Position numbers and translations under genes: made by a program
Notes under the pieces: generated by a model
The model's input: only the letters and a program-made list of their open reading frames with translations
The model's database searches: none
What the model was told of the DNA's origin: nothing
Shown: positions 1-64,000 of the stretch, piece after piece
How the letters are laid out: each line of letters starts with the position of its first letter
How positions within the stretch are numbered: the stretch's first letter is position 1
NCBI GenBank assembly: GCA_022843225.1
Contig: JALHOC010000008.1
Span: forward strand, 1 to 64,000
Length of the DNA: 64,000 nt
Reading direction: 5' to 3'
Origin: Hyphomonadaceae bacterium
GTDB lineage: Bacteria; Pseudomonadota; Alphaproteobacteria; Caulobacterales; Aquidulcibacteraceae

Positions 1-152
1 AAGATCGCGCTCAGCGCGACGAGCATGATGGTATAACCGAGCAGCGCCGAATGATCGGATATGTCAGGCTTGGCCCATAGGATGTAGAGGAATGTCGGCG
101 CGATGACGATTAGGCCGGCGATCAGACCGTACGTTAGAATTGTGCGAAGCAT
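1..152 (-). CDS. DUF4199-like membrane protein, N-terminal part only (runs off the left edge)
   Basis: Manual translation from CAT at 150-152: MLRTILTYGLIAGLIVIAPTFLYILWAKPDISDHSALLGYTIMLVALSAI; hydrophobic, DUF4199-like. Confidence 0.6.
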   Translation of the reverse strand, partial: MLRTILTYGLIAGLIVIAPTFLYILWAKPDISDHSALLGYTIMLVALSAI

Positions 153-163
153 CGTACTCCCCC

Positions 164-550
164 TCATCCCTTGAATGGCTTCGGTTCCCAGAGTTCGATC
201 TTACGCCCCTCGGGGTCCATGATGTGGGCGAACCGGCCATTCGCCTCCTCCGGGAACAGCTTGATCGGCTCTACGCCGTGTTGCTTGGCTCGGGCGAGCA
301 TGGCGTCGAGATCATCGACCACCAGATTGAACATGAAGTCCCGCGTCGACGGCTCGATATAGGTCGTGTCCGGACCCATCGCGTTGAAGACAGTCCCCGC
401 GCCCGGTTGAGCCGCGAACTCCGTCGCGGGAAACCAGATGCCGCCCCATTCCGTCGGCTCAAGGCCGAGAACTTGCGCATACCATTGCCGGGTCGCTTCA
501 AGATTCTGCGTCCTGAAAAACAATCCGCCGATGCCGAGCACTTTTGCCAT
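164..550 (-). CDS. VOC family (glyoxalase/bleomycin resistance-like) protein
   Basis: 128 aa; GGLFFRT...WYAQVLGL...HIMDPEGRKIELWEP is typical of the VOC fold. Confidence 0.85.
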   Translation of the reverse strand: MAKVLGIGGLFFRTQNLEATRQWYAQVLGLEPTEWGGIWFPATEFAAQPGAGTVFNAMGPDTTYIEPSTRDFMFNLVVDDLDAMLARAKQHGVEPIKLFPEEANGRFAHIMDPEGRKIELWEPKPFKG

Positions 551-652
551 GGGTCGATCCTCGCGCCGGGATGGCGTGGCGCTGGCACATCACGACCGGC
601 ATGCGGGGGCAATCACCCAAAAGGGTGATTTAGGTGCAATCACCCCAATTTT

Positions 653-1069
653 CTAAGGAACCAACCCCAATTCCCGCGCCCTCAGGATCGCCTCGGTGCG
701 GCGCGATGCTTCCAGCTTCTCGAACAGGCGCGCGAGATGGGTTTTGATCGTGTTGGGCGACACCGACAGCGCCTGCGCGATTTCCTTATTGGACCGCCCC
801 GCCGCCAAGAGACGCAACACCTCGAACTCACGCTCGGTTATCCCCAGGGACGCCTGGGCGGCGGAATTCGGCGCGAACGGCGCGCTTGGCCGCTGGGTCC
901 GGAAAACGCGCGCGCCCACCCAAACGCCCAAAGCCAAGAAACCCAGCGCGATCAGGCCGACATAGATCTCGCTGGAATGAGCACGCGCCCAGACCTGATA
1001 CTCCAGCCATTGGAGAGCCGCCGCCGCGAGCGCCAAGACCAGGCCATAGATCAAGATCGTCCGAAACAT
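653..1069 (-). CDS. Membrane-anchored LuxR-type HTH regulator
   Basis: Two N-terminal hydrophobic helices, then LTEREFEVLRLLAAGRSNKEIAQALSVSPNTIKTHLARLFEKL-type LuxR HTH. Confidence 0.8.
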   Translation of the reverse strand: MFRTILIYGLVLALAAAALQWLEYQVWARAHSSEIYVGLIALGFLALGVWVGARVFRTQRPSAPFAPNSAAQASLGITEREFEVLRLLAAGRSNKEIAQALSVSPNTIKTHLARLFEKLEASRRTEAILRARELGLVP

Positions 1070-1154
1070 CCCCCAAGCCTATGGGCCTGCCAAAGCCAGC
1101 GCTAGCGGTAAGCCACGCTTGGCGTTGGCGCGCCGAGGCGGCTAAACCCTTGTC

Positions 1155-1742
1155 ATGCGCCTTTGGATATTCCACCCGCTGGTCTTCTACCCGCTCGCGG
1201 CCCTTCTCGCCCTACTCGTGGTAGGTGTGAGCGTGCAGCCGCTGGCTTGGCCGAGGCCGGCAGGCATCGTTTCGGGACAGATCGAGGACGGGGCGATCAT
1301 CCTGCGGGCCGACGCACTCGGCGCGCCGGCCGCCGACCCCCGACAGCACCACATCGTCATGCGCGATTTCCTGGGCCGGGCGCAGACCCTGCGCATTGCG
1401 CAGATCCCCGACCAGCCGCCGCCATCCCCGAGTGACGAGGGCGTGCGGATTTTGCTGAGCCCAGAGCAGGCAGCCCTGATCGGGGGGCGGCCAACGCTCG
1501 TCGAGGTTTCCTATCAGCCGCTGCCGGTGAACGCCGCGAGCGGACTTGCCGTCAGCCTCAGGGGCGCTACGCCTTCGCCTTGGGTGCAACGGACCTCGCC
1601 CCCGCAAGCGGCGATGCTGCGCTTTGAATTGCCTGCCTCTTCGAACGTCGCCGCCATTGGCCTGCGCGCCATCAGCCCGGGCAATGATCAGGCCTACGGG
1701 TTGGAAATTACCCGCATCCGCATTGTGCCGCAGGAGAGCTGA
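1155..1742 (+). CDS. Hypothetical membrane-anchored/exported protein
   Basis: 195 aa with N-terminal hydrophobic segment; no family recognised. Confidence 0.6.
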   Translation: MRLWIFHPLVFYPLAALLALLVVGVSVQPLAWPRPAGIVSGQIEDGAIILRADALGAPAADPRQHHIVMRDFLGRAQTLRIAQIPDQPPPSPSDEGVRILLSPEQAALIGGRPTLVEVSYQPLPVNAASGLAVSLRGATPSPWVQRTSPPQAAMLRFELPASSNVAAIGLRAISPGNDQAYGLEITRIRIVPQES

Positions 1743-1814
1743 GCCCTCGCCGCAATTGCACTTTTCCAGCATTTCGCCCAAACCCTCGCCGCCACGCCAC
1801 AATGGAAACTGCCT

Positions 1815-3338
1815 ATGCTGCCCGCACCGCGCGCGAGCCTGACCGCCAATTCGCTCGACTTCGAGAGCTTCCCGCTGGTGAAGCCAACAGGCTTCCGTGA
1901 ATACGACGCGCGCTGGTGGTTCGGCGTTCCGGGTTCGCCGAAGGCGCCTGAGCTCAACGTGCTTGGCGTGCAGGCTTTGGGATTGGGCCTCGGTACTTTG
2001 GTGCGGGAGATGGGCGTGGCCCCGCGCATCGTCGTCGGCCACGATTTCCGCTTCTATTCGCAATCCATCAAACAGGCGCTGACGCTCGGCCTGATGCAGG
2101 CGGGCATGGAAGTACACGACATCGGCCTGGCGCTCTCGCCGACCGCCTATTTCGCGCAATTCGCGCTCGACATCCCGTGCGTCGCCATGGTGACCGCGAG
2201 CCACAACGAAAACGGCTGGACGGGCGTGAAGATGGGCGCGGAAAAGCCGCTGACCTTCGGTCCCATTGAAATGGACCGCCTGAAAGACATCGTGCTCAAC
2301 GGCAAATTCAAAGCGATTGGCGCCGGCTCGTATCAACGCGTTGAGGACATGCGCGAACGCTACATCGCCGACGTCGCCGCGCGCGCTTCACTGAAGCGCA
2401 AGATCAAAGTGGTCGCCGCCTGCGGCAACGGCACGGCGGGCGCTTTCGCGCCGGACGCTTTGCGGCGCATGGGCGCGGAGGTGATTGAGCTGCATTGCGG
2501 GCTCGATTGGACCTTCCCGCACTACAACGCCAATCCCGAAGATTCCGAAATGCTGCACGATATGGCCGCAGCGGTGAAAGCGCATGGCGCCGATCTCGCG
2601 CTCGGCTTTGACGGCGACGGCGATCGCTGCGGCGTTGTCGACGATGAAGGCGAAGAGATTTTCGCCGACAAGGTGGGCCTCATGTTGGCGCGCGATTTGA
2701 GCGCATCTCATGCCAACGCAACGTTCGTCGTGGATGTCAAATCCACGGGGCTCTATGCCGTCGATCCGGTGTTGAAGGCCAACGGCGCAAAAGTCGATTA
2801 TTGGAAGACCGGGCATTCTTATATCAAGCGCCGCACGACCGAATTGAACGCGCTGGCCGGTTTCGAAAAATCAGGCCACTTCTTTTTCCGGCCGCCCTTG
2901 GGGCTGGGCTATGACGACGGCATCGTTGCCGCCGCCGCCGTGCTCGCCATGATGGACCGCAACCCAGGCAAAAAGCTGTCGGATTTGCGTAAGGCGCTGC
3001 CGAAGAGCTTCACCTCGCTCACCATGAGCCCGCATTGCGACGACGAGAAGAAGTACGGCATCGTTGATGCCGTCATCGCGGACTATCAGAGGCTCGCGGC
3101 TGAAGGCGGCAAAATCCTCGGTCGCGCCATTCGCGACGTGAACATCGTCAATGGCGCGCGCGTTACCTTGGAGGACGGTTCCTGGGTTCTCGTGCGCGCA
3201 TCTTCGAATAAACCCGAACTCGTGGCTGTGGTTGAAAGCATGACCAGCGACGACGACATGCGCGCCCTCTTCCGCGAGGAAGTAAAACCGCGCCTCGCCC
3301 GCTTCCCGGAAGTGGGCGCCTACAATCAGGAGATTTGA
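1815..3338 (+). CDS. Phosphomannomutase/phosphoglucomutase
   Basis: TASHNENGWTGVKMG phosphoserine loop and DGDGDR metal-binding motif of the alpha-D-phosphohexomutase family. Confidence 0.93.
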   Translation: MLPAPRASLTANSLDFESFPLVKPTGFREYDARWWFGVPGSPKAPELNVLGVQALGLGLGTLVREMGVAPRIVVGHDFRFYSQSIKQALTLGLMQAGMEVHDIGLALSPTAYFAQFALDIPCVAMVTASHNENGWTGVKMGAEKPLTFGPIEMDRLKDIVLNGKFKAIGAGSYQRVEDMRERYIADVAARASLKRKIKVVAACGNGTAGAFAPDALRRMGAEVIELHCGLDWTFPHYNANPEDSEMLHDMAAAVKAHGADLALGFDGDGDRCGVVDDEGEEIFADKVGLMLARDLSASHANATFVVDVKSTGLYAVDPVLKANGAKVDYWKTGHSYIKRRTTELNALAGFEKSGHFFFRPPLGLGYDDGIVAAAAVLAMMDRNPGKKLSDLRKALPKSFTSLTMSPHCDDEKKYGIVDAVIADYQRLAAEGGKILGRAIRDVNIVNGARVTLEDGSWVLVRASSNKPELVAVVESMTSDDDMRALFREEVKPRLARFPEVGAYNQEI

Positions 3339-3341
3339 GTC

Positions 3342-4646
3342 ATGCGCGTCACCATGATCGGCACCGGCTATGTGGGCCTTGTCTCCGGCGCGTGCTTCGC
3401 CGATTTCGGCCACACCGTGACGTGCGTCGATAAAGACGAGGGCAAGATCGCGCGCTTGCAGAAGGGCGAAATCCCGATCTTCGAGCCCGGCCTCGACGAC
3501 CTCGTGAAGGACAATGTCGACCAGGGGCGGCTGTTTTTCACCACCGATCCCAGCCAAGCCATCCGCGACGCCGACGCCGTGTTCATCGCCGTGGGCACGC
3601 CCTCGCGCCGCGGCGACGGTCACGCCGATCTCACCTACGTCTACGCCGCCGCTGAGGAAATCGCCGGCCTCATGCAGGGCTACACGGTGGTGGTCACCAA
3701 ATCGACGGTGCCGGTCGGCACCGGCGATGAAGTGGAGGCGATCATTAAGCGCACGCGACCGGATGCTGATTTCTCAGTCGTGTCGAACCCTGAATTTCTA
3801 CGCGAAGGCGCGGCGATCAACGATTTCAAGCGCCCGGATCGCGTCGTCGTCGGCACCGACGACGAGCGCGCCAAGGAGCGCATGACCGATCTCTATCGGC
3901 CGTTGTTTCTCAATGAAACGCCGATCGTGTTCACGTCGCGGCGGACGTCGGAACTCACCAAATACGCGGCCAACGCGTTCCTGGCGATGAAGATCACGTT
4001 CATCAACGAAATCGCCGATCTCTGCGAGGCGGTGGGCGCGAACGTCCAAGAAGTCGCCAAGGGCATCGGCCTCGACAATCGCATCGGGCGCAAATTCTTG
4101 AACGCCGGCCCCGGCTATGGCGGTTCTTGTTTTCCCAAAGACACGTTGGCGCTGATGAAAACTGCGCGCGACAACAGCGCGCCGATCGAATTGATCGAAA
4201 CCACGGTGCGCGTGAATTCCGCGCGCAAACAGAAGATGGCGCAAAAGATCGTCGAAGCGCTCGACGGCAATGTCAAAGGCAAGACCATCGCCATCCTGGG
4301 CCTCACCTTCAAGCCCAACACCGACGATATGCGCGATGCGCCCGCCCTCGATATCGTGCCGACCTTGCAGGACGAAGGCGCCAAGGTGCGCGCCTTCGAC
4401 CCCGAAGGCATGAAGGAAGCCAAGCACATGCTGAAGGACGTGACTTTCGCGTCTGGCCCTTACGATTGCGTCCAAGGGGCGGACGCGGTGGTGATCATCA
4501 CGGAATGGGATCAGTTCCGCGCTTTGGATTTGGATCGCATGAAGGACGCGCTGAAGACGCCGATCGTCATCGATCTGCGTAACATCTATCGCCCGGCGGA
4601 GATGGCGGCGAAGGGCTTTACGTATGTGAGCGTGGGGCGTCCTTAG
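3342..4646 (+). CDS. ugd: UDP-glucose 6-dehydrogenase
   Basis: N-terminal GxGYVG Rossmann motif, GPGYGGSCFPKDT active-site Cys motif, FKPNTDDMRDAPA C-terminal motif. Confidence 0.95.
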   Translation: MRVTMIGTGYVGLVSGACFADFGHTVTCVDKDEGKIARLQKGEIPIFEPGLDDLVKDNVDQGRLFFTTDPSQAIRDADAVFIAVGTPSRRGDGHADLTYVYAAAEEIAGLMQGYTVVVTKSTVPVGTGDEVEAIIKRTRPDADFSVVSNPEFLREGAAINDFKRPDRVVVGTDDERAKERMTDLYRPLFLNETPIVFTSRRTSELTKYAANAFLAMKITFINEIADLCEAVGANVQEVAKGIGLDNRIGRKFLNAGPGYGGSCFPKDTLALMKTARDNSAPIELIETTVRVNSARKQKMAQKIVEALDGNVKGKTIAILGLTFKPNTDDMRDAPALDIVPTLQDEGAKVRAFDPEGMKEAKHMLKDVTFASGPYDCVQGADAVVIITEWDQFRALDLDRMKDALKTPIVIDLRNIYRPAEMAAKGFTYVSVGRP

Positions 4647-4825
4647 GCGAAATCTGCCAAAGGCTGCTTTTGGCCCAGTGCGGTCGGCGAAGACCGGCGA
4701 CGAAATGTCAGAAACGCAGCCGGCAGCGGACGCAACTCTTCAGCACCTTTGTGCTGTGTACTTGCGACGCCCCGCGATGGGCAAAGCCAGCGTCGCCCGC
4801 TACACGACGCATGGGAGGCGAAGGC

Positions 4826-5875
4826 ATGACATCAACCCTGACCGCAGGGCTTTCAGGCGGCTTCATCGCGCTTGCCGTACTGCTTGGCCTGCTCGCTTGG
4901 CGCGACGCGCGCAAGGAGCTGGCGGGACGCCTGATGGCGGGACTGGGCCTTTCGTTGGCGGCCTTAGAGTTGACAACAGGCCCCATTGGCAGCGCCTTGC
5001 CGGAATTGGTCTGGACACCGCTGCGCCTGATTGGCGGCTTTAACGTCGCGTTGCTTTGGCTTTCCCTTTTGGCGGTGCTGCGGGATGGCTTCCGAATTCG
5101 CCAGCTTGAGCAGGTTTGTTTCGTACTCTTCAGTGTCGGCCCTCTGGCCACAATGTTTGAGTTGGACTCCATCTCGGACCTTGGCGTCCTGGCGACGCTG
5201 ATTGGGGTCGCGCCGTTCCTGGCGATTGGCCATGTCATTTGGGTAGCCGTGTCCGAACGCGGCGGCGACCTTGTGGCAGGGCGCCAAACGGCGCGCATTT
5301 GGGTGGTGATCGTTCTGTCCGCCGCCGCTTTGGCTTCAGTGGCATCCGAAAGCCTTGCCGATCGCGAGGCCGCGGCATTGTTGCGGCTGACGTTTGCCAG
5401 CTTGCCCGGCGTCGCGGTCATGGGAGTTTGGCTGGTAGCAATCGAGCCGGGAAGATTGCGCTTTGAAGCGTCGGCTATGGCTGAGGTTGCGGCGATCCCG
5501 CCCGGCGTCGATCCGCGTGATCAAACGCTGCTAGCGGCGTTGGTCAATGCAATGGATGCAGGACTCTATCGCGAGTCGGGCCTTACGATTGAGCGGGCAG
5601 CGGAGGTGTTGAAGACGCCAACGCACCGCTTGCGGGCCGTCATCAATCAGGGTCTCGGCCACCGCAATTTTGCGTCGTTCGTGAACGGGTATCGATTGGC
5701 ATACGCAAAGGCCGCGCTGGCCGATCCCGTCCGCGGTCGCGAGACAGTTTTGGCAATCGCATATGAAGCAGGCTTTGCCTCGTTGCAGACTTTCAACCGG
5801 GTCTTCAAAGAGACTGAAGGCGACACGCCGTCCGGTTTTCGCGAAAAACGCCTTCGCGACGCCGCTCAAAACTAA
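4826..5875 (+). CDS. AraC-family regulator with multi-TM N-terminal domain
   Basis: Start chosen at MTSTLTAGL; about 210 aa of hydrophobic helices, then LLAALVNAMDA...FASFVNGYRLAYAKAAL...AYEAGFASLQTFNRVFKETEGDTPSGFR AraC HTH. Confidence 0.85.
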   Translation: MTSTLTAGLSGGFIALAVLLGLLAWRDARKELAGRLMAGLGLSLAALELTTGPIGSALPELVWTPLRLIGGFNVALLWLSLLAVLRDGFRIRQLEQVCFVLFSVGPLATMFELDSISDLGVLATLIGVAPFLAIGHVIWVAVSERGGDLVAGRQTARIWVVIVLSAAALASVASESLADREAAALLRLTFASLPGVAVMGVWLVAIEPGRLRFEASAMAEVAAIPPGVDPRDQTLLAALVNAMDAGLYRESGLTIERAAEVLKTPTHRLRAVINQGLGHRNFASFVNGYRLAYAKAALADPVRGRETVLAIAYEAGFASLQTFNRVFKETEGDTPSGFREKRLRDAAQN

Positions 5876-5977
5876 AAAGATCTACCCAATTTCTCATTTG
5901 AGAAGAAGTTCTCGCATTTGAGAGGACGCCCGCGCCGCGCCGACGCATTTGTTAAGCCGCCAATCAAGGAGGCCAAT

Positions 5978-6781
5978 ATGCGCCATCAACTTCTCTCTAT
6001 AGCTAAACACGTCAGGCCGAAGTCGCCTCGCCTCCTGGCCCTAAGTCTGTTTGCCGTCGTCGCTACGTCTCCTGTCGCGCACGCAACCTGGAGCGTGGTG
6101 GCGGTCGATCCGAGCACTGGGCAAGTGGGCGCTGCCGGCGCCAGTTGTTACCCAGGCGTAGATACCATTGCGCGCATCGTGCCCGGCCAAGGCGTGGTCG
6201 TCGCGCAAGGGCTGACGAGCAACCCGGGGCGCGACTATGCATTTGGGATGCTGCAAGAGGGCAACTCAGCGAACGCTGTGGTCGACATGATTAGGTCGGG
6301 CAGAGTGGACAGGAGTTTCTTCCTGACACGGCAGCTCAGGCAATACGGCGTCGCATCGCTGCATGGAGGAGAGGCCACCGTAGCCAGTTCGACCGGCATT
6401 TTCACGAGAGGCGCACGCGGGAGCCGTGAGGCCGCGGGTGTTTCGGTGCAGGGCAACATCCTCGCAAGTGAGAGCGTATTAGACCAGACGCTAGAGCATT
6501 TCGTGAACACGCCGAGATCCGACGGCATGGCGGTTGCCCTGCTCAACGCGCTGGAAGCTGGCGCGCGTGAAGGCGGCGACAAGCGCTGTTCGGCCGAGCA
6601 AAGCGCGCTATCGGCATTCTTGATTGTCGCGCAACCGGGAGACAGCGCGGATGCGCCGACCATTCGGTTGATCGCCCCCAACCAGCCGCGCGGTGGGGCT
6701 AATCCCGTTCTGATGCTGCGTGAACAGTTGCGCGAGCACTTAGCCGAGCAATCGATCTCACTTGACGACAGTGCCCCCTAG
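5978..6781 (+). CDS. DUF1028 family secreted protein (Ntn-hydrolase-like)
   Basis: Signal peptide, then ATWSVVAVDPSTGQVGAAGASCYPGVDTIARIVPGQGVVVAQGLTSNPG typical of DUF1028; SD-like AAGGAGG upstream. Confidence 0.85.
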   Translation: MRHQLLSIAKHVRPKSPRLLALSLFAVVATSPVAHATWSVVAVDPSTGQVGAAGASCYPGVDTIARIVPGQGVVVAQGLTSNPGRDYAFGMLQEGNSANAVVDMIRSGRVDRSFFLTRQLRQYGVASLHGGEATVASSTGIFTRGARGSREAAGVSVQGNILASESVLDQTLEHFVNTPRSDGMAVALLNALEAGAREGGDKRCSAEQSALSAFLIVAQPGDSADAPTIRLIAPNQPRGGANPVLMLREQLREHLAEQSISLDDSAP

Positions 6782-6970
6782 GCCGCCCGCCAGCCGACGA
6801 AAATCGCTCAACCTGTAAGATTTGCGGTCTAGGCGTGACTAAAGGCACGTGATTCAGCCTAGCGCCCGCGCTAAAGTCTGCAATCGGCGAATTTCTACTG
6901 CTCGCTCTTGATGGGAGCGACTGTCCCGATTGGAGCGACCCGGACCCTGGAATCATGCAAGAGACAACTC

Positions 6971-7183
6971 ATGCCTTGGTTCGAGATCATTTATTCTGAG
7001 GACGTCGCCAGCAAGGCGTTGTCTTCAAACAAGGTGGCAGCGCGGGATCGAACGGAAGCCGCCGCCACCGCCATGAGGGGTTTCGCGAACGCGCGGACAA
7101 TGCACGGCGCGAGGTGTTATCGCGTCATTGATGGCTTGGGCTTGGTTGTAGCCCGGGGCCCAAAAGAGATTTCAAAGACGTAG
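6971..7183 (+). CDS. Hypothetical small protein
   Basis: In-frame ATG giving MPWFEIIYSEDVASKALSSNK...; no family recognised. Confidence 0.4.
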   Translation: MPWFEIIYSEDVASKALSSNKVAARDRTEAAATAMRGFANARTMHGARCYRVIDGLGLVVARGPKEISKT

Positions 7184-7228
7184 TCGCGATTGGCTTCGCG
7201 AATGACGCTCTTCGGCGAAAAGCGGACG

Positions 7229-8215
7229 CTAGCCAAACTTGGCAGGTTCAACGCTCGCATGCCATTCCCACGCGTCCGCAATAATCGCATCAATCCCGCG
7301 CGTGGGTGACCAGCCAAGTTCGCGGCGCACCAGGGACGTGTCCGCCACAAGCGCTGGTGAATCGCCATCGCGGCGCGGCGCGGGCGTTGCGGGCACGGCG
7401 CGGCCCGTGACGCGCTCGATAGCGGCCAACAATTCCTTCACTGTCACACCATCGCCGGTGCCAAGATTGGCCGCGAGCGATGCGCCGCCGCCGAGCAAAC
7501 GCTCCACCGCCCGCACATGTGCGTCCGCCAAGTCCAGCACGTGCACGTAATCGCGCAGGCACGTGCCATCGCGCGTGTCGTAATCGTTTCCGAAAACCTT
7601 GAAGCCCTCGCGCCGGCCGAGCAGCGTGAACAATGCCAACGGGATGGCGTGGCTTTCGGGATTGTGCCGCTCGCCAATGCCTTCACTTGGCGCTGCGCCC
7701 GCGGCGTTGAAATAACGCAGATGCGCGAACTTCAGGCCATAGGCGGCGGCGAACTCGCGCGTCGCCTGCTCCACCGCGAGCTTGGTCCAGCCGTAAGGGC
7801 TAAGCGGCGCTTGCGGGTGCGTCTCATCGAGCGGCAAACGCAGCGGCGCGCCATAGGTGGCGCAGGTCGAGGAAAACACGAAATTGTTGCAGCTCGCTTC
7901 CCGCATGGCAGCGAGCAAAGTGAGCGCGCCGGCGACATTATTGTCCCAGAAGCGCGCGGGATCTTTCACCGATTCACCGACTTCGATCAGGGCCGCGCAA
8001 TGGAGAACCGCGTCGGGCTTATGCTCCGCGAAAGCCGCGCGCAGCGCGACCGGATCGCGGATATCGCCCTCAACGAAAGCCCCCCATTTTACGAACTGGC
8101 GGTGGCCGTTGAAGAGATTGTCGTAAACAACCACGCGGTGCCCTGCGCCCGCCAGAGCCATCGCGCAATGCGATCCCACATAGCCCGCGCCGCCGGTAAC
8201 GAGAATTGTCGCCAT
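7229..8215 (-). CDS. galE: UDP-glucose 4-epimerase
   Basis: MATILVTGGAGYVGSHCA Rossmann start, SSTCATYG, PYGWTKL (YxxxK), YFNAAGA; start trimmed to 8215. Confidence 0.94.
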   Translation of the reverse strand: MATILVTGGAGYVGSHCAMALAGAGHRVVVYDNLFNGHRQFVKWGAFVEGDIRDPVALRAAFAEHKPDAVLHCAALIEVGESVKDPARFWDNNVAGALTLLAAMREASCNNFVFSSTCATYGAPLRLPLDETHPQAPLSPYGWTKLAVEQATREFAAAYGLKFAHLRYFNAAGAAPSEGIGERHNPESHAIPLALFTLLGRREGFKVFGNDYDTRDGTCLRDYVHVLDLADAHVRAVERLLGGGASLAANLGTGDGVTVKELLAAIERVTGRAVPATPAPRRDGDSPALVADTSLVRRELGWSPTRGIDAIIADAWEWHASVEPAKFG

Positions 8216-8243
8216 GACCGAGTGCTGATAGAGCGATGCGCGC

Positions 8244-9737
8244 ATGAACACCATCCAAAATGCGGCTTGGGCGCGGACCGAAGCCGAGGCCGCGCGGCTG
8301 AAGCGGGCAACGCTGCTTGATCTGTTCGCGGCGGAGCCCGCGCGGGCGGCGCACTTGACGGTCTCGGCGCCACATCTCGTCACCGACTTCTCGAAGCAAC
8401 GCGTCGATTCCGGCGCCATGGGCGCGCTGGCGAACCTCGCCGAAGCCATGGATTTCGCGGGCTGGCGCGCCAAATTATTTGCCGGCAAGATTATCAACAC
8501 CACAGAAGGCCGCGCGGCCATGCACTGGGCGCTGCGCGCGCCGGACGCCCCAGCAAACGTGCGCGAGACCCAGGCAAGGCGCGCCGCCTTCGCGCGTCAC
8601 ATCCGCCCCGAGATCGACGCCATCGTGCACCTCGGCATTGGCGGCTCTGATCTGGGCCCGCGCTTGGTTCTCGATGCGCTCAAGCCGCATCGCGTCGCGG
8701 GACTCGATGTGCGCTTCGCGGCCAATGTTGACGGCGCCGATGTGGTCGATGCCATCGAGGGGCTCGATCCTGCGCGCACGCTTCTCGTCGTCGTCTCGAA
8801 GACTTTCACGACGCAGGAAACGCTCGCCAACGCCGCATTCATCCGCGCCTGGGGACCGAAGCACTTAGCCGCAGCAACCGCCGCGCCAGATGTCGCGGTG
8901 CGGTGGGGCGTTCCCCAAGCCAACGTGTTTGAGTTCTGGGATTGGGTGGGTGGGCGCTATTCACTCTGGTCGAGCGTCAGCCTCGCGTGCGTGATCGCGC
9001 TGCAAGACGGCGTGTTCGATGCGCTGCTTGACGGCGCCGCCGAGATGGACGCGCACTTCCGCGATGAACCCTTCGCGCGCAACCTTCCCGCTCTGTCAGC
9101 GGCGCTGCAAATGTGGAACCGCGAAGCGCTTGGCCATGGCTCGTATGCGATCATCCCCTATTCCGAGCGTTTGCGCCTGCTGCCGCTCTATCTGCAGCAG
9201 CTTGAGATGGAATCGAACGGCAAACGCGTGGCGCGCGATGGCAGCGTGCTCGAGCGATCGGCATGCGGCGTGACCTGGGGCGCGGCGGGCACGAACGCGC
9301 AGCACTCGTTCTTCCAATTGCTGCATCAGGGCGTCGACGAAATTCCGGTGGAGATCATCGTCAATGCCGGCGTGCACGAGGGCCCGACTTCGCACCGCGC
9401 CAAGGTCTTCGCCAACGCCTTGGCGCAAGCGCGCGCACTTATGGTTGGCCGGCGATCCAGCGAACCGCACCGCGACTTTCCAGGCAACCGGGCATCGACC
9501 CTGACCGCTCTCGACGCGCTGACGCCGCAAGCCTTGGGCGCGCTGCTGGCCTTCTACGAGCACCGCACCTTCGCCCAAGCCGTGCTCGCGGGCATCAATC
9601 CCTTCGATCAATTCGGCGTCGAACTCGGCAAGGAAATGGCGAAGGAGCTTCTGCCCGCGCTGGAAGGCGGCGCGCCGCCGGAGACCGCCGACCCCAGCAC
9701 CATAGCTTGGCTTGGGCGGCTCGCCCCACGGCTTTAG
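8244..9737 (+). CDS. pgi: Glucose-6-phosphate isomerase
   Basis: IGGSDLGPRLV, VVSKTFTTQET, VGGRYSLWSSV, FDQFGVELGK motifs. Confidence 0.97.
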   Translation: MNTIQNAAWARTEAEAARLKRATLLDLFAAEPARAAHLTVSAPHLVTDFSKQRVDSGAMGALANLAEAMDFAGWRAKLFAGKIINTTEGRAAMHWALRAPDAPANVRETQARRAAFARHIRPEIDAIVHLGIGGSDLGPRLVLDALKPHRVAGLDVRFAANVDGADVVDAIEGLDPARTLLVVVSKTFTTQETLANAAFIRAWGPKHLAAATAAPDVAVRWGVPQANVFEFWDWVGGRYSLWSSVSLACVIALQDGVFDALLDGAAEMDAHFRDEPFARNLPALSAALQMWNREALGHGSYAIIPYSERLRLLPLYLQQLEMESNGKRVARDGSVLERSACGVTWGAAGTNAQHSFFQLLHQGVDEIPVEIIVNAGVHEGPTSHRAKVFANALAQARALMVGRRSSEPHRDFPGNRASTLTALDALTPQALGALLAFYEHRTFAQAVLAGINPFDQFGVELGKEMAKELLPALEGGAPPETADPSTIAWLGRLAPRL

Positions 9738-9802
9738 TCCGTTTGCACGCGGCTTGGGCTCGGCTAGGGTAGAGGCCGAGGGCGAATGTTTAGGGGGTAA
9801 AA

Positions 9803-10351
9803 ATGCGCGGCGCTTTAGCGGCCATCGCGCTGAGTGTGGCTATTCTTGGCGGTTCTTTCGCCGTTGAGCAGGCGCTCGCCCAGCAGGGCGGCCAGCAATC
9901 GAAGCAAAAGGCGCGGCCAGCCCCGCCGCCGCCGATGCGCTGCCCAGATTTGGCGATCGGCACCTACGCGTTCGTTTCCCAAATCCCCGGCGACGCACCG
10001 CTCGCGCCGAACGAAATCGCGATCCAATGGATCATCAGCAATGCTGGAACAGCGGCGTATGAATCTCGCAACCCAGCTGCGCTATCGCTGCGCCTGGACT
10101 TTATGACGGCCGCCGGCGCGCAACCAATCACATCCATGGCGGCGCCTTCGCCCGCGCCCACCGGCGGAGTCATGCTGGCGCAGCATCAGAGTTGGCACGG
10201 CTATTTGCGCGCCACGCTGCCGCCTGAGGCACAGCGCCGGCGCTTGCGTCTGCGTCTAAGCTATGCTGGCGAGGACCGCATTGCGCCGAACGATTGCAGC
10301 ACGACCAACAACGTCCTGATGCTGTCGCCCGTTCCGCCGCGCCCCAGCTGA
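9803..10351 (+). CDS. Exported hypothetical protein with CARDB-like beta domain
   Basis: Signal peptide ALAAIALSVAILGGSFAVEQALAQQ, then PDLAIGTY...NEIAIQWIISNAGTAAYE...CSTTNN. Confidence 0.6.
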   Translation: MRGALAAIALSVAILGGSFAVEQALAQQGGQQSKQKARPAPPPPMRCPDLAIGTYAFVSQIPGDAPLAPNEIAIQWIISNAGTAAYESRNPAALSLRLDFMTAAGAQPITSMAAPSPAPTGGVMLAQHQSWHGYLRATLPPEAQRRRLRLRLSYAGEDRIAPNDCSTTNNVLMLSPVPPRPS

Positions 10352-10352
10352 T

Positions 10353-11579
10353 TTATCGCGCGTAGCCAGGCGCGGGCATGGGCGCTGCGCCTACGCTATC
10401 TTTCATTGAGGCTTCAAGGTCGCGCAGATACTCCTCCGCAACCTCGGCATGCTTAGGCGACAACATGAGGTGCAGGCTCGGCGGCTCTACATTCGAGGCC
10501 GTCATCCAGCCGCGCTTATACATGCCGCGCAGAATGGCGAAGCAATCGGCTTCATCGTGCGTGAACGAAACAATGCCCAGTTGCGGCCGACCCAGCACCC
10601 GGAAGCCAAGCTTCGACACGCCCGCTTCGATTTTCTCGCGCGCCTGGACCACCAAAGCTTGTTTGGCGCGATAGCCTTCGACCCCCAAATAATTCAGCAC
10701 CGCCCAAGCCGCAGCGATCGCCCCGCCAGGGCGGGTGCCTGCCAGCGTCGGCGTTAGCATGCGCCCCATAGGCCAAGGTCCGGCGTCGAACACCATGTGG
10801 TCCTTCATGGCCTTATCGCGAAACAGAAGCGTCGAAGCGCCCTTGGAGCAATAGCCGTATTTGTGCAGGTCCGATGAGATTGAGCGCACGCCGGGCGCGC
10901 GGAAATCCCAAATCGGCAAAGCCGCGCCGTTCATCTCCACGAAAGGCGCGAGGAAGCCGCCGACACACGCATCGACATGCAGCCAAAGATCGTTCCGCAA
11001 CGCTGCGGCGCTCAAGGCCTCGATCGGATCAATCAACCCAAACGGAAAGCACGGCGCCGAGCCGACAAGCATAATCGTGTTGGCATCGCAGGCGGCCTCC
11101 ATGGCAGCAACGTCCGCGAGAAAATCCTTCGTCGGTACGCGGCGGACTTCGAGATCCATCATCATCGCGGCTTTGTGAAATGCGGGATGCGCTGTGTCTG
11201 GCGTAACGAGATTACCTTGCCCGCTCTGGCCATTGGCGCGGGCAAAGTCACGCGCCGTTTTCACCGCCATGACGATGGAATCGGTCCCGCCAGAGGTCAT
11301 GGCGCCCGTAGCGCCCTCCGGCGCATGCAAGAGCGCCAGCGCGTTCGCGACCACTTCCCGCTCCATGCGCGCCAGCGAAGGAAACGCCATAGGCCCCAGG
11401 CCGTTCTCCTCCGAGAACATGGCATAGGCGGCCTTCTTCACGCGCTCCACATCCTCGCCGGCATTGAACACGTACATGCCGGTTCGGCCGTCGCGCCACT
11501 TCACGTCGCCTTGCGCCATGTCGCGCATGCGCGCTTCGAGGTCTGGCCAGGATGAGCCAGTCTGGGTCAGTTGGGTCAT
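10353..11579 (-). CDS. PLP-dependent decarboxylase/aminotransferase-fold enzyme, sphingosine-1-phosphate lyase-like
   Basis: MTSGGTDSIVMAVKTAR, HVDACVGGFLAPF, SSDLHKYGYCSKGASTLLFRD (PLP lysine motif of the S1P lyase-like group). Confidence 0.85.
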   Translation of the reverse strand: MTQLTQTGSSWPDLEARMRDMAQGDVKWRDGRTGMYVFNAGEDVERVKKAAYAMFSEENGLGPMAFPSLARMEREVVANALALLHAPEGATGAMTSGGTDSIVMAVKTARDFARANGQSGQGNLVTPDTAHPAFHKAAMMMDLEVRRVPTKDFLADVAAMEAACDANTIMLVGSAPCFPFGLIDPIEALSAAALRNDLWLHVDACVGGFLAPFVEMNGAALPIWDFRAPGVRSISSDLHKYGYCSKGASTLLFRDKAMKDHMVFDAGPWPMGRMLTPTLAGTRPGGAIAAAWAVLNYLGVEGYRAKQALVVQAREKIEAGVSKLGFRVLGRPQLGIVSFTHDEADCFAILRGMYKRGWMTASNVEPPSLHLMLSPKHAEVAEEYLRDLEASMKDSVGAAPMPAPGYAR

Positions 11580-11617
11580 AGCGATACTTTTGCGCCTCGC
11601 GGTCTGGGCGGCAAGCG

Positions 11618-11872
11618 CTAGCCGCGCGCGGCCAGCGCCGCCTCCAGAGCCTCGACCCGGACGCGCAGCGCGTCTGCCTCGATGCGGGCGGCGGCGGCAA
11701 CCTCCTTTACGGCCTCGAACTCATCTCGGGACACCAGATCCATTTCCGCCACGAAGCGATCCGCCTGGGCCCGCATGAAGCCCTTGGCCTCCTCGCTCGC
11801 GCCTTGGGCCATGCCCATGGCCCCCGTCATCAGCTTCGCCAGATCATCGAACACCGAGCTTTGCGTTTGCAT
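11618..11872 (-). CDS. Accessory factor UbiK/BMFP family protein
   Basis: 84 aa; VFDDLAKLMTGAMGMAQG...AEMDLVSRDEFEAVKEVA...RVEALEAALA coiled coil. Confidence 0.85.
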   Translation of the reverse strand: MQTQSSVFDDLAKLMTGAMGMAQGASEEAKGFMRAQADRFVAEMDLVSRDEFEAVKEVAAAARIEADALRVRVEALEAALAARG

Positions 11873-11952
11873 GTGGACCGAACCTCCGTTGGTACCTTAA
11901 AAGCCCGCTCTCGGGCCCGCGCAATGCGGCCTAACGCCAAGGGTGTGCGCCG

Positions 11953-12993
11953 GTGATTTTCGAAGCGATTCAATTCCCTCAACTCGATCCGGCCGCCTTG
12001 ACCATACCGGCGATCGCGGGCGTAGGGCCGTTTCACCTGCGTTGGTATGCGCTCGCCTATATCGCGGGGCTGGTGCTGGGCTGGCGCTGGATGGTGTGGC
12101 TGATCCGGCGCGACCGGCTCTGGACGCCAGCGCGGCCAGCGATGAGCGTGCCGCAGGCAGATGACTTTCTGTTCTGGGCGACGCTCGGCGTAATTCTGGG
12201 CGGTCGGCTTGGCTATGTGCTGTTCTACAAACCCGACATGATCTGGCGGAACCCGCTCGAAGTGTTCCAGATCTGGCAAGGCGGGATGAGCTTCCATGGC
12301 GGCTTGATTGGCGTCGCCATCGCCGCGATCTGGTTCGCGCGACAGAAGCACGTCAACGAAGAACAATATTCCAAGCTCGCGGCCAAGCATGCTGTCGCGC
12401 AAGCGCCACAAGGCAAAGCCGGCGACTACACACGTCTCGGCGACAAATGGATTCTAAAGACCGAGGCCGAAGCCGCGCGCGAAAAATCGAAAACCGACAC
12501 AGTCGACTTACTGCGTTTGGGCGATCTCGCCGCCGCTGCAGCTCCCTTGGGCTTGTTCTTTGGCCGCATCGCCAATTTCATCAATGGCGAATTGTGGGGC
12601 CGCACGACCACGGCGCCCTGGGGCGTTGTGTTCCCCGAGGGCGGCTACAATTGGGCCACGCGCGAATGGCAATTCCTCGGTTTCGAGCAGGCTCGCCACC
12701 CCACACAATTGTACGAAGCCGCGCTTGAAGGCGTTGCGCTGTTCGTGATCATCAATGTCATGACGCTGCGCTTCGACTCCCTGCGTCGACCTGGGCTGAA
12801 TGTCGGCGTATTTCTCGTGGCTTATGGGTTCTTCCGTTTCCTGATCGAATTCGTGCGCGAACCCGATGCACACATGCCGGAGGCGCTACGCGGCTCGCTG
12901 ACCATGGGGATGCTGCTGTCGGTTCCGATGGTTTTGATCGGCGCGTGGCTGATCCGAAGGGCGTTCGCCTCTCCAAAACTGGCGGCGGCGTGA
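11953..12993 (+). CDS. lgt: Prolipoprotein diacylglyceryl transferase
   Basis: GGRLGYVLFYKPDMI...WQGGMSFHGGLIGV...GRIANFINGELWGR...RHPTQLYEA; GTG start. Confidence 0.95.
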   Translation: MIFEAIQFPQLDPAALTIPAIAGVGPFHLRWYALAYIAGLVLGWRWMVWLIRRDRLWTPARPAMSVPQADDFLFWATLGVILGGRLGYVLFYKPDMIWRNPLEVFQIWQGGMSFHGGLIGVAIAAIWFARQKHVNEEQYSKLAAKHAVAQAPQGKAGDYTRLGDKWILKTEAEAAREKSKTDTVDLLRLGDLAAAAAPLGLFFGRIANFINGELWGRTTTAPWGVVFPEGGYNWATREWQFLGFEQARHPTQLYEAALEGVALFVIINVMTLRFDSLRRPGLNVGVFLVAYGFFRFLIEFVREPDAHMPEALRGSLTMGMLLSVPMVLIGAWLIRRAFASPKLAAA

Positions 12994-14039
12994 ACGAACT
13001 CAAAAAAAAACTGGTCGAGCGCATCCGCGAAACCGGGCCGATGACGGTCGCGGATTTCATGGCGTCGTGCCTCTACGATCCCGACGACGGTTATTACGCG
13101 ACCAGGCCCTCCATCGGCGGCAAAGGCGCGGATTTTGTCACCGCGCCTGAAGTGAGCCAGATGTTTGGCGAGCTGATCGGGCTTTGGTGCGCGCATGAGT
13201 GGGACGCGTTGGGTAAGCCGGCGCTCAACTTCATCGAGCTTGGCCCCGGGCGCGGCGTGCTGATGCAAGACGCCTGGCGCGCAACGCAACGCATTGAGGG
13301 CTTTCACGACGCCGCTAACATCGTGTTTATCGAAACCAGCGCGCCGTTGCGCGAAGAACAAGGCGAGCGCGTACCACTCGCGGAATGGGGCGAGCGGCTG
13401 GAAGACGCGCCGCCCGGCCCCAGCCTGATTATCGCCAATGAATTTCTCGATTGCCTTCCGATCCGCCAATTCATGCGCGGCGATACAGGCTGGCACGAAA
13501 AGCTCATCGGTCTCGATGATGCCGACCAGCTTGTCTTCGGCCTCAGCGCCGCGCTGCCCGCCGCCGATGATGATGTCCGCGAAGGCGCGGTGCGCGAAAT
13601 CGCGCCGGGCTTGGATGCGCTGATCTATGAGATCGAACAGCGCCTGCACGCAGCGCCCGGGCGTGCGCTGTTTATCGACTATGGCTACATAGCGCCGGAA
13701 GGCGCCGACACGCTGCAAGCGCTTAAGAGGCACACGAAAGTCGATCCGCTTGAAGCGCCCGGTGAAGCCGACCTCACCGCGCATGTGGACTTCGCGCGCG
13801 TCGCGCATCTGGCGCGCGAAGCCGGATTGCAAGTACACGGACCAATGACTCAAGGCGTGTTCCTGAAAGCGCTCGGCATTGACCTGCGCGTGGAGATGCT
13901 GACGAAGGCCAACCCATCGCTTGGTCCTCGCGTCGCGCGTGAAGCGCAACGTCTGACGCATGAAGATGAGATGGGCGCCCTGTTCAAGGTGATTTGTCTG
14001 TCGAGCCCCGACCTGCCCGCACCGGCCGGTTTCTTTTGA
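12990..14039 (+). CDS. SAM-dependent methyltransferase, MidA/NDUFAF7 family
   Basis: MTVADFMASCLYDPDDGYYATR...FVTAPEVSQMFGELIGLW...IELGPGRGVLMQD...IIANEFLDCLPIRQF; GTGA overlap with lgt stop. Confidence 0.92.
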   Translation: MNELKKKLVERIRETGPMTVADFMASCLYDPDDGYYATRPSIGGKGADFVTAPEVSQMFGELIGLWCAHEWDALGKPALNFIELGPGRGVLMQDAWRATQRIEGFHDAANIVFIETSAPLREEQGERVPLAEWGERLEDAPPGPSLIIANEFLDCLPIRQFMRGDTGWHEKLIGLDDADQLVFGLSAALPAADDDVREGAVREIAPGLDALIYEIEQRLHAAPGRALFIDYGYIAPEGADTLQALKRHTKVDPLEAPGEADLTAHVDFARVAHLAREAGLQVHGPMTQGVFLKALGIDLRVEMLTKANPSLGPRVAREAQRLTHEDEMGALFKVICLSSPDLPAPAGFF

Positions 14040-14049
14040 AAGTCGCGGC

Positions 14050-14811
14050 TTGAATCCTGATGCGCCTCCGCGCTGGACATCGACCGCGCTCGGCGACGTG
14101 CGCCATGGCTTTTTTGGCCGCGAGGGCGGTGTTTCGACGGGCATCTACGCTAGCTTGAACGCCGGCACAGGATCAAAGGACGATGCTGACGCTGTCGGGG
14201 AGAACCGCCGCCGCATCGCTGCTGCCCTTGATCTTCCTCCAACACATCTTCTCGGCGTGCATCAAGTGCACTCGCCGAAAGCTGTCTTCATAGACGCGCC
14301 GTGGGCGGGCGAGCGCCTAGAAGCGGACGCGCTAGTGACCACAACGCCTGGCTTGGCGATTTCCATTCTCACCGCCGATTGCGCGCCTGTGCTGCTTGCG
14401 GATGCTCGTGCAGGCGTGATTGGCGCGGCGCATGCGGGATGGAAAGGCGCCTTGGGCGGCGTGCTCGAAGCGACTATAGAACTCATGCGGTCGCATGGCG
14501 CGGAGAGCATCACTGCGGTGATCGGCCCCTGCATCCACCAGACCTCCTACGAAGTCGGGCCAGAATTCGAGGCGCGATTCGTAGAGGTCGAGCCGTTTTA
14601 TCGCCACTACTTCAGCGCGGGCGATGGCGATCGGCGCATGTTTGATCTGCCCGGGTTTTGCGTTGATCGGCTTGAGGCCTGCGGCGTCTCTACCACTGAC
14701 GTCTTGCAATGGGATACATATGCACACCCATCACGCCTTCATTCACATCGCCGCTCGGTGCATGAGAAGCTCGGCGATTATGGCCGCAATTGCTCCGTTA
14801 TCACGCTTTAA
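14050..14811 (+). CDS. pgeF: Peptidoglycan editing factor / laccase-domain (YfiH) protein
   Basis: HGFFGREGGVSTG, LLGVHQVHS, LTADCAPVLLAD, IGAAHAGWKGALGGV, IGPCIHQTSYEVG; TTG start. Confidence 0.93.
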   Translation: MNPDAPPRWTSTALGDVRHGFFGREGGVSTGIYASLNAGTGSKDDADAVGENRRRIAAALDLPPTHLLGVHQVHSPKAVFIDAPWAGERLEADALVTTTPGLAISILTADCAPVLLADARAGVIGAAHAGWKGALGGVLEATIELMRSHGAESITAVIGPCIHQTSYEVGPEFEARFVEVEPFYRHYFSAGDGDRRMFDLPGFCVDRLEACGVSTTDVLQWDTYAHPSRLHSHRRSVHEKLGDYGRNCSVITL

Positions 14812-14820
14812 GGCGGCGCC

Positions 14821-15600
14821 ATGACCGCGTTCGGCGATCTCCAGCAGTTGCGTGACAGTCCCATTCCAATTGAGGCAGTGGAACTCGGCGCCGCGCGCGG
14901 GTATCGCAGTCTGCCGATCGACGTTTCCCGCGAAGCGCATACAGAGCCGCTGGTTGACGTGCGCCAGTTCGGCCTCGCGGGCGAAAACTTCTACGCCTCG
15001 TCGCGCAATCCGCCGTATTATCACGCCATTCCTGGCGCCATTGATCGGCTGCTCTTGCGCGAAGGCGTGGCTAAGCGCTTGCAAGCAATCAATGCGCGTT
15101 TGGCGCCGGCGGATTTGGAGCTCTGGCTATTTGACGCTTGGCGCCCGCAGGCCGTGCAAATCTATTTTCACGATCACTGGTTCCCCGCCGACCTCAAGCG
15201 GCGCAACCCAGCGCTGACTGGGCAAGACCTGCTGGCGGAGGTCGAGCGTTATTGGGCCGCGCCCAGCACGGGCGACGATGCGCCCTCGCCTCATTCGACC
15301 GGCGGCGCCGTGGACCTCACCATCCGCTGGCGCGGCGGCGGCCATCTTTGGATGGGCTCTCTGTTCGACGACGCCTCCGAGATCGCGCATACGGCGCACT
15401 TGGAGTCGGCGAGCGACGTTTTCAGCTTCAGCGCCGATGAGGCGCGCGCCAATCGCCGGCTGCTCTACTGGCTGATGACGGAAGCGGGATTCGCCGCCAA
15501 CCCCTCCGAATGGTGGCACTTTTCCTATGGCGACCAGATGTGGGCCAAGCTGATCGGTGCGCCAGCGGCGCTCTATGGCGGGGTCCAGGCCTCGCCGTAA
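14821..15600 (+). CDS. M15 family D-Ala-D-Ala dipeptidase (VanX/DdpX type)
   Basis: LWLFDAWRPQAVQ, SPHSTGGAVDLTI (zinc ligands), EWWHFSYGDQMW. Confidence 0.93.
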   Translation: MTAFGDLQQLRDSPIPIEAVELGAARGYRSLPIDVSREAHTEPLVDVRQFGLAGENFYASSRNPPYYHAIPGAIDRLLLREGVAKRLQAINARLAPADLELWLFDAWRPQAVQIYFHDHWFPADLKRRNPALTGQDLLAEVERYWAAPSTGDDAPSPHSTGGAVDLTIRWRGGGHLWMGSLFDDASEIAHTAHLESASDVFSFSADEARANRRLLYWLMTEAGFAANPSEWWHFSYGDQMWAKLIGAPAALYGGVQASP

Positions 15601-15606
15601 CCGTGT

Positions 15607-15625
15607 CGCGGACGCAACGTCCGCG
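15607..15625 (+). terminator. Hairpin CGCGGACG-CAA-CGTCCGCG just after the vanX-like stop
   Basis: Perfect 8-bp stem with 3-nt loop 6 bp past the stop; no T-tract. Confidence 0.4.
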
Positions 15626-15718
15626 CGACGTGTCACGTAATTGCAGCAAATCATTTCGCGCGACCCGACTCAGCGTCTACAGACGGGCCAACCAGGAACG
15701 CGTGGGGCCCGCTGTCCG

Positions 15719-16654
15719 ATGAAACTCTTGTCCGGAAACTCGAACGCCACACTGGCAAAGGCGATCGCCGATCACCTGGACACGCCTTTGGCGCGCTCGG
15801 AATTCAAGCGTTTCAAGGATAATGAGATTTTCGTCGAAATCCAGGAAAACGTCCGCGGCGAGGACGTGTTCCTGATCCAATCGACCTCCTTCCCCGCCAA
15901 TGACAATCTAATGGAATTGCTGATCGGGATCGACGCGCTGCGGCGCGCGTCGGCGCGGCGCATCACGGCGGTCATCCCGTATTACGGCTACGGACGACAG
16001 GATCGCAAAGTCGGTGGGCGCACGCCAATCTCGGCCAAGCTTGTCGCTAACCTCGTGGTTACCGCCGGCGCTGATCGTGTGCTGACGCTGGAGCTGCACG
16101 CGGGCCAGATCCAAGGCTTCTTCGACATCCCGACCGACAACCTCTTCTCCACGCCCGTGCTGGAACGCGACATCCGCGAGAAGCACAAGGACGTGTCCAA
16201 GCTCATGATCATTTCACCCGATGTCGGCGGCGTGGTGCGTGCGCGCGCGCTCGCCAATCGCCTGGGCGCCGATCTGGCCATCGTCGACAAGCGTCGCCCC
16301 AAGGCCGGCGAGAGCGAAGTGATGAACATTATCGGCGATGTCGAAGGTCGCGATTGCATCCTGATAGATGACATCGTCGATAGCGCCGGCACGCTCTGCA
16401 ATGCTGCCGAGGCGCTGCTCGGTGAGAAAGCCAAGTCGGTTTCGGCCTATGTGACCCATGGCGTTCTCTCCAACGGCGCGGTGGCGCGCGTGGAAGCCTC
16501 GAAGCTGAAGGAATTGGTCGTCACCAACTCGATCGACCCCGCACTGCGCAAGGGCGACAGCAAGAAAGTGCGCGTCATCTCGGTCGCTGCGCTCATGGGC
16601 GACGCGATCTGGCGGATTGCGAATGAACAGAGCGTCAGTTCGCTGTTCGAGTAG
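15719..16654 (+). CDS. prs: Ribose-phosphate pyrophosphokinase
   Basis: [50 protein letters not shown]; start trimmed to 15719. Confidence 0.96.
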
Positions 16655-17083
16655 CTAGCCCTTGAACTGCGGCAGCACCGCCGCCAGGCGCGCGCCCATT
16701 TCCGCGCCCAGAGCCTGCAACCCGCTCATCGGTCGGATCATCACTTCAAAATCGACGATCATGCCGTCGGCGTCGAAGGCGATGAGGTCAACGCCCTTCA
16801 AGCTCTTGTCGCCAACACGCGCGCTGAACTCCAGCACCACGCTCATCCCATCGGCGGACGCCGCCTGGCGATGATAGGTAAAGTCTTCGAACACCTGCAT
16901 CACCGTGCCGAGCAGCAACAGCACCGCGTCCCGCGAGGGATACGGTTTGTGCGCCATGGGCGACCTGAACACGGCTTGTGGATGCACGATTGCGGCGAGA
17001 TCGCTCATATCCTTGCGCGCGACCATATCGTGCCAGCGCCGGAGCGACGCGGCGGCTTTTGGATCGAGGCCTTGCAGCGTCAT
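16655..17083 (-). CDS. NTF2/SnoaL-like family protein
   Basis: 142 aa; RWHDMVARKDMSDLAAIVHPQAVFRSPMAHKPYPSRDAV... Confidence 0.75.
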   Translation of the reverse strand: MTLQGLDPKAAASLRRWHDMVARKDMSDLAAIVHPQAVFRSPMAHKPYPSRDAVLLLLGTVMQVFEDFTYHRQAASADGMSVVLEFSARVGDKSLKGVDLIAFDADGMIVDFEVMIRPMSGLQALGAEMGARLAAVLPQFKG

Positions 17084-17196
17084 GCCCGCTCCTGGGTCGC
17101 AGCGCTGGAGACGCCATCAAGACGCAGCTTTTTGAACATAGGCGCTCCTCTCGAGCGACGTTAGGTGAAATCCAGGCGGATCGCCAACGACAAAAG

Positions 17197-17223
17197 GGGC
17201 GGCAACGCAATGCGTCGCCGCCC
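17197..17223 (-). terminator. Terminator-like hairpin downstream of the ferritin-like gene
   Basis: GGGCGGC-a-ACGC-AAT-GCGT-c-GCCGCCC; CCTTTTG follows on the minus strand. Confidence 0.65.
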
Positions 17224-17248
17224 ACAAGGTGGGAGAGATCATGAATGC

Positions 17249-18370
17249 CTACTCGGCGGCGATTCGCGCCGCAGCCAGATTTTCCTTGGTCGGCAATGGC
17301 CGCTCTAATTGGCCCCAATCGATCAGCACGTCGCCAGCGAGATCCTCATACTTCAGCGCGCCGAGCACGTCGTATTTCGGCCGTACGCGATCGGTGAGCA
17401 GGCCGACGCGCTTCAAGTTCGGCATGATCCGCTCGAACAGGAGTTCCTGGAACAGCTTGATCACCATGGAATCCATGATGTGTTTGCGCGCGGCTTCTTC
17501 ATTGAAGCCATATTCCCGCACGACATCCATGCCGAACAGACGATCGCGCATGATCGCGCAGGCTTGATAGGCGAACTCGGCGCGATCCTCGATCTCTTGC
17601 TCCGGCAGCGCCTTTATCCAATCCTCGAGGTAATTGACGCCGAAAGCGACATGGCGGCCCTCGTCGCGCATCACCAGCTCAACGACCTGCTTCAAGAGCG
17701 GGTCCTTCGTCGTGCGCACTTGGGTGCCGAAGGCCGCAAGCGCCAACCCCTCAATGATCAGCTGCATGCCAATGAATTTGAGGTCCCAGCGCTCATCGGA
17801 AAGCACTTTATCGATCAAGGCTTTCAGGTTCTTGTTGACCGGATACATCATGCCGCAGCGACGTCGCAGGTAGCCGTTGAACACCTCGACATGGCGCGCT
17901 TCGTCAAAGGTCTGCGATGCGGCATAGAGCTTCGCGTCCGCCGTTGGCGCACAGGACACCAGTTGCGAGGCCACAAGCATCGCGCCCTGCTCGCCGTGTA
18001 GGAATTGGCTCATGGTTTGCGCATGGCCCTTCCAAGCGAAGCGCACTTTCTCTTCGTGGCTGAGCGCTTCGTATTCATGATAGCCATTCAACGCGCCGAT
18101 GCTTTCGTGCATCGGAAAGTCGTTCATGTCGCAGGGCGCGTCCCAATCGACATCCAACGTCGCGTTCCAGTTATGGACCTTGCCCAATTCATAGAGGCGG
18201 CGAATTTTCGCGTTCGCGCTGTCGTAGTCCCAATTGTATGAGCCCGTCAGCGGCGTCTTGAATATCTCGCGGATGGTCTCGACGTCGCTCATCGTTAGCT
18301 TGTCGGCGAGATCGTCGTTATCGAACGTGCGCACCTCTTGCGGGGGCTGGGTCACGAGCCGAACATGCAT
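17249..18370 (-). CDS. Ferritin-like diiron protein
   Basis: Two EExRH-type motifs (FDEARHVEVF, RDEGRHVAFG) plus EQGA helix; SD TAAGGGAGG upstream of ATG. Confidence 0.8.
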   Translation of the reverse strand: MHVRLVTQPPQEVRTFDNDDLADKLTMSDVETIREIFKTPLTGSYNWDYDSANAKIRRLYELGKVHNWNATLDVDWDAPCDMNDFPMHESIGALNGYHEYEALSHEEKVRFAWKGHAQTMSQFLHGEQGAMLVASQLVSCAPTADAKLYAASQTFDEARHVEVFNGYLRRRCGMMYPVNKNLKALIDKVLSDERWDLKFIGMQLIIEGLALAAFGTQVRTTKDPLLKQVVELVMRDEGRHVAFGVNYLEDWIKALPEQEIEDRAEFAYQACAIMRDRLFGMDVVREYGFNEEAARKHIMDSMVIKLFQELLFERIMPNLKRVGLLTDRVRPKYDVLGALKYEDLAGDVLIDWGQLERPLPTKENLAAARIAAE

Positions 18371-18481
18371 TTTTGCGCTCCTCCCTTAAAGATGACGGCA
18401 GCGTCAACTTTCTAGGGCGGTCCGCATTGATTCCGATCAACGGTACTGGGCGCCAGCGCTGGCGCGCCCTAAGTCGAGGGC

Positions 18482-19354
18482 ATGCGCCTCCCCCTGATCG
18501 CGTTCGCTGTGCTCCTGATGTCGGCCTGCGCCGGAAACATCGAAACCGAGGGCGACAAGCGCTTCCCCGTGTCCTCAGATTATCCCTCGGGGACCATGGA
18601 GCGGATCGACTTCACAGCTGGCGTTCCGGAGGCATGGCGCATTTCCGCTCTGCGCACGCCCGAGCGAGCCGAGGCGGATTGGAAGGTCGTGATCGTGACC
18701 GGCACGCCGTCCTGGAGCGAGTACTGGGCGCCCACGCTGGCCGGCGCTCCCGACAATTGGGAAGTCATCGTCGCCGACCGCCCAGGCTTCCAAACCAGTG
18801 AGCCGCAAGAGGCGGTGCGCGATCTGGCGCAACAGGCCGACGCCCTCGCGCCAATGCTGAACGCCCGCGAAGGGCAGCGCGTGCTGCTCGTTGGTCAGAG
18901 CTTTGGCGCGCCGGTGGCGACTTTGATGGCGCAGCGTCACGCGCGCGATGTGGACGCGGTGCTTCTAGTGTCCGCGTTCTTTGGCGACGCAGGGCCGACC
19001 GCGCGACGGATGCTGGGTGTTGGACGTGTGGTTCGCCCGCTGCTGCCGCGCGATCTCAAGAACTCGATCACGGAAGTCTCTGCCCAGCGCGAGCAATTGC
19101 CCGCGGTGTTTGAGGCCTTTGCCGCCCTGACCCAACCTGTCGTCTTCGTTCACGGCGATTCCGACAGTTTCGTGCCGCTCGAAGCCAACCAGCGCATCGC
19201 CGATGAGAACTCTCGTTCACTCATCTCAGTGCCTGACGGCGATCATTTCTTAAATGCGTGTTGTGTGCCGGCTTTGCTCGACGCAATGGCCGCTGCGATC
19301 GCGGAAGCGGAGGCGGCTACAGCAACATCTCGTTCGCGCCCGGTGGACGAATAA
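18482..19354 (+). CDS. Alpha/beta hydrolase, predicted lipoprotein
   Basis: Lipobox LLMSAC; nucleophile elbow LLVGQSFGAPVAT; VVFVHGDSDSFVP and DGDHFLN. Confidence 0.85.
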   Translation: MRLPLIAFAVLLMSACAGNIETEGDKRFPVSSDYPSGTMERIDFTAGVPEAWRISALRTPERAEADWKVVIVTGTPSWSEYWAPTLAGAPDNWEVIVADRPGFQTSEPQEAVRDLAQQADALAPMLNAREGQRVLLVGQSFGAPVATLMAQRHARDVDAVLLVSAFFGDAGPTARRMLGVGRVVRPLLPRDLKNSITEVSAQREQLPAVFEAFAALTQPVVFVHGDSDSFVPLEANQRIADENSRSLISVPDGDHFLNACCVPALLDAMAAAIAEAEAATATSRSRPVDE

Positions 19355-20468
19355 GCTGTAGCCCGCTGAGCATGCGGTCGAAGTCTTGCACCATCTCCTG
19401 CGCCTCTTCGCCGTCAAGGCGGCGCGTGGCTTTCTCGGGAAACCTGAACCCCCAGAACGAATAGATGTGCTTAACCGCGCCAATGGCCTCCCCCAAGGCG
19501 AGGAATTGCGCCGGCGCGGCGAGCAGAAACGACCGAAACGCAGCTGGATCGCCGCGCGTCAACGCGGAAAACGCGCGCGCATAAGCGGCCATCGCGTCGC
19601 TGGCCGTGAACGTCACCATGTCGATGCGGTGCATGATGCTCTGACGCAACGCGTCGACCTCCTGCCGCACGCGGCGATCGTCGGATGCGATCACGCAGGA
19701 TAGGAAACTCGCCCCGAACGCCTGCTGGCGTTCCGCGAAGTCGGTCAGCATCCACTTATAGTACAAAAAGCCCTTCCAAGCGAACACGCCTTCGCCGAAC
19801 TCTCCGACACTCAAGCGCAATGTGTCTCGCAACGGAGCGAGCAATTGCGCGTTCTCGTCCGTCATCAGTTTTTCAGCGAGCCGCATCGAGAGCGTCTCGG
19901 CACGCCGCCCGGCAGCCCCGAAAGCGAGACCGACGAGCGGTTCGATTTCGCGGCGGACGAATTCCTGCATGGATGAGATGTCGGCGTCCGACATCTCGAA
20001 GAAACATTTCGCGGGTTCGCGCCCCGCCCGCTTCAGATGCTCGCGCATCATGAACGGATCGAAGGACGGCATTTCGTGCAGAAGCTCAATCAGTTCGAGA
20101 TCGGACGCGTAGTCCTCCTCACCCACGGAAGCGCCCACCGCCTTGCGCATCAATTGGTCGAACTTCCGCTCACCGACCATGAGGCTGGCGCCGCCGAGTT
20201 CCAGTTCCGTTGGCGAGTATGGGATCACAAGTTTGGTCGTGTGCGGCTCGGCGCGAAAAAACAGCGCGCGTTCGTGATCGCGCACGACATGTTTCAAGAT
20301 CAGAGTGCGATTGAGCTTGGGGATGCGAAACAACGGCTTGGCGGCGAAATCCGCGCTGTCGCCGAAGCGCTCAAACACCAGCGCCAGATTGAGCACGCGC
20401 GCGGTTGAGCCGCTGGCGCGGATCAAGGACAGGTCGCGGTGGCCGTTACTGGGCTTCGCTTTCGCCAT
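19317..20468 (-). CDS. Hypothetical protein
   Basis: 383 aa uninterrupted ORF; the + gene overlaps only its 3' end; no family recognised. Confidence 0.75.
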   Translation of the reverse strand: MAKAKPSNGHRDLSLIRASGSTARVLNLALVFERFGDSADFAAKPLFRIPKLNRTLILKHVVRDHERALFFRAEPHTTKLVIPYSPTELELGGASLMVGERKFDQLMRKAVGASVGEEDYASDLELIELLHEMPSFDPFMMREHLKRAGREPAKCFFEMSDADISSMQEFVRREIEPLVGLAFGAAGRRAETLSMRLAEKLMTDENAQLLAPLRDTLRLSVGEFGEGVFAWKGFLYYKWMLTDFAERQQAFGASFLSCVIASDDRRVRQEVDALRQSIMHRIDMVTFTASDAMAAYARAFSALTRGDPAAFRSFLLAAPAQFLALGEAIGAVKHIYSFWGFRFPEKATRRLDGEEAQEMVQDFDRMLSGLQLIRPPGANEMLL

Positions 20469-20509
20469 GGGGCTTTGTAGCGCCCGCCGGCAACCTTTCG
20501 GTTAACGCC

Positions 20510-21802
20510 TTAACGCCCGCGCAGGGCGTCGCGGTTTTCTTCGGTTTCGACCGGGGGCCGGAGCACGCCAACGGCGGCTAGCATCTGGCGCTCGGCGACC
20601 ACAACATCGCGTTCGGCCTGCGCCAGGGCGAGCCGCGCGATCAGCAAATCCTGCTCCTGATCGAGAACTTCCACGGTGGAACGCAGGCCCGTTTCCTGTT
20701 CGAGCGTCACGCCTTCATAGGCCAGTTCAGACGCCTCCACCTGCTCGCGTGCGGAATCGACCGCGGCTCGCGCCGAGGCCAAGCCTGTCCAGGCATTGGT
20801 CACACTTTCCTGTACCGCCCGCTGGGCGTCGGCGAGATCCAGGTTGGTGGCCGCCCGCAAGGCGCGTTGTTGGCGCGTGCGCGAACGGATGGCGCCGCCC
20901 TGCAATAGCGGGATCGCCACGCGAACGCCGAGTGTTTCCCCGTCGAAGCCGCTAGTGTCGTCCTCAAAGTCGGCGCCCTCTTGCAAGCCCGCCTCAACGG
21001 TGACGCGCGCGCGCCCTTGCGAAGCCGCAACATCGACATTTGCGTCCGCCAGTTGGGTGTCAGCCACGGCGCTACGCAGAACGGGACTGGTATCAACCGC
21101 GTTGCTGAGCGCGGTTTCAAGATCCATTGGTAAACCTTGAACAGCGGGCGGCGCTTGAAGATCGGAAGGCGGGCGACCAATCAAACGCAGATAAGCTTGC
21201 GTCGCGGCGGCCAGGCCGCCTTGCGCCTGCACCAATTGCGTACGCGCCTGCGCAAGTCGCGCCTGGCTTTGCGCCACATCGGTGCGCGTGACCACGCCGG
21301 CGTCGAACTGCGCTTGAGCGAATTCATAGAGGCGTGTGAGATTGGTCACCGTAGTTTGGCGCGCCGCGACCACAGCTTGAGCCTGACGCACGTCAGCGTA
21401 AGCGCGCGTCACATTGAGCAGCAAGGATTGCAGCGCGAAATCGTAATCCGCCACGGCGCCGCGAATTTGCGCGCGCGCCGCGCGCGTGGACGCCAGCACG
21501 CGCCCAGAACCAAAGATCAGTTGCGACGCGTTAGCCGACGCTACCCAGTCCTCGCTCTCCACATTTTGCGGCGGCGTATCGCTTTCACGATCGCTGCGCT
21601 GGGCTAGGCCGCTGACGTTGATTTGCGGCAAGGCCTCCGCCCAAGCTTGCGGCAGCGCTTCCCGCGTCGCGCGAAGCCTCTGGCGTTGCGCCGCGAGGCT
21701 GGGGTTTGAGTCGACCGCCGCGATCATCGCCTCTTCAAGCGTATCGGCGGACGCCGGGACGGCAGCCATCAGCGCCACAAGGGAAACAATCAATCCGCGC
21801 AT
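20510..21802 (-). CDS. TolC family outer membrane efflux protein
   Basis: Signal peptide; AYADVRQAQAVVAARQTTVTNLTRLYEFAQAQFDAGVVTRTDVAQSQARLAQARTQL tandem OEP repeats. Confidence 0.93.
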   Translation of the reverse strand: MRGLIVSLVALMAAVPASADTLEEAMIAAVDSNPSLAAQRQRLRATREALPQAWAEALPQINVSGLAQRSDRESDTPPQNVESEDWVASANASQLIFGSGRVLASTRAARAQIRGAVADYDFALQSLLLNVTRAYADVRQAQAVVAARQTTVTNLTRLYEFAQAQFDAGVVTRTDVAQSQARLAQARTQLVQAQGGLAAATQAYLRLIGRPPSDLQAPPAVQGLPMDLETALSNAVDTSPVLRSAVADTQLADANVDVAASQGRARVTVEAGLQEGADFEDDTSGFDGETLGVRVAIPLLQGGAIRSRTRQQRALRAATNLDLADAQRAVQESVTNAWTGLASARAAVDSAREQVEASELAYEGVTLEQETGLRSTVEVLDQEQDLLIARLALAQAERDVVVAERQMLAAVGVLRPPVETEENRDALRGR

Positions 21803-22015
21803 GAGAACTTCTTCCTCGGCTCGCTGTTCAGCCGCGCAATAATTCTGCGACCGACGTGCGAATGTGGGGTTAAGAACCGCTTTCAGGGAGGGCGATGCAA
21901 GCCCTTTCGCGCAAAAAAGCAGGCGCGCGCGCTCACGTCACACCAGCGTTTTCTGACACCTGTCAATGTGTTGCGCGTTGCGTCATCAGACCTTCATCGA
22001 AGGTGCGCGCGGAAT

Positions 22016-22048
22016 GCGACCGGCGCTTGTGAGGCAAACGCCGGTCGC
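22016..22048 (-). terminator. Perfect 10-bp inverted repeat, possible terminator of the EF-hand gene
   Basis: GCGACCGGCG-13 nt-CGCCGGTCGC; no clear T-tract. Confidence 0.45.
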
Positions 22049-22126
22049 GAGACGCAATCCCGGATGGGAGGACCCAGGCGCGGCTATCCAAGTCAAACGC
22101 CGAGAGACGGCAGGTTCCGTCGTTTA

Positions 22127-22618
22127 CTAGCGTTGCGGCGGCAGTTCGCCGGGAGTTGGGCGTCGCGGAGTCGGCGGCCGCGCCTGGCCAACCAACCTCA
22201 CGAGCTCGGCGCGCACGAGCACACCGTTTTCGTCGGAATCATAATCACTGACCCGTGCCCTGATCTCGGCTTCGAACTCTTCCCGCGTGATCACATTATC
22301 GACGTTTCGGTCGAAATCGAGCCGATACGGCCCCATTTGCGTGCCGCCGAGCGCCACGTTCGACCAATTCTGAAACTCGATGGGCTGGAGTGCGTTGTCG
22401 CGATTGGCGTCCGCGCGTGTGAATTCGCGGGAGAGGCCGGCATCGACCTCGGCGGCGCTCGTCGACAAATCCGCATCCGCATCGAAACTCACCAGCATGA
22501 GCGCGTCAGCGGACAAGATCGCCCGAATTGGGGACGTATCGCGCGATGGCGCGCTGCCGCCCGAGGCGCACGCACCCAATGCGACAGCGCACGCCGCCGC
22601 CAGAACTTGGACCTTCAT
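22127..22618 (-). CDS. EF-hand-like calcium-binding lipoprotein
   Basis: Lipobox VALGAC; DANRDNALQPIEF, DFDRNVDNVITREEF, DYDSDENGVLVRAEL; start trimmed to 22618. Confidence 0.75.
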   Translation of the reverse strand: MKVQVLAAACAVALGACASGGSAPSRDTSPIRAILSADALMLVSFDADADLSTSAAEVDAGLSREFTRADANRDNALQPIEFQNWSNVALGGTQMGPYRLDFDRNVDNVITREEFEAEIRARVSDYDSDENGVLVRAELVRLVGQARPPTPRRPTPGELPPQR

Positions 22619-22746
22619 GCACGACCCCTCTTTATTCCGCCGCATCGGACAGCCCGACCTAGGCAGCCTTGTGGCGGCATTGCGCCCAAGGCCCCATACA
22701 GGGGAAGATTGGCGCCGAGCCATATCAGAAGGCAAGCAACCCCCTA

Positions 22747-22778
22747 AGAAAAACGGCGCCGCTCGCGCGACGCCGTTT
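22747..22778 (-). terminator. Intrinsic terminator of the TraB/GumN gene
   Basis: AAACGGCG-12 nt-CGCCGTTT; TTTTTCTT tract on the minus strand. Confidence 0.75.
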
Positions 22779-22799
22779 CCTCGGAGCCTAACCAGCGCC

Positions 22800-23720
22800 T
22801 TAGCCCGGTGCGCCGACGCGCTCTACTGTGACGCCGCGCGCGCGCAATTGCGCCACTAGACCATCGGGGCCAACCAGGTGGGCCGCGCCAACGCCGACGA
22901 AATCGACGCCCGAACCGCCGAGCTCTTGAACCAATGTCGCAACCCACGCTTGATTACGCTGCGTGATCAACACCGCATACACTTCAGGATATTCATCGCG
23001 CATCTGCTCGTTGAGCAGCGTCTCTAGCGCCGACACATCGCCGCGCTCCCAGGCCGCGCTCATTTGATCGAGCATTTCCGCGCCGCGATCGGCTTCATCG
23101 ATGGCTTCGACCAACATCTGCCGCTGCAGCTCAGGCGAGAGATTGGCGAAGAACCCGATCTGCTGTTGCGGCGTTTCAAAGGCGCGCATGCGCTTGCCAT
23201 TTGCATCGCCAAACGCATCGATGGCGCGATCAACGCCAGCTTGGGGATTGTAGCCAGCTTGCATCATCGGCAGCACGGTCAGCGTCAACGCCGCAAACCA
23301 TGGCTGCAGGGGTTCGAGTTGTTGCGCTTGCAGTCCAAAACGCTGCGCGGTCGCGGCCAGGCGCTGGTTCTCGTCGGGCGTCAGCCAGCTCGATAGCGGC
23401 CGCCCCGCCGGCGCGATGCCGCTTTGCATCGCCAATTGTTGCGTCTGCGCTTCCGCTTCGGGCGAGATTTCGAGCTCAGTCCAGATCTCTTCTGATCGCG
23501 CTAAGGCCGCTTCGACATCGGGGCTGCCCCAAGGCTCGCCGTCGCGGCGCAAATGGATCGTGCCGTAGAGATAGATCGCGGAGTCCGCATCGCGCGCGAC
23601 ATAAAGCGCGGGACCGCTTGTCGCTTGCCGCGCGGGTTCAGTTTGAGCCGGCGCGCCGCTGGAGGCGCATCCCCACACCAAGGCGATCGAAGCGATCGCC
23701 GCCAATACCCGTTTTTTCAT
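22800..23720 (-). CDS. TraB/GumN family lipoprotein
   Basis: LYVARDADSAIYLYGTIHLRRD...PLSSWLTPDEN...VGAAHLVGPDGLVAQLRARGVTVERV; lipobox ALVWGC; start trimmed. Confidence 0.88.
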   Translation of the reverse strand: MKKRVLAAIASIALVWGCASSGAPAQTEPARQATSGPALYVARDADSAIYLYGTIHLRRDGEPWGSPDVEAALARSEEIWTELEISPEAEAQTQQLAMQSGIAPAGRPLSSWLTPDENQRLAATAQRFGLQAQQLEPLQPWFAALTLTVLPMMQAGYNPQAGVDRAIDAFGDANGKRMRAFETPQQQIGFFANLSPELQRQMLVEAIDEADRGAEMLDQMSAAWERGDVSALETLLNEQMRDEYPEVYAVLITQRNQAWVATLVQELGGSGVDFVGVGAAHLVGPDGLVAQLRARGVTVERVGAPG

Positions 23721-23733
23721 GGCCTTCTCTCCT

Positions 23734-23949
23734 TTATTCCGCCGCCTGAGCAGCAACGGTTTCGTCAAAGAAAATCTCTTCGATATGCAGCTTGAACAGC
23801 CGCGCGATTTTGAATGCCAACGGCAAAGAGGGATCGTATCGGCCGGTCTCAATGGCGTTGATGGTCTGGCGTGACGCGCCGAGCTTTTCGGCGAGATCGG
23901 CCTGGCTCCATTCGCGCTCGGCGCGGAGCACTCTGAGGCGATTTTTCAT
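23734..23949 (-). CDS. Small XRE-family HTH regulator (YozG-like)
   Basis: MKNRLRVLRAEREWSQADLAEKLGASRQTINAIETGRYDPSLPLAFKIARLFKLHIEEIFF; start trimmed to 23949. Confidence 0.9.
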   Translation of the reverse strand: MKNRLRVLRAEREWSQADLAEKLGASRQTINAIETGRYDPSLPLAFKIARLFKLHIEEIFFDETVAAQAAE

Positions 23950-24860
23950 GCGGGCTTGCCCACGGTGGAGAAGTGTCCCACCGCCATGCTGGTCACGTAT
24001 GACGTCGCGATCATTTGGACGAGCACGAGCGCCAGGAAGACGCCAACCGCATCCAGACCAGGAGCGTAACCCAGCGCTTGCAGGCCGGCCCAAACGAAAG
24101 CCGCGAGCGTCAAAAACGCGCCCGAATACGCGTACCCCTCGACCACGTGGCGGCGCTGCATTTCGTCAAAGCCGCTCCACAAGCGATAATTGGCGAAGGC
24201 GCTGGCGAAGGCGGTGATGAAAGCGACGACAACCGGGGCAAGTCGGGCCGCTTCGTCGGCTTGACGACCAACCGCAAGCGCGGCGCACGCCACGCCAATC
24301 GTGATCGTCGCGAAGGACGCCCACGCATAGACACGCCGCTCCAGCCTGCGCACCTCAAGGCATTCGGCATCCGCTTCATCTATCTGCAGTGCAGCGACCG
24401 CGGGCCGGCCGCCGAATGCGATGGCGCCGATGAGACCGCCCATGGTGATGCAATACGCGGCCAGGATCCACAGGAAGCTGTCCAGCAAGGTCGCTTCAGC
24501 CAGCGGCCCGGTCAGGCGCGCCGCCAACTCGGGTACACCGGCGAAAAGATCGAGCGCGAATGCCATGCCCGCCCCGGCGAATGCGCCGAACACACCGTAA
24601 ATCACCCATCGCATGCCTTGAGTGCGGCCCTTACCGAGCCATTGGCCAAGGACGATCGCGCCCACGATCAGCACAACCGGCGTCGCGTGTAGCAGGGCAA
24701 TCGCGATACCCTGCGGCACGCCTGCGCCCGTGAGGCCGGCGAGCGCGTCCGCCTCAGGCCTTCCCGTCGCCGATAACAGCGCGGCAAGCGCCGCCAGTGT
24801 AACGAGGCCGAAGCCTCGCACCCGGTTCGAGTTCGCAGCTTGGGTCATGACATCCCTCAC
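23946..24860 (-). CDS. Integral membrane protein, operon partner of the XRE regulator
   Basis: Multiple hydrophobic helices; ATGA-type overlap with the HTH gene; GTG 24860 or ATG 24848 start. Confidence 0.75.
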   Translation of the reverse strand: MRDVMTQAANSNRVRGFGLVTLAALAALLSATGRPEADALAGLTGAGVPQGIAIALLHATPVVLIVGAIVLGQWLGKGRTQGMRWVIYGVFGAFAGAGMAFALDLFAGVPELAARLTGPLAEATLLDSFLWILAAYCITMGGLIGAIAFGGRPAVAALQIDEADAECLEVRRLERRVYAWASFATITIGVACAALAVGRQADEAARLAPVVVAFITAFASAFANYRLWSGFDEMQRRHVVEGYAYSGAFLTLAAFVWAGLQALGYAPGLDAVGVFLALVLVQMIATSYVTSMAVGHFSTVGKPA

Positions 24861-24967
24861 GCGAACATCTGCGCGGACTGGCCGAGCACGGAGAGGCCGA
24901 TCGGCGCGACCAAAGCAATTGCGAGAGCGAGGCTGGCGAGCCGGCCCAGGAACGAAAACACTTTCAT
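24857..24967 (-). CDS. Micro-ORF, 36-aa hydrophobic peptide heading the operon
   Basis: Manual translation MKVFSFLGRLASLALAIALVAPIGLSVLGQSAQMFA*; stop overlaps GTG start of the next gene; AAAGGGG upstream. Confidence 0.55.
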   Translation of the reverse strand: MKVFSFLGRLASLALAIALVAPIGLSVLGQSAQMFA

Positions 24968-24979
24968 GGCAAACCCCTT

Positions 24980-25005
24980 TGTCTAAGTGACAAGGGTATT
25001 TGTCA
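24980..25005. promoter_or_regulatory. Candidate operator: TGTC-TAAGT-GACA overlapping TGACA-8 nt-TGTCA
   Basis: Overlapping inverted half-sites directly upstream of the operon start. Confidence 0.45.
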
Positions 25006-25031
25006 TGGATGCACCCTGCGTGTCAAGTATC

Positions 25032-25084
25032 TTTTCCAAAAAGATCCTGAAACTTTCCAAAAAGACTGGGTGGTTTTCCAAAAT
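25032..25084. repeat. Three TTTCCAAAA direct repeats with exact 21-bp period
   Basis: TTTTCCAAAAAGA, TTTCCAAAAAGA, TTTTCCAAAAT; the CC pairs fall at 25036, 25057 and 25078. Confidence 0.7.
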
Positions 25085-25150
25085 GTCGGGTGCCGCGCGG
25101 TCGCCTTCGGCCGCAGGCTCGTAGCTTATGAATTTGATTTTATTTAGTAT

Positions 25151-26161
25151 TTAGCGCCAGGGCGCGAAGTGTTTGGAGAGCTTCAGCCCCTGCCCCTGAT
25201 AATTGGAGCCGGTCTCTCCGTAGAGCCGCTCCACCGGCGCGGACATCTTCTCGAACACCAGTTTGCCGACCGGCTGGCCGTCCTCGACGATGAAGGGCAC
25301 GTCGCGCGAGCGCACTTCCAGCACGGCGCGACCCTCGTTCGGCGCGATGCCGAAACCTGGATCGAAAAAGCCCGCGTAGTGCGCTCGGAACTCGCCCAGT
25401 TCGGGCCGGATCGGCGCCATCTCGGCAGCCTCGTCGGGCGGGATCAGTACATTTTCCTTGGAGGCGAAAATGTAGAACTGACCGGGATCGAGCACGACAC
25501 GCCCACGCCGCGCTTCCATCGGCTCCCAGAAATCGCGCGGGTCGTAACCACCTACGCGATCCACATCGATGACGCCAGAATGACGCTTGGCGCGAAAACC
25601 CACTGGACCATGCATCGCTAGATCCATGGTGAATTCGATTTCGCGTTTGGGATGGGGCGGCCCGCGGCGTAGGCGCAACTGGCTGAGGCGCGAGCCCGTA
25701 CGCGCAAGCACCGAGAAGGTGCACGGACTGATTTCCGCCCACATCGGCCCATTGTAGCCCATTGGAATATGGTCGAACGATTGCGCGCCGTCGGTGATTA
25801 AGCGCGTGAACACGTCGATGCGTCCGGTTGAGCTTTTGGGATTGGCGGCGCCGTGGATATGCGCGGGCAACGCCAGCCTCTCTTGCACCTGCACGAGATA
25901 GACGCAGCCGGTTTCCAACACCGCGCCGGCGCGAAGATCGATCTCGTGCATAACCAATTCGTGGTCGAGCCGGTCGGCCACCTTAGCGCCAGCGCCGGGC
26001 AAAAAGCTTGCGCGCAACCGGAAAGCGGTGGTTCCCAAACGCAGATCGATGCTCGCCGGCTGGATTTGATCTGGAAGAAAAGCCGCGTCGGCGCTGATCC
26101 AGCCTTGCTGAATCGCGCGCTTTATTTCGGTGTCGGAGAGAACGCCGTGCTGGTTGCTCAC
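25151..26161 (-). CDS. dcd: 2'-deoxycytidine 5'-triphosphate deaminase (long alphaproteobacterial form)
   Basis: LPDQIQPASIDLRLG, HGAANPKSSTGRIDVFTRLI, NEGRAVLEVRSRDVPFIVEDGQPVGKLVFEKM. Confidence 0.88.
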   Translation of the reverse strand: MSNQHGVLSDTEIKRAIQQGWISADAAFLPDQIQPASIDLRLGTTAFRLRASFLPGAGAKVADRLDHELVMHEIDLRAGAVLETGCVYLVQVQERLALPAHIHGAANPKSSTGRIDVFTRLITDGAQSFDHIPMGYNGPMWAEISPCTFSVLARTGSRLSQLRLRRGPPHPKREIEFTMDLAMHGPVGFRAKRHSGVIDVDRVGGYDPRDFWEPMEARRGRVVLDPGQFYIFASKENVLIPPDEAAEMAPIRPELGEFRAHYAGFFDPGFGIAPNEGRAVLEVRSRDVPFIVEDGQPVGKLVFEKMSAPVERLYGETGSNYQGQGLKLSKHFAPWR

Positions 26162-26226
26162 AGCCGCGACCTCTGGCGCGCGCCGCCCTCTTTGTCCAGC
26201 GCTGCGGGGCGGGCTATGCTGCCTGC

Positions 26227-26622
26227 ATGTACGAACAAGAAACCGCCGGGCTCCTGGTCCGTGTCGAGCCGCGCTTCCTGCCGGCGGAATCCGCGCCGGA
26301 CGCTGGGCGCTTCGTTTGGGCCTATACGATCGAGATCGAGAACCGGTCGGCGGACAAGGTGCAGCTCATCTCGCGCCACTGGCGCATCATGGATGAGAAC
26401 GGCCTGACCCAAGAGGTGCGGGGCCCCGGCGTCGTCGGCGAGCAACCCGTGCTCTCCCCAGGGGAGCGGTTCCGTTACACCAGCGCCTGCCCCTTGGCTG
26501 CACCTTCAGGGGTCATGGTCGGCGCCTATCAGATGGTTCGGGTGGCGGACGGCGTCGCTTTTGACATCGCCGTGCCGGCGTTTCCTCTCGATAGCCCTCA
26601 CAATTCCAAACTTGCGAACTGA
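26227..26622 (+). CDS. apaG: ApaG family protein
   Basis: FVWAYTIEIENRSADKVQLISRHWRIMDENGLTQEVRGPGVVGEQPVLSPGERFRYTSACPL. Confidence 0.95.
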   Translation: MYEQETAGLLVRVEPRFLPAESAPDAGRFVWAYTIEIENRSADKVQLISRHWRIMDENGLTQEVRGPGVVGEQPVLSPGERFRYTSACPLAAPSGVMVGAYQMVRVADGVAFDIAVPAFPLDSPHNSKLAN

Positions 26623-26623
26623 C

Positions 26624-27163
26624 ATGCCTCATCCCGCCTTCGCTGAAGCCATGCGCCGCGTCATCACAGGTGAAACCGCCGATGGCCGGTCGGTGATGAT
26701 TGTGGATGGTCCGCCCTCCGGAGAGATCGGCGCGGCGGGCTTGGGCGGCCTGTATGAGATCTGGCAGGAAGCCGCTTCGGGTTCGATCGATCCGAAAGAC
26801 ACGACGGATAAGGGTGAGGTCACGCCGCTACTTTCCCCTGCAGCGGGTAAGGTCAAAGTGCGCTGGTTCGTGATTGAACCGCCGCCCGAGGGCGCGCCGC
26901 CGGACATGATCAAGGCAGCGGCGCGCGAGCGTTTCGCTCAATTCGGCGCTGCCCACGAATTGCGCGACCAGGATCGCCACCCCGCCATGCACCAAACCCA
27001 GACCCTGGACATCATCTGCCTGATCTCGGGCGAAGCCTCCCTAGTACTTGACGAGAGCGAAACCCGGCTCAAGCCGGGCCAGATCGTGATCCAACGCGGC
27101 ACAAGCCATGCCTGGACCGCCCATGGCGGGCCCGCGCTTTTCCTGGCTGTTTTGATTGATTGA
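26624..27163 (+). CDS. Cupin-domain protein
   Basis: HQTQTLDIICLISGEASLVLDESETRLKPGQIVIQRGTSHAWTAHGGPALFLAVLID; start trimmed to 26624. Confidence 0.85.
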   Translation: MPHPAFAEAMRRVITGETADGRSVMIVDGPPSGEIGAAGLGGLYEIWQEAASGSIDPKDTTDKGEVTPLLSPAAGKVKVRWFVIEPPPEGAPPDMIKAAARERFAQFGAAHELRDQDRHPAMHQTQTLDIICLISGEASLVLDESETRLKPGQIVIQRGTSHAWTAHGGPALFLAVLID

Positions 27164-27257
27164 TCCTGACGCGCGAAGCGAGCTTACTTAAGTCGCGGCA
27201 ATAATCAGTGTGAGCGCTTGACGATAGGCGCCTCGGTTCTGTTGAAACATCAGAGGC

Positions 27258-28772
27258 ATGGCGGACGTCTTCATAGCAGCTGCAGCTGAAGGCAATTTAG
27301 GCGCGCGCGGTCTCGCGGACGCCCTCGCCGCGCTTGGATTCAAGACGGACGCTGAACCGCCTTCCGAGGCCGAACTCACCAAGGCCATCGACGGGATCAA
27401 ATGCGTTCTGGCGTGGTGGCCGGCCACGGGCGCGCCAACACCGCCATGGCTCGCCGCGTTCGCCGCCTTGGCGTTGGAGCGCAACAAGCTCGTTTCGCTG
27501 GAGCTGGCCAAGGAGGCAACGCCGGCCCTATTCCGCGCCGCGCCGCGCGTCGAACTCGACCCCGCTGATCAAATCGGCTTCAAGGCGCACTTTGAAGCGC
27601 TCGTGGCCGAACTCGACAAACTCGCGCCGCGCGAAACGCCCGCGCCGAGCGAAAAGCAGACCGAGGCGCTCGGCAAGGCCTATGCGGCGCTTGGCCCAAA
27701 GCCCGCGCCGGCGCCCCCACCAGGAGAGGCCGCACCAACACCGCCAACGCCGCCTGCGGCAAAACCCGCGCCGCCCAAATTCCGCTGGACCTTCGGCATG
27801 GTTGCCGCAGCGGTCGCGGTTTTGTTCATTGTCGGATTTGGTGTGGGGCGGTTGATCAACGCGGCACGATCGGGCGATCTATTGGTGAGTCCGCGCACAG
27901 GCGATGCGACAGCGGTCGCCGCTGCATCAACGCAGCAAGCGCCGCTTGGCATCACGCTCGCCGAGCTCGAAGCGCTGCCCTGGCGCGAGGCGGCGGCCAA
28001 AATCGACGAAGCGGCCGCACAGCGCATCAAGGCGCAAGCTCAGAATGGCGACGCGTTCGCGCAGACTCTTGCGTGCCTTGGTCATTTGGCTGGGGCGCCC
28101 GGGTTTCTGCCCAGCCCCGCTGCGGCACGCCAATTGTGCGATGCGGCTTCCGGCCAAGGCTATCCCGCCGCGCTTTATCTCTCCTACGTCGTGCGCCGCG
28201 CCGCGCCACACGCCGCGATCAGCGAAGCCGATGCCCGCGCGCGTTTGCGCGCCGCCGCCGAGCAACGCTGGCTGCCAGCGCAATTGGATTATGCTCAACT
28301 CCTGGCGGGAGACTTCCGCACATCTTTGACAGATCAAACCGAAGCTGGCCGCTTGTGGCTTCTCGTTGCTGAAGAAGGCGATGCGCGCGGCCAATTCAAT
28401 TATGCGCGTTGGCTGCGCGATAGCCCCGCTGGTCCGCGCGACCCCAGCGCTGCGGTTCCGTTCCTCGAACGCGCTGCCGACAGCGGCTTGGCTGAGGCAC
28501 AGCATATGCTCGCGACGCTCTATCGCGACGGCATCGGCGTGGCGCGCGATCCGGTGCGTGCTCGGACTTTGTACGAGCGCGCCGCGGCGCAAAACTTTCC
28601 CGCATCGATGTTCAATCTCGCGGCGATGATCGATGCCGGGCCGGTCTCTGATCAAGCGCGCGCGGCAGAATTGTACCGCAGCCTCTCGTGCATGCGCGAT
28701 GAGCAGCAAATTCAGCCGATGGCGGCCGCACGGCTGCGCGCGATGCGCCAATTGCCCGCCGTTTGCGGCTGA
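27258..28772 (+). CDS. Degenerate TIR-like domain / TM helix / SEL1-repeat protein
   Basis: N-term DVFIAAAAEGNLGARGLADALAALGFKTDAE...CVLAWWPATGA (TIR-like), TM VAAAVAVLFIVGFGVG, C-term SEL1 repeats (GLAEAQHMLATLYRDGIGVARDPVRARTLYERAA). Confidence 0.75.
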   Translation: MADVFIAAAAEGNLGARGLADALAALGFKTDAEPPSEAELTKAIDGIKCVLAWWPATGAPTPPWLAAFAALALERNKLVSLELAKEATPALFRAAPRVELDPADQIGFKAHFEALVAELDKLAPRETPAPSEKQTEALGKAYAALGPKPAPAPPPGEAAPTPPTPPAAKPAPPKFRWTFGMVAAAVAVLFIVGFGVGRLINAARSGDLLVSPRTGDATAVAAASTQQAPLGITLAELEALPWREAAAKIDEAAAQRIKAQAQNGDAFAQTLACLGHLAGAPGFLPSPAAARQLCDAASGQGYPAALYLSYVVRRAAPHAAISEADARARLRAAAEQRWLPAQLDYAQLLAGDFRTSLTDQTEAGRLWLLVAEEGDARGQFNYARWLRDSPAGPRDPSAAVPFLERAADSGLAEAQHMLATLYRDGIGVARDPVRARTLYERAAAQNFPASMFNLAAMIDAGPVSDQARAAELYRSLSCMRDEQQIQPMAAARLRAMRQLPAVCG

Positions 28773-29533
28773 TGAAGTTTTCCAAGACGTACGACGGCGA
28801 TGCGCCGCTGCGAATCAACAAATGGCTGGCGCAGGAGGGCGTCTGCTCACGGCGTGAGGCTGAAGCGCTCATCGCCGAAGGGTTTGTGCGCATCGATGGC
28901 GCGCGCGTCGACGATCCGGGCCGCAAGATCATGCCTGGACAAACGCTCGACATCAGCCAAACGGCGACGCGCGCTCAAATCTCCGTGGTCTTGAACAAAC
29001 CCGTCGGCTACGTGTCGGCTCAACCCGAGAGCCATCAAATTCCAGCGGCGCGACTCGTGACGATGGCGAACGCAATTGGCCCCGTTGCGCACGTTCCAAC
29101 CAGGGACACATCGCTCGCGCCGCTTGGCCGGCTCGATCAGGATTCGCGCGGGCTGTTGTTGCTCAGCGAAGATGGCGTGCTGACGAAGGCCGTGATTGGA
29201 CCAGACTCCAAGCTCGACAAGGATTATCTTGTCCGCGTTTCGGGCGCGATCAATGATCGTAAGCTCGCCCTACTCCGTCATGGGCTCTCCTTGGATGGAC
29301 GACACTTGAAGCCCGCGAACGTCAGCGTCGTCGAACCGCAGGTGCTGCGGTTCGTGCTCATGGAAGGCCGCAAACGGCAAATTCGGCGCATGTGCGAGGC
29401 GGTCGATGTGCAGGTGACCGACCTCTTCCGCACTCGCATCGGGCCGCTCAGTCTTGGTGATTTGCCGGAAGGCAAGTGGCGCGCGCTGACCGTCGATGAG
29501 CGCAACGCGATGATCCGCGCCTCCAAGGATTGA
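28763..29533 (+). CDS. RsuA/RluF-family rRNA pseudouridine synthase
   Basis: S4 domain RINKWLAQEGVCSRREAEALI; GRLDQDSRGLLLLSEDG; EGRKRQIRRMCEA; alternative ATG at 28772. Confidence 0.92.
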   Translation: MRLMKFSKTYDGDAPLRINKWLAQEGVCSRREAEALIAEGFVRIDGARVDDPGRKIMPGQTLDISQTATRAQISVVLNKPVGYVSAQPESHQIPAARLVTMANAIGPVAHVPTRDTSLAPLGRLDQDSRGLLLLSEDGVLTKAVIGPDSKLDKDYLVRVSGAINDRKLALLRHGLSLDGRHLKPANVSVVEPQVLRFVLMEGRKRQIRRMCEAVDVQVTDLFRTRIGPLSLGDLPEGKWRALTVDERNAMIRASKD

Positions 29534-29591
29534 GCCGGATCAAGGCGCGCAGCGCGGCGTTTCATCAGCCTACGGCCGATGGAGGCATCGC

Positions 29592-29687
29592 ATGGAAGCG
29601 CATTGGTTTGTTTGGTTCGTGGTCGGCGCCATGGCGACGTTCGGCTTGGTGCTCGGCGGCGTGACGTGGCTGACGAGCGGCAAGTAG
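29592..29687 (+). CDS. 31-aa single-TM micro-protein
   Basis: Manual translation MEAHWFVWFVVGAMATFGLVLGGVTWLTSGK*; GGAGG upstream. Confidence 0.45.
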   Translation: MEAHWFVWFVVGAMATFGLVLGGVTWLTSGK

Positions 29688-29724
29688 CTAGGCGTTGTTG
29701 GAACGCGCGACCTGCGGCGGTGAC

Positions 29725-29814
<90 letters not shown>

Positions 29815-29840
29815 GGAGCGCTTGGTCTGCACTGTTCCAA

Positions 29841-29915
<75 letters not shown>

Positions 29916-29988
29916 GAACCTCGTCAAAGGTCAATCGTTGGGTGGAGGCGTATAGACCGACGCCGGGCTGCGCCGCAAGTTGGTGAAA

Positions 29989-30351
29989 TCACGCCGCCGC
30001 GATAACGCGCTCGATCTCGACCACCAGATCCTTCAGGTGAAACGGCTTCGACAGCACCTTGGCGTCCTTGGGGGCCTGGGCCTGGGCTGAAAGCGCCACG
30101 GCCGCGAACCCGGTGATGAACACGATTTTCATCGCCGGATCGGCCTCCGCGCCCCGGCGCGCCAATTCAATACCGTCGAGGCCCGGCATGACGATATCGG
30201 TCAGAAGCAGGTCAAAGGCGCCGAACTCCAGCGCCTCCCACGCGGAATCGCCGTCGCCATAGGCGGCCACTTCATGGCCGGCGCGGCTTAAGCTCGTCAC
30301 CAGGAAGCCCCGGAGCGAGTCGTCATCTTCGGCCAAAAGGATACGCGCCAT
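29989..30351 (-). CDS. cpdR: Single-domain response regulator, CpdR-like
   Basis: MARILLAEDDDSLRGFL...LLLTDIVMPGLDGIELARR...FITGFAAVAL...KVLSKPFHLKDLVVEIERV closely resembles Caulobacter CpdR. Confidence 0.85.
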   Translation of the reverse strand: MARILLAEDDDSLRGFLVTSLSRAGHEVAAYGDGDSAWEALEFGAFDLLLTDIVMPGLDGIELARRGAEADPAMKIVFITGFAAVALSAQAQAPKDAKVLSKPFHLKDLVVEIERVIAAA

Positions 30352-30500
30352 GCGCCGCTCCCACCCACAAGTCCCCGCGACCGTTCGGTGTTGGGGATTC
30401 GGTAAGCCTTAGCACCGAACGGGTAAAGGGCCCCTGAATTGCGCCATCGCTTTGACGACGCATTGACGCCCCAGCCCTGCCCAGAGAACACTAGTCCCGC

Positions 30501-31409
30501 ATGGACCCGGTTGATCACAGGCGCGCCGCACAGGCCTTGGGGCGGGACGATTGGCCCGAGCCGTCGCCGCACGAACCGCCCTTCATGCTGATCGAGCCCT
30601 TGCACCGGACCGCGCCGCTGATCTTCGCCTCGCCGCATTCGGGTCGGCGTTACCCTGCGGAATTGTTGGCGGAAGCGCGCGTCGGGCTCATGAGCCTGCG
30701 GCGCTCGGAAGACGCCTATGTCGATGAATTGTTCGCGGGCGCCGCCGCACATGGCGCGGCGGTGCTGTCGGCGACGATCGCGCGCGCTTTCGTGGACCTC
30801 AATCGTAACGCCGCCGATCTCGACCCCGAAATGTTCGAGGAGCATACGCCCCGGCGCGGGGCGCAAACCTCCGCTCATGTTCAAGCCGGTTTAGGCGCTA
30901 TTCCAAGGGTTTCCGGCGACGGGCAATCGATCTATCGGCGTAAGCTTTCGCTCTGCGAGGCCGAACGCCGGATCGCGGACGTGCATCGGCCCTACCACGA
31001 GATGCTCTCCAATTTGATCGCTGAAACGCAAGCGCTGTTCGGCTGCGCGGTGCTGATTGATTGCCACTCGATGCCATCGAGCGCGCGCGGCGCACATGCG
31101 CCTGACATCGTGCTGGGCGATCGATTTGGCGCCGCCTGCCACCCCTCCGTTACAGCGCTGGCGGAGGCGACCTTGCGCCGCCTCGGCTATCGCGTGGCGC
31201 GCAACACGCCGTTCGCGGGCGGTCACACCACACAGGCCTATGGCCGCCCAACCCAGCGCACCCACGCCCTGCAGATCGAGATCAGCCGGGCGCTCTACAT
31301 GGATGAGCACACCCTCGAGCGCGCGCGTGGCTTTGACCGTGTGCGCGCCGATATGGGCCGGCTGGCCGAAGCCCTCGCCGCGGCCGCCCTGCACAAGAGC
31401 CTCGCCTAG
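30501..31409 (+). CDS. N-formylglutamate amidohydrolase family
   Basis: PLIFASPHSGRRYP, ARAFVDLNRNAADLDPEMF, IDCHSMPS, QALQIEISRALYMDE-type motifs. Confidence 0.9.
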   Translation: MDPVDHRRAAQALGRDDWPEPSPHEPPFMLIEPLHRTAPLIFASPHSGRRYPAELLAEARVGLMSLRRSEDAYVDELFAGAAAHGAAVLSATIARAFVDLNRNAADLDPEMFEEHTPRRGAQTSAHVQAGLGAIPRVSGDGQSIYRRKLSLCEAERRIADVHRPYHEMLSNLIAETQALFGCAVLIDCHSMPSSARGAHAPDIVLGDRFGAACHPSVTALAEATLRRLGYRVARNTPFAGGHTTQAYGRPTQRTHALQIEISRALYMDEHTLERARGFDRVRADMGRLAEALAAAALHKSLA

Positions 31410-31415
31410 CCCAAG

Positions 31416-31445
31416 AAAAAACCGCCGGGCTTTGGGGCCCGGCGG
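31416..31445 (-). terminator. Strong intrinsic terminator on the minus strand
   Basis: CCGCCGGGC-TTTGGG-GCCCGGCGG 9-bp stem; TTTTTT follows on the minus strand (AAAAAA at 31416-31421). Confidence 0.85.
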
Positions 31446-31481
31446 CGAAGGTCAATTAGGGAGGAAACGCCCAAAAGGGCG
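31416..31481 (-). ncRNA. suhB/MmgR (alpha-r8)-type sRNA candidate
   Basis: Minus strand reads CGCCC-TTTT-GGGCG hairpin, single-stranded TTTCCTCCCT, short linker, GC-rich terminator hairpin with T6; 5' end approximate. Confidence 0.75.
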
Positions 31482-31737
31482 GGAGCGACGTCGCGAAACG
31501 CCGCAACACGTCAAAGCTAGTTTGCAGCGCAGCAATTTGCAAGCGCACAGATACCTAGTCGCCCCACGAAAAATCTTAAAATCATGTTTTTATTGTATTT
31601 TATGCGCCGCCATGCTATTACGCAGGTGCACAAATCCAATTCCGCATGGGCAGCGCACAAAGATTCTCCAGACTTGCCGTTGAAGCAGGCGGTCAACGCG
31701 GGCAGAACCCGCCCCTCCTCCGAAGAAAGCCCCTGAA

Positions 31738-33570
31738 ATGGCCGAGCGCCTGCGTAACCTCGCGATCATCGCCCACGTCGACCATGGCAAGACGACCCTG
31801 GTTGACCAATTGCTCGTTCAGGGCGGCGCCTTCCGCGCCAACGAGGCCCACGCCGAGCGCGCGATGGATTCCAACGACCAGGAGCGTGAGCGCGGCATCA
31901 CCATACTGGCCAAATGCACCTCAATTCTGTGGGGCGACGACTGGCGTCTGAACATCGTCGATACGCCCGGCCACGCCGATTTCGGCGGCGAGGTAGAGCG
32001 CATTCTCGGAATGGTCGATGGCTGCGTGCTGCTGGTCGACGCCTCTGAAGGCGTGATGCCGCAAACCAAGTTCGTGCTGTCGAAAGCGCTGAAGCGTGGC
32101 CTCAAGCCGATGGTCGTGCTCAACAAGGTCGATCGCGCCAGCGCCGATCCCGATAAAGCGCTCAACGAAATCTTTGAACTCTTCCTCGCGCTGGGCGCGA
32201 CAGATGAGCAAGCCGACTTTCCGATCTTGTACGCTTCCGGCAAGGAAGGCTGGGCTAAGACCGATATGAAAGCCGAGCACAAGGACCTCACGCCTTTGTT
32301 CGAGTTGATTGTTCGTCACGTGCCTGACCCAGAACCGACTCAAAAGAAGGATCAGCCGTTCGCGTTCCTCGTGACCATGATCGATTCGGACCCGTTTCTC
32401 GGCCGCATGCTGACAGGACGCGTCGAGGCCGGCCGCGTGAAGGTTGGCGATCCCGTTAGAGCGCTCTCACGCGAAGGCAAGGAAATCGAGCGCGGCCGCC
32501 TCACCAAATTGTTGTCTTTTCGCGGCCTAAAGCGCGTGCCGGTCGAAAGCGCTGAAGCTGGCGACATTATCGCCATCGCCGGGTTGGTCGAAACCACGGT
32601 CGCTGACACGATCGGCTCGCCCGAACTCGCAACCCCCATTCCCTCAACCCCGATTGATCCGCCAACGCTGGCGATCACGGTGTCAATCAACGATTCCCCG
32701 CTCGCTGGCCGCGCCGGCGACAAGGTGCAGAGCCGCGTGATCCGCGCGCGCCTGCTCGCCGAAGCGGAAAGCAACGTCGCTATTCGCGTCACCGAAACCG
32801 CCAACAAGGACGCCTACGAAGTGGCTGGACGCGGCGAACTGCAACTCGGCGTGCTGGTTGAAACCATGCGTCGCGAGGGTTTCGAGCTTTCGCTGTCGCG
32901 CCCGAAAGTGTTGACCAAGAGCGAGAACGGCCAAACGTTGGAGCCCGTCGAAGAAGTCGTCATCGACGTGGACGATGAGTATGCGGGTGTCGTCATCGAA
33001 AAGATGAGCATTCGCAAAGGCGAATTGCAGGACATGCGCCCTTCGGGTGGCGGCAAGACGCGGCTTGTCATGTACGCACCGTCGCGCGGCATGGTCGGCT
33101 ATCACGGTGAGTTCCTCACCGACACGCGCGGCTCCGGCGTAATGAACCGCTTGTTCCATTCCTGGGGCCCATGGCGCGGCGACATTGCAGGCCGGCGCAA
33201 CGGCGCTTTGATCTCGAACGACAAAGGCCAATCCACCGCCTACGCGCTCTGGAATCTCGAAGAACGCGGCCAGATGTTCATTGCCGATGGCGAAGATGTC
33301 TATGAAGGCATGGTGATCGGCGAGAACTCGCGCGGCGAGGACCTCGACGTAAACCCGCTCAAGGGCAAGAAACTCACCAACGTGCGCGCTTCGGGCAAGG
33401 ACGAAACCATCCGCCTCACACCGCCGCGCCGGCTCACGCTCGAGCAAGCGATGGCCTGGATCGAGGATGATGAATTGGTGGAGGTCACGCCCGCCGCCAT
33501 CCGCATCCGCAAAGCGCACCTTGACCCGAACGAGCGTAAGCGCGCCGCCCGGGCCAAGGAAGCGAGCTGA
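31738..33570 (+). CDS. typA: GTP-binding protein TypA/BipA
   Basis: NLAIIAHVDHGKTTLVDQLL, RERGITILAKC, DTPGHADFGGEVERIL, NKVDR; full-length. Confidence 0.97.
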   Translation: MAERLRNLAIIAHVDHGKTTLVDQLLVQGGAFRANEAHAERAMDSNDQERERGITILAKCTSILWGDDWRLNIVDTPGHADFGGEVERILGMVDGCVLLVDASEGVMPQTKFVLSKALKRGLKPMVVLNKVDRASADPDKALNEIFELFLALGATDEQADFPILYASGKEGWAKTDMKAEHKDLTPLFELIVRHVPDPEPTQKKDQPFAFLVTMIDSDPFLGRMLTGRVEAGRVKVGDPVRALSREGKEIERGRLTKLLSFRGLKRVPVESAEAGDIIAIAGLVETTVADTIGSPELATPIPSTPIDPPTLAITVSINDSPLAGRAGDKVQSRVIRARLLAEAESNVAIRVTETANKDAYEVAGRGELQLGVLVETMRREGFELSLSRPKVLTKSENGQTLEPVEEVVIDVDDEYAGVVIEKMSIRKGELQDMRPSGGGKTRLVMYAPSRGMVGYHGEFLTDTRGSGVMNRLFHSWGPWRGDIAGRRNGALISNDKGQSTAYALWNLEERGQMFIADGEDVYEGMVIGENSRGEDLDVNPLKGKKLTNVRASGKDETIRLTPPRRLTLEQAMAWIEDDELVEVTPAAIRIRKAHLDPNERKRAARAKEAS

Positions 33571-33576
33571 GTTGGC

Positions 33577-34014
33577 TCACACGCCAGTTTGAGGCCGCGG
33601 TGTCGCTGCATTGAGCGCCGGCGGCGGCGCGGTCGCCATCGTCACGTCCGCATAGTCCGGCCCGGCTGCGGCTTCGGTCAGCATGCGGGGTGCGATGCGC
33701 ACGGCGTCCCAGTCGCGACCATCGGCAGCGACGCGGATCGCTGCGGCGCGGCGCGCTGCCAATGGGCCATCAGCAGCGATCGAGACATTGAGTTCCGCAT
33801 AGGCGCAGCCCGCGACAGCGCGCGCGGCCGCGTCGAGCGTTTCCTGAGCCGCAGGGCTCAAGCGCGACGAGCCGTGCGCGAAGTACACGCGAAACGAGGT
33901 CGCCTCGCACTGCGGCGCCGGGGCTTCGGCATAGGCCGGCGCGGCCAGAGCGGCGATCAGGGCGGCTGAACACGCGATTGCGGCGGAACGTAGGGTCATG
34001 TCGGTCATCTCCAT
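33577..34014 (-). CDS. Exported OmpA-like C-terminal domain protein
   Basis: Signal peptide; FRVYFAHGSSRLSPAAQETLDAAARAVA...ARRAAAIRVA. Confidence 0.6.
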   Translation of the reverse strand: MEMTDMTLRSAAIACSAALIAALAAPAYAEAPAPQCEATSFRVYFAHGSSRLSPAAQETLDAAARAVAGCAYAELNVSIAADGPLAARRAAAIRVAADGRDWDAVRIAPRMLTEAAAGPDYADVTMATAPPPALNAATPRPQTGV

Positions 34015-34134
34015 CGGCCAGAAGCGGCAGCATTGGAGACTTGGTTACCGAGCGTCTAAGGTCGTCGCCGTGACGATGGTCACATTAGCCGCGCGTTTAA
34101 CGTCAAAGCGCCAAAGTGCGCGCGGAGACGCGCC

Positions 34135-34389
34135 GTGACCCCTGGATGCTTTGTGTACATCATCGGCAGCACTGGCCCGCGTGGGATGGTTACCTACGTC
34201 GGCTGGACCACCGACCTCTCACGCCGTGTTGAACAACATAATGCCGGCACCGGCGCGAAATCGACGCGCGGCCGGGTCTGGACCCTGCTCTACGCCGAAC
34301 GCCACGACAGCCCGCAAGAGGCTATGCGGCGCGAATGGCGGCTCAAACGCGACCGCGCCTTCCGTGCACGACTGCGCGCAGCGCATTAG
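34135..34389 (+). CDS. GIY-YIG nuclease superfamily protein (UPF0213/YhbQ-like)
   Basis: CFVYIIGSTGPRGMVTYVGWTTDLSRRVEQHNAGTGAKSTRGRVWTLLYAE; GTG start. Confidence 0.9.
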   Translation: MTPGCFVYIIGSTGPRGMVTYVGWTTDLSRRVEQHNAGTGAKSTRGRVWTLLYAERHDSPQEAMRREWRLKRDRAFRARLRAAH

Positions 34390-34508
34390 CGTTAAGCGCA
34401 CGGGCGCCGTTTCGGCGCAGTTTTCCTCTTTCACGCGCATCTCGTGCCCAAGCGACGCGTGAAAGCAGGCCGAAAGCGCCCCAACCGCGTGGCACGGCTC
34501 GTGCTGCT

Positions 34509-34559
34509 CCCTTGTGCGTAGAACAGGCGGGCCCATGGGGGAACCGCCACGAACAAGGG
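34509..34559 (+). promoter_or_regulatory. Nested inverted repeats in the 5' leader of the XRE regulator
   Basis: CCCTTGT (34509-34515)/ACAAGGG (34553-34559) enclosing GGCGG (34526-34530)/CCGCC (34544-34548). Confidence 0.45.
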
Positions 34560-34568
34560 CGCATACTC

Positions 34569-34970
34569 ATGGCTAACGCCACTGACCTCCATGTCGGCAA
34601 GCGGCTCCGCCGCCGTCGCCGGCTTCTGGGCCTCACCCAGCAACAGCTGGCTGAGTCCATCGGCATCCGCTTTCAACAAATCCAAAAGTACGAATGCGGC
34701 GCCAACCGCGTCACCGCGAGCCGTTTGTACGAACTCGCCGTCGCGCTCAACGTGCCTGTCAATTACTTCTTCGAAGGGTTGCAACAGGTCGCGACGCCCG
34801 CCGCGCCTGGCGCGCCAGCCAACGACCGCGATCTCATCGCGGCCGATGTGTTGAGCCAAAAAGAGACGCTCGAACTGATCCGCGCTTATTACAAGCTTGG
34901 TGAACGTCCGCGTCGTCGCCTGCTCGACCTCGCCAAGGCGCTGCAGGATGAATCCACCGACGCCGCCTAA
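34569..34970 (+). CDS. XRE-family HTH regulator (PraR/PhrR-like)
   Basis: HVGKRLRRRRRLLGLTQQQLAESIGIRFQQIQKYECGANRVTASRLYELAVALNVPVNYFFEG; start trimmed to 34569. Confidence 0.9.
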   Translation: MANATDLHVGKRLRRRRRLLGLTQQQLAESIGIRFQQIQKYECGANRVTASRLYELAVALNVPVNYFFEGLQQVATPAAPGAPANDRDLIAADVLSQKETLELIRAYYKLGERPRRRLLDLAKALQDESTDAA

Positions 34971-35105
34971 GCGTCGGCCATCGCTTTCACTGCGCCCTCC
35001 ACGCGAGGGCGGCAGGGGAACCCGGGGGAAACGGGCTCGCCAGAACGGCGGGCCTGTTTTCGTTTGCCCTGTCCCACAGGCCGCGAAGCCCTGTATGCTC
35101 TCGCC

Positions 35106-35894
35106 ATGGCGCACGACATTCAACGCTTCCTCACTTTCGCCGACACGCTCGCCGACGCCGCACGCGAAGCGATCCTGCCCTATTTCCGCGCCGATCACGC
35201 CATCGTCCATAAAGGTGGAGATCGCTTCGATCCCGTCACCGACGCTGACCGCGCCGCTGAACGGGTGATGCGCGAGCTGATCGCGCGCGCCTTTCCAGAT
35301 CATGGCGTCTTGGGCGAGGAATTCGCCGAGACCGAGGGAACCAGCCCTTACCAATGGGTGCTCGATCCCATCGACGGCACCCGCGCCTTCATCGCCGGCC
35401 TGCCGACTTGGGGCGTGTTGATCGGGCTATCCTACAACGGCCAGCCAATCATCGGCATTATGGATCAACCCTATCTCGACGAGCGCTATCGCGGCTGGAA
35501 CGCGGGCGCGAACGTCACGACGCGCAGCCACACGCGCACACTCAAAACCCGCGCCTGTACAGCTCTTGATGAAGCGATCTTGTCCACCACTGACCAGAAC
35601 TTGTTCGTGGGCGATGAAGCCGACGCCTTCGCGCGCGTCCGCGACGCCACGCGACTCACGCGCTATGGCTTCGATTGCTACGCCTACGCCATGGTCGCGG
35701 CAGGCCATATCGATTGCGTGGTCGAAAGCGGGCTCAAGACTTTCGACATTCAAGCGCTCATACCCATCGTCACCGGCGCTGGCGGCGGCGTTTGCGCCTG
35801 GAACGGCGGTAACGCTGCGCAAGGCGGACAGGTGCTGGCCTGGGGCGATAAGCGAGTGCGTGACGCGGTAAGCGCCAAGCTGACAAAGGCTTAA
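35106..35894 (+). CDS. hisN: Histidinol-phosphatase / inositol monophosphatase family
   Basis: DPVTDADRAAE, GEEF, WVLDPIDGTRAFIAGLPTWG; start trimmed to 35106. Confidence 0.88.
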   Translation: MAHDIQRFLTFADTLADAAREAILPYFRADHAIVHKGGDRFDPVTDADRAAERVMRELIARAFPDHGVLGEEFAETEGTSPYQWVLDPIDGTRAFIAGLPTWGVLIGLSYNGQPIIGIMDQPYLDERYRGWNAGANVTTRSHTRTLKTRACTALDEAILSTTDQNLFVGDEADAFARVRDATRLTRYGFDCYAYAMVAAGHIDCVVESGLKTFDIQALIPIVTGAGGGVCAWNGGNAAQGGQVLAWGDKRVRDAVSAKLTKA

Positions 35895-35986
35895 CGTCCG
35901 AGAAGCGGCGCAAGCGCCTGTAATCGTGCGCGAATTATCAAGCCCCCAATAATGCGGCGCGCCCCTGCTGTTTCGGGACTTTCAGA

Positions 35987-36018
35987 GCGACAGGTTCCAC
36001 GCTAACGGAACCGGTCGC
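35987..36018. promoter_or_regulatory. Imperfect inverted repeat GCGAC-a-GGTTCC-8 nt-GGAACC-g-GTCGC
   Basis: 11 paired bases with a single A/G mismatch, upstream of the lipoprotein gene. Confidence 0.5.
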
Positions 36019-36080
36019 CGGATGTTCGGCGATGTCTTTGTGTCCGGGCGCGCGCTCGGGCCGTCTCAAGGAGAAGAACC

Positions 36081-36323
36081 ATGAGGATTGCGTACCTCCT
36101 CGCAGCGGCCGCCGTGCTCGGCCTCGCCGCCTGCGGCCAAACCACCGAAACCGCTACCGAAGACGCCGCCGCCACCACCGAGGAAGCCGTTGACGCGGTC
36201 GGTGAAGCTGCGGATGCGACGGGCGACGCCGTTGAAGGCGCCGTAAATGACGCCGCCAACGCTGTGGCCGACGCGACCGACGACAACCCGGCGACGGGCC
36301 CGGCGCCGGCGACGACGCCATAA
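36081..36323 (+). CDS. Small acidic Ala-rich lipoprotein
   Basis: MRIAYLLAAAAVLGLAACGQTTETATEDAAA... lipobox LAAC; SD AAGGAGAAG. Confidence 0.8.
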   Translation: MRIAYLLAAAAVLGLAACGQTTETATEDAAATTEEAVDAVGEAADATGDAVEGAVNDAANAVADATDDNPATGPAPATTP

Positions 36324-36350
36324 TTTTTCGCGCTTAAGCGAGGAGTGGAA

Positions 36351-36385
36351 CGGGCGGCGCAGAGATGCGCCGCCCGTTTTTCTTT
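36351..36385 (+). terminator. Intrinsic terminator
   Basis: CGGGCGGCGC-AGAGAT-GCGCCGCCCG then TTTTTCTTT; perfect 10-bp stem. Confidence 0.92.
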
Positions 36386-36388
36386 GCG

Positions 36389-37174
36389 TTACTCGGCGCC
36401 CGGGTCATTCAACTTCAGTTCCGCGAACGCGCGGCTCAGAAACAAAGTGTGCGCGGTCGTGCCTGGGCCTTGTGCGGCGATTTCGGGATCAGCCATCATG
36501 TCGCGCTTCATCGCGGTCGCGGCTTTGAACATCGCCGGATCGCCTCCCGTAAACTCATCAATCAGCGCCTTCGCTCGGCGCGCAATGTCGAGCGCTCGCT
36601 CCGATGTCGGATTGGCGTTCACGCCCAGCGCATCGATATCGGCGAAGACTTGCGCCCATGCCGCCGACACGCGCGCTTGATCTTCTGCCGCGAACGGCCG
36701 CGCGCGGAGTGAGGCTAATTGCTCTGGCGTATAGTTCTTTTGCGCCAAGGCTTCCATTTTGTCGTTCCACTTGAATTCAGTCATTGCCGTGCTCCTGACG
36801 AGTTTACCCAATTCGTCCGGAGAAAGAGCGCCGTCGCGTGCCAGCTTAGTCCGCGCCGCGCGCACCAGATTGAGCGCGGCTTGCGTTTCCGCCTTAGCGT
36901 CTTCGAGCGCGGCTTCCTGCAGCACAAGCGCGGCTGCAAGATCGCCCTTGCCCCGCAGCAACTCACCAATCCGTTTGAGCGGGAGGCCAAGCTGCTTCAG
37001 CGCCAGAATGGCGGAGAGCCGTTCCAGCTCAGGCGGGCGATAAATGCGCCAACCCGCGATGGTGCGGGCGGGTTTGATGAGGCCGGCGTCCTCGTAAACG
37101 CGCAGCGCCTTGACCGATACGCCGAAGCGTTTGGCCACAGCGGCGGCGGTCTCCTGGAAAACACTCGGCTTCAT
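36389..37174 (-). CDS. MerR-family regulator with TipAS domain
   Basis: AAAVAKRFGVSVKALRVYEDAGLIKPARTIAGWRIYRPPELERLSAILALKQLGLPLKRIGELL; C-terminal TipAS-like helices. Confidence 0.9.
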   Translation of the reverse strand: MKPSVFQETAAAVAKRFGVSVKALRVYEDAGLIKPARTIAGWRIYRPPELERLSAILALKQLGLPLKRIGELLRGKGDLAAALVLQEAALEDAKAETQAALNLVRAARTKLARDGALSPDELGKLVRSTAMTEFKWNDKMEALAQKNYTPEQLASLRARPFAAEDQARVSAAWAQVFADIDALGVNANPTSERALDIARRAKALIDEFTGGDPAMFKAATAMKRDMMADPEIAAQGPGTTAHTLFLSRAFAELKLNDPGAE

Positions 37175-37352
37175 TGCTGCTCTTCCTTCGAACGGCGCGG
37201 ATTAAAAGGCCGGCCCCAAGGGACGGCTCAAGAGATTTGTTCTGGGTCCGGCCTTCCGCCATCGACGATTTTCATCGCAACGATCACGTCGCGAGCTCTT
37301 GTTCGATGTACGGCTGCGCCCAAATGCACAACACCATCGGAGGAGGTCAGTC

Positions 37353-37496
37353 TTGCGCGTTTCCCGCACCATCGCCGCAGCGTCTGCAGCCCCGCTCATG
37401 TTCAGTGTCGCCGCGTGTGGTGAAATCGGCGAGGAAGGTGAGGAAGAAGAAGCCGGCAGCGAACAAAGCGAAGGCGGCGGCGAAGACGAAGACTAA
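37353..37496 (+). CDS. Small acidic lipoprotein (TTG start)
   Basis: LRVSRTIAAASAAPLMFSVAACGEIGEEGEEEEAGSEQSEGGGEDED; GGAGGT SD 6 nt upstream. Confidence 0.6.
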   Translation: MRVSRTIAAASAAPLMFSVAACGEIGEEGEEEEAGSEQSEGGGEDED

Positions 37497-37768
37497 ACGT
37501 TGCTGCTCGGAGGCCCCGCCTGGGCCGGCTTGGGCGCCGCCTTCGGCGCGGGTTTCGCCGTCGCCTTATGAAGCGAGTGGCGCAGGAACGAGAGAACGCT
37601 GCCGCCGGTGAGCATGCCCAGCATGTAAACCGCCACGATCATCGCCGCGAGCGGCGCGGTGATCTGCCAGCCGAGAAACGACAGCGTCGCGCTGGACAGA
37701 TTGCCCAGCGCAAACGCCAGAAGCAGCGCCACGAACGTAATGACAAGAAAGAGATAGAGGTAGCGCAC
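37493..37768 (-). CDS. LapA (DUF1049) domain protein
   Basis: MRYLYLFLVITFVALLLAFALGNLSSATLSFLGWQITAPLAAMIVAVYMLGMLTGG. Confidence 0.85.
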   Translation of the reverse strand: MRYLYLFLVITFVALLLAFALGNLSSATLSFLGWQITAPLAAMIVAVYMLGMLTGGSVLSFLRHSLHKATAKPAPKAAPKPAQAGPPSSNV

Positions 37769-37769
37769 C

Positions 37770-40361
37770 TTACGCCGCCTTCTTGTCGCTCGCGCCGTTG
37801 AACAGGAAGTCGTTGCCGTCGAAGCTCACGCCGATGCGGTCGCCGTCCTTGATGGCGCCTTCGAGAATCAGGCGCGCAAGCGGGTCCTGCACATCTTTCT
37901 GGATCACGCGTTTCAACGGCCGCGCGCCCCAGGCCGGATCGTAGCCGCGTTTGGCGAGTTCGCTCTTGGCGCGTGAATCCAACTCCAGCGCCATATTGCG
38001 TGCGGCGAGCAACTTTTCCAAACGCTTCAGCTGAATATCTACGATGGCGCCCATCTGCGCGCGCTCAAGGCGCTTGAACAGAATGATCTCGTCGATGCGG
38101 TTCAAGAACTCCGGGCGGAAACGCGCGCGCACTTCATCCATCACCGGCTTGCGTACGTCTTCGACGTCCGCGCCTTCGGGCTGATCGGCCAAATACTGAG
38201 CGCCCGCATTCGAGGTCATGATCAAGATCACGTTCTTGAAATCCACCGTGCGGCCCTGGCCGTCCGTGAGGCGGCCATCGTCCAACACTTGCAGCAATAC
38301 GTTGAACACGTCCGGGTGCGCCTTCTCGATCTCGTCGAACAGGACGACCTGATACGGGCGCCGGCGCACGGCCTCCGTGAGCGCGCCGCCCTCCTCGTAG
38401 CCCACATAGCCTGGCGGCGCGCCGATCAGACGCGAGACCGAGTGTTTCTCCATGTACTCGGACATGTCGATGCGGCTCATCGCTTGCTCGTCATCAAACA
38501 GAAACTCCGCCAACGCCTTGGTGAGTTCAGTCTTGCCGACGCCGGTCGGCCCCAGGAACATAAACGAGCCGATAGGTCGATTGGGGTCCTGCAATCCCGC
38601 GCGCGCGCGCCGCACCGCATCGGCGACAGCCTTGAGCGCGGGCTCCTGACCAATCACGCGATTGCGCAGATTGGTCTCCATCTGCAGCAACTTCGCCTTC
38701 TCGCCTTCGAGCATTTTTTCGACCGGCACGCCGGTCCAGCGCGCCACCACCGAGGCAATGGCTTCGGCGTCCACCACTTCCTTCACCAAGCCCTCGCCGC
38801 CGGCCTTCTTTTCCGCGTCCGCGATTTGCTTTTCGAGCTGCGGGATACGCCCATATTTCAGCTCGGACGCGCGCGCGAGATCGCCGCGGCGAACCGCCTG
38901 CTCGTAGTCGTTCTGCAGCCGCTCCAGCTCTTCCTTCGACTTGGAGGTAACTTGAAGCTTTTGCTTCTCCGCACCCCAGGTCGCGGTGAGTTCGGCGGAG
39001 CGGGTTTCGAGGTCTTTAATCTCGGCATCGAGTTTCTTGGTGCGCTCCTGTGAGGCGGGGTCTTTTTCCTTCTTCAACGCTTCGATCTCGATCTTGTATT
39101 GCAGAATGCGGCGATCGAGTTCGTCCAGTTCTTCGGGTTTGGAATCGACCGCCATCCTGAGGCGCGAGCCCGCTTCGTCCATCAGGTCGATGGCTTTATC
39201 CGGCAGGAAGCGGTCGGTGATGTAGCGGTGCGAGAGTTGCGCAGCCGCGACAATCGCTGCGTCCGAGATGCGCACGCCGTGATGCTGTTCGTAGCGATCT
39301 TTCAGGCCGCGCAGGATCGAGATGGTGTCTTCTACAGAGGGCTCGTTCACGAACACAGGTTGAAACCGCCGCGCCAGCGCCGCGTCCTTCTCCACATGCT
39401 TGCGGTATTCATCGAGCGTGGTGGCGCCGACGCAATGCAATTCGCCGCGCGCCAGCGCCGGCTTCAAGAGATTCGACGCATCCATCGCGCCTTCGGCTTT
39501 TCCGGCGCCGACGAGCGTGTGCATCTCATCGATGAACAGAACAATGCCGCCTTCGGCTGCCGTGACTTCGTTCAGCACCGCTTTCAGGCGCTCTTCGAAC
39601 TCGCCGCGGAACTTCGCGCCCGCGACGAGAGAGCCCATGTCCAGCGCGAGCAATTTCTTATGCTTCAGACTTTCCGGCACGTCGCCATTGATGATGCGCA
39701 GCGCCAAGCCTTCCGCAATCGCCGTCTTGCCCACGCCCGGCTCGCCGATCAGCACCGGATTGTTCTTGGTGCGCCGCGATAGCACTTGGATCGTGCGACG
39801 GATTTCCTCGTCGCGCCCGATCACCGGATCAAGCTTGCCCTTGCGCGCGTCCTCGGTGAGATCGCGAGCATATTTCTTCAGCGCCTCATATTGATCCTCA
39901 GCCGAGGACGATTGCGCGGTTCGACCCTTGCGCAACTTGCCGATCGCTTCTTCCAGTTTCTGAGGGGTGAGCCCCGCCTTCTTTAGAATCTCGCTCGCCT
40001 TGCCTTCGGCGATGACGAGGCCGAACAACAAACGCTCCGCCGTCACGTAGCTGTCGCCGGCTTTGGTCGCGGCTTGTTCGGCGGCGTCGAGCGCGCGAGC
40101 AAAGGAGTTCGCCGCATACATGCGGTCTCCGCCACCCTGCACTTTTGGCAGCGCTTGTACGGCGGCATTGACCTCATCACCGGCCTTGCGCGGATCGGCG
40201 CCGGCGGTGCGCATCAGCTCAGACGCCAAGCCCTCGCGGTCGTCGAGCAGCGCTTTGAGCAGATGTTGCGTTTCGAGCTGTTGGTTCTGTTCGCGCAGCG
40301 CAATGGTTTGGGCGGCTTGCACGAATCCGCGCGCGCGCTCGGTCAGCTTTTCCATATCCAT
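37770..40361 (-). CDS. clpB: ATP-dependent disaggregase ClpB
   Basis: 863 aa; two Walker A ([30 protein letters not shown]), middle coiled coil, Clp N domain. Confidence 0.98.
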
Positions 40362-40473
40362 GTCAGACCCTCTTCAGGCGTCTCGCGCTCGCCGCCCCGA
40401 AGGCGCGGCTTGGCGCGGGTATGTGTCCTCGCTTCAGGTAGGTGTGGCGTTCAAACCACACAAGGGGGACGCA

Positions 40474-41343
40474 TCAATGCGCCATCAGCAACGGCACATT
40501 CGCGACGCGCAGCAAGTCGCGTGTGGCGCCGCCGAACACCAATTCGCGCAACCGCGAGTGCGCGTAACCGCCCATCACCACCAGATCTGCCTGCAGCGCA
40601 TTGGCCTCTTCCAAGATGGCCAGAGACGCCGCGCGGCCCATGCTGTCGACATTACGCACGTCGGCTTTCAGGCCGCGCCGCGCCAGGTGCGCGGCGATAT
40701 TGGCGCCCGGCTGATCGCCATGACCAAACATTTTCGGCTTTGCGTCCACTGTCACCACGGTGATCTCCGCGGATGCGCCTAAGAGCGCCCGCGCCTCTGA
40801 GAGCGCGCGCGTCGCCTCGCGGCTAGCGTCCCACGCCACCACGACACGCTGACCAATCGTTCCGCCCTTCCAATTCGGCGGCGCGATCAAAGCCGGGCGC
40901 CCGGAATGAAACAGCACGCCCTCGACGATCTCCTCGCGCAGTTCGCCGCCGGCGCCTTCGCTGGGGCGCGTCATGATCGCGACATCGGCATAGCGGGAAT
41001 GCACCGCCGCCACCCGGCCCAAATCGCGCGATAGCGCTTCGGCGCTGCGCAGCTCGCATGTGCGCTCAAACCGCCCGACTCGCGCCTCCACTTTTTTGCG
41101 CTCAGCTTCCGCCTCTTGGCGCGCGCGGCTCAGCAGCTCAGCCCAAACGCCGGCAACCACCGTTGGCTCATAGGCCAAGGGCTCGTCCGGCAGCGGCGTT
41201 AGGAAGGCGGCGGCAAGCTGCGCATCGCATTGGCTCGCCAGCGCTTCGCCGAGCGCCAAAGCAGGCTCGTCGGCTTCGGCCTCGGCGACCAGAACGAGAA
41301 TATCTTTCCATCCCATGGGGAGGACCTCGCTTTGCTGACTCAT
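40474..41343 (-). CDS. Universal stress protein family
   Basis: Tandem UspA-like halves; RVVVAWDASREATRALSEA...DLVVMGGYAHSRLRELVFGGATRDLL. Confidence 0.88.
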   Translation of the reverse strand: MSQQSEVLPMGWKDILVLVAEAEADEPALALGEALASQCDAQLAAAFLTPLPDEPLAYEPTVVAGVWAELLSRARQEAEAERKKVEARVGRFERTCELRSAEALSRDLGRVAAVHSRYADVAIMTRPSEGAGGELREEIVEGVLFHSGRPALIAPPNWKGGTIGQRVVVAWDASREATRALSEARALLGASAEITVVTVDAKPKMFGHGDQPGANIAAHLARRGLKADVRNVDSMGRAASLAILEEANALQADLVVMGGYAHSRLRELVFGGATRDLLRVANVPLLMAH

Positions 41344-41444
41344 CTTACGCGCTTCGCTCTCTGCTGACCAGAAATGTTACACCGACCCTTGGCGCCGGCC
41401 TTGAGCCTGCGCAAAGTCGCGGGCAACGCAATCAAGGAACCCAA

Positions 41445-42881
41445 ATGAACCTTCGGTCAGATGCTTATATCGACGGCCAATGGCGCACCGCGGCGCACCG
41501 CTTCGACGTCATTAACCCGGCGACGCAAGACGTGATCGCACGCGTGCCCGATCTGGGCGCTGCGGAAACCGAGGAAGCGGTGGCGGCGGCGGATCGCGCC
41601 TTGCCCGCTTGGGCGACGAAAACAGCCAAGGAGCGCGCCGTAATTCTACGCGCCTGGTACGATCTGATGATCGCCGAGATTGATCGACTTGCGCGGCTGA
41701 TCACCCTAGAGGGCGGCAAGCCCTTGGCCGAAGCGCGCGGCGAGGCGCTTTATGGCGCGAGCTTCGTTGAATGGTTCGCGGAGGAAGCCAAGCGCGCCTA
41801 TGGGCGCACAATCCCGACCACGACCGCGACGCGCCGCTATGTCACGATCAAACAGCCGGTCGGCGTGTGCGCCGCGATTACGCCCTGGAATTTTCCGATG
41901 GCGATGATCACGCGCAAGGCAGGGCCGGCGCTGGCGGCGGGCTGCTCGATTGTGCTGAAACCGCCGTCGCAAACGCCATTGACGGCGCTGGCGCTCGCGG
42001 AATTGGCCGAGCGCGCGGGCGTGCCGGCGGGCGTGTTCAATGTCGTGACCACGCACAGCCACACGTCCGCCATTGGCAAGGTGCTGTGCGAGAGCCCCTT
42101 AGTGCGTAAATTTTCGTTCACGGGGTCAACCGATGTCGGCAAGCGGCTCGGCTCGGCATGCGTGGGCTCAACAGTGAAACGCGTGTCGCTGGAACTTGGC
42201 GGCAACGCGCCTTTGATCGTGTTCGCCGACGCCGACATCGACAAAGCCGTCAAAGGCGCCATCGCTTCTAAATTCCGCAATGCAGGGCAAACCTGTGTGT
42301 GCGCTAATCGGATCCTGGTGGAGGATTCCATCTACGATGCGTTCTCGAAGAAGCTCGCGGATGCCGTGTCGAAACTCAAAGTCGGCGACGGGAAAGCGGA
42401 GGGCGTCGAGATCGGACCATTGATTGACGCGCACGCCATCGCCAAAGTCGAGCAGATGGTGGCCGAAGCGATCGGCGCCGGCGCCGTCGCGCTGACCGGC
42501 GGCAAGAAGCACGCCGCCGGAGCGCAATTCTATGCGCCCACCGTGCTTGCCAACGTTACCCGCGAGATGCGCGTCAATCGCGAGGAAATCTTCGGCCCCG
42601 TCGCGCCGCTCATTCGCTTCAAGACCGAAGACGAAGCCATCGCCATCGCCAACGACACGGAGTTTGGTCTCGCCGGCTATTTCTTCAGTCAGGACGTAAA
42701 CCGCTGCTGGCGCGTCGCCGAGCGGCTGGACTATGGCATGGTCTCGATCAATGACGGCATCTTCTCCAACGAAGTGATCCCGTTTGGGGGCATGAAGGAA
42801 TCCGGCCTCGGCCGCGAAGGCGGGGTCGAGGGGTTGGAGGAATACTTGGAGACGAAGTTCGTGAACTTCGGGGGCTTTTGA
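41445..42881 (+). CDS. gabD: NAD(P)-dependent succinate-semialdehyde dehydrogenase family
   Basis: ITPWNFPMAMITRKAGPALAAGC, FTGSTDVGKRL, ELGGNAPLIVF, NAGQTCVCANRI; start trimmed to 41445. Confidence 0.9.
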   Translation: MNLRSDAYIDGQWRTAAHRFDVINPATQDVIARVPDLGAAETEEAVAAADRALPAWATKTAKERAVILRAWYDLMIAEIDRLARLITLEGGKPLAEARGEALYGASFVEWFAEEAKRAYGRTIPTTTATRRYVTIKQPVGVCAAITPWNFPMAMITRKAGPALAAGCSIVLKPPSQTPLTALALAELAERAGVPAGVFNVVTTHSHTSAIGKVLCESPLVRKFSFTGSTDVGKRLGSACVGSTVKRVSLELGGNAPLIVFADADIDKAVKGAIASKFRNAGQTCVCANRILVEDSIYDAFSKKLADAVSKLKVGDGKAEGVEIGPLIDAHAIAKVEQMVAEAIGAGAVALTGGKKHAAGAQFYAPTVLANVTREMRVNREEIFGPVAPLIRFKTEDEAIAIANDTEFGLAGYFFSQDVNRCWRVAERLDYGMVSINDGIFSNEVIPFGGMKESGLGREGGVEGLEEYLETKFVNFGGF

Positions 42882-42938
42882 GGGGCGGGCGGAAGAAATT
42901 GACCGCTCAACAATCTTTCGCGAGCACCTCGTGGCCCG

Positions 42939-43430
42939 CTAATCCTGCGGAATTTCAAATCCGATCCAGCGCACCGAGCAATCGTACCCGGGCCATTGCG
43001 ATGTATCGAACTGCATCCAATGGCCGCGTTTTGAAATACGACCCGGCGGATCGTCCTCGACGCGCTGCCCGACCTTACCGTCGGAGCCGTCGGTCCAGAT
43101 TTCGCACTCCTCGAAGCAGCGCTCGATCCAGCCGCGTCCGAACCAGGCGCCGTCGCGATAGAAGTCCGCGCGCAGCCAAAGACTAGGTGCGATCGAAAAC
43201 TCTATGCGCCCGTTAATGGCGCCGGAGAGCGTGATGAGCGCGTCCTGCTGCGTCTCGCGTTCCACTGTTACGCTTATTTCCCGCCCTTCGCGGTCACGCC
43301 ATGTGCGCGAGAATCGAGCGAAATCGCACAGCAAGGACAAGAGCCCTTGCGCCGAAGATAAGGTGGCAGGCCCATAGTCATCCCAAATAAAATGCGGCGC
43401 GCGAGTTGGCGGGCGTGGCTCCATTCTCAC
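42939..43430 (-). CDS. Hypothetical protein
   Basis: 163 aa ORF; no family recognised. Confidence 0.55.
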   Translation of the reverse strand: MRMEPRPPTRAPHFIWDDYGPATLSSAQGLLSLLCDFARFSRTWRDREGREISVTVERETQQDALITLSGAINGRIEFSIAPSLWLRADFYRDGAWFGRGWIERCFEECEIWTDGSDGKVGQRVEDDPPGRISKRGHWMQFDTSQWPGYDCSVRWIGFEIPQD

Positions 43431-43564
43431 ATGAAATTGGACGGGCGGCAGTCCGTCAACTGTTCAATCTCACGTTCGACGATGCGCATCGGAGAATTTT
43501 ATTGCAAATCTCCCCGCGTTATTGGGCGCACGCTACTTCCTCAGCCTTCGGACGCGGCCCATAA

Positions 43565-44470
43565 ATGGCGCCCATGTCCCTCCCCTTCGCCACCTATGAC
43601 GTCTTCACCGACACGCGCTTCTCCGGCAACCCGCTCGCGGTGGTGTTCGAAGCCGATGGTGTGAGCGACGCGCAGATGCAAGCCATCGCGCGCGAGTTCA
43701 ATCTCTCGGAGACGATCTTCGTGCGCACGCCAGCTGATGCACGCCACGAAGCCAGCGTACGCATCTTCACGCCGGGCAAGGAGCTGCCGTTTGCAGGACA
43801 TCCCACGATCGGCTGCGCCATCGCGCTGGCGGAAAAGCGCCACGGGCGCGGCGAGAACAAAGACGTGCTACTGGTGCTCGAAGAACAAATCGGCCCGGTG
43901 CGTTGCGGCGTGAAGATCGCGCGCGAGGGCGCAAGCTTCGCCGAATTCACCGCGCCGCGCCTCTCCACACCAGCGGGCGACGATCCGAGCATCGATGCCA
44001 CCGCCGAAGCGCTAGGCCTTTCGCCCGCCGATATTGGCTTTGAGGCGCACACTCCATCGCTCTTCTCCGCGGGCGTTCCGTTCGCGATGATCCCTGTCGC
44101 GAGCCTTGAAGCGCTTGCGCGCGTGAAGCCCGCGCCCGACCTCACGCGCCTGCTCGGCGTGGGCGACATTTACGTTTATACAAGAAGCGAGCCCAGCGCG
44201 CCGCATGCCTTCCGCGCTCGCATGTTCGCGCCGGAGATGGGCATCGTTGAAGACCCGGCGACGGGCGGCGCGGCGGCGGCGTTTGCCGGCGTATTGGCGC
44301 GGTTCGAGGACTTGCCCGATGGCTGGCACACCTTGCCGATCCTCCAAGGCGTCGAAATGGGTCGGCCCTCGCTCATCGGGCTTGAGATCCATATTGAAGC
44401 CGCTACGCTCGCAGGCGCGCGCATAGCCGGCAAGGCGGTTCTGGTTACGCGCGGCGAGATTTCTATGTAG
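43565..44470 (+). CDS. PhzF family epimerase/isomerase
   Basis: YDVFTDTRFSGNPLAVVF, NLSETIFVRTP, RIFTPGKELPFAGHPTIG, GIVEDPATGGAAAAFAG. Confidence 0.95.
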   Translation: MAPMSLPFATYDVFTDTRFSGNPLAVVFEADGVSDAQMQAIAREFNLSETIFVRTPADARHEASVRIFTPGKELPFAGHPTIGCAIALAEKRHGRGENKDVLLVLEEQIGPVRCGVKIAREGASFAEFTAPRLSTPAGDDPSIDATAEALGLSPADIGFEAHTPSLFSAGVPFAMIPVASLEALARVKPAPDLTRLLGVGDIYVYTRSEPSAPHAFRARMFAPEMGIVEDPATGGAAAAFAGVLARFEDLPDGWHTLPILQGVEMGRPSLIGLEIHIEAATLAGARIAGKAVLVTRGEISM

Positions 44471-44476
44471 CGGCTT

Positions 44477-46300
44477 TTAGCCCGCCAGAGTTTGGCGCCG
44501 GTCCTCCAGCTCCAGCCATTCGGTCTCGACTGCGTCCTTCTCCGCGCGCGCGGCCTCTAAGCGTCCAGCGGCGGCGGCGAATGCTTTTGAGTCCTGCGCA
44601 AAGAAAGCCGCGTCCGCGAGCTTCGTCTCAAGCGACGCGATCTCGGCCTCGAGGGCCGGCATACGCGCTTCGAGTTCGGCGAGCCTGCGCTCCTCTTTGT
44701 AGGAGAGTTTGCGCTGCAGGCGCGGCGCGGCAAGCGGCTGTTCTGTTTTCTCGCGCCGCTCTGCCCGCTCCGGCACGCGGAAACTTCCATGCTCGCGCTC
44801 GAAATCGGAATAGCCGCCGGTTGTCTCCACCCAGCGTCCGTCACCGAGCGCGCCGACGATCTGCGTGGCGACGCCATCGAGAAACGCGCGGTCATGGCTG
44901 ACGATCAGCACGGTGCCGTCATAACTCGCCAGCATGTCCTCCAGGCCGTCGAGCGTCTCCATGTCGAGATCGTTGGTCGGCTCATCCAGTACCAGCACAT
45001 TGGCCGCGCGCGCGAGCGCCACCGCCAAGCACAAACGATTGCGCTCGCCGCCCGAGAGCGCGCGCGTGGGCTGGCGCAATTGTTCGGGCTTGAACAAAAA
45101 GCTCTTGGCGTAGGCGGCGACATGGCGCGGCGCGCCGCGCACCATCACTTGGTCGCCGCCCAGCGGACAGAGCGTGTCCCAGATCGATGTATTGGGATCC
45201 AATCCCGACCGCATCTGATCGACATAGGCAATTTCGAGATTGGTTCCGAGCCGGACCGATCCCGACGTCGGCTCGCGCCGCTTGAGCAAAATGTCGAGCA
45301 AGGTCGATTTGCCTGCGCCATTGGGGCCAACGAACCCGACGCGATCGCCGCGCATCACCTTGAGCGTGAAATTGCTGATGATAGCGCGCTCGCCGCCTTG
45401 ATCGGCGTTGGCGAAACTCTGGCTGATCACCTTGGCTTCCAACACCAAACGCCCCGGGTCCGCGCCCTTGTCGGCGACGAGGTCGGCGTTCGACTTCGTC
45501 AACAGCGCCTTGCGTTGACGCCGCTCAACACGCATCGCTTGCAGCTTGCGGCGGCGACCCTCATTGCGCGAGCGGCGCGCGGTGACGCCGCGCAGCAGCC
45601 AATGCTCCTCTGCGGCAAGCTGCGTTTCGAGCCGCGACAGCACTTTCGTCTCAGCGGCTTCCACGCCTTCGGCCCAGGCTTCGAACGCGCTATAGCCGCG
45701 ATCGAGCTTCACTACGGCGCCATTGCGCAGCCAAAAGCATCCCGTCGATACACGTTCCAAGAAGCGGCGATCATGGCTGATGATCAAGCATGCGCCGGAG
45801 AAGCCCTGCAGTCGTTTTTCGAGATCCTCGATGGCGATGATGTCGAGATGGTTGGTCGGCTCATCCAGCAACAGCACTTCAGGATCGGCGGCAAAGGCTC
45901 GCGCCAACGCCGCACGTCTGATCTCGCCCCCCGACAGGCCCTGTGGCGAACGATCTGGGTCCAGACCATAGGCGTGCAGCAGGGCCTCGGCTTGGTGGCG
46001 CGGCGTCGCCAGCGCATCGCCGACGGGCGCCTCGCAGAACGCCCGCAGCGTCTCGAAGCCCGCAAGGCTTGGCTCCTGCGGCACGAGGCCGATCCGAACG
46101 CCGCTCGCGCGCGTCACCTCGCCGCTGTCGGCTTCCAGATCACCGGAAAGTATCCGCAGCAAAGTGGACTTGCCCGCGCCATTGAGGCCGACCAGGCACA
46201 TCCGCTCGCCTTGACCAAGCGCTAGATCCACGCCCTCGAACAAGGGTGCGCCGCCTAGGCTCAGGCGCACATTCCGCAATTGGGCCAGGACTCGCGCCAT
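44477..46300 (-). CDS. ABC-F family ATPase (Uup-like)
   Basis: Two ABC cassettes: GLNGAGKSTLLRIL / LSGGEIRRAALARA and GPNGAGKSTLLDIL / LSGGERNRLCLAVALA; C-terminal coiled coil. Confidence 0.93.
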   Translation of the reverse strand: MARVLAQLRNVRLSLGGAPLFEGVDLALGQGERMCLVGLNGAGKSTLLRILSGDLEADSGEVTRASGVRIGLVPQEPSLAGFETLRAFCEAPVGDALATPRHQAEALLHAYGLDPDRSPQGLSGGEIRRAALARAFAADPEVLLLDEPTNHLDIIAIEDLEKRLQGFSGACLIISHDRRFLERVSTGCFWLRNGAVVKLDRGYSAFEAWAEGVEAAETKVLSRLETQLAAEEHWLLRGVTARRSRNEGRRRKLQAMRVERRQRKALLTKSNADLVADKGADPGRLVLEAKVISQSFANADQGGERAIISNFTLKVMRGDRVGFVGPNGAGKSTLLDILLKRREPTSGSVRLGTNLEIAYVDQMRSGLDPNTSIWDTLCPLGGDQVMVRGAPRHVAAYAKSFLFKPEQLRQPTRALSGGERNRLCLAVALARAANVLVLDEPTNDLDMETLDGLEDMLASYDGTVLIVSHDRAFLDGVATQIVGALGDGRWVETTGGYSDFEREHGSFRVPERAERREKTEQPLAAPRLQRKLSYKEERRLAELEARMPALEAEIASLETKLADAAFFAQDSKAFAAAAGRLEAARAEKDAVETEWLELEDRRQTLAG

Positions 46301-46365
46301 ACCCGTTTCTTAGCGGGTTCGCGGGGATCAAGGCCAGCGGCGACGTCCGAAGATCGATAACGCGT

Positions 46366-46674
46366 TTACGCGCACCGATACTCAACCCGATACGCCCCAT
46401 CCCCCTGCGGCATGACGTTGTCCACCGCGCAGCCCTCGGGCGCGGCGGCTTGGGCAGCGGCCATCGGGTCGGTCATCGTCTCAGCGCCAGTCTCCGAGGT
46501 CGCAAAGCGCAGCTGAAGCACGAACGCATCGTGACCCGGCACGCGGGTTACGCCAAAGCCGATGCCGCGCTGATCAAGGCGCTGCTGCGCACGCAAGACA
46601 TCATCGAATGGATCAGACGTGGCGCACGCGGCAAGAAGCGCGAGCGCGAACAAGTATCGTTTGCGACTGACCAT
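46366..46674 (-). CDS. Small lipoprotein, hypothetical
   Basis: MVSRKRYLFALALLAACATSDPFDDVL...; GTG start at 46674 overlapping the EF-G-like stop. Confidence 0.6.
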   Translation of the reverse strand: MVSRKRYLFALALLAACATSDPFDDVLRAQQRLDQRGIGFGVTRVPGHDAFVLQLRFATSETGAETMTDPMAAAQAAAPEGCAVDNVMPQGDGAYRVEYRCA

Positions 46675-48671
46675 CACGCGGCATCCTTCTGCGCTTTCTT
46701 CGCCGCTTCCTCGGCGCGGCGACCATTGATCTCGACCATATGGTCGAATGCCGCCTCGAACGTCGCCAAGCCTTGCGTGAGCGAGCGTAATTCGATGATG
46801 AAATCCTGCCGCTCCGCATGCGGGAGATAGGCATCGACGCGATCCCAACCGGGCCAGCCCTCGCGCACCTCGAAGCCTAGTATTTGCCCATTGTGGCTCG
46901 ATACGGCTGAGTTGATTTTCGCGGTGCCGGAATTGGGCGTGTAGATGGCGAGCTTCTCGATCGGCTCGAGGATCACGGGGTCGCACTCGGCGAGCGCATC
47001 GTGCATGCCAAGGCGACCCGCCATCTGGAACGAGTATTCGGATGAATCGACGGCGTGATACGAGCCATCAATCAAAGTCACCGAAACATCGACGACAGGA
47101 AAACCAATCGGGCCTCGCTGCATCGCGTCCTTGGCGCCAGCCTCGACGGCAGGAATCCATTGCCGGGGAATGGCGCCGCCATGGATTTTGTCGACGAACT
47201 CAAAGCCGCCGCCGCGCGGCAACGGTTTCACTTGAATCACGCAATCGCCAAATTGGCCGTGACCGCCCGTCTGTTTCTTGTGCCGACCGCGTTTCTCGGC
47301 GCTCTTGCGGATCGTTTCCTGATAGGGCGTAGTAGGACGCGCCGTCGACACATCGACGCCAAAGCGGGATTTTAGACGGTCGATCACGTTGCGCAGATGC
47401 GGTTCGCCCTGCCCCCGCAGCAGGATTTCATGCGTGATTTGATCGTGCAGCACGGAGAGGCCTGAATCCTCGTCGACCAATTTTTGCAGCGCTCCAGACA
47501 GGCGCACATCGTCCTTGCGATCCTTGGTGGCGATCGCGAGTTGATACACGGGAAAGCGCGCGCGCGGCGCAAACTTGGCTTTTTGCGCCGGCCCGACGCT
47601 CGCGAGCAGATCGCCCGCCGCAACCGGGTCAAGCTTGCCGATGGCGACAACATCACCCTCTGGCGCACGTGCGACCTTCTTGGTCTGCGTCCCCTGCACC
47701 GCGAACAGGGCGCCTGGACGCTGCGTTGAGCCGTCGCTCAGCGTGAGCTGATCAGAATCCGCGATCGCTTTGCCAAAGACACGCGCATATGCAAGCTTGC
47801 CCGCTTGACCGGCGTGGGAAATCTTCATCACGTACGCGCCAGCGCCCTTTAGACCCAAGCGCGCGGCTGCATGCTCGGGTTCTGGCGTATCGTGGCGCAG
47901 CGCCTTCAAGAGCCGACGAATGCCGAAACCTTGCCCGGTCGATCCGAAAACGACGGGCGCGATCAATCCCTCCTGCGTCTCGCGCATGAGATCGGCGAAA
48001 ACAGTGTCGCGATCCGGCTGAGCGTCGGAGAGCAATTGCTCCATCAGCGCATCGTCGAAGTCAGCCAATTGTTCAAGCATATGAAAACGCGCTTCGTGCT
48101 CGCGCTCGGCTAGTCTCTTCGGAATCTCGATAACGCGCGACGGCTTGCCCGCCTCATAGTGATACGCGCGCTCAAGCGCGAGATCGATGAAGCCCGTGAC
48201 TTTCTCATTTTCCCAGATCGGAATCTGACGCGCGACCAAAGGCAGCGCACTCACCGGCTGCAACGCCTCCAAGAGATCGCGGATGCGCCCTCGCGCTTGG
48301 TCGATCTTGTTGATGAAAACGATGTGCGGAACCTGGAAGTCTTCAACGGCTTTCAAGAAAGGCTGAAGCAGCGCGGCTTTGTCCGGATCGGAATCGGCGA
48401 CCACGATCGCGAGATCAGCCGCCGGCAGCGCGTAATCGGCGTCCGCCAGAAAATCGACCGCGCCGGGCGTATCGATCAACGCGTAATGATCGCCCAAATA
48501 ATCGATCGCGGTGAAAGCGGTCTCGGTGGACTGGCCCGCCGCGGTCGGGATCGCGCCCGAACCGCCCGAGGCGACCGATGCCAAAGCTTGCGTCAACGCC
48601 GTCTTGCCCGCCCCGGTCGGACCGACGACGGCAATAGCTCTCACCGCATTGGCTGTCTTGCTTTCAGGCAT
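46674..48671 (-). CDS. Elongation factor G-like paralogue
   Basis: GPTGAGKTALTQAL, DTPGAVDFL, FINKIDQARGR; EF-G domain IV/V; differs from canonical FusA. Confidence 0.92.
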   Translation of the reverse strand: MPESKTANAVRAIAVVGPTGAGKTALTQALASVASGGSGAIPTAAGQSTETAFTAIDYLGDHYALIDTPGAVDFLADADYALPAADLAIVVADSDPDKAALLQPFLKAVEDFQVPHIVFINKIDQARGRIRDLLEALQPVSALPLVARQIPIWENEKVTGFIDLALERAYHYEAGKPSRVIEIPKRLAEREHEARFHMLEQLADFDDALMEQLLSDAQPDRDTVFADLMRETQEGLIAPVVFGSTGQGFGIRRLLKALRHDTPEPEHAAARLGLKGAGAYVMKISHAGQAGKLAYARVFGKAIADSDQLTLSDGSTQRPGALFAVQGTQTKKVARAPEGDVVAIGKLDPVAAGDLLASVGPAQKAKFAPRARFPVYQLAIATKDRKDDVRLSGALQKLVDEDSGLSVLHDQITHEILLRGQGEPHLRNVIDRLKSRFGVDVSTARPTTPYQETIRKSAEKRGRHKKQTGGHGQFGDCVIQVKPLPRGGGFEFVDKIHGGAIPRQWIPAVEAGAKDAMQRGPIGFPVVDVSVTLIDGSYHAVDSSEYSFQMAGRLGMHDALAECDPVILEPIEKLAIYTPNSGTAKINSAVSSHNGQILGFEVREGWPGWDRVDAYLPHAERQDFIIELRSLTQGLATFEAAFDHMVEINGRRAEEAAKKAQKDAA

Positions 48672-48815
48672 GGGCCTTGACCTCCCTTAAGTCCCCATCA
48701 GGGGTCCGGGCGGCGCCCAAGTCTGCGCTCAACGAGCGGCTGGGCGCCGCTTCTGCGTCTGTCGACTTCAACGACAGGCGAGTACTGTTTCACGGAGTGA
48801 ACGAAGGCTCAAGCA

Positions 48816-49694
48816 TCAAGCCGAGGGCAGCGGAATAAACTCCCGCTCGTCCCCCGGCACGGCGCCGAAGCGGCCAGCTTTCCAGTCGTCCTTGGCCTGC
48901 TCGATGCGCTCTTTGCGCGAGGAAACGAAATTCCACCACATGTGGCGGGGTCCGTCGAGGGCAGCGCCCCCCAAAAGCATGAAGCGCGACGGCTGGAGCG
49001 CCCGGATCGTGTTGCGGTCGCCAGGCCGGAACACAAGCAAGCGCCCGGGCGCGAAGCGATCGCCCGCGATGTCGATCTCGCCCTCCACCAGATAAAGTGC
49101 GCGCTCTTCATGCTCGGCGTCGAGCGGCAACAAGGCGCCTGCATCTAGCCGCGCATCGGCGTAGAACAAGTCTGACAAAACCCGCACTGGCGCACGCGCG
49201 CCATAGAGCGCGCCCGCGATCACGCGCACCTCCGCGCCCGGCGTCTCGATCAAAGGCAATGTGGGTTTGGGATGGTGCGCGAAGCTCGGTGCGCTTTCCT
49301 CTTCCGCCGCAGGCAGCGCCACCCAAGCCTGCAGGCCCGACACATCCGAGCCCGCCGCGCGCACGTCCGGCGCGGTGCGTTCTGAGTGCGCGATGCCGCG
49401 CCCGGCGCTCATCCAATTCACATCACCGGGCCGGATAGTTTGCGCGGACCCAAGCGTATCGCGATGCAAAATCTCGCCCGCGTACAGATACGTCACCGTG
49501 GCGAGATTGATGTGCGGGTGCGGACGCACGTCCATGCCGTGGCCGGGCGGAAATGTCGCCGGCCCCATCTGATCGAGAAACACAAACGGCCCGACCATAC
49601 GCCGCTCCACCGCAGGCAACGCGCGCCGCACCTCGAACCCGCCAACATCGCGCGCACGGGGAATTATGACCATATCAAGTGCGGAATTGCTCAC
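48816..49694 (-). CDS. Pirin family protein
   Basis: [62 protein letters not shown]...[15 protein letters not shown] start at 49694. Confidence 0.95.
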
Positions 49695-50569
49695 GCCGCA
49701 TTCTTCCGTCGGGTGAGCGCGGAGAAGTCGGCGATCAGTTGTTCGGTCATGGCCGCCGGCTTGAAGTTCATGCCCGCGATTTCGCGGATCGGTGTGATCT
49801 CCGCGGCCGATCCGGTGAGAAAGCATTCGCTGAACGTCGCCAGCTCGTTCGGCCAGATCGCGCGTTCGATCACCTCAATGCCGCGTTGACGCGCGAGCGC
49901 AATCACGGTCTGGCGCGTCAACCCGTTCAGGAAGCAGTCCGGCGTTGGCGTATGGATCACGCCATCGCGGATGAAGAAAATGTTGGCCCCGGTGGCTTCC
50001 GCGATCTGGCCGCGCCAATCGAACATCAGCGCGTCGTCGAAGCCGGCATCCGTCGCGGCATGGCGGGACAACGTGCAAATCATGTAAAGACCTGCCGCCT
50101 TGGCGTTCGCGGGCGCGGTGTCGGGCGCGGGTCTGCGCCACGGCGCGATCATCAGCCTTATGCCCTTCATCTTGTCGGCGAAGTAATCACCCCACACCCA
50201 AGCGCTCACCGCCACATGCACGTCGTCGCGCTTGGCCGACACGCCCATTTGCTCCGAGCCGCGCCAAGCAAGCGCGCGCACATAGCAATTCGGGAAGCCC
50301 TGCTTCTGCACTAACTCCCGCTTCACACGGTCGAGTTCCTCGACACTGTACGGGACTTCGAAGCCCAAGATTTTCGCCGAGAAGTGCAGCCGTTCGCTAT
50401 GCTCGCGGCTCTTAAACACAACGCCGTCATAGGCGCGTTCGCCTTCGAACACGCATGAGGCATAGTGCAAGGCGTGGGTTAGCACATGGACCTTGGCGTC
50501 GCGATGGGGCACGAATGTCCCGTTCATCCACACCCAGCCGTCGCGGTCGTGAAAGGGCTGCGCGGTCAT
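49691..50569 (-). CDS. ilvE: Branched-chain amino acid aminotransferase
   Basis: [58 protein letters not shown]. Confidence 0.93.
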
Positions 50570-50742
50570 GCCTGGAACTCCTCAAAGCGTTGCCGCAGGC
50601 CAAGACGTGACCTCACGGGGACAGATTTTCAGCAGAACGTCTAGACTGCAACAAGATGCTCAATCAAGCTGGGCTGAAACTGAAACACCTTGCCCCCTGC
50701 AGCGCCCTACCCGATGATTTCTACCCCAAAGCCCGTCCAAAT

Positions 50743-51450
50743 ATGACCACCGCCCCCGCTTTCGACGCGCTGGATCGCCCGCCGCACCTCCTCTTGGTGG
50801 ACGACGACGATCGCATTCGCGAACTGCTCAAACGCTATCTGACACAAGCCGGCGCGCGCGTGTCGGCGGCCTCCGACGCCGCCGCCGCACGCCGCTTGAT
50901 CGCGGCGATGGATTTTGACCTGCTGATCCTGGACGTGATGATGCCCGTCGAGGACGGCTTCTCGCTGGCCGAGAGCGTGCGGCGCACATCGAAAGTCCCG
51001 ATCGTGTTGTTGACTGCGCGCGGTATGCCGGAAGATCGCATCCGCGGCCTTTCCATCGGCGCCGATGATTACGTGCCAAAGCCGTTCGAACCGGCAGAGC
51101 TGACGTTGCGCATCAACGCCATTCTACGCCGCACGATCGCCAATCGCGGCGAGGCGCCCGAGATCGTGACCTTCGGCGCTTTCGCGTTCAACAGCGCACG
51201 CGGGGAGCTAACGCGGGATAGCGCGCCCATGCGCCTTACCGAAGCAGAGGTCTCGCTGCTGCGGGTTTTGGCGGCGCGCCCCGGCGAGGTCGTCAGCCGC
51301 GAAGACCTTGCGCGGCGCACGGGCGCTGGCCTCGAACGTTCGGTGGACGTTCAAGTCACCCGCCTACGCCGCAAGATCGAGATCGACGCTCGCGCCCCTG
51401 TATTCCTACAAACTGTGCGGGGCGTCGGCTACAGATTGGCGGCGGATTAG
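50743..51450 (+). CDS. OmpR-family response regulator
   Basis: HLLLVDDDDRIRELLKRYL, DLLILDVMMPVEDG, KPFEPAEL; winged-helix RSVDVQVTRLRRKIE; start trimmed. Confidence 0.95.
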   Translation: MTTAPAFDALDRPPHLLLVDDDDRIRELLKRYLTQAGARVSAASDAAAARRLIAAMDFDLLILDVMMPVEDGFSLAESVRRTSKVPIVLLTARGMPEDRIRGLSIGADDYVPKPFEPAELTLRINAILRRTIANRGEAPEIVTFGAFAFNSARGELTRDSAPMRLTEAEVSLLRVLAARPGEVVSREDLARRTGAGLERSVDVQVTRLRRKIEIDARAPVFLQTVRGVGYRLAAD

Positions 51451-52790
51451 TGACCGCGAACCAGCTTCCCCGTATGCGCGACATCCTGCCTAAAGGCCTG
51501 TACTGGCGCACCGCGCTGATCATCATTGTGCCCGCCGCTCTGCTGCAAATCCTGATCACATTGGTCTTCCTTGACGATCATTGGCGGCTCACCTCCAAGC
51601 GCATGAGCCAAGCGATGGCGGGGGAAGTCACGCTGCTGCTGCAGACCTATCAAGCCGATCCCACGCCAGAGAATTTCGAGCGCGTGCGTCAAATGGCCGA
51701 GAGCCCGCTCGGCTTTCAGCTTACACTCGATGCCGACGGGCCGCTTGAGCGCGCGCCTTGCGGTCGTTCGCGCAGCGTGTTCGTCGATCGATATCTTTTG
51801 GAGCCGCTGATCAACGAGTTCGGGCAAACCATCTGGTACGACCCCACCTGCCCCGGCCGCTACGTGTTTTTGCGGATCGCAGCGGGTGACGGCGCAGTCT
51901 TCGAGATCACAGCGCGGCGCGATCGCGTGCAGGCGCGCTCGGGGCCGCTGTTTGTCACCTGGGTGATCTTCGGCACCACGTTCTTCTGCTTGGTGTCGAT
52001 CCTATTCATCCGCAGTCAGGTTCGCCCCATCGAAAAGCTCGCCGACGCCATGGAACGCTTTGGTCGCGGCGAAGATGCGGGTCACTTCCGCGTGCGCGGC
52101 GCCCGAGAGGTGCGCGGCGCGACCCACGCCTTCTTTGACATGCGCCAGCGCATCAAGCGTCACATCGAACAGCGCGCGCAATTGCTCGCTGGCGTCAGCC
52201 ACGATCTGCGCACGCCGCTGACGCGACTGAAATTACAGCTCGAATTGATGCCGGCTTCGGCTGAAATCGATGACGCCAAACGCGACCTCGCTGAAATGGC
52301 CGAGACGCTCGATGAGTACCTTGCGTTCGCCAAGGGGCTCTCGGAAGAGGCGCCTGAACAGGTCGATCTCGCGCGTTTGGTCAGAGACATCGTCGGCGAC
52401 GCCGCGCGAACCGGCGCCAACATCGCCGTAACGCAGAGCGGCGATGTTGGCGCCACCGGGCGGACGCGGGCGCTCAAGCGCTGTCTCAATAACCTGATCG
52501 ACAACGCGGCGGCCCACGGCGATCAAGTCCGCGTGGAGGTCCACGGCGGCGACGGATTCGTGACGGTGTCCGTCGACGACAACGGCCCTGGCATTGCCGA
52601 AGATCAATATGAGGAAGCGTTCCGGCCATTCTCGCGGCTGGATGAGACCCGCTCGCGCAACCAGAAAGGCGTTGGCCTCGGCCTGGCCATCGCCCGCGAC
52701 GTGGCGCGCGGCCATGGCGGCGACGTTACGTTATCCACAAGTCCGCTCGGTGGATTGCGCGCCACCCTGCGATTACCACGCCCGGCCTGA
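51450..52790 (+). CDS. Sensor histidine kinase (EnvZ-like)
   Basis: Two TM segments, HAMP, AGVSHDLRTPLTRLKLQLEL H-box, NLIDNAAAHG, DNGPGI, GVGLGLAI; GTG start overlapping the RR stop. Confidence 0.95.
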   Translation: MTANQLPRMRDILPKGLYWRTALIIIVPAALLQILITLVFLDDHWRLTSKRMSQAMAGEVTLLLQTYQADPTPENFERVRQMAESPLGFQLTLDADGPLERAPCGRSRSVFVDRYLLEPLINEFGQTIWYDPTCPGRYVFLRIAAGDGAVFEITARRDRVQARSGPLFVTWVIFGTTFFCLVSILFIRSQVRPIEKLADAMERFGRGEDAGHFRVRGAREVRGATHAFFDMRQRIKRHIEQRAQLLAGVSHDLRTPLTRLKLQLELMPASAEIDDAKRDLAEMAETLDEYLAFAKGLSEEAPEQVDLARLVRDIVGDAARTGANIAVTQSGDVGATGRTRALKRCLNNLIDNAAAHGDQVRVEVHGGDGFVTVSVDDNGPGIAEDQYEEAFRPFSRLDETRSRNQKGVGLGLAIARDVARGHGGDVTLSTSPLGGLRATLRLPRPA

Positions 52791-52872
52791 CTTCCCTTTC
52801 CGGGCGATTGCAATATGGTCGCGCTCCCGCGTGCCTATCCGGGCACGGCGGACAAGACATCTGGGCCGCTTC

Positions 52873-54246
52873 ATGTGGGACAGCTCCCCTCAACCTGACT
52901 GGACACGCGCGCGCATCTGCATCGATTTCGGCACGGCGTTGTCGAAGGCGAGCATCTGTCTCGACCCGACGCTGCCGCTTGAAGTGGGCGTAAAGCCGTT
53001 GCCGATTGGCGGCATCTCCGGCGCCGAGCACCCGCTGCTCACGCCGTCGGTGCTCTATGTCGATGGCGGGCGGTTGTATTTCGGGCCACAGGCGCTCGAG
53101 CTCGCGCGACGCGGCGTGGAGACGGATCGCGATCCGCTGCTCTCCTTCAAGACCGTACTGGGCGCAGGCAATGTACAAGAAGCATTGGCGCAGAAAATGC
53201 CGCCTTCGATCGATCCCACCGGCACCTTCAAGGCGCGCGACGCGGTGGCGCTTTATCTCGCTTATCTCGACCAATTGATCCGCGAGGCGATCGATCTCGC
53301 GCCCAACATGCCGCCTGGCGTCGCCAATGCGCGCCGCCGCTACACTAGCCCCGTCTGGCGCGCCGGCGGCATGGTCGATCTCGCCTTCGAGGCCATTTTC
53401 AACGAAGCCGCCGCGATCTCGATCAAGCTGGGCCGGCTACTGTTGTCGCCGGAGGGCATTTCCATCGCCCAGTGCAAGGACGCGCTCGACAAAGCCGCCG
53501 CCATGCCGGGCGACGGCCTGCTTGAGAGCGGCGTGTTCGAGCCCCACGCCGCCGCCGCGGCGAGCCTGGCCTTCACCAGCGCGCCGACGCGCTTCGTCAT
53601 GGTGTTCGACATGGGCGCCGGCACCACCGACATCGCCGCCTTCGAGTTCGACGAAAGCACCGATCCGCCCATGCTCGGCGAGATCAAGGAGGCGCGCCAA
53701 TGCAGCGCGCTCGCCGGCGACGAGATCGATCGCATCCTGATCGCCCTTCTGTTCCGCAAACGCGGCCAAGAGCGCAGCCAAGCCGACGACCAGCGCGCGC
53801 TGCGCTCAACGCGGCTCTCGGCGCGCGATCTCAAGCGCGACCTCTTCACGCAAGGCAAGTGCGCGCTGAAGAATGGCTGGATCGCCACCACGATCAAGAT
53901 CAGCGACCTGCAGGAAGACCCACACTTCCGCCAATACCTCGCTGCCCTGGTTGAAACCATCGCCAAGAGCCTCGCCGCCGTCACGCAACGCGCCGAGAGC
54001 GTTGGCGCCGAAGTGGTGGATGTTGTGCTCGCTGGCGGCGGCTCGCATCTGCCGTTCTTGCCGGAGCTTGTGCGCGCCGCCGCGCACCGCGTGCGCGCAA
54101 CGGTGCGCTTGCGCGTGGGCCCGCTCTCGCCCGCTAATGCGCTCTATCAGGGCGTCGACACCTCGCTGCGCGGCGTCTTCCCGCAGATCGCGATGTCGGT
54201 CGGCGGCGCGCTGGTGGAAATGCCGGACCGCCCCGCAGCGGCTTAA
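52873..54246 (+). CDS. Atypical Hsp70/actin-fold ATPase
   Basis: CIDFGTALSKASICLDPT phosphate-1, VFDMGAGTTDIAAFEFD phosphate-2, VVLAGGGSHLPFLPELV adenosine motif; no Hsp70 substrate domain. Confidence 0.8.
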   Translation: MWDSSPQPDWTRARICIDFGTALSKASICLDPTLPLEVGVKPLPIGGISGAEHPLLTPSVLYVDGGRLYFGPQALELARRGVETDRDPLLSFKTVLGAGNVQEALAQKMPPSIDPTGTFKARDAVALYLAYLDQLIREAIDLAPNMPPGVANARRRYTSPVWRAGGMVDLAFEAIFNEAAAISIKLGRLLLSPEGISIAQCKDALDKAAAMPGDGLLESGVFEPHAAAAASLAFTSAPTRFVMVFDMGAGTTDIAAFEFDESTDPPMLGEIKEARQCSALAGDEIDRILIALLFRKRGQERSQADDQRALRSTRLSARDLKRDLFTQGKCALKNGWIATTIKISDLQEDPHFRQYLAALVETIAKSLAAVTQRAESVGAEVVDVVLAGGGSHLPFLPELVRAAAHRVRATVRLRVGPLSPANALYQGVDTSLRGVFPQIAMSVGGALVEMPDRPAAA

Positions 54247-54329
54247 GCCTCCGACGACGTGGCAGATACGTGTAGTACCAATGCTAATGCAGGCAATTCG
54301 ACGCGAAGCTCGAATCCGAAAATCGAACT

Positions 54330-56135
54330 TCAATCCCCATCCATCTTCAGCGCCGCAATAAAAGCTTCCTGCGGGATGTCGACCTTGCCGAATTGGCGCA
54401 TCTTCTTTTTGCCGGCTTTTTGTTTGTCGAGCAGCTTGCGTTTACGCGACGCGTCGCCGCCATAGCATTTCGCAGTCACGTCCTTGCGCAGCGCCGACAA
54501 TGTCTCGCGCGCAATGATGCGGCCCCCGATCGCGGCCTGGATCGGGATTTTGAACATGTGCTGCGGGATCAGCTCTTTCAGCTTCTCCACCATGGCGCGC
54601 CCGCGGCCTTCGGCGCGCGCGGCATGCACCAGCATGGAGAGCGCGTCCACCGGCTCGTCATTCACCAGGATCGACATCTTCACCAGATTGCCGGCGCGAT
54701 GATCGATCAGCTGATAATCGAAACTGGCATAACCTTTTGAGATGCTTTTCAGCCGATCGTAGAAATCGAACACGACTTCGTTCAGCGGCAGCTCGTACAC
54801 GAGCATGGCGCGCGAGCCGACATAGTTCAGCTCCTTTTGCACGCCGCGCCGATCCTGGCAGAGCTTCATGATGGCGCCGAGATACTCATCCGGCGTCAGC
54901 AATGTCGCCTTGATCCACGGCTCCTCGATCTCCTTGATGTGCACCACATCCGGCAGATCAGCGGGATTGTGCAGCTCCTTCACGTCGCCATTGTTCATGT
55001 GCACGCGATAGACAACGCTGGGCGCGGTCGCGATGAGATCGAGATCGAATTCGCGTGAGAGCCGCTCCTGGATAATCTCCAGATGCAATAGCCCAAGAAA
55101 GCCGCAACGAAAGCCGAAGCCGAGGGCGGCGGAGGTTTCCATTTCGAACGAGAAGCTCGCATCATTGAGGCGCAAGCGGCTCATAGCGGCGCGCAAATCC
55201 TCGAACTTGGCGGCGTCTACGGGGAAAAGCCCGCAGAAAACGACCGGCTGCGCCGGCTTGAAACCCGGGAGCGCGGCGGCGGTTTCGCGGCGATATTCGG
55301 TGATGGTGTCGCCGACGCGCGCGTCCGCCACTTCCTTGATCGAAGCGGTGAGCACGCCGATCTCGCCGGGGCCGAGCTCGCTGACATCCTGGCGCTTGGG
55401 GCGGAGTACGCCGAGCGTGTCAATATTGTAGTCGGCGCCGGTCTGCATCAATTTGATGCGCATGCCCTTCTTGGCGACGCCGTCGATAACACGAAACAGC
55501 ACGACGACGCCGAGATAGGAATCGTACCAAGCGTCCACGAGCAACGCTTTCAGCGGCGCGTTGGCGTCGCCGGTCTTCGGCGGCGGCAGGCGGGTAACGA
55601 TGGCTTCGAGAAGTTCCGGGATGCCCTCCCCGGTCTTGCCCGAAGCGAGGATGGCCTGGGAGGCGTCGAGGCCGATCACATCTTCGATCTGCTGCTTGAC
55701 TCGATCAGGCTCGGCGGCGGGGAGGTCGATCTTGTTCAGCACCGGGACGATGTCGAGGTCGTTGTCGAGCGCCTGGTAGACGTTCGCCAAGGTCTGTGCC
55801 TCGACGCCCTGGGAGGCGTCCACGATCAGCAGCGCGCCCTCGCAGGCCGCCAGGCTGCGGCTCACCTCATAGGCGAAGTCGACGTGGCCAGGGGTGTCCA
55901 TGAGGTTGAGGATGTAATTCTGGCCGTCCTTGGCTGTGTATTCGAGGCGCACGGTTTGGGCCTTGATCGTGATCCCGCGCTCCTTCTCGATGTCCATGGA
56001 ATCAAGCACTTGCTCGGTCATCTCGCGCGCGCTCATCGCCCCCGTCTCCTGTATGAGACGGTCGCTCAGGGTCGATTTGCCGTGGTCGATATGAGCCACG
56101 ATGGAGAAGTTGCGGATGAGGTGCTTGGGAATCAT
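54330..56135 (-). CDS. lepA: Elongation factor 4 (LepA)
   Basis: [43 protein letters not shown]; 601 aa; start trimmed to 56135. Confidence 0.97.
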
Positions 56136-56203
56136 GGGGCTGGGGCGAATTTCGGGCGCTCCGCGTAGCATCAGCCCCCGCGCGCCACAATGCCGTGCGC
56201 CTG

Positions 56204-56824
56204 TCAGCTCGGCGTGAGCGCCCAATAGAGGGCGTAGAACGCCACCCAACCAAGGCCGAGCGTCAGCGCCAGCGCGCGCATGCCGACCCGAGGCTCAAGC
56301 CAGCGCGCGATCAGGGCAGGCACTAGCGCCAGAATCAGAAAGCGCGGCAAGCGCACCAGCACAGACACCAGCGCGAATGCCAGCAAAGGCGCACCGGCAT
56401 CCGGGGCGAGCACCGCGTAGAGCTTGTAGGGCGTGGTCGAGAGCGGCCCGAGCAGCGTCGCCACGGCCCAGCCGTGTTCGGCCATGGCGGCTTCGGCCGC
56501 GCGCGCCATCCCTTCGTTGATGGCGGGAACCGCGAGCACTGCGGCCCGCGCCGCCTCAGCCTGAGCGGCGCTCCAGAGGTACATGACCGTCCCGCCCAAG
56601 CCGGCGCCGAGCGCGGCCAAGCCCGACGCCAGCGCACCCGCCCGCGCGCCGCGCTTGAGGCCGATCCAACTCAAGAGAACATCAGGTACGATGAAGAACA
56701 AAGTCGCTTCCGCGAAGCCCCAGGCGAACGCGGCCAAATGCCAAAAGGGTTGCCGGTGCGTGTCGGCCATATGCATCATATGCATCTCCTGGCGTGCCCT
56801 TATCGCGAGCACGACGGCTGCCAA
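56204..56824 (-). CDS. Integral membrane protein (YqaA/DedA-like)
   Basis: [32 protein letters not shown]...[18 protein letters not shown]; several hydrophobic helices. Confidence 0.7.
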
Positions 56825-56898
56825 AGCGGCGCGTCAGGCTCCATTGACGCGCTAGGCCCTCTCCCCTAAACCCCGCCGACTTCTACCAGGTTTTTTGG

Positions 56899-56985
56899 GC
56901 CCGGATGGCGGAATTGGTAGACGCACCAGCTTCAGGTGCTGGCGCTCGCAAGGGCGTGGAGGTTCGAGTCCTCTTCCGGGCACCA
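56899..56985 (+). tRNA. tRNA-Leu(CAG)
   Basis: GCCCGGATGGCGGAATTGGTAGACGCACCAGCTTCAGGTGCTGG...GGAGGTTCGAGTCCTCTTCCGGGCACCA. Confidence 0.97.
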
Positions 56986-57012
56986 TTCCCCTAAAATCCA
57001 GGGCTTCGCGGC

Positions 57013-57046
57013 ATTCCGCGATATTCCAACAAATTCCAATCAATTC
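57013..57046. repeat. Four ATTC(C) repeats at exact 10-bp period between tRNA-Leu and int
   Basis: ATTCCGCGAT ATTCCAACAA ATTCCAATCA ATTCGTTGCT; repeat starts at 57013, 57023, 57033 and 57043. Confidence 0.75.
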
Positions 57047-57064
57047 GTTGCTTTTACAGGGTTT

Positions 57065-57099
57065 TTCGCCTCTCGGGCGTGATGCGCCCGGAGGGCGAA
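57065..57099. other. Imperfect 35-nt hairpin in the int leader
   Basis: TTCGCC-TCTC-GGGCG-TGATG-CGCCC-GGAG-GGCGAA. Confidence 0.5.
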
Positions 57100-57122
57100 G
57101 AAAGTGCCCATCAAAGCAGTCT

Positions 57123-57172
57123 GACGGTATTTTGTCGGTATCGGCAGACACCGCCACGAAGGCGATACCGTC
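57123..57172. promoter_or_regulatory. Inverted repeat GACGGTAT...ATACCGTC abutting the int ATG
   Basis: Perfect 8-bp arms at 57123-57130 and 57165-57172; the right arm ends one base before ATG 57173. Confidence 0.5.
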
Positions 57173-58384
57173 ATGAAGCTTTCCGACGCGAAATGCAGAA
57201 ACGCGCGGCCGAAAGAACGGCCTTACAAACTCGCGGACGGGCACGGTCTTTACTTGCTCGTGGGCGCGCACGGATCGCGCTTGTGGCGTCTCGATTATCG
57301 GTTTGATGGCAAGCGTCTGACGATGGCAATCGGCGCCTATCCAGACACAACGCTTGCCGACGCGCGCGAGGCGCGCGATGCCGCGAGAAAACATCTCCGC
57401 GATGGCCGCGATCCGATGGAGGAACGCAAAGTCTCGCGCACCGTGGCGCGCGTTGCGAGGGCGACGACGTTCGGACTCGTGGCTGATGAACTGCTCGCCA
57501 AATTGACGCGCGAGGGCAAGGCCGAGGTTACGATCGCAAAAAGGCGCTGGCTGTTACACGACCTTGGCGCTCCTCTGTGCACACGTCCCGTGGCGGCAAT
57601 CACGCCAGCGGAGGTTCTTGCACTCCTGCGCGAGGTGGAATCGAAAGGCCATTTGGAGACCGCCCGCCGGCTGCGCGCCGCAATCGGCCAAGTGATGCGG
57701 TTAGCAGTGGCGACCAATCGCGCCACAATGGATCCAACGTCTGCCCTTCGCGGCGCCATTGCATCACCGGTCGTAAAGCATCGCGCCGCGATCACCGATC
57801 CCAAGGGCGCTGGAAAATTGATGCTTGCCGTCCAAAGCTATGACCGGCCAGTCGTGCGCGCCGCTATGTTGATCATGGCTTATTGCTTTCCACGCCCGGG
57901 AGAGTGCCGGCTGGCGCGCTGGAATGACGTCGACTTCACCGCAAAGATCTGGACCATTCCAGCCGAGCGAACCAAAATGCGGCGCGAGCACAAAATCCCG
58001 CTCTCGCGTCAAGCATTAGCGACCTTTCAGGCGCTTCATGATCTTACTGGCCACGACGAAGAGAATCTTTGTTTTCCAGGACAGCGGGCGATGGACCGTC
58101 CGATCAGTGAGAATACCATCTGCGTCGCCTTAAGGACCCTCGGATTTCCAAAAGAGGAAATGAGCGCGCACGGATTCCGAGCGCTCGCCTCCACCCTTCT
58201 CCATGAGACGTCAAAGTTCTCGTCTGAAACGATCGAACGCGCGCTGGCGCATCAGGATCACGACGCCGTCCGGCGCGCCTATGCGCGGGGTCAGCATTGG
58301 GCGGATCGTATTCGGCTCATGCAATGGTGGGCCGATCGTTTGGATAAGCTGCGAGACGAAGCGCTAACGCAATTTCCGCCCTGA
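57173..58384 (+). CDS. Tyrosine recombinase / P4-type integrase (DUF4102 arm-binding domain)
   Basis: KLSDAKCRNARPKERPYKLADGHGLYLLVGAHGSRLWRLDYRFDGKRLTMAIGAYPDTTLADAREARDAARKHLRDGRDP; RPGECRLARWNDVDF, HGFRALASTLLHE, ALAHQDHDAVRRAYARG. Confidence 0.96.
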   Translation: MKLSDAKCRNARPKERPYKLADGHGLYLLVGAHGSRLWRLDYRFDGKRLTMAIGAYPDTTLADAREARDAARKHLRDGRDPMEERKVSRTVARVARATTFGLVADELLAKLTREGKAEVTIAKRRWLLHDLGAPLCTRPVAAITPAEVLALLREVESKGHLETARRLRAAIGQVMRLAVATNRATMDPTSALRGAIASPVVKHRAAITDPKGAGKLMLAVQSYDRPVVRAAMLIMAYCFPRPGECRLARWNDVDFTAKIWTIPAERTKMRREHKIPLSRQALATFQALHDLTGHDEENLCFPGQRAMDRPISENTICVALRTLGFPKEEMSAHGFRALASTLLHETSKFSSETIERALAHQDHDAVRRAYARGQHWADRIRLMQWWADRLDKLRDEALTQFPP

Positions 58385-58421
58385 TAATTTCGGGCGCAGC
58401 GCTGAGCAGCTCGGGGAGTGT

Positions 58422-58781
58422 CTAGGCACGATCGTCTGCGTCGCCGAACGCTCTTTGAGTGGCCATCGGTTTGCGAGGCTCGCTTGATGAGCGCCGAGGC
58501 GCGGAGACCTGGCTGACGAAATACTCGTCAAGGTGCGCCTGTCTATACATCGCCCGATCGCCGACATGCGTACACAGAGGGCCCGTCCCCTCGTGGAACT
58601 TCCGCGCGAGCGTTTGGGGCGCCGTTTCCAAACCGCGCTCGCTGAGGTACTGCGCGGCGTCCCGGCGCGAGAGCAGCTGACTCAAGATTTCGGTTTCCTC
58701 GTGCACCATGTCCCACTCCTTCTGAGCCTTGAGCGCCATTATCTTCTCTCTTTCGTGCGCGACCTTTGATCGTGAGCTCAT
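58422..58781 (-). CDS. Excisionase-like / HTH helix accessory protein
   Basis: LLSRRDAAQYLSERGLETAPQTLARKFHEGTGPLCTHVGDRAMYRQAHLDEYF resembles MerR/Xis-type helix-turn-helix. Confidence 0.65.
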   Translation of the reverse strand: MSSRSKVAHEREKIMALKAQKEWDMVHEETEILSQLLSRRDAAQYLSERGLETAPQTLARKFHEGTGPLCTHVGDRAMYRQAHLDEYFVSQVSAPRRSSSEPRKPMATQRAFGDADDRA

Positions 58782-58984
58782 CGTGCGCGATTCAGGTTTC
58801 GCACTCGATGAGCAGCGGCGAGCATGCGCCGCTCGGCGCGCGCATCAAGCAAACACCACAGCGAGTTGAACCTCGCATCGCGCATAAATTTACAGAGCGC
58901 TGCGCACGCCGCTGTCCCTGTTGTGCGACAGCGCGCTATTGCGTTGCGTTCCGTTGTCGTCTGCTCGCGGTACATGTTTCCCAG

Positions 58985-59016
58985 TGTTGCCTTGCGTTTC
59001 TTAAACGCAGAGGCAA
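58985..59016 (-). terminator. 13-bp hairpin downstream of the relaxase gene
   Basis: GTTGCC-t-TGCGTTT-CTT-AAACGCA-ga-GGCAAC; no T-tract. Confidence 0.5.
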
Positions 59017-59043
59017 CAATTCCCGCCTCACGAGAAAGATCAT

Positions 59044-60813
59044 TCAGCGATCCAAGCCGAGAGACGGCGTCGTTTTGACTTTGCCGTTCGTGATCGAGAG
59101 CGAATAGGCCTTCCCCTGCTTCAACAAGGGCGAGCGCGTAACGCGCAACAAGGCCACGCCATCATTGCGCTCAAGCATCGCGAACCTGCCCTGGTGAAGC
59201 TGAACGAAGCCGCGCACGCGCCACTCGCGCTCCAACCCGTCGCCGATGTTGATCACTCTTTTCCCTGTCGCGCGCGTCAGTGCCTTTTCGGCGCTTGACA
59301 ATTCAGACGCGCGAAGACGATCCAACGCGCCTTGATTGAACTCAAAGTGACCGGTGAGGTCCCGGCCACCGTGCCCCTCTCTTTGATGCCAACCGATCCG
59401 CGCGGTGATGGCGTTGCGGACCTCTCGTATGTTTGGCAGGCGCGGCGCCTCGCCCGCGAGCTGGCGGACGATTTCACGATCAAGCTCGGTCTCGGCGGGC
59501 GCCTCGATCTGCGTGGCGAGCGGCGTTTCGGAAAGCCGGTCGATCTTAACTCGGGTTCCCGCGCCCTCATGGACTTTCGGTTCGATTGCAACGAGCGCGC
59601 CCGGCACCAAACCTGCGCCATCGCGCTCACGCACATTGGCGAGCACCGGGCGCTTCATGCCGTCGAGCACAATCACGTAGCCCTTGCCCGCCTCGCCGCG
59701 TCTGCCAGATTCCAGTACGGGGCCGGCTAGACGCCCCATTGAAGGGTCGTAGAGTTTGAGCCGGCCCTGGCCTGGCTCAAGTTCGCGTCCGAGGCGGCGG
59801 CGAAGATCGATGTCCTTGCCGATCTCCTCAAGGCGGGCTGCCCAGTCGTGATCGAGACGGAAGCGATCGCGCTTCTCCTCTCGTCCCAGCCCCATGCGGG
59901 CCAACTCGCGAACGCGGTTTCGAAGCGCCGCTCTGAGCGTGGGCTCAAGCGTGCGCCCGATCGACTGAATGCGATGCACCTTGCCGGGCTTCAGTTCGGC
60001 CGCCAGCAGCTGATCGAGCCGCGTAGACCGCTCGGCGCGCGTCTCGCGATCAAGCGCCAACCGTTCGTCATCGCGCCCGCGATCGCCCAGCATTTGCGTG
60101 GCCACTTCCCGCGCCGCGTGCCGGAGCCCCCACGTCGCGTACTCCCGTGGGATAATGAGATCTGGTCCGTCGCGCCTGCGGCCGCGCAGGATCACATGGA
60201 CATGCGGGTTGTCGGTGTTGTGGTGATCGACCGCCACCCATTCCAAGGGCATGCCGAGATCGCGCTCCATCTGCGCCATCGTCGCACGCGTGAAGTCCTT
60301 CAGATCCTCGATGCGGGCGCCGCTCTCTGGCGCGAGCATGAGGCGCATGTGGCGCTTGTCCTCGGCCGCCCATTCCGCCAAACGCGGCGCTGCCTCGGCG
60401 CGATCCTGCTCTTGGTCATAGAACTGGCCCCGCTCTCCTTCCGGACCGGCCCCATCGCGTTCGAGATACTTGCCGTGTGCGATCAGCTTGGCTGCGCCAC
60501 TGCCGCCGTGGCCCTGATAGAACACAGTCACTACGACGCGCTGGCGCTTGTCTTGCGCGAATGAGGCGTTTGCGCCGCCTGCGCGAAGGCGTCCACCGGG
60601 CCGGCGGCCTGACAGCAGCTTGGATAGTTGTCCGCCGAGCGCGCCGCTGCGTACGCGGCCGCGTAGTGATCGCGTCTTCTGGACTTTGCCGGTGAGCGCA
60701 TCTTCCTCGCGAAACACAGCCATGTCGCGCACCGCTGCGAGCGCGTGCGCCACATCGTTTGGACGCACCAGCGCCGACGTCTTCAAGCGCTCAGATAGTG
60801 ATGCCTTGGCCAT
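59044..60813 (-). CDS. Relaxase/mobilisation nuclease with DUF3363 domain (VirD2-like)
   Basis: HMRLMLAPESGARIEDLKDFTRATMAQMERDLGMPLEWVAVDHHNTDNPHVHVILRGR with HxH histidine motif; long C-terminal DUF3363. Confidence 0.92.
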   Translation of the reverse strand: MAKASLSERLKTSALVRPNDVAHALAAVRDMAVFREEDALTGKVQKTRSLRGRVRSGALGGQLSKLLSGRRPGGRLRAGGANASFAQDKRQRVVVTVFYQGHGGSGAAKLIAHGKYLERDGAGPEGERGQFYDQEQDRAEAAPRLAEWAAEDKRHMRLMLAPESGARIEDLKDFTRATMAQMERDLGMPLEWVAVDHHNTDNPHVHVILRGRRRDGPDLIIPREYATWGLRHAAREVATQMLGDRGRDDERLALDRETRAERSTRLDQLLAAELKPGKVHRIQSIGRTLEPTLRAALRNRVRELARMGLGREEKRDRFRLDHDWAARLEEIGKDIDLRRRLGRELEPGQGRLKLYDPSMGRLAGPVLESGRRGEAGKGYVIVLDGMKRPVLANVRERDGAGLVPGALVAIEPKVHEGAGTRVKIDRLSETPLATQIEAPAETELDREIVRQLAGEAPRLPNIREVRNAITARIGWHQREGHGGRDLTGHFEFNQGALDRLRASELSSAEKALTRATGKRVINIGDGLEREWRVRGFVQLHQGRFAMLERNDGVALLRVTRSPLLKQGKAYSLSITNGKVKTTPSLGLDR

Positions 60814-61054
60814 TGCCGCGTCACGCGCCGTTGAATATGCAGCGATACCGCTGTTTCCACCGCGCGATGATCACGCATGCCGCATGAAAACACCAGGATT
60901 CACAAGCCTCAGAAGAAAACCTGCGGCGCTCTTAATCTTGCTCTCCACCGCAACCCTTCTTCATCGCGCCTCCACTCCGCTACTCGCTTTCGCAGGCAAG
61001 CTTACGCCGCAATGTTGCTGCGTGTTTCGCTACGATGCCTAGTGTTGGAAATTC

Positions 61055-61567
61055 TCAGAGCGGACGCCAGACGCCTTCGATCAAATCGACGGCGATCGGT
61101 CCCCAATAACGCCCGTCAAACGAGTCTGGGCTATCGCCAAGCAGGAGAATTTCGGAAGGCGCGAGTGTGCGGCACCCGACCCATCCTTGCGGTGCGCCGG
61201 GTCGATTCTGCACCGCCGCAACTGTGACGCCATCAACGCTGAGCATGCGTCCATCACTGCACACGTGCTGACCTGCGGCTGCGGCTAGCCGTTTGATGAA
61301 ACGGTCTCCCTCGTCGTCGTAATGGTGCGCGGCGGCTTCGATCGGAGCGACATCGCGGGCGCGCACGGTGACGAACATCCCCCGAGCAGGATCACCCGAC
61401 TCTCGAATGTAGAAGCCGACCGGCACAGATGGACTGTGATTGAACAGCACTACATCTGCTTGTGCGCCGCTCAGAACGAGCGCAGCCAACGCCAAACCGG
61501 CGCCGCCTATCAAGAAGGGATATGTCTTCGAACGCACCACTGCAGTCAAACGCACGCGCGCATTCAC
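61055..61567 (-). CDS. TraF-like S26 family signal peptidase
   Basis: FNHSPSVPVGFYIRE, DRFIKRLAAAAGQ, LLLGDSPDSFDGRYWGPI. Confidence 0.9.
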   Translation of the reverse strand: MNARVRLTAVVRSKTYPFLIGGAGLALAALVLSGAQADVVLFNHSPSVPVGFYIRESGDPARGMFVTVRARDVAPIEAAAHHYDDEGDRFIKRLAAAAGQHVCSDGRMLSVDGVTVAAVQNRPGAPQGWVGCRTLAPSEILLLGDSPDSFDGRYWGPIAVDLIEGVWRPL

Positions 61568-61593
61568 CTCACCTCAATTCATTCAGGGCGCGT

Positions 61594-61697
61594 GGGCGGG
61601 TCTCGCGATAGGGATGGAAGCCCGAAGGGCCGAGACCCTCTGGGCTCGGTGCGAAGCACGACAGCCCTGCCCGGCGGCGAAGCTGACGGGATCGCCC
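61594..61697 (+). other. Structured intergenic element: three contiguous hairpins with possible enclosing stem
   Basis: GCCC-GAA-GGGC (61620-61630), CCGAG-a-CCC-TCT-GGG-CTCGG (61630-61649), GTGC-GAA-GCAC (61649-61659); possible outer pairing GGGCG 61594-61598 with CGCCC 61693-61697. Confidence 0.65.
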
Positions 61698-61900
61698 TTA
61701 CAATCAAAAAACGAAAATGCGGCGCCTTGCTGCAAAAACACCGCGCGGACGGACTTCACCGCCTCTCGTGATCTAAGCAAGCGTCGGCTTGGGACGTCGC
61801 CACGTTTGGTCGCCGGCGCCAAGCGCTGGCCTTTCAAGCGTTGTCCCAGCATTTCATTGCGACCACGGAACTTTATGCTATCTAGAGTTGACGAACTGCA

Positions 61901-63430
61901 ATGGGGGCGTTCATGCCGGGGCTGCATGGGTACTACACCGAGGTTCTCGGGCTAGATCTCGCCGACATCCAATACATCGACGATGACGTTGTCTTCGCTA
62001 GGCTCGAAGATGACAGCATCTACGAACTGGCGTTCGGCGACCCGGTTATGGACGTGCAGTCCGCGAGCGGTCGAACGTCGTTCAAGATCATTGGCGGGCG
62101 CTATCACGGCCGCAAAGCTTCGATCAAAGGCGAGCTCTCACTGCGCGATGAAGGCGTCCTGCGCCTATCGATGATCGACGTACAGCAGGGCGACGGCCTC
62201 ATCCTCGACACCCCGGACGGCAATCTCATCACCATCGACGGCGGGGATAATCAGCTGTTCGCCCGCCACATAGCGGCGCGGTTTGCCGGGACCAGTAAGC
62301 AAAAGCCGCTCGAAGTCGACGCCATGATTGTGACGCACGGCGACGCCGATCACTTCGGCGGCCTCTCCGACATCGAAGCATCCGAACGCGACAAGCGGGC
62401 GGAGAAACGCATCTTCATTCATCCTACGCGTGTCTATCACAACGGCCTCGTCAAACGGCCGGCGAAGACAGCGGACGGCGAAACGCGCAAACAAACCGAG
62501 ATGCTGGGGACCGCCAAAAAAGTTGGCGACGACCACTACATCACTGGACTCGTCGATGACCCGCGCAAGGTCGCGGAGGCAGAGCGTAACAAGCCGTTCA
62601 AGACCTGGACTAAGACCCTCGACAAATGGGATGCCCGCCGGCAGGCGCTTGGGCTCGATCCGATCGAGCTTGCGCGCATCGACCAGGATTCAGGCGATGC
62701 CTTCGACTTCGTCTCCGACGCCACATTTGAGATCTTTGGACCGATCACAGAAAAGCAAGGCGCAAAGCCTGCGCTCGTGTTCCTGCGCGAGCCCGATAAG
62801 AACGTCGACATGCACCTAGGCGGCCCGGACGCTCCGCGCGGGAGCGCATCGGCGTCGCACACGATCAACGGACATTCGATCTCGCTAAGGCTGACCTACG
62901 GCAACGTGCGCTTCCTCTTCACCGGCGACCTGAATCAGGAGGCGATGGCCCGGGTGAAAACGGCCCTCCCCGACTTCGACCTCAAAGCCGAGATCTTCAA
63001 GACGCCCCACCATGGCTCCGCCGACTTCGACTTCAACTTCGTGAAGGAGACTTCACCGGTCGTTTCGATCATCTCATCGGGCGATGAGAGCCGAGCCAAG
63101 GAATACATCCACCCGCGGGCAACTTTGGTCTCTGCGCTCGGCCGCTGCTCGCGCGGCGATACCGGCATCATCTTCATGACGGAGCTTGCAGCGTTCTTTG
63201 CGACGCGCGGCTACGCCAAGGAAACGGACCCGGGTTCGGCCGCGGAGAAGGACGAGTTCTACGCCTTCGAGCGCATCAATTACGGCATCATCCATATTCG
63301 CACCGACGGCGAACGCGTCGTCGCGCTCACGCACAGTGGCAAGCGCGGCATGAACGAGGCTTACGGCTTCACGGTAGCTGCAAACGGCAAAGTAAAAATG
63401 ACGCCGAAACTGAAGGTCAAGAAGGGCTGA
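61901..63430 (+). CDS. Stand-alone ComEC/Rec2-like metallo-beta-lactamase-fold hydrolase
   Basis: LSMIDVQQGDGLILDTPDGNLITIDGG, MIVTHGDADHFGG (HxxxDH), FLFTGDLNQEA, EIFKTPHHGSADFD; no competence TM domain. Confidence 0.85.
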   Translation: MGAFMPGLHGYYTEVLGLDLADIQYIDDDVVFARLEDDSIYELAFGDPVMDVQSASGRTSFKIIGGRYHGRKASIKGELSLRDEGVLRLSMIDVQQGDGLILDTPDGNLITIDGGDNQLFARHIAARFAGTSKQKPLEVDAMIVTHGDADHFGGLSDIEASERDKRAEKRIFIHPTRVYHNGLVKRPAKTADGETRKQTEMLGTAKKVGDDHYITGLVDDPRKVAEAERNKPFKTWTKTLDKWDARRQALGLDPIELARIDQDSGDAFDFVSDATFEIFGPITEKQGAKPALVFLREPDKNVDMHLGGPDAPRGSASASHTINGHSISLRLTYGNVRFLFTGDLNQEAMARVKTALPDFDLKAEIFKTPHHGSADFDFNFVKETSPVVSIISSGDESRAKEYIHPRATLVSALGRCSRGDTGIIFMTELAAFFATRGYAKETDPGSAAEKDEFYAFERINYGIIHIRTDGERVVALTHSGKRGMNEAYGFTVAANGKVKMTPKLKVKKG

Positions 63431-63439
63431 GTATGATTC

Positions 63440-63727
63440 ATGACTTTACTGCTGGCCGGCTTCTATGTCGGCGCGGTCGACCACCTTGCTAACCCGGAAG
63501 GCTCAACGGCGCCCGCTGTTTATGCGGAAGTCGCGGCCAACCTTTGGCAGGCGCTCGGGTCGCCCGAGAGGGAAATAACATTTAATACCGAAGGCTCTTT
63601 CGATATCGGCGTTTCGCTCTTCGTCGTCTCCCTCGGTATCTACTTCCTGTTGAACGGCGCATTCGGGTTCACCGCCCTGATCGGCGGCGCCGTCAAAGAA
63701 GCCGAGACCGCCCAGGCCAACCTTTAA
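63440..63727 (+). CDS. Small membrane protein, partner of the MBL gene
   Basis: 95 aa; hydrophobic FDIGVSLFVVSLGIYFLLNGAFGFTALIGGAV; starts 10 bp after the MBL stop. Confidence 0.65.
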   Translation: MTLLLAGFYVGAVDHLANPEGSTAPAVYAEVAANLWQALGSPEREITFNTEGSFDIGVSLFVVSLGIYFLLNGAFGFTALIGGAVKEAETAQANL

Positions 63728-63731
63728 CGAG

Positions 63732-63743
63732 GGGACGCGTCCC
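63732..63743. repeat. Perfect 12-bp palindrome GGGACGCGTCCC
   Basis: Read directly, 4 bp after the small membrane protein stop. Confidence 0.6.
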
Positions 63744-63762
63744 GCTTTACGACGCTGAGCTG

Positions 63763-63792
63763 TGTCCGATGTTTGTGATCATATTTCGGTCA
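63763..63792. promoter_or_regulatory. Res-like site A (30-bp imperfect palindrome)
   Basis: TGTCCGATGTTTGTGATCATATTTCGGTCA. Confidence 0.5.
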
Positions 63793-63855
63793 ACCCTTTT
63801 ACTTCATCGGCAACACGCCGTGCGCTATGCCCATAGAGACCGGATGCGCACGCCG

Positions 63856-63885
63856 CGTCCGAAACTTGTAAGCAACTTTCGGACA
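63856..63885. promoter_or_regulatory. Res-like site B (30-bp imperfect palindrome)
   Basis: CGTCCGAAACTTGTAAGCAACTTTCGGACA; 8-bp perfect arms GTCCGAAA/TTTCGGAC plus inner TTG/CAA. Confidence 0.55.
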
Positions 63886-63923
63886 CATCGGTCCGTCCGT
63901 TGCCGAGCCATTTCAAGGGACCG

Positions 63924-63950
63924 CTGACACGCCGCCGACCGGCGCGTCAG
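63924..63950. other. 10-bp hairpin CTGAC-a-CGCCG-CCGAC-CGGCG-c-GTCAG
   Basis: Arms at 63924-63934 and 63940-63950 with one A/C mismatch. Confidence 0.5.
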
Positions 63951-64000
63951 AGCCGCTTCAATATTCGCTGGGCAGAAAAATCACATGGTTCTGAAGCCAG

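Follow-up and report, generated by a model that had tools for sequence, protein, structure and literature searches.

The gene at 61901..63430 (+) of the window, by which is meant the whole 64,000-nucleotide stretch of DNA analysed, encodes a 509-aa protein that is, as judged from its sequence and that of its relatives, a soluble and intact accessory MBL of the ComEC lineage, real, well conserved and encoded by a single gene. The favoured reading, to which a probability of roughly 55% is assigned, is that the gene on its own specifies a cytoplasmic nuclease or phosphodiesterase that depends on metal and moves horizontally as an accessory, and that the 95-aa open reading frame next to it is no component of the system. 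This reading draws on directly observed features, namely the architecture of the protein, the conservation of its motifs, its solitary context, its gain and loss as a single gene and its horizontal spread.

Gene call and sequence identity

The first-pass annotation had described a 509-aa ComEC-like MBL followed by a reading frame of 95 aa, and both are present. Relatives from Hyphomonas and Steroidobacter (L006 and L008) align to the MBL only from residue 5, a methionine, so the true start is probably the ATG at 61913, which would give a protein of 505 aa. No sigma-70-type promoter was found upstream of the gene and no significant Rfam element near it. Elsewhere in the window, positions 31407-31487 match the suhB/mmgR small RNA family of Rfam.

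The 509-aa protein matches Lactamase_B in Pfam (E=2.3e-10) and the ComEC/Rec2 model TIGR00361 (4e-13, 48.4 bits), the latter in the MBL part only and far under its cut-off; membership of TIGR00361 takes both a membrane competence domain and an MBL domain and a score of >190 bits, and this protein has no hydrophobic segments. A match to the Avs1a model NF041809 (7e-15, 54.6 bits) falls short of the curated cut-off of 420 bits, and a 6A-MBL model and the PADLOC models for LmuA, DRT MBL and Avs1a are likewise matched below cut-off. The family as a whole is described by none of the Pfam, NCBIfam and PADLOC models scanned. Among solved structures, the MBL domain of Moorella ComEC (9ic4) comes nearest, both by sequence (6.5e-19) and by fold (Foldseek, 1.3e-11); weaker fold matches include other phosphodiesterases, among them a cAMP-bound MBL, and the viral structure library holds no significant match to the model.

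Hydropathy over 19 residues reaches just 0.95 in the protein, which has neither a competence membrane domain nor a signal peptide or membrane segment. This finding bears out the earlier statements that the competence membrane domain is lacking and that this is not a DNA-uptake gene. A role in uptake could still be imagined if the protein acted in trans as the nuclease replacing a missing MBL domain of the host ComEC, and the ComEC of the genome bin (a 743-aa frame at contig C1:102087, L059) does match the membrane domain only, with neither HxDxDH nor other MBL metal motifs in its C-terminal region. Such a role is nevertheless highly improbable given a protein with no signal peptide or membrane segment, relatives that start directly at the N-terminal SH3-like domain, and a location on mobile or single-gene loci, even a distant member being present in just 1 of the 100 other genomes of the relatives search.

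Domain architecture and structural model

The protein opens with a domain of six short strands at residues ~22-80 (61964..62140, +; pLDDT mostly >90). The metal-binding motif HGDADH follows at residues 146-151 (62336..62353, +); its residues H146, D148, D150 and H151 do not vary among 18 relatives. Next comes a family-specific insertion at residues ~165-265 (62393..62695, +), delimited by alignment, modelled with pLDDT ~80-93 and carrying (H/Q)NG at 180-182, and then a second variable loop at residues ~283-320 (62747..62860, +), placed where Avs1a-type nucleases have gating insertion 2. The catalytic motifs GDLN (342-345) and PHHGS (369-373) lie at 62924..63019 (+). The N-terminal domain and the 165-265 insertion, both of which the first-pass annotation had pointed out, are real and recur throughout the family.

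In the broader alignment of 18 members, the HxDxDH, GD, HHGS and HP motifs of the ComEC-type MBL core are invariant or nearly so, and the metal-site motifs are kept in all 18 relatives at identities down to 24%. Beyond the metal site, the alignment shows two further family-specific motifs, (H/Q)NG in the insertion and SSGD...HPR. The solitary SH3-MBL family is defined here by an SH3-like N-domain, a ComEC-type MBL, an (H/Q)NG insertion and SSGD...HPR, all of which the window protein has.

The AlphaFold model is of moderate quality only (mean pLDDT 75, pTM 0.79). It comprises a confident six-strand N-domain, the MBL core and an ordered insertion (~165-265), and it is weak at residues 297-322 and over much of 393-460, the catalytic C-terminal half being poor. 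Four relatives have N-domains with weak matches to the bacterial SH3 families SH3_3, SH3_4 or SH3_16, at E values of 0.0008 to 0.05 that miss the cut-offs, and the N-domain of the window protein itself matches no SH3 family; from the model and these relatives we infer, with support, that the domain is SH3-like.

Genomic setting on the tRNA-Leu island

The gene lies on an island integrated at a tRNA-Leu (CAG) gene (56899..56985, +). To its left, beyond the tRNA gene, are a tyrosine integrase (57173..58384, +), a DUF3363-family relaxase (59044..60813, -) and a TraF-like S26 signal peptidase (61055..61567, -); to its right are DUF6876, SSB, Toprim, ArdC and ParB-like genes. No right attachment repeat was found before the contig end at 74596, and no convincing flanking repeats or att site surround the MBL cargo. 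Another contig of the same bin (C42) carries a second lepA and a sister island at the same tRNA-Leu site, which is 89% identical over 3.2 kb from integrase to relaxase and then diverges, and the MBL was not seen in the part of it that was examined. The MBL thus sits in the variable part of the island, in keeping with the cargo position on a mobilisable island that had been proposed for it. The two lepA copies, on contigs C8 and C42, encode proteins that are 91% identical; after each come a tRNA-Leu and an integrase, and the two integrases are 98% identical. The bin is probably a mixture of two related organisms with sister islands at the same site.

A conserved element of ~100 nt at 61605..61712 (-) precedes the traF-like gene by 38 bp. 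Plasmid records with matches to it number 278 (IncN, Xanthomonas, Pseudomonas and Burkholderia), and in these it is unannotated and often multi-copy. The plasmid copies adjoin genes of leading-region type (ssb, TrfB-like, ParB and DUF932). Although it lies here in the island of an alphaproteobacterium, it presumably resembles the CUP leading-region element described for pKM101, an IncN plasmid, and it belongs to the island backbone rather than to the MBL.

The adjacent 95-aa reading frame

The 95-aa frame (63440..63727, +) begins 9 nt after the MBL stop codon on the same strand. Its GC content by codon position (0.62/0.44/0.72) is coding-like and it has a single hydrophobic segment near residues 53-76, predicted to span the membrane. 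These features speak for a two-gene effector, as proposed earlier, with the small membrane protein as anchor or sensor of the MBL, or else as its neutraliser. That proposal is now very hard to sustain. The 95-aa protein is absent at every locus of an MBL relative that was examined, including all 10 close relatives (46-57% identity) and the wider loci, which is the very outcome that had been named in advance as speaking against the pair. Across 11 MBL-carrying genomes or records, nothing better than E=0.03 was found; plasmids, phages, viral contigs and the genomes of 100 relatives gave no match, and 384 other alphaproteobacteria gave two weak partial matches only (best E=0.002), so that a convincing homologue is missing from all these collections, including the 484 other alphaproteobacterial genomes. 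The chance of an equally long and equally close frame is ~8.5% in composition-matched random sequences, so its adjacency is not rare. The 95-aa frame is, on this comparative evidence, an orphan and an island-specific neighbour, outside the conserved family and not a component of the MBL, and a false two-gene system drops off the candidate list.

Distribution and gene neighbourhoods

When 84,980 species genomes were searched by pattern, nine relatives at 46-57% identity emerged, from Novosphingobium, Sphingopyxis, Hyphomonas, Steroidobacter, a Bacteroidota MAG and others, and a tenth close relative lies on a Rhizobium plasmid. Of 399 Proteobacteria, 8 have a member by the family profile, a count that includes the window's genome, and the close clade is rarer than this family-wide figure. 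Scans of IMG/VR found no family member in viral contigs; a viral or phage origin was set aside on this basis, the lone phage match having 22% coverage.

In the phylogenetic tree the SH3-MBLs form one group, separate from the Avs1a-type nucleases and the Bacillus MBLs (support 93/91), in a topology with several long branches and uncertain deep joins. The Bacteroidota and Steroidobacter proteins are nested among those of alphaproteobacteria, a placement that argues for horizontal spread; the family is patchy, rare and horizontally moving. In Sphingopyxis, 5 of 80 genomes have a second, distant SH3-MBL of 542-552 aa beside a QueF-like gene, and it too is solitary (L062-L066).

At most loci the gene stands alone or beside unrelated, non-conserved neighbours. 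It had been argued that a location mainly in core housekeeping loci would count against the proposed pair, and the surroundings are indeed mostly chromosomal housekeeping genes; the relatives lie among these, however, as sporadic single-gene insertions and are not core genes themselves. In Sphingopyxis, 4 of 80 genomes carry the MBL next to parE, with an outer-membrane-type gene on its other side, and the copy in one carrier is frameshifted. The two flanking genes are directly adjacent in all 15 of the non-carriers checked. Such clean empty sites point to gain or loss of a single gene.

Two loci, picked out after the fact, place the MBL in an operon with a secreted nuclease. On the Rhizobium plasmid (L015, 6714-10305) the order on one strand is DUF3616, MBL, S1/P1 nuclease, with the MBL 40 bp upstream of the S1/P1 gene, and at a second locus (L077, 6912-9420) the MBL lies 34 bp upstream of an RNase T2 gene on the same strand. 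A recognisable defence gene occurs beside the MBL at one locus only (L079), where an IS-truncated relative adjoins a 1188-aa SIR2 protein matching ThsA, LmuA and Dsr1 profiles; there is thus no enrichment in defence islands. HerA (DUF853) adjoins the MBL in two genomes (L057 and L075) and was set aside as a conserved partner, since DUF853 is a widespread chromosomal gene.

Functional interpretation

For catalysis, substrate and biological role we infer the following. The product would be a two-domain enzyme, consisting of a small SH3-like N-domain and an MBL core of ComEC lineage; this core would bind divalent metal and break phosphodiester bonds, DNA or RNA being the most likely substrate. 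The N-domain and the insertion after HxDxDH probably set the specificity for substrate or trigger, or restrain the active site. The gene travels between bacteria as one-gene accessory cargo, acquired here by the mobilisable tRNA-Leu island. Its likeliest role would be to interfere with nucleic acid that is incoming or damaged, in accessory defence or competition, and the protein is probably an anti-mobile-element accessory. The link to nucleic acid comes from the S1/P1 and RNase T2 operons, the SIR2 neighbour and the profile similarity to Avs1.

The MBL fold is promiscuous and also occurs in hydrolases of cyclic nucleotides, lipids and other substrates. The protein could therefore act on something other than nucleic acid, for example as a cyclic-nucleotide, lipid or metabolite phosphodiesterase in a housekeeping-like accessory role, as would suit a solitary gene found mostly among metabolic and housekeeping genes, with other phosphodiesterases among its weaker fold matches. 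This possibility deserves some weight but is unlikely, as nucleases or DNA-uptake MBLs come nearest to it in both sequence and fold, and two nuclease-encoding operons occur among the family's loci. A more specific proposal, put forward as speculative and rather doubtful, is that this hitherto unnamed family is a stand-alone, protease-free version of the Avs1, Lamassu and Hachiman pro-nucleases. It would be a single-gene nuclease directed against mobile elements, with its own SH3-like domain and insertion serving to sense infection and to gate the active site.

Comparison with known systems

The MBL domain of ComEC/Rec2 (Moorella 9ic4) shares with the window protein a common core and the motifs DVxQGD, HxDxDH, GD, HHGS and HP. 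The window protein differs in having no membrane domain, so that it would be cytoplasmic, and in adding the SH3-like N-domain, an insertion of ~100 residues and a C-terminal extension. The stand-alone secreted ComEC-like MBL of Bacillus and Aneurinibacillus, encoded next to DUF3006, is likewise solitary and outside a competence protein; the Bacillus-type protein (L092) differs in having a lipoprotein-like signal at its start, a different partner gene, and neither the family insertion nor the SH3-like N-domain.

ComEC-like MBLs have recently been shown to be recurrently recruited as pro-nucleases of several defence systems. HamM, Avs1a and CanC are MBL pro-nucleases with two gating insertions that are cut by a partner trypsin-like or caspase protease, and for HamM and CanC, relatives of the Avs1 MBL, cleavage or activated DNase action has been shown (PMC12799240). 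The profile similarity between the window MBL and the Avs1 MBL nucleases (hhalign 99.4%) points clearly to common descent of their MBL cores. Avs1a, the LmuA-associated MBL, HamM and CanC (PMC12799240), protease-activated pro-nucleases of the Avs1, Lamassu, Hachiman and Canu systems, belong to the same MBL lineage. They share the HN(G/S) motif that follows the first metal loop and have insertions at the same two positions as the window family, one following the HN(G/S) strand and the other preceding the NG(H/S)S strand. Unlike the window family, these enzymes have no N-terminal SH3 domain and do have a protease neighbour, and they fall in a separate tree group.

The shared lineage and insertion positions, together with the poorly modelled residues 297-322, raise the prospect that the window protein itself belongs with the gated pro-nucleases HamM, Avs1a, LmuA and CanC, and that it is activated when its insertions are cut out by a protease, either a phage enzyme or one with its gene elsewhere. 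This is distinctly unlikely. The model shows insertion 1 as ordered, insertion 2 is short in most members, no invariant Ile lies within the insertions, and no trypsin- or caspase-family gene is present on the window island or was recognised next to relatives. The ordered first insertion, the short second one and the absence of an adjacent protease favour a self-contained enzyme, in which any regulation would come from its own N-domain and insertion. A solitary, mobile branch with the same gate positions and no protease would reveal how such enzymes are restrained without a partner, and the SH3-MBLs could represent either an ancestral or a self-regulated form of the gated pro-nucleases.
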